From contig CACZVR010000001.1 in NCBI GenBank assembly GCA_902784675.1, positions 153,719 to 217,718 of the forward strand: a stretch of DNA of 64,000 nt, given 5' to 3'. This DNA is from an uncultured Bacteroidales bacterium (GTDB lineage: Bacteria > Bacteroidota > Bacteroidia > Bacteroidales > Muribaculaceae). The notes below the pieces were generated by a model. It was not told the origin of the DNA, did not search any database, and was given only the letters and a program-made list of their open reading frames with translations. The position numbers and the translations under genes were made by a program. Of the stretch, positions 1 to 64,000 are shown in pieces. Position 1 is the first letter of the stretch. Every line of letters begins with the position of its first letter.

Positions 1-2337
1 GAGAAGATTGATGCCATCTTGAACGATTCAGCAATGATGGCTCGCATCGACAGCACCTATGAGCTGTATCAAGAATACATGAAGAAGCCATTGCGCAAGG
101 ACTTGCCTTCGGTAGCCTATTTCTGCATGGAATATGGCTTGTGCAATGCGCTCAAGATCTATTCGGGTGGCCTGGGTATTCTTGCGGGCGACTATGTGAA
201 AGAGGCGAGTGACCGTTGCGTCAACATGACCTCGGTGGGCTTCTTGTACCGTTACGGTTATTTCACTCAGACGCTCTCGATGGACGGTCAGCAGATCGCC
301 AACTACGAGGCGCAGAACTTCGACCAGCTCCCCATCGAGCCTGTTCTTGATGAGAACGGCAATCAGTTGGTTCATGAGGTGCCTTATCCCGGCCGCATCA
401 TCTATGCCAATGTGTGGAAAGCCAATGTGGGCCGTGTGACACTCTATCTGCTTGACACCGACATCGACCTCAATAGCGAGTATGACCGCGAGATCACCCA
501 CAAACTCTATGGTGGCGACTGGGAGAATCGCATCAAGCAGGAATATCTGCTGGGTATCGGCGGTGTGCTGTTGCTTAAGCGATTGGGCATCAAAGCTGAT
601 ATCTATCATTGCAATGAGGGTCATGCCGCTTTGCTCAACTTGCAGCGTCTGGTTGACATGGTGCAGGAGGACGGTCTGAGCTTCCACGAGGCACTTGAGG
701 TTGTGCGTGCAACATCGCTCTACACTGTTCACACGCCTGTTCCTGCCGGTCATGACTACTTCGACGAAGAACTGTTCGGTAAGTACATGGGTGAATATCC
801 CGCACGCCTGGGCATCTCCTGGCAGGACCTCATGGACATGGGACGTGAGAACCCTGGCAGCGATGAGCGCTTCTGCATGAGTACTTTCGCCTTGAACACA
901 ACCCAGGAGAGCAACGGTGTGAGCTGGTTACACGGCGAGGTGTCCAAGAAGATGTTTGCCGGCTTGTGGAAGGGATTTGCCCCCGAGGAGTCACATGTGG
1001 GTTATGTCACCAACGGTGTCCACATGCCCACTTGGGCCGCCAGCGAGTGGAAAGTGTTCTACAAGCAGGTGTTGGGTGACGACTTCATGGAGAATCAGGA
1101 GCTGGAATCCACTTGGGCTCCCCTCATGAATGTTCCCGACGAAAAAATCTGGGAGATGCGCAAGCTCTTGAAGCAAAAGTTCATCCGCTTCGTCAAGCGC
1201 GACTTCAAGGAGAGCTGGCTCAAGAATCAGGGCGATCCCACCCGCATTGCCAATATCGTGGATAAGATCAATCCCGACGCACTTCTGATTGGTTTTGCTC
1301 GTCGCTTTGCTACTTATAAGCGTGCTCACCTCATCTTCAATGACCTGGACCGCTTGAAGAAGATTGTCAATGACGAGCGCTATCCCGTTCAGTTCATCTT
1401 TGCAGGTAAGGCCCATCCTGCCGACGGTGCCGGTCAGGGCCTCATCAAGCGCATCATCGAGATCAGCAAGATGCCCGAGTTCTTGGGCAAGATCATTTTC
1501 CTTGAGAACTATGACATGACGCTCTCTAAACGTCTCATCACCGGTGTTGACGTGTGGTTGAACACCCCAACCCGTCCTCTGGAGGCTTCGGGCACTTCGG
1601 GCGAGAAGGCCGAGATGAACGGTCTGCTCAACTTCTCGGTGCTTGACGGTTGGTGGTATGAGGGTTACCGTGAGGGTGCCGGTTGGGCATTGACCAGCCA
1701 CCGCACCTACACCGATCAGTCCCAACAGGACAAACTCGACTCGGCTACCATCTACTCGATGCTCGAGAATGAGATCATCCCGCTTTATTTCGCTAAGAAC
1801 AGCAAGGGTTATTCTCCCGAGTGGATACAGTTCATCAAGAACTCTATCTGCCACATCGCCCCCAACTACACCATGTCGCGCATGATTCGTGACTACTTCG
1901 ACAAATTCTACCGTCCCCAGACCGAGCGTGCCAACCGCCTCAGGGCAAAGGGTTACGCTTTGGCCAAGCAGATCGTGGCTTGGAAGGAGAACGTGGCAGC
2001 ACATTGGGACGACGTGCACCTGGTGGGCGACATTATGGGCAACCGCGAGGCCATTGCCAGCGGCAGCGCCGATATCGAGGTCACCATGCGACTTGACACG
2101 GCTACTTTGGGCCGTGACGTGAAACTCGAACTCATCGTTTATAAGGTGGAAGACGGCCAAACCAATTATTACCGCAAGGCTGAGCTCGATGTGATTGCCC
2201 AGGATGGCGATATCCTCACCTATAACTGCAAGGTGCCGTTCCATGAGAACGGATTGTTCCGCTATGCCTTCCGTGCTTATCCGTGGAACGAGAATCTGCC
2301 CCACCGTCAGGATTTCGCCTACCTGAAGTGGTTCTGA
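1..2337 (+). CDS. glgP: Alpha-glucan (glycogen/starch) phosphorylase, 5' end outside window
   Basis: This is the C-terminal 778 residues of a GT35 alpha-glucan phosphorylase, the cytoplasmic enzyme that releases glucose-1-phosphate from glycogen or maltodextrin. The frame is open through base 1 with no start, so the gene begins upstream; relatives of about 850 residues suggest that 70-100 residues are missing. The segment YFCMEYGL...[11 protein letters not shown] near visible residue 40 is typical of the family's glucan phosphorylase domain. The PLP-binding lysine lies in [14 protein letters not shown] near residue 530. The C-terminal 100 residues look like a beta-rich extension. A strong hairpin terminator follows directly. 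The family assignment is secure; the exact substrate is inferred. Confidence 0.93.
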
Positions 2338-2361
2338 TCTGTAGTGAACACTCTCTTCATC

Positions 2362-2396
2362 ACATGCACTGCTCGCTTGGGCAGTGCATGTTTTTT
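2362..2396 (+). terminator. Rho-independent terminator after glgP
   Basis: An 11-bp perfect stem (2362-2372 with 2381-2391) closes an 8-base loop and runs into six T residues. It ends the glgP transcript 25 bases after the stop codon. Confidence 0.9.
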
Positions 2397-2466
2397 GTCA
2401 TATTGTAATGTTTTTCTCGCATTTTTGCGGCAAGAATTAGGGAGATTTATTGAAAAAGGTGGTCGG

Positions 2467-2501
2467 TTTGTGGTGTTGTTTCCAATTCTTTTGTAAATTT
2501 G
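2467..2501 (+). promoter_or_regulatory. Probable promoter of tamB-tamL
   Basis: TAAATTTG at 2494-2501 matches the Bacteroidota -7 element TAnnTTTG. The nearest TTTG is at 2467-2470, with a 23-base gap that is slightly longer than the usual 19-21. The tamB ATG lies 35 bases downstream. Confidence 0.5.
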
Positions 2502-2535
2502 CAGGTTAACAGCATCTTTCAGGAACTGATAAAGA

Positions 2536-5500
2536 ATGTTTGGCAAGAAGGGAAATATGTTCTCCAAGATCGCCGCCTGGGTGGGTAGCGGCCTGTTGGG
2601 CATGGTGGCGGCGCTGCCGTTTGCTGCCTATATCCCTTGGGTGCAGAACAAGGCTGCCGATCTTGCCGCCGAATATGCCAGCGAGAAGACCGGCATGGAT
2701 ATCAGTGTGGGTGATGTGAGGGTAAAATTCCCGCTCGATGTCACCGCCAGCGATATTCAAGTCATTGACCAGAACGGAGACACCCTGTTCAAGGCCGACG
2801 AAGTGAAGGCTAACGTTAAGCCCAAACCGCTGTTAGATAAAAAGGTGGAAGCTGATAACGTGTCGCTTAAGGGTGCCAAGAGCCAGATCAAGACCGATGA
2901 CGGTTCTACTGACCTGGATGTGGATTTGAAAGAGGCCAAAGTAGACCGGGCCAAAGTCGACTTGAACAACAACAAGGTGGATGTAGGCAACGCTTCACTC
3001 AAGGGCGGCAAGGCCAAGATGAGCTATAAGCCCGAAAAGAAGAAAAGCGACCCGAAAAAGGAGCCTAGCAAGCCATGGAAGGTGAATGCCAATAAGGTTA
3101 CCGCCGATGACATCGACTACAAGATGGATATGAAACCCACCATCGACAATCTGGATGCCAAGGTGAAACATGCCGAGGCCAAGAACGTGAAGGTGGACAC
3201 GGGTGACCAAACCGTGGACGTGGGTGAGCTCGACATTGAGGAGGCCGATGTAAACTATCAGCACCCGAGCGAAAAGGATGCTAAACAGTATAGAAAAGAC
3301 CACCCCATGCCCGAGGATGCTAACCAAGACAATGGCGATGACAAGCCATGGAAGGTAAAAGCCGGCAAAGTGCGTGTCAAGGACAGCAAGGGTAAATATT
3401 CCCAGACTGGCAAAAAGCCCAATAAACCCGGCATCACGCTAGATCCTGACAATATTGAAGTAGAAGATGTGAATGCCGAAGTCAATGACTTTGAGTATGA
3501 TGGAGAGAACATGAATGTACCTGTCAAGCATCTGTCGGGCAAGGAGCGCAGCGGTTTGGAAGTGAAGGACGCAAGTGGCACCGTCAACAAGAACAAAAAC
3601 GGCCTGGATCTGAATGACATGAAGCTCAAGACCAAGGGCAGCGACATCAAACTTGATGCACATGTGGATCAAGACATGCTGGACGGCAAGCCCAATGGTA
3701 AAGCCACAATCGACACCGATAGCAAAATCGACCTTAATGAGGTAGAGAAATTGGTGCCCGAGGCTCGCAAAGCTCTCAAGGATATTCCTCACAACAAGCC
3801 CGTGAAGATTAAGGCCAAAGCGCGTGGTAATGACAAGCGGGTGGACATTCATTCGCTGGATGCAGATGTGCCTGGCGTTGGTCGCGTGAAAGGCAAGGGC
3901 ACTATCTATAACCCCACCGACATGGACCGCATGAAGGCCGATCTGGACACCGAAGTTGACTTGCGCGATCCCAGTGTGCTCAACAAGATGCTCGGACTTG
4001 ACGACGTGAAACTGCCACCTATGAAGATGAGTGGAAAAATCAATAAAGAGGGCTGTAAGTGGGTGGCTCGCAATCTGCGTGTTTCGACAGGCGGCGGCTC
4101 GATGCGTGGTGACGGCTACTACGATGTGTGCAACGAGAATTATGATGTTGATGCGTCATTCAATAATTTCCCTGTCAAGTCATTCCTGCCCGACTATGAT
4201 GTCAAAAATCTCACAGGTAGCGTGAATGCGCGTGGCCACGGATTTGACTTTACCGACTGCGGCTCCGGAACTTGGACCGACGCGACAGTCAATCTGGCGA
4301 GTGTGCGCTATAACGGCACCCACTATGGCAATATCAGAGCCCGCGGCAAATTGCGTGGTGGCCAAGCCGACGTCTATGCTTCAAGCGCCAACAAGGGCTG
4401 TGACCTGGACGCTAATGCTCATGGCACCATCTGTAATGACCATTATGTGTTCACTGCCGATGGCAACGTGCGTGATTTGGATTTGAATCGTTTGGGCATG
4501 TATGACGGCACCTGCAACGGTAAGACAAAATTCCATGCACGGGGAGACATCAACCTGCGCACACAAGAATGGGATGCTGACCTCACGCTTCACGATATTG
4601 ACTGGCAGTTGGATAGCAGTTTGCTTGTAGCCGATGATGCTAGAGCCTCGCTTCACAGCAAGCCTTGGTTGACCTGTTTCACCTTTGAGAATGAGGACAA
4701 TTATGCGCACATCAACGCTCCTTGCGGCGTAATGCCCTTGATAGAAGATTTCCAGAAGACAGCTCAGGAGTTTAAGCGGCAATATCAGGACCGATGGATA
4801 GACATTGAACAGTTGAAAAAGCCCATGCCCCGATTCCAATTTGACATGCACATGGGCACCGACGGTATTGTACAACGTTACTTGCAGCAGTACGAAGTAG
4901 ACTTCCGTCACATCAGTTGCGAAGCCGTGCGTGACACCGGCCTCTATCTTGACGCACGGGCATTGGGCATCAGTTATAAAGAGACCAATATCGACAGCGT
5001 GAGAGTACATGCCAACGAATTGAACAACAAATATCTGGCCTTTAATGCTCACATGGGTAACCGTCCCGGCACATGGGATGAGTTCGCCACGGTGGATATC
5101 GAGGGCGGCATCAAGGGCTCGGCGATAGACTTCATGCTGCATCAGCAGAACATCAAGCATGAGACAGGTTATCGCTTTGGCTGCAACGCCCGACTTGCCG
5201 ACGACGAGGTGAAAATGAAGCTGTTCGGCAAGGATCCTGTCATCGGTTACCGGCACTGGACCTTTAATGAGAACAACTATCTTAATCTGGATTATCGCAC
5301 CCGCATGCTGGATGCTAATCTCAGACTCAAGAGTGACAGCAGCAGTCTGGAACTGCTCACGACTCGCTTGCCTGGTGAGAGCAGCGAAAATGTACAACTC
5401 AAAATCGATAACCTGCAGTTAGAGGAATGGACCCGCATCATGCCCATGCTGGCACGCACCAGCGGCACAGTCAACGCCAACATCGACATCAATTGGGACG

Positions 5501-7470
5501 GTGCCAATGCCGACGGCGAAGGCACAGTCGACATCCAGGACTTTGTCTATAACGGAAAGCCCGAGGGAGACGTTGTGCTGAATGCCGACTTTGACCTTGA
5601 CCCGAAAACCTCGACCACGCGGTTGACGGCCAACTTGATGCTCGACGGCAAGGAATCGGTTGTGCTGCGGGGCACCCTCAACGACATTGAAGCAGCCACA
5701 CCGCTGAACTTGCAGGCCTGCTTCACGCGCTTCCCGCTAGTGCGCGCCAACGCATTCATCCCAGGCGATTACGTTTGGTTGGAGGGATATGCTGTTGGCG
5801 ATTTGACGGTGACAGGCTCGGCCGATAACCCGCAAATAAACGGCTACTTCACAGCCGACTCGGCTACGGTTAATCTGCCGCGTTATGGCAGCTCGCTCAA
5901 GCTCACCGGCGATCGCATTCCCGTTAAGAACAATGTCATCAGCATCAACAACTATAAACTGGTAGGGTCAAACCGCAGTCCCGTTGTGCTGAATGGTGAG
6001 ATTGATTTGCGTGACCTTGACAACATGGTGATTGACCTGCATGCCACAGGCCGTGAGGTGCAATTCATGGACAGCAAGCAGGACGACGTGACCCAGATCT
6101 TCGGCAAGGGATTTGCCGACATCGACGCTACTGTCAAGTCAAGCGGCAACATCATGACTGTGAGAGCCGATGCCACACTGTTGCAAGGGTCCAACATCAC
6201 CTATGTGATGAAAAATGATATCTCACAACTCTCGTCGACCGTGGATGAGAATATGGTGACGTTCACCAATTTTAATCAGGCCGAGCCCGGGAAGACGATT
6301 TTGGTGACCGGACGCGGCAGCAGTGCCAATAGCATTATTGTCAACCTGAATGTCGAGAAGGGTGCAAAAATCAACGCATTCTTGTCCGAAGACGGCCAGA
6401 ACCGCGCCACCATCGATGGCAGCGGCCGACTGAAATACTGGATGGATTTTGCCGGACGCAACAACCTGTCTGGAACTTACACTATCGAGAGCGGCAATGT
6501 GCGTTACACACCGCCGCTGATCTCGCAGAAGAACTTCAACATCGCCAGTGGCAGCACGATCTCATGGACGGGAGACATGCTGAATCCCCAGTTGAACCTG
6601 AAGGGCACCGAACGCATCAAGACGAGTGTCACAAGTGAGGAAGAGGGAACCAGACCGGTTGAATTCCTCATCGATGCCAATGTGGGCGGAACACTCAGCA
6701 ATATTGACCTGAAGTTTGACTTGAAGTGCGAAAGCGATATGACGGTGCAGAACGAGTTGCAGACGATGAGCGACAACCAGCGTTCACAGGCTGCCATCAA
6801 TCTGTTGCTGTATAACACTTATTCCGGAACCAACAGCGCCGGTAACATCAATAACCTAACGGCTTCCTCGGCATTGTTCTCGTTCCTGCAGTCACAGCTC
6901 AACACATGGGCGGCACAAGCTTTGCCCGGCATCGACCTCTCGTTTGGCATCAACCAATATGAAGGCCAGCACAGTGGTGGCACCGAGACAAGCTATAGTT
7001 ATCGTTTGGCCAAGTCATTGTTCAATGACCGTTTCAAGATTGTTGTCGGTGGTGAATATAGTACCGATGCCAGGGAACAAGAAGACATTGCAAGCAGTCT
7101 GTTCAATGATATCTCACTGGAGTATTACTTGAATAACAAGGGCAACAGATACCTGAAATTGTTCCGTCACGCCAGCTATGAGAACGTGCTTGAGGGGCCT
7201 GTGACCGAGACAGGACTGGCCTATGTGCTTAAGCACAAACTCAACAATCTCAAGGATCTGTTCAAATTCAAGCATTCGCGCGAATACCTGATTCGTGACT
7301 CGTTGGAAAAAGCCCGCAAGGCCGAACTCAAACTGCAGGAGAATGCCATTGACGCAATGGGCGAAAATGTCGAGCCGTTCATTGTCCCGCTTGACGGCCA
7401 GGACGATTCTGCCAATGATGCGATTGATAAACCAACAGTAAACCGCAAAAAAGATGAGAGTGAACCCTAA
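2536..7470 (+). CDS. tamB: TamB-like translocation and assembly module protein
   Basis: This is a 1644-residue AsmA/TamB-type protein, thought to span the periplasm from an inner-membrane anchor and to act with an Omp85 partner in outer-membrane assembly or lipid transport. An N-terminal hydrophobic segment (residues 14-32) follows a short basic stretch. Long repetitive beta-rich sequence comes next, and the C-terminal 350 residues carry the conserved TamB (DUF490) region. Residues 80-430 are unusually rich in Lys and Asp and hold internally similar units around KPWKV and V-x-V-x-N/D patterns. The gene overlaps the next one (an Omp85 lipoprotein) by 17 bases, as expected for a tamB-tamA pair. 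Start: the ATG at 2536 gives the basic-hydrophobic N-terminus. The family call is strong; the transported cargo is unknown. Confidence 0.9.
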   Translation: MFGKKGNMFSKIAAWVGSGLLGMVAALPFAAYIPWVQNKAADLAAEYASEKTGMDISVGDVRVKFPLDVTASDIQVIDQNGDTLFKADEVKANVKPKPLLDKKVEADNVSLKGAKSQIKTDDGSTDLDVDLKEAKVDRAKVDLNNNKVDVGNASLKGGKAKMSYKPEKKKSDPKKEPSKPWKVNANKVTADDIDYKMDMKPTIDNLDAKVKHAEAKNVKVDTGDQTVDVGELDIEEADVNYQHPSEKDAKQYRKDHPMPEDANQDNGDDKPWKVKAGKVRVKDSKGKYSQTGKKPNKPGITLDPDNIEVEDVNAEVNDFEYDGENMNVPVKHLSGKERSGLEVKDASGTVNKNKNGLDLNDMKLKTKGSDIKLDAHVDQDMLDGKPNGKATIDTDSKIDLNEVEKLVPEARKALKDIPHNKPVKIKAKARGNDKRVDIHSLDADVPGVGRVKGKGTIYNPTDMDRMKADLDTEVDLRDPSVLNKMLGLDDVKLPPMKMSGKINKEGCKWVARNLRVSTGGGSMRGDGYYDVCNENYDVDASFNNFPVKSFLPDYDVKNLTGSVNARGHGFDFTDCGSGTWTDATVNLASVRYNGTHYGNIRARGKLRGGQADVYASSANKGCDLDANAHGTICNDHYVFTADGNVRDLDLNRLGMYDGTCNGKTKFHARGDINLRTQEWDADLTLHDIDWQLDSSLLVADDARASLHSKPWLTCFTFENEDNYAHINAPCGVMPLIEDFQKTAQEFKRQYQDRWIDIEQLKKPMPRFQFDMHMGTDGIVQRYLQQYEVDFRHISCEAVRDTGLYLDARALGISYKETNIDSVRVHANELNNKYLAFNAHMGNRPGTWDEFATVDIEGGIKGSAIDFMLHQQNIKHETGYRFGCNARLADDEVKMKLFGKDPVIGYRHWTFNENNYLNLDYRTRMLDANLRLKSDSSSLELLTTRLPGESSENVQLKIDNLQLEEWTRIMPMLARTSGTVNANIDINWDGANADGEGTVDIQDFVYNGKPEGDVVLNADFDLDPKTSTTRLTANLMLDGKESVVLRGTLNDIEAATPLNLQACFTRFPLVRANAFIPGDYVWLEGYAVGDLTVTGSADNPQINGYFTADSATVNLPRYGSSLKLTGDRIPVKNNVISINNYKLVGSNRSPVVLNGEIDLRDLDNMVIDLHATGREVQFMDSKQDDVTQIFGKGFADIDATVKSSGNIMTVRADATLLQGSNITYVMKNDISQLSSTVDENMVTFTNFNQAEPGKTILVTGRGSSANSIIVNLNVEKGAKINAFLSEDGQNRATIDGSGRLKYWMDFAGRNNLSGTYTIESGNVRYTPPLISQKNFNIASGSTISWTGDMLNPQLNLKGTERIKTSVTSEEEGTRPVEFLIDANVGGTLSNIDLKFDLKCESDMTVQNELQTMSDNQRSQAAINLLLYNTYSGTNSAGNINNLTASSALFSFLQSQLNTWAAQALPGIDLSFGINQYEGQHSGGTETSYSYRLAKSLFNDRFKIVVGGEYSTDAREQEDIASSLFNDISLEYYLNNKGNRYLKLFRHASYENVLEGPVTETGLAYVLKHKLNNLKDLFKFKHSREYLIRDSLEKARKAELKLQENAIDAMGENVEPFIVPLDGQDDSANDAIDKPTVNRKKDESEP

Positions 7471-9763
7471 ATATGCCGGTATTCTCTTAACAGCCCTGGC
7501 AACCTTGCTGCTGGCTTCTTGCTCAACAACTGCCAAATTGGGTGAGAACGATATACTGTATACCGGTGTGAAGCGACTTAAATATCATGAGGACAGCGTC
7601 AAGGTGGATGAAGGTGTGAAAACCGATATCTTCACCGCCATTAACGTGCGTCCCAACAATCCGCTATACTCTCCTTATTATCGCACGCCTTTCCCCATCG
7701 GGTTGCTGATCTATAACCACATTGATGAAAACGCTACAGGCTTTAAGGGATGGCTCTACAAACATTTTGCCGCCAAGCCAGTACTGATTAAACGTGTCAA
7801 CCCCCAGGCGCGTGTGGACATGATAAATACGATTCTGCGCAACAACGGCTATTTCACTTCGTCGGCAAGCTATACCTTAAACCCCTCCAGCAACCCCAAG
7901 AAGGCCAAGATTTCCTACGATGTGGACATCCATGTGCCCTATACTATCGGTAACGTGGAATATACGGGCAGCAGTGAACCAGTCTTGCAACTCGTGGACT
8001 CGTTGGCCAGGGCAAACCGTTATTTGCGCACCGGTAATCGTTATTGTCTTGACTCGTTGAGCGCCGTACGCATTGATATCACCAATTTTGTCCGCAATCG
8101 CGGATACTATTTCTTCAGGCCGGAATACATCCAATATCTGGCCGATAGTGTTCAGGATAAGGGCGTCATTCACATGCACATGATCCCCTCGGGGGACATT
8201 CCCAATAATGCAAAGGTGCGTTACCTCACTAATGACATCACAGCAACCGTTGTCAACGACAGTGGTAAAGGCCAACCCGATACCGTCGTCACCAAAAACT
8301 GCACTCTCATCCGCTATGAACCGGTTTATATCAAGGATCGTGTTATCCCGTCTTGTATCAGGGCACGCAAGGGTAGGGTGTTCCGCGTAAACAGCATCGA
8401 CCGCACTCAAGCAGCCTTGTCCAGTTTGGGAATCTTCAGCAATGTGGATATCCAGGTAATACCCATCGACAGCGTCTCTCCCGAGGGCGACGGACTTCTT
8501 GACTTAGCCATCTATTGTCAGCTTGACAAGCCATGGGAAGTGACCCTTGAGATGCAGGGCACATCCAAGAGCAACAGTTTTATTGGCCCAGGTTTGGAAA
8601 TCGGAGCCACCCACAAGAACGCTTTCGGGGCAGGGGAGAAGTTTTCGGTAAACTTGTACGGCGAATATGAGTGGCAAACGGGAGGCGGAAAGTATAAAGG
8701 CAGTGATTTGGACTCCTATGAATTCGGTATTGAAGGTAAACTCGATATTCCTCGTTTGCTGGCACCCAAGTTCTTGTATCCTTCGCGTCGTTACACACCC
8801 TGGACTCGCTTTTCGCTCAGTGCAGATTTGTTGAATCGCCCCGGTTTTTTCAAGATTGCACAGCTCAGCATGGCGACAATGTGGGAGTGGCACAGTAACC
8901 GTTACTCCAGTCATGTCCTCACGCCGTTCAAACTCACTTACAACAAAGTGTTGTCACGTTCCGAAGAGTTTGATTCGGCAATGAACGTTAATCCTGCTTT
9001 AGCTCAGAGTTTCAAGGATGTCTTTATTCCCAAGATTGAATATACCTACATCTTTGACCGTCAAATCACCCACAAGGACCATATTACTCTTACGGCAAGC
9101 ATTGCCGAGGCTGGCAATATTTTCTCTGGTATTTGGGCGCTGTGCGGGAGTAAAGGCACAAAAAAACTGTTCGGCACGCCGTTCTCACAGTTTGTCAAAG
9201 CGCAAGCTCAGGTGGTGTGGATCCGCAATTTGGGTATTGAGGGAGAATTGGCAACACGCGTAATGGTGGGAGCGGCCCATGCCTATGGCAACAGTGACAC
9301 GATTCCGTTGCCCTACAGGGAACAATTCTACGTGGGAGGTTCCAACTCGGTCCGCGCCTTTGCCGTACGCACTATCGGCCCGGGTGGTTATCACCCTGAT
9401 TTCCGAAATCGGTACACCTATTACGACCAGACGGGTACGTTCAAGTTTGAGGCAAACGTCGAGTATCGTTTCCCCATTTTGGGATATTTCAAAGGGGCTG
9501 TCTTTCTTGATGCCGGCAACATCTGGCTGCTTGAGAATGATGAAACCCGTCCCAAAGGTCAGCTGTCGATGAAGCGTTTTTTTGATGAGTTGGCATTGGG
9601 CACGGGAGTGGGACTGCGCTTCGACATGTCCATGCTTGTAGTGCGCGCCGATTTGGGTATAGGCATTCACGCCCCCTATGACACAGAAAAAAGAGGTTAC
9701 TACAACATTCCAAAGTTCAAGGACGGCCTGGCTTTCCATTTGGCCATAGGGTACCCGTTCTGA
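7454..9763 (+). CDS. tamL: TamA-like outer-membrane lipoprotein of the Omp85 family (TamL)
   Basis: This is a 769-residue outer-membrane protein with a type II signal peptide: a basic start, a hydrophobic core and lipobox LLASC with Cys23. POTRA-like repeats fill about residues 30-330. The C-terminal 400 residues form a predicted 16-strand barrel. The loop-6 region reads NSVRAF near residue 631, where classic Omp85 proteins have VRGF/Y. A lipid-anchored TamA homologue (TamL) is a known Bacteroidota variant, and the overlap with tamB supports this reading over BamA. Its likely role is outer-membrane protein or lipid assembly with TamB. The transcript ends at a 15-bp hairpin shared with clpC. 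Confidence 0.9.
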   Translation: MRVNPKYAGILLTALATLLLASCSTTAKLGENDILYTGVKRLKYHEDSVKVDEGVKTDIFTAINVRPNNPLYSPYYRTPFPIGLLIYNHIDENATGFKGWLYKHFAAKPVLIKRVNPQARVDMINTILRNNGYFTSSASYTLNPSSNPKKAKISYDVDIHVPYTIGNVEYTGSSEPVLQLVDSLARANRYLRTGNRYCLDSLSAVRIDITNFVRNRGYYFFRPEYIQYLADSVQDKGVIHMHMIPSGDIPNNAKVRYLTNDITATVVNDSGKGQPDTVVTKNCTLIRYEPVYIKDRVIPSCIRARKGRVFRVNSIDRTQAALSSLGIFSNVDIQVIPIDSVSPEGDGLLDLAIYCQLDKPWEVTLEMQGTSKSNSFIGPGLEIGATHKNAFGAGEKFSVNLYGEYEWQTGGGKYKGSDLDSYEFGIEGKLDIPRLLAPKFLYPSRRYTPWTRFSLSADLLNRPGFFKIAQLSMATMWEWHSNRYSSHVLTPFKLTYNKVLSRSEEFDSAMNVNPALAQSFKDVFIPKIEYTYIFDRQITHKDHITLTASIAEAGNIFSGIWALCGSKGTKKLFGTPFSQFVKAQAQVVWIRNLGIEGELATRVMVGAAHAYGNSDTIPLPYREQFYVGGSNSVRAFAVRTIGPGGYHPDFRNRYTYYDQTGTFKFEANVEYRFPILGYFKGAVFLDAGNIWLLENDETRPKGQLSMKRFFDELALGTGVGLRFDMSMLVVRADLGIGIHAPYDTEKRGYYNIPKFKDGLAFHLAIGYPF

Positions 9764-9780
9764 TGCGCATGTGAAAAATA

Positions 9781-9817
9781 AGAGTGAGGTGTTGCCACAT
9801 ATGCAACACCTCACTCT
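9781..9817. terminator. Bidirectional terminator between tamL and clpC
   Basis: A 15-bp perfect stem (9781-9795 with 9803-9817) closes a 7-base loop. On the minus strand it is followed by TATTTTTC, a good T-tract for clpC. On the plus strand the tail is weaker (AGCTTTATT). Confidence 0.88.
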
Positions 9818-9836
9818 AGCTTTATTCACCTCGTAT

Positions 9837-11924
9837 TTACGATAAATGCACTTGAATCTTTCCGTCTTCAGCATCAATGACGATAGTGTCACCGGCTTTG
9901 GCTTCTTCACGCAACAGCATTTCGCTCAGCGGATCTTCTATCTCGCTCTGAATGGCGCGTTTCAACGGACGAGCACCATATTGTATGTCAAAGCCACGAT
10001 CAGCGACCAGACTCTTGGCGGCTGCAGTGATTTCAAGTTTCATGCCGTTCTCCTCCACGCGCTTGTAGAATGAAGCGAGTTCGATGTCCACAATCTTGAG
10101 GATAGCGTCATGGTTGAGCGACCCAAAGGTGACGATGTCATCCACACGATTCAAGAATTCGGGCGAGAACTGGCGGTTAAGGGCTTTGCGGATAACCGAG
10201 TCACTGCGCTCCTTGGTCAGTTCGCTAGTGTTGAAACCGACGCCTGCGCCAAAGTCTTTCAACTCCCTCGTTCCGATGTTGCTGGTCATGATGATAATGG
10301 TGTTCTTGAAGTCCACTTTACGGCCAAGACCATCGGTCAGACATCCCTCATCAAGCACCTGCAACAGCATGTTAAACACGTCGGGATGGGCTTTTTCAAT
10401 CTCGTCGAGCAGCACTACACTGTAAGGGTGACGACGCACTTTCTCGGTCAACTGGCCGCCCTCCTCGTAGCCCACATAACCCGGAGGCGCACCCACGAGT
10501 CGGGACACATTGAACTTCTCCATATATTCGCTCATGTCCACGCGGATGAGGGCTTCATCACTGTTGAATAGGAACTCGGCAAGTTTCTTTGCCAGCAAGG
10601 TCTTGCCCACGCCGGTCGGTCCCAGGAACATGAATGAGCCGATGGGACGCTTGGGGTCACGCAGACCCGCGCGGTTGCGGCGGATGCTGCGTGCAATCTT
10701 GTCAATGGCTTCGTCCTGCCCGATGACCTGCTTTTTCAATTCATCGGTCATACCCAACAGTCTGATACCTTCACTCTGGGCAATGCGCTGAACGGGAACA
10801 CCGGTCATCATGGCGACAACTTCTGCAATATGCCCCTCATTAACGGTCACACGGCGCTTGTCCAACTCTGCTTCCCATTTCGCCTTGGCTTCTTGTAACT
10901 CGGCTTTCAGCTTTTCTTGTTGGTCGCGATAGTTGGCGGCGCTCTCGAAGTTCTGGTCCTGCACAGCTTTGAATTTATTCTCCTGGGCTTCGGCGATGCG
11001 CTGCTCCAATTCCTCGATTTCCTTGGGCGTGTCTACTTTAGTGATGTGAACACGAGAACCAGCCTCATCCATGGCATCAATAGCCTTGTCTGGGAAGAAG
11101 CGGTCACTGATGTAGCGTTCGGTCAATGTGACACATGCCTTCAGTGCCTCGTCGGTGTAATTCACACCGTGATGCTTTTCATACATCTCCTTGATGTTGT
11201 GAAGGATTTCGAGTGTCTGCTCGGGCGTGGTAGGCTCAATCAGCACTTTCTGAAAGCGGCGTTCGAGAGCGCCATCCTTCTCAATGCTCTTGCGATACTC
11301 GTCAAGCGTGGTGGCTCCGATGCATTGGAACTCGCCGCGTGCCAGTGCAGGCTTGAGCAAGTTGGCTGCATCCATCGAGCCGCTGGCATTGCCGGCGCCC
11401 ACAATGTTGTGGATCTCATCGATGAACATGATGACGTTCTTGTTAGCGCTCACCTCGTCAATGACCGCTTTGAGGCGTTCCTCGAACTGTCCACGGTACT
11501 TGGTACCGGCCACGATAGCAGCCATGTCGAGCGAGACGATGCGCTTGTCGAGCAGGGTGCGTGCCACTTTTCGTTCCACAATGCGTTTGGCAAGCCCTTC
11601 AATAATCGCACTTTTACCCACACCGGGCTCTCCGATCATCACCGGGTTGTTTTTCTTGCGGCGGCTCAGAATCTGTGCCAAGCGCTCAATTTCCACCTCT
11701 CGGCCCACCACAGGGTCCAAGTGGCCCTCGGCAGCTTCACGGGTGATGTCTTTTCCATATTTGTCAATCACCGGAGTGGCAGAATTGTCACCCCGACTGA
11801 CATTTCGTCGCTGTCGTGTCTCGCGGTAGGATGGATTCGCCTCCATAATCACCGCCACCTGGTAGTTCATCGCTGTCATCTTCGTCCTCGTCTGGGAAGT
11901 CGGCACCCGCGATGGGCAGGCCAA
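9837..11924 (-). CDS. clpC: ClpC-type AAA+ unfoldase lacking the N-domain; 5' end frameshifted
   Basis: This is a Hsp100 unfoldase with two AAA+ modules. The first has Walker A GEPGVGKS and Walker B MFIDEIH; the second has GPTGVGKT and [14 protein letters not shown]-like middle segment ([16 protein letters not shown]) marks ClpC rather than ClpB. VGF in the loop GAGVGFN matches the ClpP-binding tripeptide, so it probably feeds a ClpP protease. Usual ClpC proteins (about 840 residues) start with a double Clp-N domain; here none is present. The first 26-30 residues of this reading are probably spurious, because a better N-terminus (11973 onward) lies in another frame and joins near 11850. The real product may be about 710 residues. 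The function is secure; whether the gene is intact is doubtful. Confidence 0.85.
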
Positions 11925-11973
11925 AGTCCCGACGCCAGTACTGTTGTTGGTTGTCGTGCTGGTTGTGTATCAT
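11788..11973 (-). pseudogene. Displaced 5' end of clpC in another frame
   Basis: This 61-codon frame begins MIHNQHDNQQQYW and runs into an acidic Asp/Glu stretch and a Gly-rich stretch (PGGGDYGG). That resembles the linker that normally precedes the first AAA+ module of ClpC. After about 11850 its sequence loses sense, while the main clpC frame becomes meaningful ([11 protein letters not shown]). Removing one base near 11850 would join the two into one protein starting at 11973. This is either a sequencing or assembly indel, or a true frameshift; the sequence alone cannot decide. Confidence 0.6.
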
Positions 11974-12052
11974 TATTATTAGTTTCTATTTCTTGTGTAA
12001 ATAATGTTTTGTGTCTGTCATGATTATTTTGCAAACACTGTGCCATCAGTGT

Positions 12053-12084
12053 GAAAAATGGGCAAAATCACAATGATTGCCCAT
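12053..12084 (-). terminator. Terminator after the PorT-like gene
   Basis: An 8-bp stem (12058-12065 with 12077-12084) with an 11-base loop is followed on the minus strand by TTTTT. It separates the LysM/PorT-like operon from clpC. Confidence 0.7.
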
Positions 12085-12110
12085 CAGCGCAGAAAAAACA
12101 GTTTGAAGTA

Positions 12111-12791
12111 TTAATGGGTAAGGTTGCAAAAATAACCCAAGGTAACTATTACCGACATCGGATTCGAAGCCGAGAATACGTCGATTTTGTGATTTGGGAA
12201 CACATCTGTGAGGCCATAATAAAAACGGCCTTCAAGCAACAGTGAATGCTTAACATTCAGGTTGAGTTCCATTCCCGCACCGATGCAGATGCCGTAATCC
12301 AGTCGGTTATTCACGTCCATTGTCAACTGCTCGATGCGCCGCGTGTTGTAATTGAAATACTCCAAATCGGGAGCCTCACGGTAATCAAAATTAGAGGATA
12401 TGCCGTCTGCAAGCATCACATTCAGTTCAGGTCCCAGATTGAAAAAGCCTTTAATTCTTTTGCCCCCAAAGTAGATGTGCGTCAATATGGGCAATTCAAG
12501 ATAGGTGAATTTGCGGCTGTATTGATAGTCCGACTCCTCGAAAACCTCTTTCCATCCGCGTTGAACGACATTGAGTTCACCGACAAGCCCGAAGTTCTTT
12601 TCGGCTATGTAACGGAACATCACACCAGCCGTCACGCCAGGCGACATCGTCTGTGGTACAGTTGGACTGAAGTTGAGACGCGAGAGCGTCATTCCTGCTT
12701 TTCCACCCACGGCCATGATGTGTTCTTGCGGTGCTTGGGCATTAACAAGCATCGCTACCATCACCAAGGTAAAGAAAGCTAGTTGCCTCAT
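12111..12791 (-). CDS. PorT-like outer-membrane beta-barrel protein
   Basis: This 226-residue secreted protein has a Sec signal peptide (MRQLAFF... ending near NAQA) followed by alternating strands typical of small Bacteroidota barrels of the PorT/OMP_b-brl_2 type. Examples are the aromatic-rich FTYLELPILTHIYF segment and a closing strand ending in GYFCNL. The ATG at 12791 was chosen over an upstream start because it gives a proper signal peptide and overlaps the stop of the LysM gene by four bases (ATGA), which indicates translational coupling. The partner suggests a cell-wall or outer-membrane role. The specific function is unknown; PorT of the type IX secretion system shares the fold, but orthology is not shown. 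Confidence 0.8.
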   Translation of the reverse strand: MRQLAFFTLVMVAMLVNAQAPQEHIMAVGGKAGMTLSRLNFSPTVPQTMSPGVTAGVMFRYIAEKNFGLVGELNVVQRGWKEVFEESDYQYSRKFTYLELPILTHIYFGGKRIKGFFNLGPELNVMLADGISSNFDYREAPDLEYFNYNTRRIEQLTMDVNNRLDYGICIGAGMELNLNVKHSLLLEGRFYYGLTDVFPNHKIDVFSASNPMSVIVTLGYFCNLTH

Positions 12792-14794
12792 CTCACAGTG
12801 ACAGTGATCTGGTGGTCGGTTGAGAAATGAACAAATTCTATTGCCTGGTTGGTATAGCCACTCCAGTTGTTGGTTCGCTGCCACTCAAAGCTGTTTTGGA
12901 TGCCTTTATACATGGGCGTTTCCTCGTCGATGCTGCCGTCAACACACAGCGACTTGAGCAGATACATGCCCATGTCATAGCCAAAGATTGCCATGTGCGG
13001 AATTGCTTGCAGCGGTTCACCACCAAAGTTGCTCTTGTAGGCAGCTTCCAGGTCGCGGGTACGAAAGCCCTTAGCGTTGAAGAAACGAGTGAACATCCAG
13101 GTGTCTACGTCCTGTAAGTCGGTCTGGTGGTCCTTGAGGTAGAGCACATACTCGGGGTAGGCCACAAGGGCAAGATCACAGTCAAAACGTTCTTTCTTTA
13201 CCTCCTTCAACGCCTTGATAAAGCGCTTGAGCAAGGTCTTATCGCCCGACGAAGGAATGAACAGATATTTGGATCCGGGATCCATCAGATTAGAAATGTC
13301 ATTGTAATTCAAGTCGCCGTTCACAGCGATCGATTGGGTGTTGTAACGCTTGGCGGTGATGTGCTTGCGCATTTGCTCAAACATTTCTTTGTCTTCCTGA
13401 CTCGACGCTGTCAAGTAAATAATGTTATAGCCCTTGAATCGTTCGTCGATCCATCGTGTCACACTATACATCATTTCGTCGGTCGGAGTGTTTACCTGAT
13501 AGACATAGGGATTATCTCGATAGTCCTCATTCTTGGTGGTGAAGCAGTTCATCACGCCGATGCGGTTGCGCTGACCGTAGGCGGTGATTCTTGCCAGCTG
13601 CTGCGGCTCACTGGGCGCGATGATCATGTCCATGGTGCGCAACTCGGGCAAATTGAGGATGCTGTCGGTGACATTGAGATTGTGCTGGGTGTCATACACC
13701 TTCAAGTTGATGTGCTTGTCGGTGACATTCTTGGCGCTGTCCATGGCCAGCAAGAAACCCTTGTAGAAATCGGTGTAGAGATAGGCCTGTTTGGGCGGTG
13801 CACTCTTGTGCAACTGGAATGGGAGCACCATGGCAATGCTCACCTCGTTGCCTGCTTGCGATGCCACGAGCTGGTCATACAGTTCATTCAGACGAGGTTC
13901 ATACCAGGCGCGCAACTCTTCCATTGGGATGGTGGCTATCTCACCCGTCACTTGTTCGTTGATGGGTCTGGGCAATACAATAATTTTGCCTTTTTTGAGG
14001 CGTTTCATATCAGGGTTCGCTGCCTTGAGCTCCTCCTCGCTGATGCCATGTGCTTTGGCTACCGAAGAATAGGAATCACCGCGTTTCACCTCATAGTGAT
14101 CGTTGCGGCGTCCTTCACGCATGTAGTTAAAGGGTAGGGCAGTACCCGGCATCACTTTCACGGTAGTGCCAGCCTGATATTCTTCGGGTTTCAGTCCTGG
14201 GTTTGAAATCAGCAGCCCCTCAATGCTGCTGTTGTATTGTTTAGCAAGCGAGTAGATGCTCTCTCCATCAAGCATCGTGTGATAGACTGGTGTGATATCT
14301 CCTGATGGCATGGTCACCTCGCTGCCAGCGAAGGCACGGCGCACTTGTTCGCTGGCGTTGACCCCTGCGGTCACAGCAGCCGTGGGTATTGTTAACCGCT
14401 GTCCGACCTTGATGCCTGCATCACTTCCTGGGTTGGCGGCAATGAGTTCATCCACGGTAACGCCATAGCGTTTAGCCAGACCATAGAGCGTCTCACCCTG
14501 TTCCACCGTGTGTGTTTGGGATGCAGACACGGCTGAAGTAGTTCCTGCGGGAGCAGGGAAATAGAGCTTCATGCCTGCCTCGACACCGTCGGCAGCTGAC
14601 GGGTTGTTGCGGATGATTTCATCTTTGGTTACGCCAAGTTTGGAGGCGATGTCATAGATGCTTTCACCAGCTTGAATCTCATAATAATAGAACGATTGCC
14701 CGCCAAGAACTGTGGTGGGAAGGTTTGACTGTGCCAGCGACAACTGCACAACAAAGGCAAAGGCTGCTAATGCCAGAATATGCTTGATGTTCAT
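12788..14794 (-). CDS. Four-LysM protein with a type 1 periplasmic-binding-protein fold
   Basis: This 668-residue exported protein has a signal peptide (MNIKHILAL...SLAQ) and then four LysM peptidoglycan-binding modules. Each shows the G-E/D-S/T-x-Y pattern and ends with a short beta strand plus a proline. The C-terminal half (from about residue 310, EVSIAMVLPFQ onward) resembles the type 1 periplasmic-binding fold. Databases often call such proteins amino-acid ABC-transporter binding proteins, but no transporter genes are adjacent. LysM modules plus a PBP-like domain recall LpoA-type activators of peptidoglycan synthases; that is an inference. The ATG at 14794 was chosen for the signal peptide. 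It is coupled to the downstream PorT-like gene. Confidence 0.8.
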   Translation of the reverse strand: MNIKHILALAAFAFVVQLSLAQSNLPTTVLGGQSFYYYEIQAGESIYDIASKLGVTKDEIIRNNPSAADGVEAGMKLYFPAPAGTTSAVSASQTHTVEQGETLYGLAKRYGVTVDELIAANPGSDAGIKVGQRLTIPTAAVTAGVNASEQVRRAFAGSEVTMPSGDITPVYHTMLDGESIYSLAKQYNSSIEGLLISNPGLKPEEYQAGTTVKVMPGTALPFNYMREGRRNDHYEVKRGDSYSSVAKAHGISEEELKAANPDMKRLKKGKIIVLPRPINEQVTGEIATIPMEELRAWYEPRLNELYDQLVASQAGNEVSIAMVLPFQLHKSAPPKQAYLYTDFYKGFLLAMDSAKNVTDKHINLKVYDTQHNLNVTDSILNLPELRTMDMIIAPSEPQQLARITAYGQRNRIGVMNCFTTKNEDYRDNPYVYQVNTPTDEMMYSVTRWIDERFKGYNIIYLTASSQEDKEMFEQMRKHITAKRYNTQSIAVNGDLNYNDISNLMDPGSKYLFIPSSGDKTLLKRFIKALKEVKKERFDCDLALVAYPEYVLYLKDHQTDLQDVDTWMFTRFFNAKGFRTRDLEAAYKSNFGGEPLQAIPHMAIFGYDMGMYLLKSLCVDGSIDEETPMYKGIQNSFEWQRTNNWSGYTNQAIEFVHFSTDHQITVTVR

Positions 14795-14854
14795 AATCAA
14801 TGGTTTGTTTAGTTCATTTGCCATTGCGATGAGCACACACCGCAAATGACACCG

Positions 14855-14885
14855 CAAATGTATAAAAAATGTCTATACCAACCAA
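14855..14885 (-). promoter_or_regulatory. Promoter of the LysM/PorT-like operon
   Basis: On the minus strand, TACATTTG (14855-14862) fits the -7 consensus TAnnTTTG. A TTGG at 14882-14885 stands 19 bases upstream in place of TTTG. The leader would be about 55 bases. Confidence 0.55.
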
Positions 14886-14908
14886 GTATGCAGCTAAAAA
14901 ATAGCGCT

Positions 14909-17137
14909 TCATTTGGGATTGACGACGCGGTCTCCGATGACAGCGGCCAGTGCGTGACGGGTGTCATAGAGCTGCTGTAGCTGTTTAATGAGGGAGAGTT
15001 GCTGTGCGGGTTCAGCTTTAGCAATCTGTGCCTTCAGTTCATTGATTTTAAGTAACAGAAGGGCGTTCTTCCAGTTGAAGATGCGTTCGGGAACCAGGGT
15101 GTAAAGGCGGTCGCGATCATCAACAATAACAGCGAACTGGGAGTGGATCTTGCTGAGTTGCGGCAAGTTCTCGGTCGCCATGTCGCAAGCCAGTTGTCTC
15201 ACCTCATCGTCGTCAATGGAGCACAGCACGCGTTGCAGATAGTCGCCGCTAAACTGCTGCAACTGTTGCTGTCCCTGGAGTGTGACACGAGCTGTCACCT
15301 CCTTCAGCTTGCGCTCATGAGCAGTGATGAGTGCCGCGCAGTCCAAGGCGTCGGGGTCAATATCATCGTCAGCAGCCATTTCTTGTTCTATTTCCTGAGG
15401 CAACTGCTGATTAATTTGTTGTTTGAGTTGCTCGAACTCATCATAATAATCTTGCAGGCAAGCCAGCGCATGTTCAAATGTGCGTGCATATAGCTGATTG
15501 CTGAATGACATCTGATCCAGTGCCAACTCGTTGCGCACATACTCCAAGACAGTGGTATGACGTGTGTTGCCATGCTCGTCGATGGGCGTCTCACACAGGT
15601 AACACATGCCGTGATTGATGATGAGCTTGATGACTTCCCGTTCCTGAACTTCAACACTATTAGCAGCTGATGATTCAGAAATAGATGTTTTAGGCGTAGA
15701 TACTACAGCTGGAATGTCGAGATTAGGGGGTGGGGGAGTTTCAAATTGCTCGTTAGGTCCACCGCCTTCTTGACGTTGTTGCTGACGTTGTTGACGCTCA
15801 CGCTCTTGCTTCCTCTCCTTGTCCCGCTGCTCAAGATATTGATTGCGGTAATGCTTGATTTGCCTCAGTATGGCCTTCTCGTCCATGTCGAACAAGGTGC
15901 TGCAGTCCTTGCCATAAACCATGCGCGCAATCTCATCGGGGATGAGTGCGATTGATTTGACCACATCGGTGATTGCGGCGGTGCGCTTGATGGGGTCGTT
16001 CTTCGCATCCTTGAGCACAACGCCCGATTTGAAACTGATGAAGTCTTGCTCGTTCTGCTTGATATAATCCTCGACTTCGGTATGGCTGTGAGCCCTCACA
16101 AAGGTGTCAGGGTCATCATCGGGCGGCAGGGGCAAGACTTTAAGCTTCATACCCTCGCGCAGCAACAGGTCCACGCCGCGGATGGCGGCCTTGATGCCTG
16201 CCTCATCGCCGTCAAACATCTCGGTAACATTTTCGGTGAAACGGCGGATGGCATGGATGTGCCCCGTGGTCAACGCAGTACCTGACGAGGCAATGACATT
16301 GGTAAAGCCAGCCTGATGCATAGAAATGACATCGGCATAACCTTCGACAATGAAACAACTGTCTAATTTGCTGATATCACGTTTGGCCTGATAGAGGCCA
16401 TAGATGGCATCACGCTTGTAATAAATAGTGGACTCGGGAGAATTGACATACTTGGCGATATCCTTCTCCTTGCGCAAGGTTCTGCCTCCAAAAGCAATAA
16501 CCTTTCCGGCAAGGTTCATGATGGGAAACATCACGCGTCCGCGGAAACGATCATGGCCACCATGCTCGTCAGGAATACATAACCCAACATCAAACAAGAG
16601 CTGGGGATTGAAGCCCTGGGCGACTGCGGCCCGATATAAATCGTCACGGCCCTCTTGAGAGTAACCCAAGCGGAAGGTGCGGATGGTAGCATCGTTGAAA
16701 CCGCGCTGCTTGAAATAGGACAGACCGATGTCTTGACCGGTCTGCGTCTCATGCAGTTGGCGCTCGAAATAGGTGCAAGCCCACTCGTTGAGCATGAGCA
16801 TCGCCTCGCGCTCGGTCTGCGCCTGTTTCTCCTCGTCGGTGAGCTCCTTCTCATGGATTTCAATGTGGTATTTTTTAGCCAAGTAACGCAGCGCCTCGGG
16901 GTAGCTGAGTTGCTCATGCTTCATGATGAAATTTACCGCGCTACCGCCCTCGCCACAAGCAAAGCACTTGCAAATGCCCTTGGCGCGAGAGACATAAAAT
17001 GATGGCCGGCGGTCATTGTGGAATGGACACAACCCAATCCAGTTTGCTCCACGATGTTTGAGCGCCACAAAATCGCTCACGACATCCACAATGTCGGCAG
17101 CATCGATGATTTGCTGTACGGTATTATGGTCAATCAT
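14909..17137 (-). CDS. dnaG: DNA primase
   Basis: This is the bacterial DnaG primase (742 residues), which makes RNA primers at the replication fork. The N-terminal zinc-binding domain shows CPFHNDRRPSF and CKCFACGEGG (residues 38-66). The catalytic core with the Toprim fold follows, including FIVEGYADVISMHQAG and the acidic FDGDEAG. A Gln/Arg/Glu-rich linker (about residues 440-460) leads to a C-terminal domain of about 280 residues that would contact the DnaB helicase. Its start overlaps the stop of the upstream TPR gene by four bases, so the two are co-transcribed. Length and motifs look intact. Confidence 0.97.
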   Translation of the reverse strand: MIDHNTVQQIIDAADIVDVVSDFVALKHRGANWIGLCPFHNDRRPSFYVSRAKGICKCFACGEGGSAVNFIMKHEQLSYPEALRYLAKKYHIEIHEKELTDEEKQAQTEREAMLMLNEWACTYFERQLHETQTGQDIGLSYFKQRGFNDATIRTFRLGYSQEGRDDLYRAAVAQGFNPQLLFDVGLCIPDEHGGHDRFRGRVMFPIMNLAGKVIAFGGRTLRKEKDIAKYVNSPESTIYYKRDAIYGLYQAKRDISKLDSCFIVEGYADVISMHQAGFTNVIASSGTALTTGHIHAIRRFTENVTEMFDGDEAGIKAAIRGVDLLLREGMKLKVLPLPPDDDPDTFVRAHSHTEVEDYIKQNEQDFISFKSGVVLKDAKNDPIKRTAAITDVVKSIALIPDEIARMVYGKDCSTLFDMDEKAILRQIKHYRNQYLEQRDKERKQERERQQRQQQRQEGGGPNEQFETPPPPNLDIPAVVSTPKTSISESSAANSVEVQEREVIKLIINHGMCYLCETPIDEHGNTRHTTVLEYVRNELALDQMSFSNQLYARTFEHALACLQDYYDEFEQLKQQINQQLPQEIEQEMAADDDIDPDALDCAALITAHERKLKEVTARVTLQGQQQLQQFSGDYLQRVLCSIDDDEVRQLACDMATENLPQLSKIHSQFAVIVDDRDRLYTLVPERIFNWKNALLLLKINELKAQIAKAEPAQQLSLIKQLQQLYDTRHALAAVIGDRVVNPK

Positions 17138-19356
17138 CGCTCATCAAGATTTTGTGAACAAACAACATCGGGAATAAGAGACTGGTCCACCGCCGAGATG
17201 CCGTGAAGCCGCAGTTCCATCGCATCACCCTTGAACGCATCGCGAAATTTTGTGATATCGCCGTCCATGAGACGCAACGACTCACGATAGGTTTCAACGG
17301 CCTCTCGAGTCTCGCCCTGACACAGGAGCACATGTCCGCGATTGAGCAGGTCTTGTGCTGTGGGCTTGTCATCATGGGCTATACGGTCATAATAGTCAAT
17401 CGCACGATCATAGTCACCCAGCACAAACGAGCACCATGCGATGGGACGCCATGCGCGGTGCCTTGCCCCTTCCATCAAGTCGGCCTTGAAATACTGTTGC
17501 AAGGCATCACGGGTACGGTTCATCTGGAGCAACACATGGCCAATGGTAAGCGCCAGCGAGACGTTGTCCGGGGCCAAAGATTCGGCTCGTCGGTAATAGT
17601 CAAGTGCTTCCTCGGGCTTGTCAAGATCACGGTAGCAGGCTGCCATGTGTCGGATGTTCCAAACATCATCCTCGTGCAGCAACTCATAACGTTTATAATA
17701 ATTAAGCGCCATTGCTGCATTGCCGGCATTCTGGTACGCGAAACCGATTTTTTGATAGATATGGTCATCGGTAGCGTTATCCATGCTTTCGAGACGCGTG
17801 AAGCACTTGATCGCGTCCTCATTGAAACCATTCTTGAAATACAGCGCGCCAAGCAGTTCCAGTACTTTTGCATCGCGTGTGACATCGGCCAGTGGCAAGC
17901 AGTCAGTCATGTCGATGCCAGGGTCATCCATCACGGCAATAAACTCACGTCGACGTGTGAACAGCTTGAAAAACCTATACAGGTCCTGAATAAATGAGTT
18001 GATGATGCCCACGCGAGCCTTGCGCTCATCGGGCATTTCGGCCTGACGAGCCTCGTTGAGTGCAGCATTCTGCTCTTCGAGTTGAGCCGACATGATCGAG
18101 CGTTGAGACTCGGGCAAAGCGCCAAGAGAAAGGCAGAACGAATACTTGTCGCTGTTACACAGGTAGGGCGCGTGTTGTATCACCTCGGCCAAACCGATTT
18201 TTCCGGCTCCCAGGTTCTCGACAACAGCCGAATGGGCTGCAAAGAAGGGCAAGAACCAGTTGCTCAGGGTCTTGAAAAACGGGAAAGTCTTGAGATGAGC
18301 AAATGTGGCAATAAACACGTCGCTACCCTCGAGTTGCATGGCATTGAACTCCTCGATGCGACGAGTGATGCCGCTCTGGTCAAGCCATTCCTGCCAATCA
18401 GGATTTGCTTCGATGTCACTCAGATCAATGATTTGCGACTCCTTATCCTTGAGTTTGTCAATGATGTCAGGTCGCATGTTCATAATATTGGGAATCAAAT
18501 CATTGCGAACTCGTTGCTTGATATTCTCAGTATTGCGGCTGCGAGCTAATTGCACCTGGATATTCCACACATCGCGGTCAAACTCGGGAGAGTCAATCAT
18601 TGCCGCCAAACGAGTCTGTATGGCTTTGGAGGGTGCCGTGCGTTTGCGGTGAGCAATCATGCCTAACATGGCACAAATCAAAGCCCTGAGTTGCACTTGT
18701 GGCTCGTCTGACAGTTGATAAGCCTCCAGCAGAATGAGCATTTTGCATTCATCATAGAATTTCATCAATCCCAAGAACAATGCAGCAATCAGCAAGCAGC
18801 GTGTGTGCAATGGCAGGATATCGCCGCTGATGCAAAGCCTCAAGTTCTTTCCGTCCTCTTGAGACAGCGGGAAAGAAGACCACACACGATTGAACAAGCG
18901 AGTTTCTATCTCCTCGGTTTTATGCAGGTGTGACAAAATGGCATGACTGTCACTTTGCTCGGGTGACGTTTGGACCAGTGACAGCAGTTTCAACGCCTCG
19001 CGGTATTCCTCAATGATGCTCAATAACGTCACATTGTTGAGTTCCCGGCGGCGCACATAGAATACCTCGGGACTCGTGGCTTCCAGCAGACCGATATAGC
19101 ACTGGTCATTGAGCGTGTAGAGCGATTGGCGGATACCTGTCAGAATCTCGTCACGCTGCGGGTCCATCACGCCTTGCTCCAGATACTTGAGCATGAAGGA
19201 ATAGGACATGCGCAGCCTTTCGATTTCATCGTTCAGGTCGCCTCGTCCCAATTCAGTTACCAGCTTGGTTATATGGCCAAAAGCGTCGCTCACTTCAGCA
19301 CTGTTGATGCAATCGGTAGCCAGTTTGTGTATTTTGTCAATTTCTTGTAATGTCAT
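17134..19356 (-). CDS. Tetratricopeptide-repeat protein upstream of dnaG
   Basis: This 740-residue protein has no signal peptide, so it is probably cytoplasmic. The N-terminal two thirds are helical without a recognised domain. The C-terminal third (about residues 490-690) carries at least five TPR units, for example AYQNAGNAAMALNYYKRYELL and CYRDLDKPEEALDYYRRAESL. TPRs mediate protein-protein contacts. The ATGA overlap with dnaG shows tight coupling, but I see nothing that ties it to replication biochemically. The specific function is unknown. Confidence 0.8.
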   Translation of the reverse strand: MTLQEIDKIHKLATDCINSAEVSDAFGHITKLVTELGRGDLNDEIERLRMSYSFMLKYLEQGVMDPQRDEILTGIRQSLYTLNDQCYIGLLEATSPEVFYVRRRELNNVTLLSIIEEYREALKLLSLVQTSPEQSDSHAILSHLHKTEEIETRLFNRVWSSFPLSQEDGKNLRLCISGDILPLHTRCLLIAALFLGLMKFYDECKMLILLEAYQLSDEPQVQLRALICAMLGMIAHRKRTAPSKAIQTRLAAMIDSPEFDRDVWNIQVQLARSRNTENIKQRVRNDLIPNIMNMRPDIIDKLKDKESQIIDLSDIEANPDWQEWLDQSGITRRIEEFNAMQLEGSDVFIATFAHLKTFPFFKTLSNWFLPFFAAHSAVVENLGAGKIGLAEVIQHAPYLCNSDKYSFCLSLGALPESQRSIMSAQLEEQNAALNEARQAEMPDERKARVGIINSFIQDLYRFFKLFTRRREFIAVMDDPGIDMTDCLPLADVTRDAKVLELLGALYFKNGFNEDAIKCFTRLESMDNATDDHIYQKIGFAYQNAGNAAMALNYYKRYELLHEDDVWNIRHMAACYRDLDKPEEALDYYRRAESLAPDNVSLALTIGHVLLQMNRTRDALQQYFKADLMEGARHRAWRPIAWCSFVLGDYDRAIDYYDRIAHDDKPTAQDLLNRGHVLLCQGETREAVETYRESLRLMDGDITKFRDAFKGDAMELRLHGISAVDQSLIPDVVCSQNLDER

Positions 19357-19400
19357 CGGGTGTCTTGATTGTGTTTGCTTTTCTTATAGCAAATATGGTG

Positions 19401-19408
19401 CAAATATA
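19401..19408 (-). promoter_or_regulatory. Promoter -7 element of the TPR-dnaG operon
   Basis: TATATTTG on the minus strand fits TAnnTTTG exactly and lies 45 bases from the TPR-gene ATG. No TTTG stands at the expected distance, so only the -7 box is supported. Confidence 0.5.
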
Positions 19409-19450
19409 GCTTTTTTTATCCTCTCAACCGAATTTTCTATTAAGTTTTAT

Positions 19451-19480
19451 ATTGATTATAGAAATATTTCCTTAATTTTG
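19451..19480 (+). promoter_or_regulatory. Promoter of the DUF4293 gene
   Basis: TAATTTTG at 19473-19480 matches the -7 consensus. ATTG at 19451-19454, 18 bases upstream, is a near match to the -33 box. The intergenic region is AT-rich and holds divergent promoters. Confidence 0.6.
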
Positions 19481-19517
19481 CCGCAAATTATTAATCACAA
19501 GAAAAACGTATAACATT

Positions 19518-19970
19518 ATGGTTATCCAACGCATTCAATCTGTTTACTTGCTGATTGCCGTTATCTTGATGGCAATATTCGCATTTTTCCCCGCATTGAC
19601 CTTCACTTTTGGAGACAAAGATTTTGTTTATGGCGCTCTCGAGGCTGGCAAAGTGGGTGTTACTCACATTGACCCCTTGATGCTCACGCTCACTATCCTC
19701 ATTGCTGTGTTCGCTTTGATTGACATCTTCCTGTTCAAGAACCTGCAGCGACAGATGACTTTCTGCTTCACGACCATCATCATCGGTCTCGCTATGCTCA
19801 TCGCCATTGCCGTTGTGGCCTTCATCATTCAGGGCCGTGTGGGAATCAACAACATGATGCCTCATTGGGCTCTGCTGTTCCCGTTGTTTTCCATCATTTT
19901 CCTGATGCTAGCCCACAAGGCCATGTCACGCGACAAGAAAGCCCTGCGTGATTCAGACCGCCTCAGGTAA
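19518..19970 (+). CDS. DUF4293 family integral membrane protein
   Basis: This 150-residue membrane protein opens with MVIQRIQSVYLLIAVILM, a signature I recognise from the Bacteroidota-specific DUF4293 family. Four hydrophobic segments (about residues 7-27, 50-70, 78-102 and 112-134) predict four membrane helices, followed by a short basic tail. No enzymatic motif is visible and the family function is unknown. It stands 80 bases upstream of nhaD in the same direction and may share its transcript. Confidence 0.85.
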   Translation: MVIQRIQSVYLLIAVILMAIFAFFPALTFTFGDKDFVYGALEAGKVGVTHIDPLMLTLTILIAVFALIDIFLFKNLQRQMTFCFTTIIIGLAMLIAIAVVAFIIQGRVGINNMMPHWALLFPLFSIIFLMLAHKAMSRDKKALRDSDRLR

Positions 19971-20050
19971 ACCAAAAGATTATTTCGCAATCAATCAACC
20001 GAGTCGCAGTTTTTGCGGCTTAAAAACGGACACCTTACTTCGATATCGCG

Positions 20051-21388
20051 ATGATTCCTGCAATGATCATCATATTTGTGCTCGGTTATGTACTGATCAC
20101 ACTTGAGCATCCTCTTCACATGAACAAAGCCACTTTTGCTTTGCTCACATGTGGTATATTGTGGACTATCTACGCTCTCATGGGCCACGATCCTGACATG
20201 CACGAGGCAATCGTCATGCAATTGGGTGACGCTTGCGAGATTGTGGTGTTCCTTATCGGTGCCATGACCATTGTTGAGATCATTGACCGCTATGGGGGCT
20301 TCTCGTTCATCACCGAGCACATCAATGCCAAGAGCAAGAGGCACTTGCTGTGGATTATCTGTTCGCTCTCGTTTGTCATGTCGGCCGTGCTCGACAACAT
20401 GACGACAACCATCATCATGGTGATGATGTTGCGTCGCCTCCTCAGCGACCAGAAAGATCGTTGGTTGTTCGCTGGCATGATCGTTATCGCGGCCAATGCC
20501 GGTGGTGCGTTCTCGCCCATTGGTGACGTCACCACCATCATGTTGTGGATGGACGAGAAAGTATCTTCGGTCGGCCTGATCATCAATCTGCTTCTGCCCA
20601 GCATTGTGGCGATGGTGATTCCAGTGTTTATCGCACAGTATTTCCTCAAGGAGGGCCGACTGCAAGTCATCACCCGCCTTGCTGACAGGAATCCCGATTT
20701 GCACGAACGCCATCCTCACTTGAGCAAGGCGATGCTTATCATCGGTGTCGCTGGTCTGTTGTTCGTTCCCATTTTCAAAACCGTTACCGGGCTGCCTCCT
20801 TTCATGGGCATCCTGGTGTCGCTGGGTGTGATTTGGGGTGTCACCGAATTCTGGGTTAAACATTTCAAGATTGACTCCAAGATGGGTGGACGCGTTTCAT
20901 CGGCCTTGCACACCATTGATATGCCCACCATTCTTTTCTTCTTGGGCATCCTCATGGCAGTGTCGGCACTTTCGCAAGTGGGCATTTTGTCCGAACTTGC
21001 CCAGGGCATGAACAAGAATCTGCATGAGCCTGTGCTCATGACCTCTATCATTGGCGCCCTGTCGTCCATCGTTGATAACGTGCCTCTGGTATCGGCTTGC
21101 ATCAAGATGTTTGAGAACATGGCACCCGCGGGAACCGTTGACCCCTATCTACTCACATTTGTTGAGGATGGCCTTTTCTGGCACTTGCTCACCTTCTGCG
21201 CCGGTGTGGGTGGTTCACTGCTGATTATCGGCTCGGCTGCCGGTGTTGTGGCTATGGGTATCGAGAAAATCCAGTTCTTCTGGTATCTCAAGAACATCAC
21301 TTGGCTTGCCCTTATCGGTTATATCGCCGGCATCGCCATTATCTATCTGGAGAGCCTGTTGCCGTTCTTCATGCAAGTGGGAGGTTAG
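20051..21388 (+). CDS. nhaD: NhaD-type Na+/H+ antiporter
   Basis: This 445-residue polytopic protein of the ion-transporter (ArsB/NhaD) superfamily exchanges Na+ for H+ across the inner membrane. About eleven to twelve hydrophobic segments are visible. Conserved family stretches include VLDNMTTTIIMV, NAGGAFSPIGDVTTIMLW and SSIVDNVPLVSA, which carry the charged or polar residues in helices expected for cation transport. The length is near the family norm. A strong hairpin downstream ends the transcript. The cation is inferred from the family. Confidence 0.9.
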   Translation: MIPAMIIIFVLGYVLITLEHPLHMNKATFALLTCGILWTIYALMGHDPDMHEAIVMQLGDACEIVVFLIGAMTIVEIIDRYGGFSFITEHINAKSKRHLLWIICSLSFVMSAVLDNMTTTIIMVMMLRRLLSDQKDRWLFAGMIVIAANAGGAFSPIGDVTTIMLWMDEKVSSVGLIINLLLPSIVAMVIPVFIAQYFLKEGRLQVITRLADRNPDLHERHPHLSKAMLIIGVAGLLFVPIFKTVTGLPPFMGILVSLGVIWGVTEFWVKHFKIDSKMGGRVSSALHTIDMPTILFFLGILMAVSALSQVGILSELAQGMNKNLHEPVLMTSIIGALSSIVDNVPLVSACIKMFENMAPAGTVDPYLLTFVEDGLFWHLLTFCAGVGGSLLIIGSAAGVVAMGIEKIQFFWYLKNITWLALIGYIAGIAIIYLESLLPFFMQVGG

Positions 21389-21411
21389 CAATCCCCGACT
21401 TATTAAGACAA

Positions 21412-21448
21412 ACAAAATCCCGCCGCAAACGATGTGACGGGATTTTGT
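21412..21448. terminator. Bidirectional terminator between nhaD and the GH20 gene
   Basis: An 11-bp stem (21412-21422 with 21438-21448) with a 15-base loop carries A- and T-rich arms and a TTTTT run downstream. It sits between convergent genes and can serve both strands. Confidence 0.82.
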
Positions 21449-21476
21449 GTTTTTACTCTACCGAGGACAGTTTATA

Positions 21477-23144
21477 TCATTGATTAGGCTGGTCCTCATC
21501 TTCTTCATGCACGAGGCTTTTAGCACGATAGGTCCAGCCGTAATGCTTATAGATTTCAGCTAAACGCGGCAGGCGTGCTTTGAAATCTTGGTAATCCTTC
21601 TGCTCTGATGGCAACCATTGCACTTCGGCGAGAGCGGCCATGCGGGGCAGCACCTGATACTGGATTTGTGGCTCGCAAGTGATGTATTCGGTCCACACAT
21701 TGGCTTGCACGCCGATAATGTGGCTACGCTTGTCGGCAGGAAGGTCGGCGGCGACAGGCTCAAAGTCATAGACCTTTTTGAGCGTATTGCAACCGCCAAA
21801 GGCCATCGGTTCATTCCAAGTCTTGCTGGTCTGGTAGTAGTCAAAGTATAAGGGTCCAACAGGTGTCATGATCACGTCATGCCCCAGATTGGCACCTTCG
21901 GCACCAGGTTCTGCTCCTCTCCACGACATGATGGTCGCCGAAGTGTTTACGTCGCAGCCCAACAGTTCATCCCAGCCGATGATGCGTCGCCCGTGTTCGG
22001 TGAGGTATTGCTGCACTTGCGTCGTGAACCAGCCTTGCAAGAGCGCCTCGGCACTCTGCTTGTCATTAGCCTTGAGACCCAGGTCACGGATGCGTTGCTG
22101 GCACAGCGGGCATTCCTGCCAGCGCACACGAGGCGATTCGTCACCGCCGATGTGGATATACTCACTGGGGAAGAGTTGTATCACCTCGTCGAGGACATCC
22201 TTGACAAACTGGAGCGTATGGTCTTTACCCACGCACAGGATATCATCGGTCACGCCCCACAGGGTCCACACTTCATAAGGACCTCCTGTGCATCCCAACT
22301 CGGGATAGGCGGTCATGGCTGCCACCATGTGGCCGGGCATGTCAATTTCAGGGATAATGGTGATATAGCGATCGGCAGCATAGCGGACGATGTCACGAAT
22401 TTCCTCTTGCGTGTAGAATCCGCCATAACGGATACCGTCGTTAACCGGAGAATTGTGACCCAGGGTAGTGCCGTTGCGCCAGCCTCCCACCTCGGTCAAG
22501 CGGGGATATTTCTTGATTTCCACACGCCAACCCTGGTCATCGGTCAGGTGCCAGTGCAGACGGTTCATGCCATGCAAAGCCAACAGGTCAATATAGCGCT
22601 TTACCGTCGAGACAGGGAAGAAGTGACGCACACAGTCCAAGTGCATCCCGCGATAGGAGAAACGCGGATTTGAAACCACCTGAGCCGCGGGCAAGTTGAT
22701 TGCTGTTGCCTGACCCACAGGAATTGATTTGCGCAAGGTCTGAATGCCATGGAAGACGCCCGCGGCAGTCTTGCCACAAATTTCGACACTTCTTGCCGTC
22801 ACAGTGATGCGATAACCCTCATCACTCTCCATTTTCGGGTCAAAGTGTAGCGTGATGTTGCCCGCACGGTCCTTTTCATTTAATGTGGGACGAGTGCTCA
22901 AGTGCAAACCGGACAAATCCTCGATGTACTCGCTCAGCATGGTTGCATTACGCTCCATATCGCGGTTCCCGGTGGGATAATTCACCAAGCACTGTTCTGT
23001 CAACTTGAAATCAGCGCTCATGATACCGTCAATCCTGTCGGGCAGGGGCACAACGCGATAGTCGGCACGATTGCCCTGTGCCATTGCCGCCGAGGCAAGC
23101 ATCGATGCCGTCAGTAGGCAAAAAATGATTTGTTGTATTTTCAT
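21477..23144 (-). CDS. GH20 beta-N-acetylhexosaminidase, secreted
   Basis: This 555-residue glycoside hydrolase removes terminal beta-linked GlcNAc or GalNAc, as in mucin, N-glycans or chitin oligomers. A Sec signal peptide (MKIQQIIFCLL...AMA) is followed by a GH20 N-terminal alpha/beta domain (about residues 30-150) and the catalytic TIM barrel. The barrel shows the catalytic Asp-Glu pair in HIGGDESP and the substrate segments HWHLTDDQGWR and EIDMPGHM. The ATG at 23144 was chosen over an upstream start because it begins the signal peptide. No SusC/SusD genes are adjacent, so it is not part of a visible polysaccharide utilisation locus. Confidence 0.93.
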   Translation of the reverse strand: MKIQQIIFCLLTASMLASAAMAQGNRADYRVVPLPDRIDGIMSADFKLTEQCLVNYPTGNRDMERNATMLSEYIEDLSGLHLSTRPTLNEKDRAGNITLHFDPKMESDEGYRITVTARSVEICGKTAAGVFHGIQTLRKSIPVGQATAINLPAAQVVSNPRFSYRGMHLDCVRHFFPVSTVKRYIDLLALHGMNRLHWHLTDDQGWRVEIKKYPRLTEVGGWRNGTTLGHNSPVNDGIRYGGFYTQEEIRDIVRYAADRYITIIPEIDMPGHMVAAMTAYPELGCTGGPYEVWTLWGVTDDILCVGKDHTLQFVKDVLDEVIQLFPSEYIHIGGDESPRVRWQECPLCQQRIRDLGLKANDKQSAEALLQGWFTTQVQQYLTEHGRRIIGWDELLGCDVNTSATIMSWRGAEPGAEGANLGHDVIMTPVGPLYFDYYQTSKTWNEPMAFGGCNTLKKVYDFEPVAADLPADKRSHIIGVQANVWTEYITCEPQIQYQVLPRMAALAEVQWLPSEQKDYQDFKARLPRLAEIYKHYGWTYRAKSLVHEEDEDQPNQ

Positions 23145-23167
23145 AATGACGAAATGGTTAGTTTCTG

Positions 23168-23175
23168 CAAATATA
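23168..23175 (-). promoter_or_regulatory. -7 promoter element of the GH20 gene
   Basis: TATATTTG on the minus strand, 24 bases before the ATG, fits TAnnTTTG. No clear TTTG box is found upstream. Confidence 0.45.
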
Positions 23176-23248
23176 CTAATAATGTTCTTTTTGTGCATGA
23201 TTTCATTTCGTTTTTTTCGTCCGTTTCGTCCGCGCATGCACGCCATGC

Positions 23249-23281
23249 AAAACAAAGAGGGCTGAGCATAGCCCAACCCTC
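23249..23281 (-). terminator. Terminator after the M49 peptidase gene
   Basis: On the minus strand a 10-bp stem with two G-U pairs (23257-23266 with 23272-23281) closes a 5-base loop and is followed by TTTGTTTT. Confidence 0.7.
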
Positions 23282-23315
23282 TCGTTGAATCAATAATTTC
23301 CTCCTTCTCGGCAGA

Positions 23316-25313
23316 TTAGTGCGTGAGGGGAGAATAGTCCTGACCGTAGCGCAGCATCTGGTCGATGTAGCCCTCGGTATAGGTTACCTTCACGTCAATC
23401 AGCTTGCCGTTCTTGTCATACACGGGCGTGTAGATGGGATTGACAAAGCCCTTGTAAGGAGCGATGTTCAGACCCTCGTAGCGGGCGAGCACTTCCTTGT
23501 GAATCTCGGGATCAACCTTCACGCCGTAGGTCTCGACGAGCTGGCGTCCGGCCTCATAGTCACCTTCGCTCTTGATGCGCTGCACCTCGGCCAGCAGCTG
23601 GGCGAACAGGTCACGCAGCTTCTCATAGTCGTTGACGCGGACATAGGTCTTGCCGTCGCGCTTCACATACTCGATGACGTTGTCCTTCTTGCCCTGCTGG
23701 TAGCACCACTCGCTGATGAACTTGCGGTTGCGCATGTGGGCCTCCTCGATGTCCTTACCCGGCACGATGCGGGTCAGCTGGGTCATCAGACCATTCATGA
23801 TGTACTTGTAGTACTCGGCCTTATAGACATCGTTGTTGGGGAAGATGCCCAGTTCAACGAGCTTGGGATCGGCCAGGTAATACAGGGCGAACAGGTCGGC
23901 ACGGCCTTCCTCGAGCGATGAGCCATAGGCCTTGAGGGCATCAGGGTCAACACCGGGCAGCAGTTGGCCCGAAGCGTGACCGAGGCACTCGTGCAGGTCG
24001 GTATGCAAAGCGTCAGCCATGTCGAGATACTTCTTCATCAGTTCCACCTCAACGTTGCTGTAGGCAAACTCCTCATTGAAACCGGTACCGGCAGCCACCT
24101 TGTTATAGGCATCGGTAATGTTGTCGATAGACACCGACTTGGAGCCGTGGGCAGCACGAATCCAGTTGCTGTTGGGCAGGTTGATGCCGATGGGGGTTGA
24201 GGGGTAGCTGTCACCAGCCAGGATGGCAGCGGTGATGACCTTGGCGCTCACGCCCTTCACATTTTTCTTCTTGAAGCGGTTATCAACAGGCGAGTTGCTC
24301 TCGAAGTATTGAGCGTTGTCGCTGATGAGCTTGGAACGGCGCGAAGCGGCCTTGTCCTTGAAGTTGACCATACCTTCCCACGAGCCAGTCATGCCCAGGG
24401 GGTCGCCATAGCTCTCGATAAAGCCGTTGATGAAGTCCACATCGCTCTGGGTCTCCTCGGCCCACATGATGCTGTAGTCGTCAAAGGTCTTCAACGAACC
24501 GGTCTGATAGAACTTGATCAACTCGTTGATATAGGCACGCTGACCCTCGTTCTCGGCCACGGTGGCAGCCTTCTGGAGCCAATAGACGATCTTCTCGATG
24601 GCCTTGCTGTAGAGTCCGCCCACCTTGTAAGGCTCCTCTACAATCTTGCCATTGCGTTTCACCACCTTGCAGTTAAGGCCCCATGAAATGGGAGTAAGGT
24701 CGGTGGTGTCTTTCAGGTTGTTGTAGAAATCCTCGACTTCCTGCTGGGTCACGCCCTCATACATGTTGCAGGCCGAGGTCAGAATCAGGTCCTCGCCATC
24801 GGCCTGGTTCACGCGCTTGGCCATGAAGGTGGGGTCAAAGATCACGCGGTCGAGCACTTTCTTCTCTCCGTCACGCTTGTCGGCACCAGGCAGAGCAGCA
24901 AACTGCTTGTCAAAGAAGTTCTTGGAAAACTCAGGAATGAACTTGTCCATCGAGTAGTGGTGATGGATACCGTTGCCAAACCACACCTGTTTCAAGTACT
25001 TGACAAAGGCCTGATAGTCCTTGTCGTTCTTATCACCCTTGTAGTTGCGATAAATGTCCTCCAGCGTTTGTCGCACCATGAGGTTGTACTTGCAGTTCTG
25101 GTCAAAGAGGATGTCGCGGCCATTGAGGGCAGCCTCGGTGAGGTAATAAACCAACTCCTTCTGCTGGAGTGAAAGGTCCTCGAAACCGGGCACCTGATAG
25201 CGAAGCACCTCGATGTCGGCGAAACGGTCCACCGAGTAGTTGAAGTCACTGGTTTGTGCCATAGCGGTAGTTGCTAAAGCCGCCGTGAAGACGGCAAGAA
25301 TCAATTTCTTCAT
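23316..25313 (-). CDS. M49 family dipeptidyl-peptidase III
   Basis: This is a 665-residue zinc metallopeptidase that removes dipeptides from peptide N-termini. The M49 zinc site is visible as HECLGH (in DLHECLGHASGQ, near residue 440) with the second motif EEGRAD about 25 residues later supplying the third ligand. A signal peptide (MKKLILAVFTAALATTAMAQ) indicates export to the periplasm, as in other Bacteroidales members. Orthologues are often mislabelled as dihydrofolate reductase; nothing here supports that. It lies 47 bases downstream of a small lipoprotein gene on the same strand and may share its transcript. Confidence 0.9.
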   Translation of the reverse strand: MKKLILAVFTAALATTAMAQTSDFNYSVDRFADIEVLRYQVPGFEDLSLQQKELVYYLTEAALNGRDILFDQNCKYNLMVRQTLEDIYRNYKGDKNDKDYQAFVKYLKQVWFGNGIHHHYSMDKFIPEFSKNFFDKQFAALPGADKRDGEKKVLDRVIFDPTFMAKRVNQADGEDLILTSACNMYEGVTQQEVEDFYNNLKDTTDLTPISWGLNCKVVKRNGKIVEEPYKVGGLYSKAIEKIVYWLQKAATVAENEGQRAYINELIKFYQTGSLKTFDDYSIMWAEETQSDVDFINGFIESYGDPLGMTGSWEGMVNFKDKAASRRSKLISDNAQYFESNSPVDNRFKKKNVKGVSAKVITAAILAGDSYPSTPIGINLPNSNWIRAAHGSKSVSIDNITDAYNKVAAGTGFNEEFAYSNVEVELMKKYLDMADALHTDLHECLGHASGQLLPGVDPDALKAYGSSLEEGRADLFALYYLADPKLVELGIFPNNDVYKAEYYKYIMNGLMTQLTRIVPGKDIEEAHMRNRKFISEWCYQQGKKDNVIEYVKRDGKTYVRVNDYEKLRDLFAQLLAEVQRIKSEGDYEAGRQLVETYGVKVDPEIHKEVLARYEGLNIAPYKGFVNPIYTPVYDKNGKLIDVKVTYTEGYIDQMLRYGQDYSPLTH

Positions 25314-25360
25314 TGTCGTTGTTGATGATTATGTTCTTTCTGATTAACAGATGAGGAGAT

Positions 25361-25813
25361 TTACTGCTGGGCAATTCCCGAATAGATGATTTTCTTCTTG
25401 TCCATGATGACAATCTTGCCTTCCTTGGCGTTCAGGAGGATGTTTTTGCCATCGGGGGTTTGCATCAGGTAGCTATCACCCTGCTTGCGGCAGTTATTGG
25501 ACTCATAGCTCTGGTCTCCACTAGCGCCCTTGAGTGCTACACGCATGGTGCCATTGGCAAGTTGATCGACCGTCACGTCATATTCCTTGGTCTTGAACTG
25601 GGCCACGTTGTGGTCTTTGCCGTCCTCGGTGGGGCCGACTTTTTCCAACTTCGCAACGCTCTTCATTTTCGAGTCATCGACCTTCTTAACGTCCTTTTCT
25701 ACCTTTTCGATTGCGGCTTCGTCCTTGTTCAATGCCTTATCATCAGCGGGTTTCTTGTTGCATGCGGTCATGGCAACAGCCACAGCTGCACAAATGATTA
25801 AAAACTTTTTCAT
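25361..25813 (-). CDS. Small lipoprotein, function unknown
   Basis: This 150-residue protein has a type II signal peptide with lipobox MTAC (Cys18). A Lys/Asp/Glu-rich spacer (residues 19-55) precedes a compact domain with alternating strands (about residues 70-148), including QMT-type strands around SYLMQTPDGKNILLNAKEGKIVIMD. The domain looks like a small beta-barrel or NlpE/MliC-like fold, but I cannot assign a family. It precedes the M49 peptidase gene on the same strand. Confidence 0.75.
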   Translation of the reverse strand: MKKFLIICAAVAVAMTACNKKPADDKALNKDEAAIEKVEKDVKKVDDSKMKSVAKLEKVGPTEDGKDHNVAQFKTKEYDVTVDQLANGTMRVALKGASGDQSYESNNCRKQGDSYLMQTPDGKNILLNAKEGKIVIMDKKKIIYSGIAQQ

Positions 25814-25891
25814 TGTTGTTTTGATATTAAATTATGATTGTTGATTTTTTGATGTCCGTTATTCAAACCATTTGGATTCTCTATATTGATC

Positions 25892-27073
25892 TCACTCGAC
25901 GTACAGGACCAACCCCTTGAGATATTCACCCTCGGGGTGATAGATGTTGATGGGATGGTCGGCCGGCTGTGTGAGCTGGTGCAGGATGCGCACCTTGCGA
26001 CGCGTTTGTGCCGCTGCGCTGAACACGGCCAGACGGAACTGCTCCTTGTTCACAGCCTGTGAGCAGGAAAAAGTGAACAGAATGCTGCCGGGAGCCATCT
26101 TTTCCAACGCTTTGGCATTGAGGCGACGGTAACCCACCAGGGCATTACGCAGGGCACTCTTGTGTTTGGCAAATGCAGGGGGATCCAAAATGATGAGGTC
26201 ATAGGCATTCGCCCCCATGTTGTCCAGGAACTTGAACGCATCCACGGCAAAAGACTTGTGACGGCCATCCTCGGGAGGGAAGTTAAGCGCCACATTCTCA
26301 TCGGTCAGACGAACCGCCTTGGCCGAGCTGTCCACCGAATGCACCAGTGTGGCACCGCCACGCAGGGCATAGACCGAGAAACCGCCCGTGTAGCAGAACA
26401 TGTTCAACACCCGTTTGCCCTTGCTGTAGTGTTCCAACAAGCTGCGGTTCTCGCGCTGGTCCACAAAGAATCCTGTCTTTTGGCCCTTGAGCCAATCGAC
26501 ATGGAATCGTAGTCCGTTTTCCAAGGCTTCATCGGTTTCCATCTTGCCGATGATATAATCGTTGACAGGGTCCAGATGAGCCTTGTAGGGCAGGGTAGTC
26601 TCGCTCTTGTAATAGACATTGTGCACCCCTGGCAACTGCGTGAGTGAGCGAGCGATGATGTCGCGTGCGAAGTGCATGCCGGGTGAGTGGGCTTGCATCA
26701 CAGCAGTGGGGCCATAGATGTCCACCACAAGTCCAGGAAGGAAGTCGCCCTCGCCGTGTACAAGGCGGAAGGCATTGTTGTCCTCGCGCTGGAGCCCCAA
26801 GGCTTGACGCATGCGCCAGGCATCCATCAAGCGCTTCTCATAAAAAGCCTCGTCAACGGCCGTGTCATCAAAGGTGAGCATCCTCACGGCAATACTCCCG
26901 ATTTGGGAATGACCGTTGCCGATGAGTGTTCCGTCATGAGTATACACCGACACCAGGTCGCCTTCCTCGATAGTGTCGTCGGCCGCGGCAATGGCACCCG
27001 AGAACACCCAGGGATGGAACCGGCGCAAGGAATCCTCCTTGCCACGCTTGAGCGTTACAGTTTTATAGGTCAT
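25892..27073 (-). CDS. rlmI: 23S rRNA (cytosine-C5) methyltransferase, RlmI family
   Basis: This 393-residue SAM-dependent methyltransferase belongs to the RlmI/RlmK type. An N-terminal PUA domain (residues 1-80, KRGKEDSLRRFHPWVFSGAI) binds RNA. The Rossmann-like catalytic domain has the SAM motif NMFCYTGGFSVYALRGGA (about residue 223) and motif IV DLIILDPPAFAKHK. The C-terminal catalytic cysteine of m5C enzymes lies in FSCSQ. The family methylates C1962 of 23S rRNA in E. coli; the same target is inferred here. The gene stands 63 bases after rseP on the same strand. Confidence 0.9.
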   Translation of the reverse strand: MTYKTVTLKRGKEDSLRRFHPWVFSGAIAAADDTIEEGDLVSVYTHDGTLIGNGHSQIGSIAVRMLTFDDTAVDEAFYEKRLMDAWRMRQALGLQREDNNAFRLVHGEGDFLPGLVVDIYGPTAVMQAHSPGMHFARDIIARSLTQLPGVHNVYYKSETTLPYKAHLDPVNDYIIGKMETDEALENGLRFHVDWLKGQKTGFFVDQRENRSLLEHYSKGKRVLNMFCYTGGFSVYALRGGATLVHSVDSSAKAVRLTDENVALNFPPEDGRHKSFAVDAFKFLDNMGANAYDLIILDPPAFAKHKSALRNALVGYRRLNAKALEKMAPGSILFTFSCSQAVNKEQFRLAVFSAAAQTRRKVRILHQLTQPADHPINIYHPEGEYLKGLVLYVE

Positions 27074-27074
27074 T

Positions 27075-27116
27075 TTTTAGTTTTTAGTCCCTAGTCCTTA
27101 GTTTTTAGTTGTTTAG
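27075..27116. repeat. Low-complexity TTTTTAGT word repeat
   Basis: The spacer between rseP and the methyltransferase gene is built of imperfect tandem copies of TTTTTAGT and CCTAGTCC. A comparable block (CTAATCT words) occurs at 31592-31620. Confidence 0.6.
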
Positions 27117-27136
27117 TGGATGATGACACCTAAAGC

Positions 27137-28555
27137 CTATTTAAAGAAGAACCGATAGATGTCGTTACCGTTTGCAAACAAAAGCAATGCTATCAACAGC
27201 ACCATACCCACATACTGAGCCCGCTCCATGAATTGCAGGCTGGGTTTGCGGCGAGTGATGATCTCATACAACAGGAACAACACATGGCCACCGTCCAAGG
27301 CGGGGATGGGCAACACGTTCATCACGGCAAGAATAACCGAGATGAATGCGGTGATGTTCCAGAAGGAAAGCCAGTCCCAAGTATCAGGGAAGATGCTGCC
27401 GATAGTGCCGAAACCTCCCAGGCTTTGGGCTCCCTCGGGCGTGAAGACGAGCTTGAGCTGCTTCACATAGTTCACCATCTTGGTCCAACCCATCTCAATG
27501 CCACGGGGCACAGATTGCAACAGGTTGTAACGGATAATCGTGGGCTTGAATATTTCGGCGGGATCCAATTCCTTAGCGATTCCAATCATGCCCTTGTCAT
27601 CAATAGGCACATTGGTTGCGGTGAGCACCTGGTCGCCACGCTGGAACTTGATGGTCACCGTCTTGCCCTTATACTTCTGCAGCTCTTCCGAGAAACCGAT
27701 GACTTCGGGCGTGGGCACATCATTCACAGCAATCATCCGGTCGCCCTTCTGCAGGCCAGCCTTCTCGGCGCCCATGCGGGGTTGCACCTGATTCACCACC
27801 ACGGGAATGCAGTAAACCATGAACGGTTGTCCCTTCTCGGCATCCTTGTTCACCTTGAAGATGAAGTTCTCGGGTATGTTGATTACGGTATCCTTACCGT
27901 TGCGCTGCACCGTCACCTTGTGGGCAGTGACCATGTCTTGCAAACTCTCGGCATTGGGATGGTCAAGAATCTTGCCATCGGCTTTCAAGGGGATATCACC
28001 ATCTTGGAAGCCAATCTCATGGGCGCTGTCGCAATACATCATACCTTGAGTTGCGTCGGCGAATTTCACGTATTTCTCACCCACGCTGTAGGCGATGCCG
28101 GCATAGATGACAACGGCCAGCAGGAAGTTGAACATCACGCCGCCCAGCATGATGAGCAGGCGCTGCCATGCAGGCTTGCTGCGGAACTCGTAGGGCTTGG
28201 CGGGCTCTTTCAGCGCCTCGGTGTTCATCGATTCGTCAACCATGCCGCTGATGGCACAATAGCCACCCAACGGCAACCAACCGATGCCATACTCGGTGGC
28301 ACGCCACGACTTCTTGTTTTCGTTGGGGTCATTATCACCAGCAACTGCCATTTCATTGCCATGCGAGAACCATTTCAGGTACTTGCCGGGTTTCCACTTG
28401 GCGATGGTGAGCCAGGGATTGAAGAAAAGATAGAATTTTTCTACCCATACTCCGAAAATGCGGGCAAAGAAGTAGTGACCAAATTCATGTATCATCACCA
28501 GAATGCCCAGAGAAAGAATAAGTTCAAGGGCTTTAATCCAAAAAGTAGTGCTCAT
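27137..28555 (-). CDS. rseP: RseP-type site-2 (M50B) membrane protease
   Basis: This 472-residue intramembrane zinc protease cleaves membrane-bound anti-sigma factors and remnant signal peptides. The zinc motif HEFGHYF is in the first helix (about residue 24). A PDZ domain is clear around GLQKGDRMIAVNDVPT, with a more diverged one before it. The third ligand motif NVLPIPALDGGH lies in a C-terminal helix. It follows dxr by 17 bases, a conserved order in Bacteroidota, so the two are one operon. Confidence 0.95.
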   Translation of the reverse strand: MSTTFWIKALELILSLGILVMIHEFGHYFFARIFGVWVEKFYLFFNPWLTIAKWKPGKYLKWFSHGNEMAVAGDNDPNENKKSWRATEYGIGWLPLGGYCAISGMVDESMNTEALKEPAKPYEFRSKPAWQRLLIMLGGVMFNFLLAVVIYAGIAYSVGEKYVKFADATQGMMYCDSAHEIGFQDGDIPLKADGKILDHPNAESLQDMVTAHKVTVQRNGKDTVINIPENFIFKVNKDAEKGQPFMVYCIPVVVNQVQPRMGAEKAGLQKGDRMIAVNDVPTPEVIGFSEELQKYKGKTVTIKFQRGDQVLTATNVPIDDKGMIGIAKELDPAEIFKPTIIRYNLLQSVPRGIEMGWTKMVNYVKQLKLVFTPEGAQSLGGFGTIGSIFPDTWDWLSFWNITAFISVILAVMNVLPIPALDGGHVLFLLYEIITRRKPSLQFMERAQYVGMVLLIALLLFANGNDIYRFFFK

Positions 28556-28572
28556 TATTTAGTTAGTCTCTT

Positions 28573-29748
28573 TTACTTAATAAGTTCTTCGACAATGCGA
28601 GAGGCATAATCGCGTGCTGCTTTGTTGCTGGCCACAAGGTCTTCATAATGCGGACGCCCGATGTGAGGAGCCTGCTCCATTGTCTTGTCAATGATGGTAT
28701 AAATGTCGGTAAAACGGATTTTGTCTTGAAGGAATGCCGCTACGGCGATTTCGTTAGCAGCATTCATCACACAAGGAGCGGTGCCACCGGCGCGGGCTGC
28801 AGCATAAGCGGTATTCAACAAGGGGAATTTGTCGAAGTCGGGACGCTCAAACGTCAGTGTCGCAAAATCCTCAATGGACATCTTGCGGCAGTCACTCGCC
28901 AGGCGGCGGTCGGGCAAGCCCAGGGCGTAGCGGATGGGAAGGTGCATGTCGGGCAAACCCAGTTGCGCCTTGACCGAACCGTCCTTGAAGGCGACCATCG
29001 AGTGGACGATGCTCTGCGGATGCACCAGAATCTCAATATCTCCAGGCTCCACGCCGAACAGCCACCGCGCCTCGATCATCTCAAACCCCTTGTTCATCAT
29101 CGTCGCCGAGTCGATAGTGATTTTAGCGCCCATCGACCAGTTGGGATGCTTGAGGGCATCGGCAGCCGTGACACGCGACAGTTCCTCTTTGGGCATGGTG
29201 CGGAATGGTCCGCCCGAAGCTGTCAGCAGCAGTTTGTCAACATCCTCGTGACGTTCACCCACCAGGCATTGGTAGAAGGCGCCATGCTCGCTGTCAACGG
29301 GGTAGAGCACACTGTCGGAATTGCGCAGCAGGCTCTCGATGAGTTCGCCGGCGACGACTAGGGTCTCTTTGTTTGCCAGAGCGATGCGTTTGCCGGCGCC
29401 AATAGCGGCGATTGTCGATTCCAGGCCACTATAGCCCACCATCGCTGTCACCACTGTGTCAATCTCGGGCATGGTCACCGCTTGAGCGATAGCAGCGCTA
29501 CCGGTAGCCACGACGATTTCGGTACCTTCTAAAGCGTCACGCACATACTCATAGTACTGTTCATCGGCGATGATAACCATGTGCGGTCGCATGAGACGGG
29601 CCTGAGCAATCAGCAAGTCAGCACTGCTGCGTGCCACCAGGAGCCAAGCCTGGAACAGGTCGGGGTACTCGGCAATGATATCGAGTGTCTGACGCCCGAT
29701 TGAGCCCGTGCTGCCCAAAACAGCGATATTTCGTCTTGTTTCTCTCAT
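28573..29748 (-). CDS. dxr: 1-deoxy-D-xylulose 5-phosphate reductoisomerase
   Basis: This 391-residue enzyme makes 2-C-methyl-D-erythritol 4-phosphate, the first committed step of the MEP isoprenoid pathway, with NADPH and a divalent metal. The N-terminal Rossmann motif is VLGSTGSIGRQTLD. Metal and substrate residues lie in PVDSEHGAFYQCL and in TASGGPFR. The conserved WSMGAKITIDSATMMNKG and HPQSIVHSMV segments are present. Length and motifs are normal. It heads an operon with rseP. Confidence 0.97.
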   Translation of the reverse strand: MRETRRNIAVLGSTGSIGRQTLDIIAEYPDLFQAWLLVARSSADLLIAQARLMRPHMVIIADEQYYEYVRDALEGTEIVVATGSAAIAQAVTMPEIDTVVTAMVGYSGLESTIAAIGAGKRIALANKETLVVAGELIESLLRNSDSVLYPVDSEHGAFYQCLVGERHEDVDKLLLTASGGPFRTMPKEELSRVTAADALKHPNWSMGAKITIDSATMMNKGFEMIEARWLFGVEPGDIEILVHPQSIVHSMVAFKDGSVKAQLGLPDMHLPIRYALGLPDRRLASDCRKMSIEDFATLTFERPDFDKFPLLNTAYAAARAGGTAPCVMNAANEIAVAAFLQDKIRFTDIYTIIDKTMEQAPHIGRPHYEDLVASNKAARDYASRIVEELIK

Positions 29749-29767
29749 ACTTTTTTGTTACAAACTG

Positions 29768-29798
29768 CGAAGATACAGCATTTTTCCTTCACGGCAAG
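29768..29798 (-). promoter_or_regulatory. Probable promoter of dxr-rseP
   Basis: Minus-strand TATCTTCG (29768-29775) differs from TAnnTTTG at one base, with CTTG 19 bases upstream (29795-29798). The predicted leader is about 12-15 bases. Confidence 0.45.
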
Positions 29799-29862
29799 CA
29801 ACGAAAAACATATTTTTAGAGTTCTACGGCCATTGTTTTCGTTTTTTCACTCTTTTCACCTT

Positions 29863-29956
29863 TTCCACCCTTTCCACTATATACGTGACTTTCCACAAAT
29901 TTCCACCCCGCAGCGGAAACACACGCACATGTGAACGGGGTGGAAAAAGTGGAAAA
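29863..29956 (+). repeat. Left direct repeat with GTGGAAA/TTTCCAC boxes
   Basis: This 94-base unit holds four TTTCCAC boxes, then a loop containing CACACGCACA, then GGGGTGGAAAAAGTGGAAAA. The inner arms TTTCCACCCCG and CGGGGTGGAAA are exact complements, 25 bases apart. It pairs with the copy at 31419-31514. Confidence 0.9.
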
Positions 29957-29976
29957 TGGAAGAAGATGCCCCATCT

Positions 29977-30009
29977 GGGCGATAGTCATCCATCTCGTCA
30001 CTATCGCCC
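29977..30009. other. Hairpin beside the left direct repeat
   Basis: A 10-bp perfect stem (29977-29986 with 30000-30009) has a 13-base loop. No T-tract follows on the plus strand, so it is not a standard terminator. Its loop resembles the loop of the hairpin at 31552-31588, although the stems differ. Confidence 0.7.
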
Positions 30010-30074
30010 GCAACTGGAGTACTTTGTTGGTTGTATCATTTAAATGAATCTTACGATAACATACCATTTTTCAC

Positions 30075-30123
30075 TTTTCCACTGTTTTCACAAATATATA
30101 TTAAAAGTGAAAAAGGTGGAAAA
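30075..30123. repeat. Third dyad of TTTCCAC-type boxes downstream of the ATPase gene
   Basis: Two 17-base arms (30075-30091 and 30107-30123) are inverted with 15 of 17 matches around an AT-only spacer of 15 bases. The arms are built of TTTTCCAC and TTTTCAC boxes. The dyad lies 27 bases past the ATPase stop codon. It could terminate transcription or bind the ATPase or a partner protein. Confidence 0.7.
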
Positions 30124-30149
30124 GTGGAAAACGGCTGAATGAGGTGTGA

Positions 30150-31208
30150 CTAAAGCGTTTGGAGGGAATAGTGTTTGCCATCGCTGCTCGACAGCACCCC
30201 TTGTTCCTTGGCGCTGTTTAACAATTCATAGGCTCTGGTTTTTCCAACTCCTAGCTTAGTCTGTATCAGGTTGAGCACATCGCTGGTTCGCAGAGGCATG
30301 GAGAAACCCTCATAGCATATTGCCATCTTTTCATGCAACTTGGCCTTGTCCTCCTGTACCTTCAGTTCCAATTGCAGCTGGCGGTCAATCGCAGCGTCCA
30401 TGGGCACGGCATTGTCATCGAGCTTGAAGCAGATATCACCGCAGTTGCGGTGGCGGCTGAAGCTGTGCTTCACCTCAAACACGGTATCGTGCTTCTCGAC
30501 GTTGAACACGTCGCTGCACTTCTGATAAAGCAAGGTGCCCAGGTGGCCCTTCATGTTCTTGTCCATGCTGCTCTTGTTCTGATGCATGACCACGACGATG
30601 CAGCATTTGTGCTCGTTGGCCATCGCCGCCAGCTTGTTGACAATGTCCTGGCTCTCGATCACGTCGTTGTAATTGTAGATCAGGTCGGCAATGCCGTCGA
30701 TGACGACCAAGTCAGGACGCTCGTGCGAGACGGCATAGCTGATGACATCATAACGGGAGGGTTCCGAGTCACTGCCAATGCCTGCCGGCAGCAAGCATGC
30801 CACCCTGTAGTCGTCGTGACGGCTCAGGGGCGACATCGCATCGATGGTCTTTTGGACACGCTGGGTGTCGCTGTCCGACTGCTCGGTGTCAAAGAACAGT
30901 GCCCGCCCGGTCTCCTTCAGGCTGCGGCAATTCACGAAATGGTCGCTACCCATGAAGATGGCAGTCAAGATGTCGCAGAAGAAGGTCTTGCCGTTCTTCC
31001 ACTTGGCGCTCACGGCCACCAGATTGCCCTTGGGCATCGTGGGCACACCACCAATCTCGATGAGGTAGTCTGGTTCGGGATACTCAACGTTGCGTTCGAT
31101 GAAGTAAGGCTTCATGAACTCGTTGTACTCTTCGTTGAGTATCTCTTCGGGAGAGAGTTCTGCTTGACGACGAATCTCGTCAAGGATTTCAGTTGTGTTA
31201 CTACTCAT
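30150..31208 (-). CDS. RepA-like AAA (RecA-fold) ATPase with C-terminal winged helix
   Basis: This 352-residue protein has a P-loop AKWKNGKTFF (about residue 68), the form seen in RepA/AAA_25 plasmid helicases. Walker B is DLVVIDGIADLI (about residue 168), and sensor-like VVVMHQNKSS follows. The last 60 residues look like a winged helix (GVGKTRAYELLNSAKEQGVL). Such ATPases act as replicative helicases or regulators of plasmids, phages and integrated elements, usually beside a primase gene; here no primase or integrase is adjacent. A good promoter lies about 90 bases upstream and long direct repeats flank the gene. Base composition by eye is like the neighbours. The ATPase call is solid; a replication role is inferred. 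Confidence 0.78.
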   Translation of the reverse strand: MSSNTTEILDEIRRQAELSPEEILNEEYNEFMKPYFIERNVEYPEPDYLIEIGGVPTMPKGNLVAVSAKWKNGKTFFCDILTAIFMGSDHFVNCRSLKETGRALFFDTEQSDSDTQRVQKTIDAMSPLSRHDDYRVACLLPAGIGSDSEPSRYDVISYAVSHERPDLVVIDGIADLIYNYNDVIESQDIVNKLAAMANEHKCCIVVVMHQNKSSMDKNMKGHLGTLLYQKCSDVFNVEKHDTVFEVKHSFSRHRNCGDICFKLDDNAVPMDAAIDRQLQLELKVQEDKAKLHEKMAICYEGFSMPLRTSDVLNLIQTKLGVGKTRAYELLNSAKEQGVLSSSDGKHYSLQTL

Positions 31209-31298
31209 GGTACATAAAAGAATTTAATGGTTAAAAAAACGAATACCTGGCGAGCCGCTTATCATCAGCTTGGGCCAATGACTGGAGACTTGCCGCTG

Positions 31299-31331
31299 CA
31301 AAGTTACAACCTCTATACCTCGAAATCCAAA
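31299..31331 (-). promoter_or_regulatory. Promoter of the RepA-like ATPase gene
   Basis: On the minus strand TAACTTTG (31299-31306) is preceded by TTTG (31328-31331) at 21 bases, matching the Bacteroidota consensus. The predicted leader is about 85 bases. Confidence 0.7.
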
Positions 31332-31418
31332 TTTTTTCTCAAAATAATTTGCAAAATACCAATTTTTACACGATTATTCACCGAAAATAGTTGGTTATTT
31401 TACTATTTTTTCCACTCT

Positions 31419-31514
31419 TTCCACCCATTCCACTATATACGCGTCTTTCCACCAATTTTCCATCCCGCAGTGGAAAACACACGCACAGGTGAACGGGGTG
31501 GAAAAGGTGGAAAA
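31419..31514 (+). repeat. Right direct repeat with GTGGAAA/TTTCCAC boxes
   Basis: This is the second copy of the unit at 29863-29956, with about ten differences including two one-base gaps. The core CACTATATACG, CCCGCAG, CACACGCACA and GTGAACGGGGTGGAAAA segments are shared. It lies between the tricorn gene end and the ATPase promoter. Confidence 0.9.
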
Positions 31515-31551
31515 CACCGACGAATCAGGTCGTGGAGACCCATCAACAGCA

Positions 31552-31588
31552 GCATCCGCACACCCATCGGTCACAGGTATGCGGATGC
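31552..31588. other. Hairpin beside the right direct repeat
   Basis: A 9-bp perfect stem (31552-31560 with 31580-31588) has a 19-base loop that starts CACCCATCGGTCAC. The left hairpin loop region reads CATCCATCTCGTCAC, so the loops resemble each other while the stems do not. Confidence 0.65.
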
Positions 31589-31591
31589 CGC

Positions 31592-31620
31592 ACTAATCTC
31601 TAATCTCTAATCGCTAATCA
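31592..31620. repeat. Short CTAATCT tandem words
   Basis: Three to four imperfect copies of CTAATCT/CTAATCG stand just after the tricorn stop codon (minus-strand sense). They resemble the low-complexity block at 27075-27116. Confidence 0.6.
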
Positions 31621-31626
31621 GCGAGC

Positions 31627-34600
31627 TTAATTCACACCCAGGTCTTTGAGGGTGCGCGGTGCGGGAGTCTTGGGCATGGGCTTGCGGTCCTTGAGCTGCT
31701 CAAGAATGACCTCAATGGCCTTGTCCAGCTGCTGGTCGATGCCGTTGAACTCCATGACGGGATCATTGTCAACGATGATGTCGGGATCCACACCGTGATT
31801 CTCGACAATCCAGTTGCCACGGGTGTCGTAGTTGGTGAAGAAGGGCACGCGGATGTCGGTGCCGTCCATGTAGGGCAGCGAGCCGCTGATGCCCACGATA
31901 CCACCCCACGAGCGAGTACCGATGACGGGACCAATCTTGTTCTCCTTGAAACTCCAGGGGAACAAATCACCATCACTGGCGCTGTACTTGTTCACCAGCA
32001 GCACCTTGGGACCGACGAGGGTGCGCTCGGGCGTTGTGCCGTTGTGGTTGCTGCCACGGTACATGGTCAAGCGATAAGGCTGACGAAGCAGTCGCTCAAT
32101 CACCATCGGGGAGATATTGCCACCACCGTTGCCACGGTCATCGATGATGAGAGCCTCTTTGTCGGTTTGAGCAAAAAAGTAACGCGAGAACTCACGCAAG
32201 CCCTCAGGTCCCATGTCGGGAATGTAGACATAGCCCACGCGACCACCGGTCTTCTCGCTCACATAGTCGATATTGTGCTGCACCCACTCATAGTGGTAGA
32301 GCGGGTATTCGTCCTGGATGGGTTTCACGACAACCTTGCGGTCACCGTTAATGGTCAATTCTGTCATTACGTCGGCCTTGTCGCGCAACAAGGCATAGAA
32401 GTTGGTCACACCCTGGGCTGACACACCGTCAACGGCAGTGATGACATCACCCACCTTGATGTTCATGCCCGGCTCGAGTAACGGGGAACGCAATGATTCG
32501 CGATCTGGAGCGCCTTTTAAAATCTTGGTGATTTTATAACCATTAGTAACCTGTTCCAATTCGGCGCCGAGCATACCGATGTGGTGCTCGTCGGCCTGAA
32601 TGTGGTCGCCACCGTCAACATAGGCGTGACCCACAGCCAGCTCACCAATCATGCCGCCAATGACATAGGTCAAATCAAGACGGTTCTTGACATAAGGCAG
32701 CAGGGCGGCATACTTGTCGTGCATTGCTTGCCAGTCCACGCCATGCATGTTCTCGAGATAGAAGCCATCGCGATAGGCGCGCCAAGCCTCGTTGAAAATC
32801 TGATTCCACTCCTGCTCATAGTTCACTGTGGCAATCATGTCATCAAGATTGACTGCCTCGCTGAGGTCGGCCTTGCGAGGGGTGAGGGGAGCGATATAGA
32901 GCTCTTCTCCTTTGAGGAAGAGTGCAGTCTTCTGGTCGGCCGAAGGCATCATATAGGCCCTGTCGGCAACCACCTCGTCCTTTTGCTCTTCGAAATCAAA
33001 GACACGCACACTGCCACGGCCACTGTACCACAAGTGGCTTCCGTCGCAAACGAAATTGCCGTAACTGCCAGTGCCTACGGGCACCTTGACGATGCGGTCG
33101 GCTATGCCGTCAATATCGATGCGAACAGCGTTCTCATCAGCCTGGGCTTTGCCCTTACCGCCCTTCTTACTCTTGGGCTCATCCTTCGGAGCATCCTTGG
33201 GGTTGTCGCCGCCAGCGTTCACTTTGTCATCTTTGGGGAGGAATGGCGAGGGGGTGTCCTTGGAGAGCATCACCAGATAGATGCCTTCCATATCGCGGTA
33301 GGCAAAGTTCCACTCGATGCTGCTGTAGACGGGATTGAAATCGCGAGCCGAGGCAAAGATGAGATACTTGCCGTCGCTGCTGAATTCTGGTGCGTTACTC
33401 TCATACCAGCGGTCGGTCACAGGATATTCCTTGCCCTCGGCAATGTTATAGAGATAAACCACGCTGTACTCATTGGTTCCCATGCGGGAATAGGTGAGCC
33501 ATTTGCCATCGGGTGAGAAACTGGGCGTGGGAATTTCGCCCATCTCGTCCTGCAGCAGCGTTTGCTTGGTCTGGGTCTTGACATTGACAAGCACCATTCG
33601 GTTCTTGCGGTCGGTATAGACAATCTTGCTGCCGTCGGGGCTCCACACCAGGTCGCGGATATAGGTATCGTTATCCTTGGTCAACTGGATGGCCTTATCG
33701 CTGTCCACTGGGCGCATCCAAATCTCGGTCTCGCCGGTCTGGTCGCTGATGTAGGCGATGTTCTTGCCGTCGGGGCTCCAAGCCGCGTCACGCTCGTGAA
33801 CGCCAGGAGTGTGGGTGATATTACGGGTCACGCCATGCTTGGCGGGAACATCGAACACTTCGCCACGGGCGCTGATAGCGATGCGGCTGCCGTCAGGGGC
33901 CAAGCTGCCACCGCGCAGATCGTCCTTCACCTTGCGCTGCTCCTCGCGTGCGAAGTTGTTCTCGCTGTTAAGATAGACTGTGATTTTCTCACTGTGTTTG
34001 GTAGCGGGGTCAAGCACATAGAGGTAACCGCCGTTTTCAAAGACGATCTTGCCACCGCCACAGTTGGCAAACTTCACATCATATTCGGTGAAGTCGGTCA
34101 CCTTTTGCGTCGTTGCCGTGCGGGTGTTATAGACAAAGATGTTCATGCGGTTGTCGCGGTCACTCATGAAGTAGATTTCGTCTCCAATCCACATCGGGTC
34201 AATGTCCTGGGCAATATTGTTCGTGATGTTGGTCACGGTCTTGGCCTGCGTATCATAAATCCAGATGTCGTCGGCCATACCGCCCTTATAATATTTCCAA
34301 GTGCGGAACTCGCGGAAGACACGGTTATAGGCCATCTTGGTGCCGTCGGCATTGTAAGAGCAGAAACCGCCTTCGGGCAACGGCAGTTGCCGAGACATGC
34401 CTCCGTCAATGGGAGCACACCACAGTTTACCGTCAAAACTGTCACTGATGCGGTTGCGGTAAATCACACCCTTGCCATCAGGAGTCCAGGTCATGGTGAT
34501 GTTGTTGGGACCCATGCGGTCGCCCCAATCATCACGGGGGTTGCTGGCCGTGAACGTGATGCGCTTGGGCTCTCCGCCCTGAGCAGGCATGACATACACC

Positions 34601-34860
34601 TCGGTGTTGCCGTCATACTGACCAGTGAAAGCGATGGTGCGTCCATCGGGGCTGAAACGAGCAAAGGCTTCATAACCCTTGTGGGAGGTTAATTTGCGCG
34701 CCGTGCCACCGGTAATGGGCACAGTGTAGATGTCACCAGCATAGCTGAATGCCACTTCGCTACCGTTAGTGCCGGGGAAGCGCAGCAAGCGCCCCTCATC
34801 GGCTTGGCTGGTCATCGCGACTGTGGCGATAGCCGCCAGTAGAAAGAATTTTGTCTTCAT
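31627..34860 (-). CDS. Tricorn-type S41 protease, exported
   Basis: This 1077-residue protease has a signal peptide (MKTKFFLLAAIATVAMTSQA). Its N-terminal half is two beta-propellers of PD40/TolB-like repeats (for example FSPDGRTIAFTG and WSPDGSKIVYTD). A tricorn C1 domain, a PDZ domain (around EPGMNIKVGDVITAVDG) and the S41 catalytic domain follow. The nucleophile serine is expected in NKYSASDGDLFPW, with IIDDRGNGGGN and RSWGGIVGISG near the active site. The order propeller, propeller, PDZ, S41 and the length match tricorn homologues, which trim peptides. Export suggests periplasmic peptide breakdown. A Lys/Asp-rich insert sits near residue 555. Confidence 0.92.
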   Translation of the reverse strand: MKTKFFLLAAIATVAMTSQADEGRLLRFPGTNGSEVAFSYAGDIYTVPITGGTARKLTSHKGYEAFARFSPDGRTIAFTGQYDGNTEVYVMPAQGGEPKRITFTASNPRDDWGDRMGPNNITMTWTPDGKGVIYRNRISDSFDGKLWCAPIDGGMSRQLPLPEGGFCSYNADGTKMAYNRVFREFRTWKYYKGGMADDIWIYDTQAKTVTNITNNIAQDIDPMWIGDEIYFMSDRDNRMNIFVYNTRTATTQKVTDFTEYDVKFANCGGGKIVFENGGYLYVLDPATKHSEKITVYLNSENNFAREEQRKVKDDLRGGSLAPDGSRIAISARGEVFDVPAKHGVTRNITHTPGVHERDAAWSPDGKNIAYISDQTGETEIWMRPVDSDKAIQLTKDNDTYIRDLVWSPDGSKIVYTDRKNRMVLVNVKTQTKQTLLQDEMGEIPTPSFSPDGKWLTYSRMGTNEYSVVYLYNIAEGKEYPVTDRWYESNAPEFSSDGKYLIFASARDFNPVYSSIEWNFAYRDMEGIYLVMLSKDTPSPFLPKDDKVNAGGDNPKDAPKDEPKSKKGGKGKAQADENAVRIDIDGIADRIVKVPVGTGSYGNFVCDGSHLWYSGRGSVRVFDFEEQKDEVVADRAYMMPSADQKTALFLKGEELYIAPLTPRKADLSEAVNLDDMIATVNYEQEWNQIFNEAWRAYRDGFYLENMHGVDWQAMHDKYAALLPYVKNRLDLTYVIGGMIGELAVGHAYVDGGDHIQADEHHIGMLGAELEQVTNGYKITKILKGAPDRESLRSPLLEPGMNIKVGDVITAVDGVSAQGVTNFYALLRDKADVMTELTINGDRKVVVKPIQDEYPLYHYEWVQHNIDYVSEKTGGRVGYVYIPDMGPEGLREFSRYFFAQTDKEALIIDDRGNGGGNISPMVIERLLRQPYRLTMYRGSNHNGTTPERTLVGPKVLLVNKYSASDGDLFPWSFKENKIGPVIGTRSWGGIVGISGSLPYMDGTDIRVPFFTNYDTRGNWIVENHGVDPDIIVDNDPVMEFNGIDQQLDKAIEVILEQLKDRKPMPKTPAPRTLKDLGVN

Positions 34861-34906
34861 TGTTGTTTATAGATATGGTTAAAGGTAATAATCTGTTATA
34901 TTAGCG

Positions 34907-37066
34907 CTACCGCTTAATGATCCTCGCATGGAAGAGCTGACACGGCGTGAAAGCCTTGGGTAGTCTGATTTGAGTGAACGTGATGGTATTCTCGCCCTTG
35001 AGCAGCTTCACATTCACCATGTTGCTGTAGGCCAGCCCGTTGATGTTGAGTTCTCCATAACTGGTCATCACCAATGTTCCCATCCTGTGACCGTTGACCT
35101 CCACCTCGCGCACATCGAGCGTGCCTGTAGGGTGGTAGCCCACATCCAGGAGATAGTCACCGCCTTGGGCCACTGTCACATTTATTGATGTGTGGCCACC
35201 CACGCTGTCGGGCAAGAATGCGGTCTGTGGGGTGAGATGAAAATCCAGGTGGGGTTTGGACATATACCCGTGAATATATTTCCCTGCGATTTCGACGGAA
35301 TACTCGGTGAAACCGTCTACTTCGGGGAGCGCAAATACCGAATCATTGATGGCGCTTAATGAGCCATTGGTTGACAAACGGTAAGCCAAACCAGGAACAA
35401 AGTCCACGATGTGGCCGCTGTCACGGGTCCACACCACAGTGGGGATGGGGGGCAAGATGACCTCATTGCGGTGAATTGTTACTTTATTGGATGAGCGCGT
35501 TCCTTCTTCCATTGAGATGACAATATGGTGATTGCCCTCAACATCACAAGGGATAAATGAACTCTCCAACAGTTTTCCGTTATCAGATATCGACTTGATT
35601 TCATTGCCTTGACCTTTAACCGTGATATCCAACACGGCCCGACGGTAGTTAAGTCCTTTCAACGACTTGGTACCCGGCATGCCTGTGGGGACCGTCGGCG
35701 AGAATTCAATGCCCTCGGGCGTGAAATTCATTCCTAACAGCACGCGGATAATCATCGCAATATCAGATGCACTGGTGCCCAATTCATCAATATTGATGCC
35801 GTGAATGTGGATGCCGCGAGATTGATAGAGCGCCTGGGCACGGTAGAGCGCCCCGAGGCCGCGTCGCAGGGCATTCTCGTTGCGAGTGTAAGCCGCTGCA
35901 AGATTCCACATGGCTTGGGTGGTAGCCCATGAGGAATTGACAAAATAGGGCTCAATGGGCGTGGAAGCTGGGTAGGTGACATTGACACCGAAGTCCGAGA
36001 CTGGCGTGTTGGCAATCAGATTCTCGGCACGGTCATCGTCGGCGATGCCCCACAAGGCGCACATCGCCTGTGAGGTGTTATCGGTCAACGGTGCTTGACG
36101 CGGCACAGCCACGCCATACAGGAACGAAGAGTAAAAACCCTGATCCTCGTTCCACAGGTGCTGGTTGATGGCATCCTTAATGCGCTGGGCATCCTTCTGA
36201 TAATCGTTCTCAAAACCAAGTTCTTCGGCCATTTCACCAAGAATCGCATAAGCGTTCCCCGTCAAGATATTGTTGCCCAGTGACATGCAAGCAAACAGGT
36301 CATTATAGCCCATCCACGTCATGCGCCGCGGCCCCAGAGGTCGGGCTGACGTATAGCCAGCACCGTGTACAAGGCCGGTACTTTGGTCCAACAGCACCTT
36401 GCTGTTGATATTCAGTGTCTTCTTGATAACGTGATAACAATAGGCGAGCCATTGGCGGTCGCCCGTGACCTTATAGACTTCCCATGCTGCTGTTGACCAG
36501 CCGATGTGATCGTTCACCACGGGCCATTGCCCCTCGCGTTGCATGATGATGCTGTCACGGTCCACCATCGTCTTGAGGGTAGACATGGCCTGATGGGGTT
36601 TGAGGCATGCCAATGACAGGTAAATGGCACAGTATAAACGACTATAGTTGTGAGTGGCGACAAAATTGCCATTCTTGTCTATGCCATCAGCAACACCCTC
36701 GGCCGACATCTCATACAGCATGTCTATCAACGGCTGTCCGCAGATGAATTCGGGCATCATCGTGGGGCGGGTTTTACGCTTTCGCCAGGGCTTTCCCTGC
36801 ACAAACCGAACTTCCAACGAATCGATGTTGCCATACAGCGAATCCAAGCGGGCAAGTGGCAGGTTAGAGGCGATGCGGTCCATCGATTCAGGTATCCAAG
36901 CAATAATCGTGTCCTCGATAATACTGTCACCTGTGAGCGTGAAGAGTTCATTCTGTACAATCGCCTGATTGCTCATTTCCTTGTCTCGGGAACAAGCAAA
37001 CAACAACAGGCTCACAGCAAGCACTGCAAGCACGCTACACTTTCCAAGCAATCTCTTATCGCTCAT
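34907..37066 (-). CDS. Six-hairpin (alpha/alpha)6 glycosidase-like lipoprotein
   Basis: This 719-residue protein has a type II signal peptide with lipobox LFAC (about residue 25). Residues 90-490 resemble the (alpha/alpha)6 barrel of MGH1-like or GH15/GH63-type glycosidases, with motifs such as GQWPVVNDHIGWSTAAWEV, GYNDLFACMSLGN and NQHLWNEDQGFYSS. The C-terminal 230 residues look like beta-sandwich domains. The substrate cannot be told from the sequence. The ATG at 37066 was chosen because a near-perfect promoter lies just upstream of it and it starts the signal peptide. It lies 46 bases before the tricorn gene and may share its transcript. Confidence 0.75.
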   Translation of the reverse strand: MSDKRLLGKCSVLAVLAVSLLLFACSRDKEMSNQAIVQNELFTLTGDSIIEDTIIAWIPESMDRIASNLPLARLDSLYGNIDSLEVRFVQGKPWRKRKTRPTMMPEFICGQPLIDMLYEMSAEGVADGIDKNGNFVATHNYSRLYCAIYLSLACLKPHQAMSTLKTMVDRDSIIMQREGQWPVVNDHIGWSTAAWEVYKVTGDRQWLAYCYHVIKKTLNINSKVLLDQSTGLVHGAGYTSARPLGPRRMTWMGYNDLFACMSLGNNILTGNAYAILGEMAEELGFENDYQKDAQRIKDAINQHLWNEDQGFYSSFLYGVAVPRQAPLTDNTSQAMCALWGIADDDRAENLIANTPVSDFGVNVTYPASTPIEPYFVNSSWATTQAMWNLAAAYTRNENALRRGLGALYRAQALYQSRGIHIHGINIDELGTSASDIAMIIRVLLGMNFTPEGIEFSPTVPTGMPGTKSLKGLNYRRAVLDITVKGQGNEIKSISDNGKLLESSFIPCDVEGNHHIVISMEEGTRSSNKVTIHRNEVILPPIPTVVWTRDSGHIVDFVPGLAYRLSTNGSLSAINDSVFALPEVDGFTEYSVEIAGKYIHGYMSKPHLDFHLTPQTAFLPDSVGGHTSINVTVAQGGDYLLDVGYHPTGTLDVREVEVNGHRMGTLVMTSYGELNINGLAYSNMVNVKLLKGENTITFTQIRLPKAFTPCQLFHARIIKR

Positions 37067-37075
37067 ATTTCCCCG

Positions 37076-37107
37076 CAAAGATATAAAAAGGCAAACGTTA
37101 ATACAAA
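37076..37107 (-). promoter_or_regulatory. Promoter of the six-hairpin glycosidase gene
   Basis: Minus-strand TATCTTTG (37076-37083) is preceded by TTTG (37104-37107) at 20 bases, a full consensus match. The -7 box ends only nine bases before the ATG, so the leader would be about 3-5 bases. Confidence 0.75.
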
Positions 37108-37127
37108 GCAATTATTATTTTTTTTGC

Positions 37128-37158
37128 TTGCCATTGTGTTCGGCTTGCACTAACTTTG
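37128..37158 (+). promoter_or_regulatory. Promoter of the DUF5686 gene
   Basis: TAACTTTG at 37151-37158 is preceded by TTG (37128-37130) at 20 bases. The ATG at 37166 begins seven bases after the -7 box, which predicts a leaderless or nearly leaderless mRNA. Confidence 0.65.
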
Positions 37159-37165
37159 CAGCGCG

Positions 37166-39700
37166 ATGAAATGGCCGGAAAAACATATTCTTTGTTTGAT
37201 GACGTTCCTGTGGGTGGCGTTATCAGCTGCAGGACAACAGGCTGCCGTGACCCAAATCACCGGATTGGTGCGCGATTCGCTCACCCGTGAGGGCATCGCC
37301 CTTGCTTCGGTCTCGCTAGTGGGCACCAGCGAAGGAACCCTTGCTGATGAGCGTGGCGGTTTCATCATCAATTCACGATCTCACTTCACCAAGTTGCGCG
37401 TCACTGCCATGGGCTACACGCCCCGTGAGATGGACATCAAGCCGGGGCAGGGGAATGTTGTGCTCGTTGACATGGTGCCCACCGGGGTGCAACTGGGCGA
37501 GGTGGTCGTGCGCAAGGGCAAAGAAAAATACAGCAAAAAGAATAACCCGGCAGTCGAAATGATCAAGCGGCTGCGCGAACGGCGCGACGATAATGATCCG
37601 AGGCGCTTTCCCCATTACGATTACACCCAGTATGAACGCATGATGCTGGGATTCGGCGATTTGGACGAATTGATGAAGGATCCCGAGCAGCAGAGTTGGA
37701 TTGAACAGTATGCCGACACGTCATTGCTCACAGGCAAGCGTATCCTGCCTTTCTCAATCAAGGAGACCGTCGCACGCGATCATTACAGCGACGCAGGCCA
37801 CAAGCAGGTCATCCTGGGCACCCGCAGCGCTGGCATTGACGAACGCATTGACCAGGAGAACATCAAAAAGGTGCTTGATGACTTCATGGGCGAGATTGAC
37901 ATTTTTCAGAACGATGTGACGCTGCTCACCAATCGCTTTGTCAGCCCGTTGTCGCGCATCGCCGTGGATTTCTACAAATTCTACCTCAACGATACGGTCA
38001 TGGTCGACGGTGAGCGGTGTGCCGTGTTGAGTTTTGTGCCCTTCACACCTCAGACATTCGGCTTCTTGGGGCGCCTCTATGTCTCCCTCGAAGATACCAC
38101 CATGTTTATTAAACGCGTGTCAATGGGGGTGCCCCACGACATCAACCTGAACTATGTGGAGCGCATGAGCGTTTTGCAGGATTTTGAACGGGCTCCCAAC
38201 GGGTCTCGTCTCAAAACCAACGAGCACATCGAGGTAAGCATGAAGCTACTGCCTGGGCTGCCCTTGGTGTTTGCCCGCCGCGAGAGCAGCTACCGCAATC
38301 ACAACTTCGAGCGCCCCGAGGGTGGAGTGTTCAACTTTGCGGGTGAGAGACGTGAGGAGGGTAGCGCCGCATTTATGCCCGACGAGTTCTGGCATGAGTA
38401 CCGGCCGGCGCAGGTGCGCACGACTACCGCCACGATGCAGAACCTGATGAAACGCTTGCGTGGCTCCAAGCTATTCTATTGGGCCGAGCAGTTCATCGTG
38501 GTCATGGTCAACGGCTATCTCCCCACAGCACGGGTGAGCCGAATAGACATCGGTCCGCTCAACACCATGGTCAGCGGCAATGCAATGGAGGGGATGCGCC
38601 TGCGTCTGGGTGCTGTGACCAACGTCAACTTGAGCCGCCACTGGTTTGCCCGAGGGTATGTCGCCTATGGATTCAAAGACAAGAAACTCAAATACATGGG
38701 GTCGCTGGAGTATTCCTTCACGCCCAAGAAAAAGCAGGATAAGGAATTCCCCATCCACAGTTTACAACTGTCCCACCGCTATGATGTGGACAGGCTGGCC
38801 CAACATTATTTATATACCAATGCCGACAATATGTTCCTATCGTTCAAGCGACACAAGGATACAAGGATTCAATACTTGCGCACGTCACGTCTGGAGTACC
38901 GCCACGAGTGGTATAACCATTTCTCCATTACTCTGGGCTTTGAGCACAACATCCACGAGGGCACACAGTATGTTCCTTTCGTCTATGCCGATGGCTCATC
39001 ACGACATCGTTACACACAAGCCGGTTTCACGGCACAACTGCGGTTCGCTCCCGGTGAGACATTCTATCAGACGCGTTCTCATCGCATCCCCATCAACATG
39101 GATGCTCCCATCATCACGCTCAATCACACCTATATGCCCAAAGGATTCATGGGCAGCCTGCACGAGGTGAACAAGACCGAACTGGGATTGCAGAAGCGTT
39201 TCTGGTTCTCGGCTTTTGGTTATGCCGACGTAATCGTCAGGGGAGAGAAGGTGTGGAGCCAAGTCGCTTATCCCGACCTGCTGATGCCCAACGTCAACCT
39301 TTCTTACACCATCCAGCCCGAGAGTTTCACTCTGATGAAGCCCATGGAGTTCATCAACGACCAGGCCCTGTCATGGGACCTTACCTACTGGGGTAATGGC
39401 ATACTGATGAACCGCTTGCCCTTGATCAAGAAACTGCGGTTGCGCGAGGTCCTCACCCTGCGTGGCTTGTGGGGCAGCCTGAGCGACAAGAACAACCCCG
39501 CAAAGAGCAATGACATCTTCCAATTCCCGGCTGATGCCCTGTGTCAGCCCATGGGAGACAAGCCTTATATGGAAGCTGGGGTGGGCCTTGACAACATCCT
39601 AACAGTGCTGCGTGTTGACTATGTGTGGCGCATCAACTACCGCGACCACGCCGGCACCGACCGCCAGGGCGTCCGCATCCAACTCCACTTCAACTTCTGA
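37166..39700 (+). CDS. DUF5686 outer-membrane protein with carboxypeptidase-regulatory-like domain
   Basis: This 844-residue envelope protein has a signal peptide (MKWPEKHILCLM...AAGQ). A CarboxypepD_reg-like beta-sandwich (residues 30-110, ITGLVRDSLTREGIALASVSLVGT) follows, as in TonB-dependent receptors, but no plug domain is present. The remaining 700 residues match the DUF5686 family, ending in barrel-like strands (LRVDYVWRINYRD...IQLHFNF) with a C-terminal aromatic. Bacteroidota usually have several of these; their role in the outer membrane is unknown. The start is supported by the basic residues before the hydrophobic core; a start at the next Met would lose them. Confidence 0.82.
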   Translation: MKWPEKHILCLMTFLWVALSAAGQQAAVTQITGLVRDSLTREGIALASVSLVGTSEGTLADERGGFIINSRSHFTKLRVTAMGYTPREMDIKPGQGNVVLVDMVPTGVQLGEVVVRKGKEKYSKKNNPAVEMIKRLRERRDDNDPRRFPHYDYTQYERMMLGFGDLDELMKDPEQQSWIEQYADTSLLTGKRILPFSIKETVARDHYSDAGHKQVILGTRSAGIDERIDQENIKKVLDDFMGEIDIFQNDVTLLTNRFVSPLSRIAVDFYKFYLNDTVMVDGERCAVLSFVPFTPQTFGFLGRLYVSLEDTTMFIKRVSMGVPHDINLNYVERMSVLQDFERAPNGSRLKTNEHIEVSMKLLPGLPLVFARRESSYRNHNFERPEGGVFNFAGERREEGSAAFMPDEFWHEYRPAQVRTTTATMQNLMKRLRGSKLFYWAEQFIVVMVNGYLPTARVSRIDIGPLNTMVSGNAMEGMRLRLGAVTNVNLSRHWFARGYVAYGFKDKKLKYMGSLEYSFTPKKKQDKEFPIHSLQLSHRYDVDRLAQHYLYTNADNMFLSFKRHKDTRIQYLRTSRLEYRHEWYNHFSITLGFEHNIHEGTQYVPFVYADGSSRHRYTQAGFTAQLRFAPGETFYQTRSHRIPINMDAPIITLNHTYMPKGFMGSLHEVNKTELGLQKRFWFSAFGYADVIVRGEKVWSQVAYPDLLMPNVNLSYTIQPESFTLMKPMEFINDQALSWDLTYWGNGILMNRLPLIKKLRLREVLTLRGLWGSLSDKNNPAKSNDIFQFPADALCQPMGDKPYMEAGVGLDNILTVLRVDYVWRINYRDHAGTDRQGVRIQLHFNF

Positions 39701-39812
39701 TACCCTGTTTTAGGGAATCTTTCCTTTCTTGTTAATAACTTTTTTTTCGTGAATGGGATATTTGGTGTAATTTTACAATCCCTATCTGTAACTCAAAAAA
39801 AGACCTGATAAA

Positions 39813-42800
39813 ATGATACCTTTTGTACACTTGCATGTGCATTCACAATATTCCATCCTTGACGGCATGGCGCCTGTCAAGTCGCTTGTTGACAAGGCAA
39901 TAAGCGACGGGATGCGTGGCATGGCAATAACCGATCACGGCAACATGTATGGCATCAAGGAATTTCACGATTATGTCTCCAAGTTGAACAAGAAACGTGG
40001 TGATGACGAGAAATTCAAGCCCATCTTCGGCTGTGAGGTATATGTCGCCAAGCAGGACCGTCACGAGCACCTTGACAAGCGCGACATCGGATATCACCTG
40101 ATTCTGCTGGCCAAGAACCTGCAGGGTTACAAGAACCTCATCAAGATCGTGTCGCACGCTTGGACCGAGGGATTCTACTCCCATCCTCGCACCGACCACA
40201 GCGAGCTGGAGAAATATCACGAAGGAATTATCTGCTGTTCGGCATGCCTGGGTGGTGAAGTGCCACAACTCATCATGGGTGGGCAGATGAATCAAGCTCG
40301 CGAAACCATAAAGTGGTTCAAGGACGTGTTCGGTGAAGACTATTATCTGGAGCTGCAACGACACAAAGCCACTGTCGCCCGTGCCAATCACGACACCTAT
40401 GAGAAACAGTGTCTGGTGAATGATGCGCTCATTCAGTTTGCCAAGGAGTTGGACATCAAGCTCATCTGCACCAACGATTCTCACTTTGTGAATGAGGAGG
40501 ATGCCGATGCTCATGAGCGACTCATCTGCCTCTCCACAGGCAGGAAACTCACCGATGAGAATCTGATGCTCTACAGCAAGCAGGAGTGGTTCAAGACCCA
40601 GGAAGAGATGAACGAGGTGTTTGCCGACATTCCCGAGGCCTTGCAGAACACTAATGAGATTCTTGATAAAGTTGAAATCTACAGCATTGATCACGGTCCC
40701 ATCCTGCCTGATTTCCCGCTTCCTGAAGGTTTCAAGGACGAGGACGAGTATCTGCGCTACCTGGTCTATGAGGGTGCCAAGGAACGTTGGCCCAATCTCA
40801 CCGACGAGCAGCGCGAGCGCCTTGACTTTGAGTTGGATACCATCAAAAACATGGGATTTCCTGGCTACTTCCTCATCGTTCAGGACTACATCAGGATGGC
40901 TCCCAAGCTGGGCTGTTCAGTGGGACCCGGTCGTGGTTCGGCTGCAGGTTCGGCCGTGGCCTACTGCCTGGGCATCACCAAAATTGACCCGTTGAAATAT
41001 GATTTGCTGTTCGAGCGCTTCTTGAATCCCGACCGCATCTCATTGCCCGATATCGACACCGACTTTGACGATGACGGGCGTGCCGCTGTGCTCAACTATG
41101 TGACCGAGAAATATGGTGCCGAGAAGGTAGCTCACATTGTGACCTATGGCACCATGGCGGCCAAGAGTGCCATTAAAGATGTTGCCCGTGTCGAGGACTT
41201 GCCGTTGCCCGAGAGCAACCGTCTTGCAAAGTTCATTCCGTCCTCGCCCAACGAGATGCCCGAAAAAGAGCCTGGCAAGAAATATAAGATCACGGTGAAG
41301 AATTGCCTGGAGTGCTTCCCTGAGTTCCGTCAAGAACTCGAGAACGAGGATCCCAGGGTGGTCGAGACCATCCGTTTTGCCGAGAAACTGGAGGGCAGCG
41401 TGCGCAGCACCGGCGTGCATGCCTGCGGCGTGATCATCGGCCGTGACGACATCACCGACTGGGTGCCCGTGAGCACCGCCACCGACAGCGATGGCGAGAA
41501 GATCATCGTGACCCAGTATGAGGGAGGTGTCATCGAGAGCACCGGCTTGATTAAGATGGACTTCCTGGGACTGAAAAACCTTTCCATCATCAACGAAGCT
41601 CTTGCCAACATCAAGCTCAATCACGGCATCGACATCGATATTGAGAAAATACCGATTGATGACCCCAAGACCTATGAGCTCTACTGCAAAGGACAGACGT
41701 CTGGAACCTTCCAGTTCGAGTCGGCCGGTATGCAGAAGTATCTCATCGAGCTGCATCCTTCCTGTTTCGAGGACTTGATTGCCATGAACGCCCTCTACCG
41801 TCCAGGTCCCATGGACTACATCCCGCAGTTCATCAGGCGCAAACATGGCGATGAGCCCATCGAATATGATATTCCCTGCATGGAGCAATACCTCAAGGAG
41901 ACCTACGGAATCACGGTCTATCAGGAGCAAGTCATGTTGTTGTCAAGGCAGTTGGCAGGCTTCACTCGTGGCCAAAGCGACACGCTGCGCAAGGCTATGG
42001 GTAAGAAACAAATCGATAAGATGAACGAGCTTGAGGCTTTGTTCTATGAAGGCGGTGAGAAAAACGGCCATGACAAGAAAGTGCTGAACAAGATTTGGGA
42101 AGACTGGAAAAAGTTCGCTTCCTACGCGTTCAACAAATCACACGCCACCTGCTACAGCTGGGTTGCCTACCAGACAGCCTATCTCAAGGCGAACTATCCC
42201 AGCGAATACATGGCAGCCGTGCTGAGCAGCAACCTCAACGATGTGGACAAACTATCAAAATACATGGACGAGTGCCGTGCCATGGGCATCGAGGTGCTGG
42301 GACCCAACATCAACGAGAGTTACAAAAACTTCAGCGCCACCAAGGATGGACGCATCCGCTTTGGACTTGCAGGCATCAAGGGTGTGGGCGTGGGTTGCGT
42401 GGACTCAATCATCGAGCAGCGTGAAAAGGATGGCCCCTTCAAGGACATTTTTGACTTTGTGCAGCGCATTGACCAGCGCGCCTGCAACCGCAAGGCCCTG
42501 GAGTCGATGGCTCTTGCAGGCGCTTTCGACGATTTCAAGGAAATCAAGCGCGAGGACTTCTTTGAGGTGAATGCCCGCAACGAATCGTTCAGCGAGATAC
42601 TGATGAGATTCGGACAGCGTTACCAAGCCAGCCTGCAGGAAATGCAGAATTCGCTGTTCGGTGCCCTGGGCGGGGTGGAGGTGGCCACACCTGTCATTCC
42701 TCAAGCCGAGCCATGGTCGGAACTGGAACGCCTGAACCGTGAACGTGAACTCGTGGGCATGTACCTGTCGGCCCATCCCCTCGACCCCTATTACATGGAG

Positions 42801-43361
42801 GTGACCTACGGCTGCGACACCCCGCTTGCCGAGGTGAAGAACAGAGCCAATGAAGTAAACAAAGAAATCACCATGGGAGGACTGGTGGTGGATTTCCAGA
42901 CTCGCATGGGCAAGAAAGGGCAGTTCGGCATCCTCAAGATTGAAGATTACTCGGGTTCGTTCGAATTCATGCTCTTTGGCAACAAGTTCGTGGATTACCA
43001 GAAGTTTGGCGTTCTTGGTCTTGCCATCGTGGTGAGGGGTGCCTATGAGAAAGGCTATCGCGACACCGACCCGGTGCGCTTCAACCTGCATTCAATCGAC
43101 CTGCTCGAGAACCTCAAGGGCAAGATGGTGAAGAATCTTGTCATCTCGTTGACAGACAATGAGCTGAATAGTGTGGATTTCTTGAAACAATATATCGGCG
43201 CCGATGGCGATAACCGTTGCGACCTCTACTTCCGCATGCGTGATCACATCAGCGGCAATTATGTCATGTTGCGTTCCAAGGACCCAATTGCCGTGGACAA
43301 ACGGTTGCTGGAATCGCTGCAAGAGGCAAGAATTAAATTCAAAATCAATGCACGAGTGTAA
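39813..43361 (+). CDS. dnaE: DNA polymerase III alpha subunit
   Basis: This is the 1182-residue replicative polymerase. An N-terminal PHP domain begins FVHLHVHSQYSILDGM. The palm contains GPGRGSAAGS and the catalytic aspartates in PDIDTDFDDDGR (about residue 412). The conserved NALYRPGPMDYIP segment lies near residue 665. Tandem helix-hairpin-helix and OB-fold (about residues 1000-1080) regions follow. The length is typical for the DnaE1 type. It is transcribed toward trxA, 76 bases downstream. Nothing is missing. Confidence 0.97.
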   Translation: MIPFVHLHVHSQYSILDGMAPVKSLVDKAISDGMRGMAITDHGNMYGIKEFHDYVSKLNKKRGDDEKFKPIFGCEVYVAKQDRHEHLDKRDIGYHLILLAKNLQGYKNLIKIVSHAWTEGFYSHPRTDHSELEKYHEGIICCSACLGGEVPQLIMGGQMNQARETIKWFKDVFGEDYYLELQRHKATVARANHDTYEKQCLVNDALIQFAKELDIKLICTNDSHFVNEEDADAHERLICLSTGRKLTDENLMLYSKQEWFKTQEEMNEVFADIPEALQNTNEILDKVEIYSIDHGPILPDFPLPEGFKDEDEYLRYLVYEGAKERWPNLTDEQRERLDFELDTIKNMGFPGYFLIVQDYIRMAPKLGCSVGPGRGSAAGSAVAYCLGITKIDPLKYDLLFERFLNPDRISLPDIDTDFDDDGRAAVLNYVTEKYGAEKVAHIVTYGTMAAKSAIKDVARVEDLPLPESNRLAKFIPSSPNEMPEKEPGKKYKITVKNCLECFPEFRQELENEDPRVVETIRFAEKLEGSVRSTGVHACGVIIGRDDITDWVPVSTATDSDGEKIIVTQYEGGVIESTGLIKMDFLGLKNLSIINEALANIKLNHGIDIDIEKIPIDDPKTYELYCKGQTSGTFQFESAGMQKYLIELHPSCFEDLIAMNALYRPGPMDYIPQFIRRKHGDEPIEYDIPCMEQYLKETYGITVYQEQVMLLSRQLAGFTRGQSDTLRKAMGKKQIDKMNELEALFYEGGEKNGHDKKVLNKIWEDWKKFASYAFNKSHATCYSWVAYQTAYLKANYPSEYMAAVLSSNLNDVDKLSKYMDECRAMGIEVLGPNINESYKNFSATKDGRIRFGLAGIKGVGVGCVDSIIEQREKDGPFKDIFDFVQRIDQRACNRKALESMALAGAFDDFKEIKREDFFEVNARNESFSEILMRFGQRYQASLQEMQNSLFGALGGVEVATPVIPQAEPWSELERLNRERELVGMYLSAHPLDPYYMEVTYGCDTPLAEVKNRANEVNKEITMGGLVVDFQTRMGKKGQFGILKIEDYSGSFEFMLFGNKFVDYQKFGVLGLAIVVRGAYEKGYRDTDPVRFNLHSIDLLENLKGKMVKNLVISLTDNELNSVDFLKQYIGADGDNRCDLYFRMRDHISGNYVMLRSKDPIAVDKRLLESLQEARIKFKINARV

Positions 43362-43437
43362 CTGGCATTGAATTTGCAACAAGGCTTATTCGTGAAATAA
43401 ATACTATAATCATTAACTCATTCAAAACTATCAAGCA

Positions 43438-43755
43438 ATGGCTACTGTAATTAATGACGCTAACTACAAGAGTTTTTTGGAATCGGGTAAACCCGTTGTG
43501 ATTGACTTCTGGGCACCGTGGTGCGGTCCCTGCCGCAGCATCGCTCCCATTGTTGAGGAAGTGGCTGAAGCCTACGAGGGCCGCGCTGTCATCGGCAAAT
43601 ACAATGTTGACGACGACACCGACCTGGGCGTGGAATTCGGCATTCGCAACATTCCCACGCTGCTGTTCTTTAACAAGGAGGGTCAGATGGTAGACAAGCA
43701 TGTGGGCACCATCACCCGTGACGCGCTGACCGCCAAAATCGACGCTCTGCTGTAA
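43438..43755 (+). CDS. trxA: Thioredoxin
   Basis: This 105-residue cytoplasmic thioredoxin has the redox centre WCGPC (residues 28-32), the buried Asp in VIDFWAPW, and the cis-proline loop NIPTLLFF. It reduces protein disulfides using thioredoxin reductase, which is not in this window. It stands downstream of dnaE on the same strand. A strong hairpin terminator follows. Confidence 0.96.
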   Translation: MATVINDANYKSFLESGKPVVIDFWAPWCGPCRSIAPIVEEVAEAYEGRAVIGKYNVDDDTDLGVEFGIRNIPTLLFFNKEGQMVDKHVGTITRDALTAKIDALL

Positions 43756-43775
43756 TCATTCCAGAACATACTCAC

Positions 43776-43825
43776 AAAAAATGAGCAGACTTCTCATTGA
43801 ATTGAGGGTCTGCTCGTTTTTTCTA
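43776..43825. terminator. Bidirectional terminator between trxA and hydE
   Basis: An 8-bp GC-containing stem (43783-43790 with 43808-43815) is extended by an A-run on one side and a T-run on the other, so it can end transcription from both strands. Confidence 0.85.
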
Positions 43826-43838
43826 CCTGATTCTACTG

Positions 43839-44885
43839 TTATACTGTACGGCTAGGATGGTCGCCTCTTGACCAGTCAATGTGGTAACCGATGGTTGCCA
43901 ATTCATCGGTAAGAGCCTTTATCCCTTGGGCTGACTCTGCCCCAAGTGCCGCCTTGTTGTCATAGAGGGCATAGAAGGCTCGGCTGTCCTTAGGGGAGAG
44001 GTTGGGCATAACCACGTTGGCGCCCGCCAGAATGCCACGCAATCGGCCATCGGGTGACAATGTGGCCATGGCTGTGGTGCTGGGAATGAGTGCCTGAGGC
44101 AAAGCTAAACGCAAAATGGCATATAGCCGCGCTGTCATATCAACCGAGCCAGCCGGGAAACGGCCAAAAGGTGTGTCGTGTTGAGGAATGAAGGGGCCGA
44201 TGCCGATCATGTGAGGCTTGAAACTGATGAGATATTGAATGTCCTCGACAATGCTGCTCAAGGTCTGGAATGGAGCACCCACCATGATGCCGGCACCCAC
44301 CTGATAACCAGTTTCCTTGAGCCAATCTAGGCACTGCAAGCGGTGAACAATTGTCATACTGGCAGGGTGCAGCAGGCTGTAGAGCCTCTCGTTGTGGGTC
44401 TCGTGCCGCAACAAGTAACGGTCGGCTCCCGCCCGATGCCACAGCTCGTAAGTCTCTCGCGGATGCTCTCCTAGAGATAAAGTGATAGCACAATCGGGCC
44501 AAGTCTGCCTGATGTCTGAAATGATATCAGCAATCCATTGTGACCGTTCTTCTCCCCATTCACCGCCTTGCATCACAAACGTGCGGAAACCAAGCTGATA
44601 GCCTTGTTCACAGCAAGCCATTACCTGGTCACGGGTGAGCGTGTAGCGTGGCACATGACCGTTGCTGCGACGTATTCCACAGTAGAGGCAATCGTTGCGG
44701 CACACGTTAGACAACTCGATGAGACCACGCAAATAAATGCCGCGACCGAATTGGCGTTGAGAGACTTCACGGGCTTGGCTAATGAGATATTCCAAGTCTT
44801 GAGAATCGCGCATGGTGAGCAGCGCACGAATTCCTTCAGGCTCCAGCTCATGATTCTGCCGCAGTCTGTCAATCAGGCATTTCAT
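43839..44885 (-). CDS. hydE: [FeFe]-hydrogenase maturase HydE (radical SAM)
   Basis: This 348-residue radical SAM enzyme has the CxxxCxxC cluster motif in SNVCRNDCLYCGIR (about residues 60-72). Its BioB-like barrel shows MQGGEWG, SLGEHP, LRHETHN and IGIGPFIPQHDTPF, as in HydE, which helps build the diiron site of [FeFe]-hydrogenase. HydF, HydG and the hydrogenase are not in this window. Methylornithine synthase PylB is a close relative but less likely here. The ATG at 44885 was preferred to a GTG three bases upstream; it overlaps the stop of the transglutaminase-like gene (TGATG), showing coupling to a gene of no obvious hydrogenase role. Confidence 0.85.
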   Translation of the reverse strand: MKCLIDRLRQNHELEPEGIRALLTMRDSQDLEYLISQAREVSQRQFGRGIYLRGLIELSNVCRNDCLYCGIRRSNGHVPRYTLTRDQVMACCEQGYQLGFRTFVMQGGEWGEERSQWIADIISDIRQTWPDCAITLSLGEHPRETYELWHRAGADRYLLRHETHNERLYSLLHPASMTIVHRLQCLDWLKETGYQVGAGIMVGAPFQTLSSIVEDIQYLISFKPHMIGIGPFIPQHDTPFGRFPAGSVDMTARLYAILRLALPQALIPSTTAMATLSPDGRLRGILAGANVVMPNLSPKDSRAFYALYDNKAALGAESAQGIKALTDELATIGYHIDWSRGDHPSRTV

Positions 44886-47458
44886 CACTTGTCCAAATTA
44901 CTGATGACCCTGGTGAGTTGTTCACCCAAACCGATGGTGTAACCTTGAGAACTGAATACCACACGATTAAAGGTGTCGGCAAGGATGAAGAGAGGCAACT
45001 GCCCATTGTTTTGGAGTTTCATTTCCTGGGCAATCTGATGGCGGATAGCACCGTCAACGTCCATGCCGTAAATAATGTTCTTGGGGAGTTTGCCGAAGTT
45101 TTCTTGACGGTACTTCTGGACTTCGGTCTCATTTTCAAAGAGCAGTAGCATCGGGCGACTCCATTTGTCAATGGCATCGCTCATCGCAGCAATATCGCGC
45201 ATGGCATGGTTGGTGGGTTCCTGACCTACGCGCAAGATGCCCACGATGAAGTAGCCACGGCCTGTTTGGGAGAGAATGCTCACGGCATCGCCTGCCACAG
45301 GTCTTAACGCATTGTCCAACAGCTGGAATTTGGACTCGGAATTGAAATTGCCGATAATCGCCACAATATCATCACTCTGTCGCATGGTGAGATCGATGGT
45401 AGTGGTTTCGCCAGGCTTGACGGTGAAAATGCGATTGGCTACCAACACTTTGCCACTGGCTGCTCGAGTTCCGCTGGTGAGCATGTAGGTTCCGACATCA
45501 AGCGTCGTTCCGTTTTTGAACGTGTTGCTCCACGAAGAACCGTCCTCCAGGCCAGAGTCGCCCTCGTCATAGCTTAACAATTGTGTCGTGCCATCATCAA
45601 GAATGCGAGACAAGGAGAAGTGGTTGTAGTATTTCGGGTCATCAAGGGCTGGGGTGGGGGTGTAGCTCAGTTTGAGCGTACCCGTCTGAGCGTTTTTCTG
45701 CTCCACAGCCTCGAAGTTCACGTCTTGCCAGTCGCCACCACCAGTGCGATATTGCACTTTACCGGTGACGGGATCCATGCGTGAGTCAATATTGAGCGAA
45801 CGGGCCAAATCCACAAAGAAGATGTCACGGCCACGGCCATCGGCAACCCTTGAGCGCCACACGCCCATCGGGGTCTGGGCAATGTGCAGGGCATTCTCCT
45901 CGGGGTGGAGAGAAATGTTGTCGCGCACCCAGGCAACCAGTTTTGACGGATCATCGCGGAATTGCGAAGCGGTTACTGCATCAAAGGCATCTTGCAGGGC
46001 GACCTTGAACGGCGAGGTAATCATTTCATACTCGACGCGTTGAGCTAGCTGGTTGCTGCGGGAATTGAACGCATCCTCAAGGATAGCCATTTTCACGTCT
46101 CGCATATCCTTGTCATTCAATCCTTTCAAGATGCCAAGCACACGATCCATATTGTAGCTGTGGTTGTTGATAAAATCAAGAACAGTTTTCCAGTTCCCTC
46201 GTGCCTTGACTAGGAAGTCGGCAGCAGGCGGGCACAATTCCCGGGCTTTGTCAACCGAGAGGAAAGTAGCCTCATAAGCCTTGCGGATGCTGTCTTCGCG
46301 TGCAAAGCGTGCTTTGTTGGCAGCCGCCATTTCTGAACTCACCTTTGGCATCACTGCATTCTCAACAGGGGGCACTATGTCAAAGGTCTCATAAGTCATA
46401 GCATCTTTCATGTTGATGTTCTTGTCAAGCAGGACATCCACCTCCACGTCCTTGCCGAATGACACCTTGCGGTAGCCATACCAGCCGTCTTTGCTGACCC
46501 AAACGAGCATATCACCCTTACCGGCAGTCAAGGATGTTATTCCGTTATTGTCGGTATATTTGGTGGCAGCAGGGTAGAACTCAGCGTAATTGTAGATGCG
46601 GAATTCCACCTTAGCCCCTTTGGCAGGATTCCCTTCACGATCAAGGACACTCACTTGAACTGATGCCGTGGCTGCGTAGTTGCCGATGAGGTTGATCTCG
46701 GTGAAATTGCGGGTGCGTGACATTACTTCCTCGGGACCGTTGTAGTCGCCGAAGGCCCTTGTGTGCATCAGCAAAGCCCGTGAGGCAGGAGCATTGAACC
46801 AGCCCAAATCAAGCACCGCCTCGGGTTCACAAGCGCCCATGAAGTGCCATTTGCCGTCAGCCCAAGCCTCGACCCAGGCATGGTTATCGTCGGTGTGTGC
46901 CCAGCGGGGCGTATAGACCTGCCGTGCTGGAATGCCGATAGAACGCAGGGCTGCAACCGTGAACGTCGATTCCTCGCCACAACGCCCGATAGCCGTGTTC
47001 ATGCAGGCTAGGGGAGAGAGGGTGCGGGCATCGCTGGGCTGATAGGTCACATGCTCATGGCACCAATGGTTGACCTCAAGAATCGCCTCTTCCATGCTCA
47101 TGCCTGCCACACGGTCCTTCAGTTCCTTGAAAAAGAACGGACGCGACATGTCAAGCGCCTCATTATTGACTCGCAGGGGCAGCACGAAATGGTTGAACAA
47201 CAAATCGGGCACCTTTTTGCCCCAGGGCATCTGCTCCCGAGCCTCGAAAGTGGCACGCACGTTCTCTAAGTGGAACTCGACCGGGTAATCGGTCACATCG
47301 GCCAATGGCATATAGGCATACAAGAACTGCAAAGCAGCCTTTTCCTGCTCGCTCACGTTCAAGCCCGACAAATCAGGAGTTCTCAACTGTTCGATAGTAG
47401 TGGCTCCTGTCCATAAAAACAGGGCCAACACGAACATCAGTGCAATTATCTTTTTCAT
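44885..47458 (-). CDS. Transglutaminase-like exported protein with thioredoxin-like C-terminus
   Basis: This 857-residue protein has a signal peptide (MKKIIALMFVLALFLWTGA). A transglutaminase-like domain carries the Cys in GRCGEES (about residue 160) and the His in NHAWVEAW. The position that is usually Asp lies in the segment FMGACEPE, where an acidic residue is present. A carboxypeptidase-regulatory-like beta-sandwich follows (about residues 275-340), then a long middle region. The last 120 residues resemble a thioredoxin fold (PLFILADTFNRVVFSSQG) without a CxxC pair. The ATG at 47458 was chosen for the signal peptide and for the consensus promoter 24 bases upstream. Its likely site is the periplasm; its substrate is unknown. 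Confidence 0.82.
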   Translation of the reverse strand: MKKIIALMFVLALFLWTGATTIEQLRTPDLSGLNVSEQEKAALQFLYAYMPLADVTDYPVEFHLENVRATFEAREQMPWGKKVPDLLFNHFVLPLRVNNEALDMSRPFFFKELKDRVAGMSMEEAILEVNHWCHEHVTYQPSDARTLSPLACMNTAIGRCGEESTFTVAALRSIGIPARQVYTPRWAHTDDNHAWVEAWADGKWHFMGACEPEAVLDLGWFNAPASRALLMHTRAFGDYNGPEEVMSRTRNFTEINLIGNYAATASVQVSVLDREGNPAKGAKVEFRIYNYAEFYPAATKYTDNNGITSLTAGKGDMLVWVSKDGWYGYRKVSFGKDVEVDVLLDKNINMKDAMTYETFDIVPPVENAVMPKVSSEMAAANKARFAREDSIRKAYEATFLSVDKARELCPPAADFLVKARGNWKTVLDFINNHSYNMDRVLGILKGLNDKDMRDVKMAILEDAFNSRSNQLAQRVEYEMITSPFKVALQDAFDAVTASQFRDDPSKLVAWVRDNISLHPEENALHIAQTPMGVWRSRVADGRGRDIFFVDLARSLNIDSRMDPVTGKVQYRTGGGDWQDVNFEAVEQKNAQTGTLKLSYTPTPALDDPKYYNHFSLSRILDDGTTQLLSYDEGDSGLEDGSSWSNTFKNGTTLDVGTYMLTSGTRAASGKVLVANRIFTVKPGETTTIDLTMRQSDDIVAIIGNFNSESKFQLLDNALRPVAGDAVSILSQTGRGYFIVGILRVGQEPTNHAMRDIAAMSDAIDKWSRPMLLLFENETEVQKYRQENFGKLPKNIIYGMDVDGAIRHQIAQEMKLQNNGQLPLFILADTFNRVVFSSQGYTIGLGEQLTRVISNLDK

Positions 47459-47481
47459 TTCGGTTAACGGCAATTTTTCCA

Positions 47482-47512
47482 CAAAAATAGACATTTTTAT
47501 TTTTGTAACAAA
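47482..47512 (-). promoter_or_regulatory. Promoter of the transglutaminase-hydE operon
   Basis: Minus-strand TATTTTTG (47482-47489) follows TTTG (47509-47512) at 19 bases, a full match to the Bacteroidota consensus. The leader would be about 17 bases. Confidence 0.78.
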
Positions 47513-47542
47513 GTGTAGCCCCAAAATGTGGAAATAATTCGC

Positions 47543-47550
47543 TAACTTTG
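47543..47550 (+). promoter_or_regulatory. -7 promoter element of lepA
   Basis: TAACTTTG fits TAnnTTTG and lies 31 bases before the ATG. No TTTG is seen at the expected distance upstream. Confidence 0.5.
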
Positions 47551-47581
47551 CACTCCCAAACTGATAAACAATACATCTCGA

Positions 47582-49369
47582 ATGAAGACGATACGCAATT
47601 TCTGCATTGTAGCTCACATTGACCACGGTAAAAGTACGCTTGCCGACCGACTGCTCGAGTTCACCAACACGGTGGCCGGAAAGGATATGCAGTCCCAGGT
47701 GCTGGATGACATGGACCTGGAACGCGAGCGCGGCATTACCATCAAGAGCCACGCTATCCAAATGGACTATGTGAAGGATGGCACGAAATACACCCTCAAC
47801 CTGATTGACACTCCGGGACACGTGGATTTCTCCTACGAGGTATCACGCTCGATCGCGGCTTGTGAAGGTGCTCTGCTCGTGGTGGATGCCACCCAGGGCG
47901 TGCAGGCGCAAACCATCTCCAACCTCTACATGGCAATTGATAACGGCTTGGAAATCATTCCTGTCATCAACAAGATTGACATGGACAGTGCCCATCCCGA
48001 CGAAGTGGAAGACGAGATTGTGGAGCTGCTGGGTTGTGACCCAAGTGATATCATCCGTTGCAGCGCACGCACCGGTGAAGGTGTACCCGCTATCCTCGAT
48101 GCCATTGTGGACCGCGTTCCCGCTCCCGAGGGCGATCCCGATGCACCCTTGCAGGCGTTGATTTTTGACTCGGTGTTCAATTCTTTCCGCGGCATCATCG
48201 TGTATTTCAAGATTTTGAATGGTTCGATAGCTAAGGGTGATTTTGTAAAATTCGTCAACACCCAGAAGGAGTATAACGTGGACGAGTTGGGCGTGCTCAA
48301 ACTGCGGCAGCAGCCCTGCGACCGCCTCTCGACAGGCAACGTGGGCTATATCATCTCGGGCATAAAGAACTCGACCGAGGTGAGGGTGGGTGACACCATC
48401 ACGCATGTGCAGCAGCCCTGCGAAAAAGCCATCGAGGGTTTCCAAGAGGTGAAACCGATGGTGTTTGCCGGTGTCTATCCCATCGACCCCGAGGACTTCG
48501 AGAACCTGCGCGCCTCGCTGGAGAAACTCCAGCTCAACGATGCCGCCTTGACGTTCACACCCGAGTCGTCGGTGGCATTGGGCTTTGGTTTCCGTTGCGG
48601 CTTCCTGGGCCTGTTGCACATGGAGATTGTGCAGGAGCGCTTGAGCCGTGAGTTCAACATGGAGGTCATCACTACCGTGCCCAACGTTTCCTATAAGGTA
48701 TATGACAAAAAAGGCAACCTCACCGAGGTGCACAACCCCGCAGGCTTGCCCGACATCGCCATCATCGAAAAGATAGAGGAACCTTACATCCGCGCTTCGA
48801 TTATCACTCAAAGCGAGTTTATGGGCCCCATCATCACCCTGTGCTTGTCCAAGCGTGGCGAACTCGTCAAGCAGGAGTATATCTCAGGTAACCGTTTGGA
48901 ATTGACCTTTGATATCCCCTTGGGCGAGATTGTGATTGACTTCTATGACAAGTTGAAGAGCATCAGCAAGGGCTATGCCTCGTTCGACTACTATATCAAC
49001 GGCTACCGCGAGTCTAAGCTCATCAAGCTGGACATCCTGCTCAACGGCCAGCCCGTGGATGCCTTGAGCACGCTGACCCATGTTGACAATGCCGTGACTC
49101 TGGGTCGCCGCATGTGCGAGAAGCTCAAAGAACTGATTCCGCGCCAGCAGTATGACATCGCCATCCAGGCCGCAATCGGCGCTAAAATCATCGCACGCGA
49201 GACCGTGAAGCAGGTGCGCAAGGATGTGACAGCCAAGTGCTATGGTGGTGACGTGAGCCGCAAACGCAAACTCCTCGAGAAACAGAAGGCGGGCAAGAAG
49301 CGCATGAAGCAGATCGGTACCGTACAAGTGCCGCAGAAAGCCTTCCTCGCAGTCCTCAAACTCGACTAA
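47582..49369 (+). CDS. lepA: Elongation factor 4 (LepA)
   Basis: This 595-residue translational GTPase binds stalled ribosomes and promotes back-translocation. The G1 motif AHIDHGKST (residues 11-19), G2 RERGITI, G3 DTPGH and G4 NKID are all present. The EF-G-like domains and the LepA-specific C-terminal domain follow ([16 protein letters not shown]...[10 protein letters not shown]). Length and motifs are normal. The downstream helicase gene begins 23 bases after the stop, so they are probably one operon. Confidence 0.97.
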
Positions 49370-49392
49370 TCTCATTTATTGCAGTAACGACG

Positions 49393-51489
49393 GTGAATAA
49401 CGACGAGCTGCAGCATATTGACCTTGATAACCCTGAATTCCAGGATGCTTGGGGTGTGATTCAAAATACCCATCGTTCGGTGTTTCTCACCGGCAAGGCG
49501 GGTACCGGCAAAAGCACGTTCCTCAAGTACATCTGCGCCAACACCAAGAAGAAATTTGTCGTGCTGGCTCCCACGGGCATCGCTGCGGTGAATGTGGGTG
49601 GCCAGACTCTGCACTCGTTTTTCAAGATTCCCTTCAAGCCGTTGCTGCCCGATGACCCCGATATCGGTAACATCAACAGGCTGCGCAAGATGCTGCGCTA
49701 CACCAAGGAAAAGGTGACGCTCATCAAGGAGCTGGAGCTCATCATCATCGACGAGATCTCAATGGTCAGGGCCGACATCATCGACTTTGTGGACAGGGTG
49801 TTGCGGGTCTATTCAGGCAACATGCGAGAGCCTTTCGGCGGCAAGCAACTGCTGCTGGTGGGCGACATCTTTCAGCTCGAGCCGGTGGTGACCCACGACA
49901 TGCGTGACATCCTGCGCCGCTATTACAAGAATTTCTTCTTTTTCAATGCACGGGCGTTTGAACTGATAAACCTTGTGGCCATTGAGTTGCGAAAGATTTA
50001 CCGCCAGACCGACAGCCACTTCATCTCGATGCTGGACCGCGTGCGCATCAACCGCGCCACAGCAGCCGATATTGCAATGCTCAACCGCCGCTACAATCCC
50101 GACTATCAGGAGGTGAACGACAAAAACCTTGCTGTCACTCTCGCCACCCGCCGCGACACGGTGGATTCAATTAACGATGAGCACATGCAGGCACTGAAGA
50201 CCCCGGAGTGCGCCTACGAGGGTGCTATAGAGGGCGATTTCCTCGAGAACAGCTTGCCAACGGCCCTCAATCTTGTGCTCAAAGTGGGTGCGCAGGTCAT
50301 CTTTATCCGCAATGACAAGGAGGGACGTTGGTACAACGGCACCATCGGCAAGGTGACACGACTGGAAGATGCACGCGTCCATGTCATCCTCGAGAATGGC
50401 GAGGAGGTGGCTGTGTTGCCCGAGGTGTGGGAAAACATGCAGTACACTTATAATGAAAAGGAGAAAAAGGTAGAGGAGAAGGTGCTGGGCACATTCATGC
50501 AGATTCCCCTCAAACCCGCATGGGCACTCACGGTGCACAAGAGTCAGGGCCTGACGTTCAACCATGTGGTACTGGATTTTGTGGGTGGCGCATTCACAGG
50601 TGGGCAGACCTATGTGGCATTGTCACGATGCACCTCGCTCGAAGGCATCACCTTGCTCAAACCCTTGAGCGAGCGCGACATCATCGTCAGCATGGCCGTG
50701 GTGGACTTCAGTCGGCAGTTCAACAATCGTCAAATTATCAACGAGGCCATGGAACAAGAGCGAGCCAACATCCTGTACCGCAGGGCAATACACGCTTTTG
50801 ACAACCATGAGTTTGAAGAGTGTGTCCGCTGTTTTGCTGAGGCCATGAAAATCAAGGACAACCTCCAAAATGAGGCTGTCAAACGACTGATATCCAGAAA
50901 ATTAAACCGATTCAAGAAGCAACTGCGCACCATTGAGCGCTTGGAGGAAGTGATCGACAGTCAGCAGAAATTGCTTCGAGAATTAGCGCTTGAATACACC
51001 TCGATGGGCAACCAGGCACTTGCCATGGACGAGAGTGGGGTAGTGCGAGAGGGTAGTGCGGCCTATGGCAAACGCCTTGATGACATCGCTATCCGCTCGG
51101 CATTAGCCAACTACAATAAAGCCCTGCGCATTGCACCTGATTGCATCGAGGCTATGGTGGGCAAAGCACGCTTGTTCATGGCGATTGATCAGCTTGAGAG
51201 TTGCGAGGAACTGCTGAACCAAGCCATCGAGCATGACAAGAACAATTATCTTGCTCTCATGACGATGGGCGAGCTCATGGAACTCCTGAAGGATATACCC
51301 GAAGCGATTAAAACTTACAAGAAAGCATCAAAAGCCGACAAGAAACGACCTGAGCCCCATGAACGCTTGGAGACCATCTATGAGAAACTCGGATTGGATG
51401 ACCTGGCAGATGAGGAACATGAAATTGCCGAACGTCTTCGTAAGGCGATTTACAAAGCTAAATCGTCATCAAAACGCAAAAAGAAGTGA
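49393..51489 (+). CDS. PIF1/RecD-like helicase with C-terminal TPR region
   Basis: This 698-residue SF1B-type helicase has Walker A GKAGTGKST (residues 34-42) and the next motif LAPTGIAAVNVGG. The DEIS motif is in IIIDEISMV, followed by GDIFQLEPV, and the UvrD_C_2 motif is in LTVHKSQGLTF, with VALSRC after it. The C-terminal 250 residues are helical with TPR-like units (for example YNKALRIAPDCIEAMVGKARL), and the protein ends in a basic tail. PIF1-like helicases unwind G-quadruplexes and R-loops; the TPR part suggests a protein partner. Start: a GTG at 49393, since no ATG fits between lepA and Walker A in this frame. Confidence 0.88.
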   Translation: MNNDELQHIDLDNPEFQDAWGVIQNTHRSVFLTGKAGTGKSTFLKYICANTKKKFVVLAPTGIAAVNVGGQTLHSFFKIPFKPLLPDDPDIGNINRLRKMLRYTKEKVTLIKELELIIIDEISMVRADIIDFVDRVLRVYSGNMREPFGGKQLLLVGDIFQLEPVVTHDMRDILRRYYKNFFFFNARAFELINLVAIELRKIYRQTDSHFISMLDRVRINRATAADIAMLNRRYNPDYQEVNDKNLAVTLATRRDTVDSINDEHMQALKTPECAYEGAIEGDFLENSLPTALNLVLKVGAQVIFIRNDKEGRWYNGTIGKVTRLEDARVHVILENGEEVAVLPEVWENMQYTYNEKEKKVEEKVLGTFMQIPLKPAWALTVHKSQGLTFNHVVLDFVGGAFTGGQTYVALSRCTSLEGITLLKPLSERDIIVSMAVVDFSRQFNNRQIINEAMEQERANILYRRAIHAFDNHEFEECVRCFAEAMKIKDNLQNEAVKRLISRKLNRFKKQLRTIERLEEVIDSQQKLLRELALEYTSMGNQALAMDESGVVREGSAAYGKRLDDIAIRSALANYNKALRIAPDCIEAMVGKARLFMAIDQLESCEELLNQAIEHDKNNYLALMTMGELMELLKDIPEAIKTYKKASKADKKRPEPHERLETIYEKLGLDDLADEEHEIAERLRKAIYKAKSSSKRKKK

Positions 51490-51763
51490 ATTCTCTTTTT
51501 TCCTCTTTTCTATTTTTTATTGTGTGCGCAGGGGAGACAAACTTATTTATTCGCGATGTCTTATTTTACATAATATTAATATTTATTTAATGTGGGGTAT
51601 TTTAAGGAATATGTGAATCAAAACAAATATCAAGACAAAAAAAGCAATCCAATAACAACGATTTCAAGTCTAAAACAAGTAAAAAACTCCTGCAGGAATC
51701 AAAACGAAGAGAAATTTTTAATTCTCATCGAGTTAAGCCAGCAGAAAAATTCGTGAAACCGCG

Positions 51764-51925
51764 ATGAATAAAATGATCTGCCCAGAATGCAGCAATCACA
51801 TGGAAAGAGATCAGAAAAAATCAATCACGGATGGGAACACAGCAAATCCACATACGAATGAAGTAAAAGAAGTTGCTCTTCACTTGTCACATGGTGACAC
51901 TTGCGCCAATCAGGGCTCGTCTTAA
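51764..51925 (+). CDS. Possible small zinc-ribbon-like protein (53 codons)
   Basis: This short ORF reads MNKMICPECSNHMERDQ at its start. The CPEC pair followed by HME looks like the first half of a zinc ribbon. Only one further Cys (in DTCANQ) is present, so a full four-ligand site is not evident. It lies within an AT-rich gap and is less AT-rich than its surroundings. No promoter box is obvious directly upstream. It may be chance, or a remnant of a larger gene. Confidence 0.25.
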   Translation: MNKMICPECSNHMERDQKKSITDGNTANPHTNEVKEVALHLSHGDTCANQGSS

Positions 51926-52447
51926 ACTCACTTGCATGGTGTTTTCAATAAAAGACAGGCCTATAACCCGCAATGCCTATTCAAGACGATTAGCATTATT
52001 TGTAAAATATGCTGACAACAAGGTAATTGCTAAATATTGTTTGAATTGAAAATTTAAGTGATTTTGAGTCAAATTCAGGCATAATGCATGGTTTGTTGTC
52101 ATGCAACTGACAAAATGACTTTATTATAAATTACTGATATGTAATTTTCAATCGTAAACTATTATATTTCAATATATTAATAACTATAATATAAACTTAT
52201 TCTATAAATAAATTTTCTAGTTTAACTACTTTTTCTCAAGTGCGTGTGCTTATTTGGTCAAATTTTATTGGAATTTCAATAATCCTTGAAATGCGTTTTA
52301 CTGATTTACAAGCAATTAAAATCCATATTTTATACTATTTCTTTATAATTAATTATAACTAAGGCATCCCCTACTCTATTATTACAAATTCAGACACATT
52401 GATGATAACTTTTGCCAAAACACCTTATTAAATTAATAAATTATTTA

Positions 52448-52455
52448 TAATTTTG
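52448..52455 (+). promoter_or_regulatory. -7 promoter element of the ABC exporter operon
   Basis: TAATTTTG fits TAnnTTTG and ends 29 bases before the first ABC gene. The nearest TTTG upstream (52411) is 33 bases away, too far for a standard promoter. Confidence 0.5.
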
Positions 52456-52484
52456 TTCGTTAGATAAAAACTTAACCGAAATTT

Positions 52485-54251
52485 ATGCTAAAAACTTTGC
52501 TCAAACAAGTCAAGCAGTACAAGACGGCATCCCTGCTGGCGCCAGTCTTTATCATGCTTGAGGTTGTGCTGGACGTGCTCATTCCGTTTGTGACTGCCAA
52601 GTTGATTGACAATGGCATCACAGCAGGACACATGCCCAGCGTTTATAAATATGGCCTGATCATGGTTGTCATGGCGTTCTTGAGTATGATGGCTGCTATC
52701 ATGGCAGGTAAATATGCTTCCTACGCCTCGTCGGGATTCGCTTGCAACTTGCGAGACGCGATGTATAAGAACATCCAGCGTTTTGCCTTCAGCGACATCG
52801 ACAAGTACAGCACCTCGGGCCTGGTGACGCGCATGACCACCGATGTGACTAACTTGCAGAATGCCTACCAGCAGATTATCCGCACCTCGGTGCGTGCCCC
52901 GTTCAATCTGCTCTCCAGCATTGTGATGTGTTTTGTGATCAGCCCTGATTTGAGTCTTATTTTCATCATTGCCAGCGTGGTGTTAGGCGTAATTCTCACC
53001 GTGATCATCAGCAAGGTGTCCAAAATGTTTGCTCTGGTGTTCAAGCAGTATGACGTGCTGAATAGTGTTGTCCAGGAGAATGTCACTGGCATCCGTGTGG
53101 TCAAGGCGTTTGTGCGCGAGGACCACGAGAATGCCAAGTTCTGGGCTGCTGCCAAGCGTCTTTATGACCTCAACGTCAAGGCCGAAAGTCTCATGGCGCT
53201 CAACCGTCCTGTAATGAACATGGTGGTCTATGGCTGCATCATCGCCATCTCATGGTTCGGAGCCCAGTTTGTGGTGGGCGGCAAACTCACGACAGGCCAG
53301 CTGACCTCGTTGTTCACCTATGTGATGAGCATTCTCATGTCGCTGATGATGCTGAGCATGATTTTCGTGACCATCACCCAAAGCCTCGCCAGCGGCCAAC
53401 GTGTGGCGCAGGTCATCAACGAGGAGCCCGACATCGAGAATCCCGAGGATGCCGATACAGTGATTCCCAATGGCAGCATCGATTTCAATAAGGTCTATTT
53501 TGCCTACAAGGGTGGCAGTGGCGAGTATGCCTTGAGCAATATCGACCTGCACATCACTAGCGGCGAGTCCATCGGCGTGATAGGCGGAACCGGTAGCGGC
53601 AAGTCCTCGCTAATCAACCTGTTGAGTCGCCTGTATGACGTTTCTAAAGGCAATGTGATGATTGGCGGCAAGGACGTGCGCACCTATGATTTAGATACCC
53701 TGCGCGACAATGTCGCTGTGGTGTTACAGAAGAACGTCCTGTTCACGGGTACGATTCTTGAAAACCTGCGTTGGGGCGATGAGAACGCCACCCTGGAACA
53801 ATGCCGAGAAGCATGCCGGGTGGCCTGTGCCGACGAGTTCATCATGGAGATGCCCGACGGCTATGACACCCGCATCGAGCAAGGCGGAACCAACGTGTCG
53901 GGCGGCCAAAAACAGCGCTTGTGCATCGCACGAGCTCTGCTCAAGAAGCCCAAGGTGATGGTGCTGGATGACAGTACCAGCGCTTGTGACAACACCACCG
54001 ATGCCCACATCCGTGCCGCATTGCGCGACAGTCTGCCCGACATGACCAAACTCATTATTGCTCAGCGCATCAGCAGCATCAAGGATTGTGACCGCATTCT
54101 GGTGCTCGACAACGGTAAGGTCGTCGGATTTGACTCACACAACAACTTGCTTGACAGCTGCAACATCTATCAAGAGATCTGCGCCATTCAGGAAGAAGCC
54201 GGCGGCGACTTTGACAAACCCCAAAACAACAGAAAGGAGGCCCAATCATGA
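52485..54251 (+). CDS. ABC exporter half-transporter with degenerate catalytic site
   Basis: This 588-residue half-transporter has a six-helix membrane domain (residues 1-310) and an ATPase domain. Walker A is GGTGSGKSS (about 367-375) and the signature is VSGGQKQRL (about 471). Walker B reads VMVLDDSTSA: Asp replaces the catalytic Glu, and the D-loop Asp is present. That replacement is typical of the degenerate site in heterodimeric exporters such as TM287/288 and LmrCD. The next gene overlaps by four bases (ATGA) and has the catalytic Glu. The substrate is unknown; drugs, lipids or peptides are possible. Confidence 0.92.
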   Translation: MLKTLLKQVKQYKTASLLAPVFIMLEVVLDVLIPFVTAKLIDNGITAGHMPSVYKYGLIMVVMAFLSMMAAIMAGKYASYASSGFACNLRDAMYKNIQRFAFSDIDKYSTSGLVTRMTTDVTNLQNAYQQIIRTSVRAPFNLLSSIVMCFVISPDLSLIFIIASVVLGVILTVIISKVSKMFALVFKQYDVLNSVVQENVTGIRVVKAFVREDHENAKFWAAAKRLYDLNVKAESLMALNRPVMNMVVYGCIIAISWFGAQFVVGGKLTTGQLTSLFTYVMSILMSLMMLSMIFVTITQSLASGQRVAQVINEEPDIENPEDADTVIPNGSIDFNKVYFAYKGGSGEYALSNIDLHITSGESIGVIGGTGSGKSSLINLLSRLYDVSKGNVMIGGKDVRTYDLDTLRDNVAVVLQKNVLFTGTILENLRWGDENATLEQCREACRVACADEFIMEMPDGYDTRIEQGGTNVSGGQKQRLCIARALLKKPKVMVLDDSTSACDNTTDAHIRAALRDSLPDMTKLIIAQRISSIKDCDRILVLDNGKVVGFDSHNNLLDSCNIYQEICAIQEEAGGDFDKPQNNRKEAQS

Positions 54252-56164
54252 GAATGCCCGGAGGACCAGGAGGACCTGGACGCAATGTGGTGGTGGATAC
54301 TACCGGCGTGAACAAGCGCAGCACCCTGTTGCGTCTGTTCAAGATTGTGATGAAGCACTACAAATTCTCGTTTGTCGCCGTTGCTGTTTGCATTGTCGTG
54401 ACATCGTGCACCACACTCGCCTCTACCCTATTCACCCGCACCCTGATTGATGACTACATCACGCCCATGGTGGGCCAGGCGCATCCCGATTACGGGCCGC
54501 TGGGACAGACGCTGCTACAGCTTGGCATCGTGCTCGCTTTCGGCGCCCTGTGCTCCTATCTGCACAGTCGCCTGATGATCAACGTCACCCAGGGCACCAT
54601 GCTCAGGTTGCGCATCAGCACCTTTGAGCACATGGAAGCCTTGCCCATCAAGTACTTTGACACCCATTCCCATGGCAATGTCATGTCCACCTACACCAAT
54701 GATGTGGATACCCTGCGCCAGATGATCAGCAACAGCCTGCCACAGGCTTTCAACTCGCTGATCACGCTGGGCATCACCTTTGCCAGCATGATTGTGATGA
54801 GTGTGCCCATGACCATCTTGTCGATTGTCATGGCGCTTGTGATGGCATGGTCAACGACCTATCTGGGCAAGCGTTCGCGCAAGCACTTCCGCGTGCAGCA
54901 GCAAAAGTTGGCCGAAGTCAACGGCTTCATCGAGGAGATGATGACGGGCCAAAAGGTGGTCAAGGTCTTTTGCCACGAGGAAAAGGCCATTGAGCAATTC
55001 GAGGTCATCAACGAGCAGCTGCGCAGCAACACCTATGATGCCAATCGCATCAGCAACATCGTCATGCCCGTCAACGGCAACCTGGGTCACTTGAGCTATG
55101 TGCTCATGGGCGTGCTGGGCGCCGCGCTCATCTTGAGCGGCAACACCGGCATGACCCTCGGCACCCTGGTCGCCTTCCTCACACTCAACAAGAGTTTTGC
55201 TCGTCCCATCGCCAGCATCAGCCAGGAAATCAACAGTGTGCTCAATGCCTCGGTAGGTGCCGACCGTATCTTCAAACTCAATGACGAGTCGATTGAGGCC
55301 GACAGCGGCAGCATCACGTTGGTCAATGCTGGCCATGACGGCAGCGGGCAGCTCGTGCCTTGCAAGCCCCGTACCGGCATCTGGGCATGGAAGATTCCGC
55401 AGACCGACGGCACCTACAAATATCGCCAGGTCAACGGCGGAGTCAAGTTTAATAATGTGGACTTCGGCTACAATGAGGAGAAACAGGTACTCTTTGACAT
55501 CGACATCGATGCCATGCCCGACCAGAAAATTGCCTTTGTGGGCGGTACCGGTGCAGGAAAAACCACCATCACCAACCTCATCAACCGCTTCTACAACATC
55601 CAGGACGGCAAGATTCTGTATGACGGCATCAGCGTGAACGACATCCGCTTGCGCGACCTGCGCCATAGCCTGGGCATGGTGCTGCAAGAGACGCACCTGT
55701 TCACGGGCACCGTCATGGACAACATCCGCTACGGGCGTCTCGACGCCAGCGATCAGGATTGCATCGAGGCTGCCAAACTCGTCAATGCCGATGGTTTCAT
55801 CCGCCGTTTGAGTAATGGCTATCAGACAGTGCTCAATGCCGACGGCGGCAACTTGAGCCAGGGTGAACGCCAGTTGCTGGCCATTGCCCGCGCCGCAGTT
55901 GCCGACCCGCCCGTGCTCATCCTTGACGAGGCTACAAGCAGCATCGACACACGCACCGAAAAACTCGTGCAACGTGGCATGGACTCGCTGATGCAGGGAC
56001 GCACCACCTTTGTCATTGCCCATCGCCTGTCCACCGTGCGCAACAGCGATTGCATCATCGTGCTCGAACGAGGACGCATCATCGAACGTGGCACCCACGA
56101 CGAGTTGCTCGCCCTCAAGGGGAAATACTACCAACTCTACACCGGCGGCGAAATCACGGCATAA
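54248..56164 (+). CDS. ABC exporter half-transporter, catalytic partner
   Basis: This 638-residue partner of the preceding half-transporter has a six-helix membrane domain and an ATPase domain. It carries Walker A GGTGAGKTT (about 431-439), Walker B LILDEATSS with the catalytic Glu, and switch His in IAHRLSTV. Its signature is LSQGERQ instead of LSGGQ. In heterodimeric exporters the degenerate site pairs Walker A/B of one subunit with a deviant signature of the other, exactly the arrangement seen here. An extra stretch of about 50 residues (about 355-405) separates the membrane and ATPase domains, and a Gly/Pro-rich N-terminus precedes helix 1. The substrate is unknown. Confidence 0.92.
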   Translation: MRMPGGPGGPGRNVVVDTTGVNKRSTLLRLFKIVMKHYKFSFVAVAVCIVVTSCTTLASTLFTRTLIDDYITPMVGQAHPDYGPLGQTLLQLGIVLAFGALCSYLHSRLMINVTQGTMLRLRISTFEHMEALPIKYFDTHSHGNVMSTYTNDVDTLRQMISNSLPQAFNSLITLGITFASMIVMSVPMTILSIVMALVMAWSTTYLGKRSRKHFRVQQQKLAEVNGFIEEMMTGQKVVKVFCHEEKAIEQFEVINEQLRSNTYDANRISNIVMPVNGNLGHLSYVLMGVLGAALILSGNTGMTLGTLVAFLTLNKSFARPIASISQEINSVLNASVGADRIFKLNDESIEADSGSITLVNAGHDGSGQLVPCKPRTGIWAWKIPQTDGTYKYRQVNGGVKFNNVDFGYNEEKQVLFDIDIDAMPDQKIAFVGGTGAGKTTITNLINRFYNIQDGKILYDGISVNDIRLRDLRHSLGMVLQETHLFTGTVMDNIRYGRLDASDQDCIEAAKLVNADGFIRRLSNGYQTVLNADGGNLSQGERQLLAIARAAVADPPVLILDEATSSIDTRTEKLVQRGMDSLMQGRTTFVIAHRLSTVRNSDCIIVLERGRIIERGTHDELLALKGKYYQLYTGGEITA

Positions 56165-56208
56165 ATTTCCACAGGCAAAGACTGTGTTATCGATCCAGTG
56201 ATTAATTG

Positions 56209-56976
56209 TTACTTCCCATATATGAAACCGACAAGGTCGTCAATTTCTTCTGCAGTGAAATTGCCTACAACTTGAACATTTCCATTTTCAACTTGACACA
56301 TCACCATAGGACAAGAATACACCTGTCCTTTTATCACAGTTGCTATGTGGCGATTGATGTTTTGTGCTGTTAATCGGGAAAACTGTTGTGTACCTTTATC
56401 GTCAAATCTGAATGACATACAATACTGACCATCAAACGTGGTCTCTTTCTTCGCACTGATTATGAATTCTCCTGTCATATAGGGCTTGCCATCAAGAACT
56501 TTGAGCGCAATAAGCTCATAGCAATCGGGCCCTTGAAAATCACGGAAGGGCTTGATAGACCACGCAAGTTTCAAGTCTTGAGGCAGGAAATTAGCTCCAT
56601 ACTGAGCTATTATGCCGTTTACTCTTGCTGTATCTTCAACAAGAGTATGACCGATTACAGGTGTTGGGTTGTTATATTCCGGTCTGCTCCAGTCTTCCGT
56701 ATGACTTCTTGTATTTAGTAACTGCTCAAGCGTAAATTCATCAGCCTTGAGGTTTTGCTTTTTAACCTCATTATTCAGGTTTATAAATGCTTTGGCAACT
56801 TCAACCCAAGAGTATGTTTCATAAAAACCAATTTGAGACACAGCATCTTTTTGTACTTTGCTGCTTTTATAGTTTACGGCACTGTTGCATGAAAATGAAA
56901 GAGCAATGACTGCTACCACAGCAAGAATCATTATTCCGCAAAGCGGTTTGGATGACATAGTTCTTAATGATTTCAT
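56209..56976 (-). CDS. Lipoprotein with a SecD-like P1 head domain
   Basis: This 255-residue protein has a type II signal peptide with lipobox SFSC (Cys30). Residues 155-250 resemble the head subdomain of the SecD P1 region. They include CYELIALKVLDGKPYMTGE, FRFDDKGTQQFSRLT, HIATVIKGQVYSCPMV and VVGNFTAEEIDDL, which parallel the SecD pattern of a strand, an F-D-x-x-G turn, an R-x-I-A-x-V-x-x-G strand and a final G-x-F-T. None of the twelve SecDF membrane helices is present, so this is a stand-alone head on a lipid anchor. Residues 31-150 have no family I recognise. It is convergent with the ABC operon. Function unknown. Confidence 0.72.
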   Translation of the reverse strand: MKSLRTMSSKPLCGIMILAVVAVIALSFSCNSAVNYKSSKVQKDAVSQIGFYETYSWVEVAKAFINLNNEVKKQNLKADEFTLEQLLNTRSHTEDWSRPEYNNPTPVIGHTLVEDTARVNGIIAQYGANFLPQDLKLAWSIKPFRDFQGPDCYELIALKVLDGKPYMTGEFIISAKKETTFDGQYCMSFRFDDKGTQQFSRLTAQNINRHIATVIKGQVYSCPMVMCQVENGNVQVVGNFTAEEIDDLVGFIYGK

Positions 56977-57012
56977 TGATATCTATTGTTTATTCAGTGA
57001 TTATAGTGACTG

Positions 57013-57020
57013 CAAATATA
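57013..57020 (-). promoter_or_regulatory. -7 promoter element of the SecD-head lipoprotein gene
   Basis: TATATTTG on the minus strand fits TAnnTTTG and lies 36 bases before the ATG. No clear -33 box is seen. Confidence 0.45.
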
Positions 57021-57118
57021 TCATAATTATTTTAATGAGAGTCTTTGGTGGTGCAAATTTTGAGTTGACCACATCGTGATAGATGAATCGACAACATGTC
57101 TGAAGGAGAGCGAAGCTC

Positions 57119-57132
57119 ACATGCATGCATGT
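57119..57132. promoter_or_regulatory. 14-base perfect palindrome upstream of fprA
   Basis: ACATGCATGCATGT is fully self-complementary and lies 70 bases upstream of the fprA -33 box. It could be an operator for a dimeric regulator, but ATGCAT repeats also arise by chance. Confidence 0.35.
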
Positions 57133-57201
57133 AAATCAAAGTAGAAAAACTAGAAAAATGAGAAAAATCGGCTTCACCGAATCAGTAAATGCAGAAATAA
57201 A

Positions 57202-57232
57202 TTTGGCAATTCGCTTTATTGCAGTAATTTTG
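57202..57232 (+). promoter_or_regulatory. Promoter of fprA-nfnA-nfnB
   Basis: TTTG (57202-57205), 19 bases, then TAATTTTG (57225-57232): an exact match to the Bacteroidota consensus. The leader would be about 50 bases. Confidence 0.8.
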
Positions 57233-57288
57233 CAGTTTGAATATAAATAATGTAACTATTAACCGTACTATTGATATAACTGAAAGAC

Positions 57289-58476
57289 ATGGGTAAGAAA
57301 TTGACTGACCGAGTGACTTGGGTTGGAAAAGTGGACTGGGAACTGAAGCGTTTTCATGGCGACGAGTTGTCCACTCATCGTGGCTCGAGCTATAACTCCT
57401 ACCTGATCCGTGACAAGAAGAATGTGCTCATCGACACGTCATGGCTGCCCTACAGCCGTGAGTTCGTGGCAAATCTCAAGAAAGAGATTGACCTCAACAA
57501 GATCGACTATATCGTGATGTGCCACAACGAGATCGACCACAGCGGCGCTCTCGTTGATCTGATGCGCGAGATTCCCGACACGCCCATCTATTGCACCGCC
57601 AAGGGTGAGGCCATCATCCGTGGTCATTACCACCAGGACTGGAACTTCGTCAACGTCAAGACCGGTGACAAGTTGGAGCTGGGTGACACCACGCTGACCT
57701 TTATCGAGGCAACGATGCTGCACTGGCCCGACACGATGTTCTGTTACCTTAGCGGTGAGGAGATTCTGTTCAGCAACGACGGTTTCGGTCAGCACTATGC
57801 CACCGAGTCGCTCTATGACGACCTGGTGAGCATGGACGAGGTGCTGCAAGAGGCCGAGAAGTACTATGCCAACATCCTGGCGCCCTTCAGCCCGTTGGCA
57901 AACCGCAAGGTGAAGGAAATCCTGGGCATGAACCTGCCCGTGAAGATGATTTGTCCCAGCCACGGCATCATCTGGCGCAATAACCCCGGCTTAATAATCG
58001 AGAAATACCTGCAGTGGAGCGATGCCTATCAGGAAGACCAGGTGACCATCGTCTATGACACGATGTGGCAGAGCACCCGCCTGATGGCACAGGCCATTGC
58101 CGATGGCATTCGCGAGCAGTCACCCACAACGACCGTCAAGCTCTACAATGCCGCCCAGAACGACAAGAACGACATCCTCACCGAGGTGTTCCACTCGCGT
58201 GCCGTGCTCGTGGGCTCGCCCACCATCAATAACGGCTACAGCTATGCCATCGCCGGCATCTTGGAGATGCTCAAGGGCATGAAGCTCAAGAAAAAGAAAG
58301 GTGCCGCCTTTGGCAGCTACGGCTGGAGCGGTGAGGCCGCCAAGCTCATCACCGAACACCTGAAGGCAGCCGGCATTGAGACCGTTAACGAAGGCATGCG
58401 TACACCATGGGTTCCCGAGCAGGACGCTTTGGAGCAGTGCCGCCAGTTTGGCAAAGAGTTCATGTCTCAACTTTAA
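57289..58476 (+). CDS. fprA: Flavodiiron protein (A-type flavoprotein FprA)
   Basis: This 395-residue cytoplasmic flavodiiron protein reduces O2 to water and/or NO to N2O. The metallo-beta-lactamase-like domain carries the diiron ligands: His79, Glu81, Asp83 in HNEIDH, then a His in MLHWPDT, an Asp in SNDGFGQH and a His in CPSHGIIW. All are present. The C-terminal flavodoxin domain (from about residue 255) starts VTIVYDTMWQSTR, with GSPTINNGYSYA and the closing GSYGWSGEAA for FMN binding. It has no rubredoxin extension. A consensus promoter precedes it, and nfnA-nfnB follow, which could supply reducing power. A choice between O2 and NO cannot be made from the sequence. Confidence 0.95.
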   Translation: MGKKLTDRVTWVGKVDWELKRFHGDELSTHRGSSYNSYLIRDKKNVLIDTSWLPYSREFVANLKKEIDLNKIDYIVMCHNEIDHSGALVDLMREIPDTPIYCTAKGEAIIRGHYHQDWNFVNVKTGDKLELGDTTLTFIEATMLHWPDTMFCYLSGEEILFSNDGFGQHYATESLYDDLVSMDEVLQEAEKYYANILAPFSPLANRKVKEILGMNLPVKMICPSHGIIWRNNPGLIIEKYLQWSDAYQEDQVTIVYDTMWQSTRLMAQAIADGIREQSPTTTVKLYNAAQNDKNDILTEVFHSRAVLVGSPTINNGYSYAIAGILEMLKGMKLKKKKGAAFGSYGWSGEAAKLITEHLKAAGIETVNEGMRTPWVPEQDALEQCRQFGKEFMSQL

Positions 58477-58555
58477 GGACCCTAAAACCTTAAGGACATT
58501 AAAGATTCAAAGAACACAATTCACAACTTAATAACTAATTCACAACTAAAAACAA

Positions 58556-59338
58556 ATGAACAAAGTCGTTAGTAAAGAGCAGTTTTCTGCTAACGTGACG
58601 AAGCTTGTCGTTGAGGCTCCCCTCATCGCCAAGGCTCGCCGTGCGGGTCACTTTGTGATTGTCCGTGCTGGCGAAAAAGGAGAACGCATCCCCTTGACCA
58701 TCGCCGACAGCGATCCCAAGGCTGGCACTATCACACTGGTAATTCAAAGTGTGGGCGACAGCACGCGCAAGATTTGTGCGCTGGAACCCGGTGAATTCCT
58801 GCATGACGTGGTGGGTCCCCTGGGACAAGCCACTCACATCGAGAAATATGGCACCGTGCTGTGTGCTGGCGGTGGTGTGGGTACCGCTCCCCTGCTACCC
58901 ATTATCCGTGCCATGAAAGAAGCCGGCAATCGCGTGATCAGCGTGCTGGCAGGTCGCACCAAGGACCTCATCATCCTGGAGGATGAGGTGCGCGCATCGA
59001 GTGACGAGGTCATCATCATGACCGATGACGGCAGCTATGGCAACCAGGGTGTTGTCACCGTCGGCATGGAAGAGGTGCTCAAGCGTGAGCATGTGGACTA
59101 CTGCGTGACCATCGGTCCCGCCATCATGATGAAATTCTGTGCCCTGTTGACCAAGAAGTATGAGGTGCCAACCGAGGCTTCGCTCAACGCCATCATGGTT
59201 GACGGTACCGGCATGTGCGGCGCTTGCCGCGTGACCGTGGGCGGCAAGACGCGCTTTGTGTGCGTCGAGGGTCCCGAGTTCAATGCCCATGAGATTGATT
59301 TTGACGAGTTGATGATGCGCTTGAAAGGTGCGCAGTAA
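58556..59338 (+). CDS. nfnA: NfnA-type NAD(P)H/FAD reductase subunit
   Basis: This 260-residue protein of the dihydroorotate-dehydrogenase electron-transfer (PyrK-like) family has an N-terminal FAD domain (including GERIPLTIAD) and an NAD(P) domain (GGGVGTAPLLPI). The C-terminal Cys pattern MCGACRVT...FVCVEGP holds a [2Fe-2S] cluster. Paired with a GltA-like subunit downstream it forms NfnAB, which couples NADH, NADPH and ferredoxin by electron bifurcation. The pair could also be described as sulfide dehydrogenase SudBA; the gene order does not decide. It lies 79 bases after fprA with no terminator, so one transcript is likely. Confidence 0.88.
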   Translation: MNKVVSKEQFSANVTKLVVEAPLIAKARRAGHFVIVRAGEKGERIPLTIADSDPKAGTITLVIQSVGDSTRKICALEPGEFLHDVVGPLGQATHIEKYGTVLCAGGGVGTAPLLPIIRAMKEAGNRVISVLAGRTKDLIILEDEVRASSDEVIIMTDDGSYGNQGVVTVGMEEVLKREHVDYCVTIGPAIMMKFCALLTKKYEVPTEASLNAIMVDGTGMCGACRVTVGGKTRFVCVEGPEFNAHEIDFDELMMRLKGAQ

Positions 59339-59371
59339 TTCTATTAACGATTTAAATTGACATTTACCGAA

Positions 59372-60832
59372 ATGGAACAGAATAATATGGATTCTCGCAA
59401 CGAACAATGGCGCATCGACTTGCGCAACTCCAAGACTCCAAAAGAGCGCACCGCTATCCCTCGCGTGGAGATGCCGCAGCTCGACCCTAAGTACCGCATC
59501 ACTTGCAACGAGGAGGTGAACCAGGGCATCAGTGCCGAGCAGGCCGTGGTTGAGGCTAGCCGTTGCCTGGACTGCGCCAACCCGCAGTGTGTGACCGGTT
59601 GCCCCGTGAACATCAATATCCCCAAGTTCATCAAGAACATCGAGCGTGGTGAGTTCGGCCAGGCCGCTGCTACGCTCAAGGAAACCAGCTCATTGCCCGC
59701 CGTGTGTGGCCGCGTTTGCCCGCAGGAGAAGCAGTGCGAATCGCGCTGCATCCACACCAAGATGGGTCACCCCGCAGTGGCTATCGGCTATCTGGAACGC
59801 TTTGCCGCCGACTGGCAGCGCGACAACCTGCCCCAAGAAACTCCTGAACTGGCTCCCGCTAACGGTATCAAGGTGGCAGTAATCGGCAGCGGTCCCTCAG
59901 GACTGTCGTTTGCCGGTGACATGGCCAAGAAAGGCTTCAGCGTGACCGTCTTTGAGGCTTTGCACGAGATTGGTGGAGTGTTGAAATATGGTATCCCCGA
60001 GTTCCGTCTGCCCAATCACATCGTGGACTATGAGATCGAGGGTCTCAAGAAGATGGGCGTGGAGTTCGTGAAGGACTGCTTGGTGGGCAAGACCATCAGC
60101 TATGAGGACCTGCATGAGATGGGTTTCAAGGGCGTTTTCGTCGGCTCTGGTGCCGGTTTCCCACGCTTCATGAACATTCCCGGTGAGAACCTCAACGGCA
60201 TCATGTCGAGCAATGAGTACCTCACCCGCATCAACCTGATGGAAGCCGGCCGTGGCGGTGACACTCCCGTGTTACGCGGCAAGACCATCGCTGTCATCGG
60301 TGGCGGTAACACTGCTATGGACTCGACCCGCACCGCATTGCGCATGGGCACTGAGCGCGTCATCCTCATCTATCGCCGCAGCGAGGAGGAGATGCCTGCC
60401 CGTCGCGAGGAAGTGGGCCACGCCAAAGAAGAGGGCGTTGAGTTCAAGACCCTGCACAACCCCATCGAGTACATCGGTGACGACAAGGGCCGCGTGGTGG
60501 CCATGCGTGTGCAGAAGATGGAACTGGGCGAACCCGATGCTTCGGGACGTCGCAGCCCTGTGCCCATCGAGGGTGCTATCGAGGAAATTCCCGTTGACCT
60601 GGTGATCGTGGCTGTGGGTGTCTCGCCCAACCAGCTCGTGCCCCGCTCAATTCCCGGGCTGGACATCAGCAAACGCAACACCATCGTGGTCAACGAAGAG
60701 ACCATGCAGTCGTCGGTGGGCGACCTCTATGCCGGTGGTGACATCGTGCGTGGCGGTGCCACCGTTATCCTTGCCATGGGCGACGGCCGCCGTGCCGCCC
60801 TCAACATGGCCGAGGCTCTGCTGAACAAGTAA
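59372..60832 (+). CDS. nfnB: NfnB-type (GltA family) NADPH oxidoreductase subunit
   Basis: This 486-residue homologue of the glutamate synthase small subunit has two [4Fe-4S] sites in the N-terminal domain: CLDCANPQCVTGCP (about residue 65) and CGRVCPQEKQCESRC. The FAD motif is VIGSGPSGLSFAG (about residue 170) and the NADPH motif is VIGGGNTAMDSTR. The C-terminal GDIVRGGATVILAMGDGRRAA closes the FAD domain. Without a GltB-like large subunit next to it and with NfnA directly upstream, the NfnB role fits better than glutamate synthase. The ATG at 59372 was chosen over a TTG 15 bases earlier. A terminator follows. Confidence 0.9.
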   Translation: MEQNNMDSRNEQWRIDLRNSKTPKERTAIPRVEMPQLDPKYRITCNEEVNQGISAEQAVVEASRCLDCANPQCVTGCPVNINIPKFIKNIERGEFGQAAATLKETSSLPAVCGRVCPQEKQCESRCIHTKMGHPAVAIGYLERFAADWQRDNLPQETPELAPANGIKVAVIGSGPSGLSFAGDMAKKGFSVTVFEALHEIGGVLKYGIPEFRLPNHIVDYEIEGLKKMGVEFVKDCLVGKTISYEDLHEMGFKGVFVGSGAGFPRFMNIPGENLNGIMSSNEYLTRINLMEAGRGGDTPVLRGKTIAVIGGGNTAMDSTRTALRMGTERVILIYRRSEEEMPARREEVGHAKEEGVEFKTLHNPIEYIGDDKGRVVAMRVQKMELGEPDASGRRSPVPIEGAIEEIPVDLVIVAVGVSPNQLVPRSIPGLDISKRNTIVVNEETMQSSVGDLYAGGDIVRGGATVILAMGDGRRAALNMAEALLNK

Positions 60833-60856
60833 TATTTCGATAACTGACTGATAACC

Positions 60857-60899
60857 TGTGGGCAGCATTCTTTCAAACAGACCGCTGCCCACATTTATT
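60857..60899 (+). terminator. Terminator after nfnB
   Basis: A 10-bp stem (60857-60866 with 60884-60893) with a 17-base loop runs into TTTATT. Confidence 0.8.
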
Positions 60900-60975
60900 A
60901 GACAATAGAAATTCAAGGAACAACAAGCCTGTTCGGAAAAAAACGGTAGTTCGCAGCGGTTTGCCGTTTTTTTTG

Positions 60976-60983
60976 TATTTTTG
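60976..60983 (+). promoter_or_regulatory. -7 promoter element of the LptF/G-type gene
   Basis: TATTTTTG fits TAnnTTTG and ends 20 bases before the GTG start. The nearest TTTG upstream (60960-60963) is only 12 bases away. Confidence 0.5.
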
Positions 60984-61003
60984 CAGCCGCTATACAGGTA
61001 ATT

Positions 61004-62944
61004 GTGAAGATTAAGAGACTATACACGTTCATGCTGTCCAGGTTCTTGCCGAGGTTTTTGATGACCTTCTGCATTTGCCTGTTCATTGTCATCATGCAAT
61101 TCCTGTGGAAATATGTTGACGAATTGGTGGGCAAGGGACTGAGCATTGACGTGATTGGAGAACTCTTCTTCTATGCCGCCCTTTCGATGGTACCGCTGGC
61201 ACTGCCGTTGAGCATCCTGCTGGCAGCACTGATGACCTTTGGCGATCTGGGTGAGCATGTAGAGCTGACGGCCCTCAAATCGTCAGGCATCTCGCTCACT
61301 ACCATCATGAAGCCGCTGGCCATCCTGATTGCCTTTGTCGCCATCGGCGCCTTCTTTTTCCAGAACAACGTCCTGCCCAAGTCGCAGGTGAAAATGTGGA
61401 CGCTGCTGTTCTCCATGCGACAGACATCCCCCACCCTCGACATCCCCGAGAGCGCCGTTTACAGCCAAATCCCAGGTTATAACATCTATGTCAAGCACAA
61501 TGACAAGGAACGTGACATGCTCTATGGCGTGCTCATCTATGACGTTTCACAAGGCTCGATGTTCCCGCGCATTGTCGCTGCCGACTCGGGCCGATTGAGC
61601 ATGACCGAGGACAAGCGGCACCTGGTGCTGACACTCTACAAGGGAGCTTGGTATGAGGAAATGAAAGGTGGCGGTGGTGTGAGCGGCATGAGCAACGAGC
61701 TCTATCGCCGTGAGACTTTCCACGACAAGGAACTCCTCATACCCTATGACGCCAATTTCACCCGCATGGATGACGAGACGATGAGGTCGCAGTATGTGGG
61801 CAAGAACATCACCGAGTTGCGGCAGACGATTGATTCGGTACGCCTCAAGGTGGACTCGGCCGCAACGCTAGTTGTCTCCAAGATGCGCACCCAACCCGTG
61901 TGTGGCGTGCCCCTGGAGCGCACCGTGTACAAGGATGGCGAACGCACGATCGAACCCGTCAAGGAAGTGAAACTAGACAAACCCCTTGACATCAACAAGC
62001 TCATCAAGGAGCAATCCAAATCACAACAGCAGCAAATTGTCAACCAGGCGCTGATGCGCACCACAGCAGCGATGCAAGACCTGCAATTCCAGGGTTACAG
62101 CATCAATGACGATAACTTTGTCATCCGCCGCCACCAGATTGAGCTGATGAAAAAATTCACCTTGTCGCTGGCATGCCTCATCTTCTTCTTCATCGGAGCA
62201 CCGTTAGGAGCCATCATCCGCAAGGGCGGCTTGGGCATGCCCATCGTCGTGTCGGTACTGCTGTTCATTGTCTATTACATCATCGACAACTCGGGCTATA
62301 AACTGGCGCGTGACGGACGTTGGGAGGTGTGGCAAGGCATCTGGCTGAGTTCGGCGGTGCTGTTGCCACTGGGCATCTTCTTGACCCATAAAGCCGTGAA
62401 CGACTCGGCGGTATTCAACCCCGATGCATGGCTCAACTTCCTCAGGCGCTTCACTGGCTTGCACCAGACGCGCAAACTCACGGCCAAGGAGGTCATCATC
62501 AACGCTGTTGACGAAACAGTAGCAACCGAAAAAATCCATGACCTCAAGGCTGTTTGCCAGCAGTTCCTTGACCGCTACCAGGGCAGACTGTCCTATCTTG
62601 ACTATTGGCGCAAGGGATATGACAAGACCTCGATCAAGGCGCTTGCCGAGCAGGTGGACGATGTGGTGGACTACCTGTCCAACTCACGTGACCAAATGGT
62701 GTTGAACAAGGCAATGGACTATCCTGTCATACGCCAGCTGCTCACCTATGGCCCCAACCAGAACGCAAAGGTGGGAACTCTGATTGCTGCACTATTCCCC
62801 ATCGCATTGCCCCTGTGGCTCGTGGGGTTGCGCCACCAGAAGAACCTGAAACGAGACGTGAGTCTCACCATCCGCACCTGCGACCAACTGGTAGCCATTT
62901 TCAACGGAGAGTATGACCGCGAAATGGAATACACCGTGAAGTAA
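61004..62944 (+). CDS. LptF/LptG family lipopolysaccharide export permease
   Basis: This 646-residue membrane protein of the YjgP/YjgQ family forms the inner-membrane part of the LPS transporter with LptB2. The N-terminus has three hydrophobic segments (about residues 14-34, 55-75 and 98-118). A periplasmic jellyroll (about 120-330) and three more helices (about 385-470) follow. Family members of about 360 residues end there; this one has a further cytoplasmic-like 110 residues and a last hydrophobic segment (about 590-610). The longer form is common in Bacteroidota. Whether it is LptF or LptG cannot be told. Start: a GTG at 61004, which gives KIKRLYTFMLSRFLPRF just before helix 1. ribBA follows after 31 bases. 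Confidence 0.88.
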   Translation: MKIKRLYTFMLSRFLPRFLMTFCICLFIVIMQFLWKYVDELVGKGLSIDVIGELFFYAALSMVPLALPLSILLAALMTFGDLGEHVELTALKSSGISLTTIMKPLAILIAFVAIGAFFFQNNVLPKSQVKMWTLLFSMRQTSPTLDIPESAVYSQIPGYNIYVKHNDKERDMLYGVLIYDVSQGSMFPRIVAADSGRLSMTEDKRHLVLTLYKGAWYEEMKGGGGVSGMSNELYRRETFHDKELLIPYDANFTRMDDETMRSQYVGKNITELRQTIDSVRLKVDSAATLVVSKMRTQPVCGVPLERTVYKDGERTIEPVKEVKLDKPLDINKLIKEQSKSQQQQIVNQALMRTTAAMQDLQFQGYSINDDNFVIRRHQIELMKKFTLSLACLIFFFIGAPLGAIIRKGGLGMPIVVSVLLFIVYYIIDNSGYKLARDGRWEVWQGIWLSSAVLLPLGIFLTHKAVNDSAVFNPDAWLNFLRRFTGLHQTRKLTAKEVIINAVDETVATEKIHDLKAVCQQFLDRYQGRLSYLDYWRKGYDKTSIKALAEQVDDVVDYLSNSRDQMVLNKAMDYPVIRQLLTYGPNQNAKVGTLIAALFPIALPLWLVGLRHQKNLKRDVSLTIRTCDQLVAIFNGEYDREMEYTVK

Positions 62945-62975
62945 ATAAAAGTAGAAAAATAGAATAATCACCATA

Positions 62976-64000
62976 ATGGAGGAAATCAAACTGAACACCA
63001 TCGACGAGGCCGTCGAGCAACTGAAACGCGGTGAATTTGTCATCGTTGTCGATGACGAGGACCGTGAAAATGAGGGCGATTTCATCATCGCCGCCGAAAA
63101 AATCACCGAAGAAAAAGTCAATTTCATGCTGCGTGAGGGACGAGGCGTCCTGTGTGCCCCCATCACCACCGAGCGTTGCCACGAGTTGGAACTCAATATG
63201 CAAGTCGATGACAACACCTCGATGCTGGGAACACCGTTCACCGTGACTGTTGACTTGTTGGACGGCTGCACGACAGGCGTGTCGATGCACGACCGCGCCA
63301 TGACCATTCGCGCCCTGGCCAACCCGCACAGCAAGCCCCAGGACTTCGGCCGTCCAGGTCACATCAATCCGCTGCGTGCCGTGGACAAGGGCGTGCTCAA
63401 GCGTGCCGGCCACACCGAGGCTTCGATTGACCTGATGCGCATTGCCGGCCTCTACCCTGCCGCCGCGCTCATCGAAATCATCAACCCCGACGGCACGATG
63501 GCTCGTCTGCCCCAACTCATGAAGGTTGCCGAGAAATTCAATATGCCCATCATCACCATCAAGGACCTGATAGCCTACAGGCTGCGCACCGAGAAAGTGG
63601 TCGAGGTGGGCGACGAGGTGGATCTGCCCACGCAGTATGGCCACTTCAAACTCATCCCCTTCCGCCAGATCAACAACGGGCGCGAGCACATCGCACTCAT
63701 TAAGGGTGAGTGGAAACAAGGTGAGCCCATCCTGGTGCGCGTCCACTCGTCATGTGCCACGGGCGACATCTTCGGCTCGATGCGCTGCGAGTGCGGCGAG
63801 CAATTGCACTTGGCCATGCAGATGATTGAGAAAGAGGGCAAGGGCGTGCTGGTCTATATGAATCAGGAAGGCCGTGGCATCGGACTGATGAACAAAATCA
63901 AGGCCTACAAACTGCAAGAAGGCGGAATGGACACCGTTGATGCCAACGTGCATCTGGGTTTCAAACCCGACGAGCGCGACTATGGCGTGGGTGCCAACAT
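62976..64000 (+). CDS. ribBA: Bifunctional DHBP synthase/GTP cyclohydrolase II, 3' end outside window
   Basis: This is the first 341 residues of RibBA, which makes two riboflavin precursors: 3,4-dihydroxy-2-butanone 4-phosphate and the first pyrimidine from GTP. The RibB part (residues 1-205) shows [11 protein letters not shown] (about 26), the substrate segment [10 protein letters not shown] and [11 protein letters not shown]. The RibA part has zinc-site cysteines in [17 protein letters not shown] and the GTP-site segment [12 protein letters not shown]. The frame runs off the window end; relatives of about 400 residues suggest that 60 residues are missing. It lies 31 bases after the LPS permease gene, probably in the same operon. 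Confidence 0.95.

Follow-up and report, generated by a model that had tools for sequence, protein, structure and literature searches.

A RepA-like ATPase gene between two box-array repeats and its putatively mobile, replicon-like relatives in one Bacteroidales genus

Phage satellites of the P4 and PICI type combine helicase-like and primase-like genes with an integrase and with packaging or interference functions, and they were taken as one comparison set for the locus described here. Replication of RSF1010 involves iteron binding by RepC, unwinding by RepA, and priming by RepB' at ssiA and ssiB, and that of pRN1 requires a stem-loop located after the rep gene, whose product carries a winged helix at its C-terminus (both according to excerpts of PMC4234260). 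According to an excerpt of PMC2817692, RAYT genes typically coevolve with their repeats. The BrickBuilt MITE of P. gingivalis was considered as the identity of the present repeat and was set aside as different, its unit being a 23-nt tandem one in the excerpted account (PMC4596501). No description of the element family reported below was found in the open-licence literature, as judged on titles and abstract openings.

All positions refer to the window, i.e. the whole 64,000-nt stretch of DNA that was analyzed (G000:C1:153719-217718, where G000 is the genome carrying it). The dxr/tricorn-like interval is occupied by a single gene located between two direct repeats of ca. 105 bp (Table 1). This arrangement had been claimed in an earlier note made from the sequence, and it was confirmed; both copies are real, but each had been started ca. 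10 nt too far inside. The copies are 88% identical over the aligned columns, with a start-to-start distance of 1,556 to 1,558 nt. When one copy was used as a DNA query against its own genome, the other was returned (85%, E 4.8e-31). When the two ends of one copy (its first 60 nt and its last 45 nt) were matched without gaps to the other interval, identities of 77% and 87% were obtained, compared to 52% and 60% for the best of 200 shuffles. Exact GTGGAAA/TTTCCAC boxes number 15 in the interval between dxr and the tricorn-like gene (29749-31626), whereas 200 dinucleotide shuffles gave 0.36 on average. The earlier description of the boxes therefore held, although a third array, the hairpin, had been missed; its 28-nt arms (30064-30091 and 30107-30134) are 86% complementary, and its DNA fold z is -7.5. 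A reading of the boxes as DnaA boxes, one of which TTTTCCACA presumably resembles, was rejected, since the boxes of homologous units are different. Among the longer ORFs between dxr and the tricorn-like gene, the ATPase is the only one, leaving no primase; as had been noted earlier, no integrase or transposase was present either, and no RAYT or packaging gene was recognized among the ORFs of the unit. Runs with a seven-base period (CTAATCT, TTTAGGC, and AGTTTAG types) were observed at 31590-31620 and in intergenic regions of several relatives.

Table 1. Positions of the unit's features and of the bordering genes in the window
Feature	Position	Strand	Basis or remark
RepA-like AAA_25 ATPase, C-terminal domain read as winged helix	30150..31208	-	352 aa, intact; Pfam AAA_25, AlphaFold, fold match, dN/dS
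dxr-side ~105-bp repeat	29853..29956	.	boxes, ACGTG, CACACG, inverted boxes
Gene-upstream ~105-bp repeat	31408..31514	.	direct orientation relative to dxr-side copy
Hairpin, inverted box arrays around AT-rich center, directly 3' of gene	30064..30134	-	arm complementarity; DNA fold z
Apparent decayed counterpart of other families' stem-loop	30032..30064	-	by eye, 5 mismatches to motif; same place after hairpin
Promoter-like TAACTTTG of ATPase gene	31299..31306	-	sequence comparison
dxr, host gene bordering unit	28573..29748	-	ORF, synteny; name taken from first reading
Tricorn-like gene bordering unit	31627..34860	-	ORF, synteny; putative name, taken from first reading

The gene product matched Pfam AAA_25 (4.4e-12, above the curated cut-off), and its AlphaFold model had a pLDDT of 87. 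In the structure comparison, RadA ranked first, and RSF1010 RepA (1nlf/1g8y) ranked 2 and 6, with TM values of 0.69-0.71 by target length and 0.50-0.51 by query. The modeled ATPase has an RSF1010-RepA/RadA-type fold, which bears out the RepA-like assignment of the earlier note, and its C-terminal helix-helix-strand part reads as a putative winged helix. The segments AKWKNGKT and DGIADL, which we take to be the Walker A and B motifs, are invariant among 26 ATPase sequences. The best match in the viral library was an uncharacterized Olleya phage protein, followed by phage AAA, primase-polymerase, and replicative helicase proteins; phages and plasmids yielded ATPases at 24-30% identity only, and PADLOC returned no match for the six proteins scanned.

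Group A was defined as the window gene together with the six genes that share 75% identity or more with it (in G035, G114, G032, G107, G093, and G084). Over the 21 pairs of this group, dN/dS was 0.15-0.29, which indicates a maintained gene, and all seven frames are intact. The promoter-like TAACTTTG recurs in six group-A sequences and is taken to represent the Bacteroidetes -7 promoter consensus. Two ATPase copies (L036, at G000:C66:6653-7594, and L099) have an apparently shortened or frameshifted C-terminal domain, and in L036 the box sequence begins directly after the ATPase stop codon.

Homologues of the ATPase were found in 21 of the 101 genomes of the genus (E ≤ 1e-40) and, with a cut-off of E 1e-30, not in any of 294 further genomes from the order; distant homologues (28-33%, E 1e-12 to 1e-18) occurred in 3 of the 24 other genomes of the order that were searched. 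The named homologue records are Bacteroidales MAGs, several of them from ruminants, labeled Prevotellaceae, Muribaculaceae, or Bacteroidales. Six of the seven group-A genes are located at the tricorn-dxr place (G000, G035, G114, G107, G084, and G093). For G093 this assignment was made from the left flank only (tricorn is at left, and the contig stops at right), and in G084 an extra ORF is situated between tricorn and the repeat. Two repeats with the same orientation relative to the gene were present in all six of the fully readable group-A units (G000, G035, G114, G107, G084, and G032).

Thirty dxr loci were compared. A site in a relative bearing a single repeat, which the earlier note had proposed to look for, was found in G077 (L068), where one full repeat is present at the same place without the gene. 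A partial repeat, with no ATPase within the stretch read, was seen in G032, G068, G073, and G024; in G018, G019, G006, G080, G026, G065, and G020, tricorn adjoins dxr and no repeat was seen. The G032 unit, comprising the gene with its repeats, sits elsewhere, between g37166 and dnaE. For that place, 29 relatives were fetched out of the 86 genomes with a g37166 match: dnaE came next without a unit in 17 (including G107, the sister species of G032), the unit was present in G032, and other or longer neighbors were found in 11. G035, which is outside the 29, has a full unit of the TerL type (described below) at the g37166-dnaE place. At tricorn, G021 has an unlike unit (ATPase 62% identical, other boxes, ORF2 plus DUF6371) on a contig that stops before dxr. 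Both regions host unlike units, which fits a hot spot or tolerated sites. The genomes were also searched with the ~105-bp unit under strict filters, 36 candidates being scored in each genome; matches were strong (E < 1e-15) in seven of them, i.e. six with group A and G077, and weaker in twelve more. One solo repeat site with homologous flanks is common to four species (G000:C27, G114:C11, G084:C19, and G032:C40). Repeat copies were 85% alike within a locus and 82% alike across loci, a slight difference.

In each of the 15 pairs formed by six species, the ATPase showed less divergence than dxr+rseP, which counts against plain vertical descent, and the two trees differ in the placing of G035. 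The earlier note had set against its own proposal the case in which all relatives keep the gene and both repeats with ordinary vertical divergence. That case is approached by the six group-A genes at tricorn-dxr and by a sliding comparison in which ATPase and tricorn divergence were alike in four of five pairs, but G077 and G032 depart from it. In the G035-G107 pair, the ATPase core stood at 0.04-0.07 (a tract of ca. 600 nt inside the gene) against 0.13-0.20 for tricorn. Clean horizontal transfer of the whole unit was considered and rejected: the trees disagree on G035, yet the low G035-G107 divergence is limited to part of the ATPase gene; the values for G035-G032, a pair outside the sliding comparison, were 0.085 against 0.252. 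From these comparisons, the history is read as mainly vertical descent with local exchange, plus probable loss (G077) and relocation (G032); the single-repeat and relocated states lend partial support to mobility of the unit. If the unit were instead a purely vertical relic, the inactive remnant of an old element at dxr-tricorn, then its decayed stem-loop, its missing primase, and its occurrence at the same locus in most close relatives would be explained. Such a relic would hardly be expected to show the above dN/dS range, seven intact frames, and the relocation in G032, and we regard this explanation as improbable.

Box arrays adjoin most other homologues as well, contrary to the second condition under which the earlier note would have given up its proposal, namely that the repeat is never found with other AAA_25 genes. 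The box differs by family, e.g. GGATGAAC in the D group and TAGACGAATAGATGAA, AATGAAAT, AATGAGAA, and ACGGAAGA in other homologues. The usual order is boxes, AT-rich core, and inverted boxes, followed by a stem-loop and then by a further array with ACGTG; this block is upstream of the ATPase gene in L083, L086, L088, and G000:C66. The stem-loop, with the consensus TGTGTCATCGCAAGTTTTGACACA, lies no more than 1.2 kb from 21 of 28 ATPase genes when two mismatches are allowed (the count covered loci other than the window itself), and a reversed control gave 0/28. The seven remaining loci are six of group A (no match at two mismatches) and L100. The window's own counterpart was not recovered as the best match in the motif comparison of loci. 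The exact pattern has 36 sites in 20/101 genomes of the genus (a control pattern had 2) and none in the 294 other genomes of the order; it is absent from IMG/VR. In Rfam, no match reached its family's gathering score. The stem-loop is present in 16 of the 21 ATPase-bearing genomes vs. 4 of the 80 others (Fisher 5e-11). An ATPase adjoins 10 of the 36 sites and is not found at the other 26; 23 of 25 ATPase-less sites (G106:C44 being left out) are in an array hairpin, and G090:C8 and G000:C47 have no array context, all as judged by eye. By the same means, many solo sites were seen to have boxes for which the genome concerned, itself incomplete, yielded no matching ATPase. For covariation, 26 stem-loop sequences (18 distinct) were used. 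Both-side changes occurred in 8 of 12 pairs, a level reached by 2/500 shuffles, and the covariation score was higher than in any of the 500 shuffles or any slid version; the pair types were unremarkable in number (112/500 shuffles), and the three outermost pairs are unpaired in at least half of the rows.

Eight D-group ATPase loci adjoin a full-length RAYT-like gene, L096 adjoins a fragment of one, and L083 adjoins another RAYT-like gene; NF047646 matched both of the RAYT-like genes scanned, below its cut-off. REP/BIME-type repeats made by a RAYT transposase, with the ATPase as a bystander, would account for this adjacency, for an array hairpin that follows a RAYT gene at L188, and for repeat-gene coevolution, which is typical of RAYTs (excerpt of PMC2817692). 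All eight D-group RAYT loci with an ATPase have the stem-loop and 6-8 D-type boxes, compared to 0/11 and 0-2 boxes at D-type RAYT loci without an ATPase, and no RAYT-like ORF was recognized by eye beside group-A genes. A RAYT/REP origin of the boxes was consequently rejected, and the bystander explanation is considered very improbable.

Several further observations were made around these loci. The L188 hairpin (G032:C64), with boxes of the AAATGAACGAAA type, stands right after its RAYT gene and has neither stem-loop nor ATPase. The RAYT-like gene (L092 3645-4787 and relatives, ca. 381 aa) has matches in 78/101 genomes of the genus, often several per genome. Apparent type I restriction genes, named by eye, surround D-group loci (e.g. 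L092, L094, and L102). The D-group ATPases of L094 and L102 look identical in the alignment and come from two MAG bins of one sample (SRR8387716 bins 91 and 1), reflecting either recent transfer or a binning error. A second dispersed element, with ends like TGTGTCATAATT...GAATTATGACACA and an AT-rich interior, is intergenic in L051, L066, L077, L089, and L256 and looks like an independent MITE.

Among 12 representatives, box similarity tracked the C-terminal domain (Mantel r 0.31, p 0.008) and did not track the ATPase domain (r -0.05). The result is fragile, with p values of 0.08-0.11 upon removal of L083, L086, or L090 and of 0.16 when 4-mers are used. The clearest case, on sequence comparison a natural domain swap, is L085/L090: seven 40-residue blocks are 88-100% identical, the last ca. 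75 residues are ca. 25% identical, and the boxes differ. L092/L096 resembles this pair, with distances of 0.19 for the ATPase domain and 0.75 for the C-terminal one. Enzyme and repeat seem to change together, and the most likely binder of the GTGGAAA boxes is the winged helix at the C-terminus.

Fuller units were found in the wider family. At six loci a TerL-like gene is beside the ATPase; that of L084 matched phrog_2 (4e-17) and T4 gp17 (1.3e-8), and the six TerL copies 65-100% identical to it all adjoin this ATPase. Seven ATPase loci carry one aligned protein, and both members scanned matched DUF6371 (4.7e-35 and 8.6e-37); the DUF6371 model (pLDDT 81) matched the primase domains of DnaG and T7 gp4 (E 1.8e-4). 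By eye, a box array is present at the TerL-side end in 6/6 TerL-type units, and a matching inverted array at the opposite end is clear only in L037 and L042 (2/6). The ~105-bp repeat combines motifs found at both ends of the fuller units. No Pfam match to an integrase or transposase was obtained in 19 ORFs of or beside these units. Restriction-type genes adjoin some units (EcoRII plus a C5 methylase at L037 4677-7167; a GmrSD/HNH protein at L035 13026-14806). TerL was also tried as a marker of the element and rejected, a separate TerL-like gene of ca. 40% identity being present in most of the 95/101 genomes with a match. This separate gene (ca. 620 aa) occurs about once in most genomes of the genus, e.g. 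at G000:C9:1104-2978 (L245) and in G033:C6 (L247 9692-11572), and is perhaps a domesticated packaging gene or part of a gene transfer agent.

In another explanation, the box arrays form the termini of a transposon or MITE family that is mobilized by the TerL-like protein or by a trans-acting enzyme, the ATPase being an accessory factor. This would be consistent with the paired arrays of L037 and L042, with a ~105-bp unit that looks like two joined ends, with the solo units, and with the relocation in G032. It fares poorly against the absence of transposase matches in the window unit and in the 19 ORFs, the resemblance of the TerL-like protein to phage packaging proteins, and the restriction of strong repeat matches to seven genomes, with few copies each; nor is a target-site duplication readable, the flanks being too diverged. 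We consider it an improbable explanation. Somewhat less improbable, though still unlikely, is a host-domesticated regulatory or chromosome-organizing system in which the ATPase binds scattered arrays as terminators, promoters, or anchors and movement is incidental. The arrays that were read lie between genes, one repeat borders directly on the region upstream of dxr, the ATPase gene is under purifying selection, and one solo site is shared by four species; against this stand the patchy presence (21/101 genomes), the terminase-like and primase-like genes of the fuller relatives, and the occupation of the same intergenic regions by unlike units.

The explanation that we favor, at slightly better than an even chance, is that the unit belongs to a family of replicon-like mobile elements confined to the genus, of which it is a reduced, chromosomal representative, mostly vertically inherited, under selection, and encoding a helicase that reads its own boxes. 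The earlier note had proposed a minimal or relic replicon, or a satellite; the RepA-like fold and the arrays beside homologues agree with this, but the terminase-like and primase-like genes of the fuller relatives suggest reduction of the unit rather than a minimal design. Direct support for the favored explanation is provided by the anatomy of the locus, the fold prediction, the linkage of box and gene, selection, and the single-repeat and relocated states in relatives. The points against it are the lack of integrase or transposase matches, the location of group A mostly at one locus, the 7/28 loci without the stem-loop, the fragile Mantel result, the clear paired end arrays in only 2/6 TerL-type units, the many solo sites whose boxes have no matching ATPase in their (incomplete) genome, the unreadable target-site duplications, and the ATPase-free hairpin of L188. 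A broader proposal, which we hold as possible but doubtful, is that of a new class of integrase-less mobile replicons whose helicase, having a DNA-reading domain that can be exchanged, co-diversifies with its hypervariable 8-9-nt iterons, the iterons serving as both origin and element ends and gene-less origin copies being shed across the genomes of one genus.

The RepA fold, the box-linked C-terminal domain, the arrays at an AT-rich core, the stem-loop, and the primase-like gene make iteron-guided helicase loading with stem-loop priming the most likely mechanism; box binding, origin activity, stem-loop priming, and excision or another mode of movement are what we infer for it. The C-terminal winged helix of the RepA-type ATPase would bind the GTGGAAA boxes, and the hairpin after the gene, with its inverted boxes and AT-rich core, would most likely be an origin-like loading site. 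In other families, unwinding would expose the conserved stem-loop behind the hairpin, and in the fuller units the adjacent TOPRIM-type primase could use the exposed stem-loop, as in RSF1010. Recombination between the ~105-bp direct repeats would delete the gene and leave one copy. Because its primase gene is absent and its stem-loop apparently decayed, the window unit, if still replicating, would rely on functions in trans; possible roles for it are action in trans, copy control, or a function for the host, and it may also be waiting for a helper. The interest of the finding lies in the apparent joint change of enzyme and repeat. Provided that the box reading holds, a single genus offers about a dozen natural combinations of an altered winged-helix domain with an altered DNA site, and these pairs, which include a clean domain swap, would make a recognition code and replicon incompatibility directly testable. 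It would also add an origin-like family of intergenic elements to this rumen group and explain the stray repeats there.

Among the known systems, RSF1010/IncQ shares with the family the RepA-type fold, iteron-like arrays, an AT-rich core, an adjacent stem-loop, and, in the fuller relatives, a primase-like gene. It differs in that the present unit is chromosomal, the box reader and the helicase seem to be fused, the primase-like protein resembles DnaG/T7, and any replication is putative; the window unit, moreover, has neither a primase nor an intact stem-loop. Phage satellites of the P4 and PICI type are similar in their helicase-like and primase-like genes and in the packaging-type gene of the fuller relatives, whereas no integrase, capsid, or interference gene was recognized in the units. 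RAYT/REP systems likewise have palindromic repeats between genes, which diversify along with the gene at their side, as well as solo copies; in contrast, the window unit has no tyrosine transposase, its copies are far fewer, and its repeats are arrays of 8-9-nt boxes. Replicons of the pRN1 type, with a primase-polymerase, an SF3 helicase, and no iterons, belong to different protein families, but they have in common with the present family a large stem-loop directly after the gene, a C-terminal winged helix, and a stem-loop whose structure is kept while its sequence varies.
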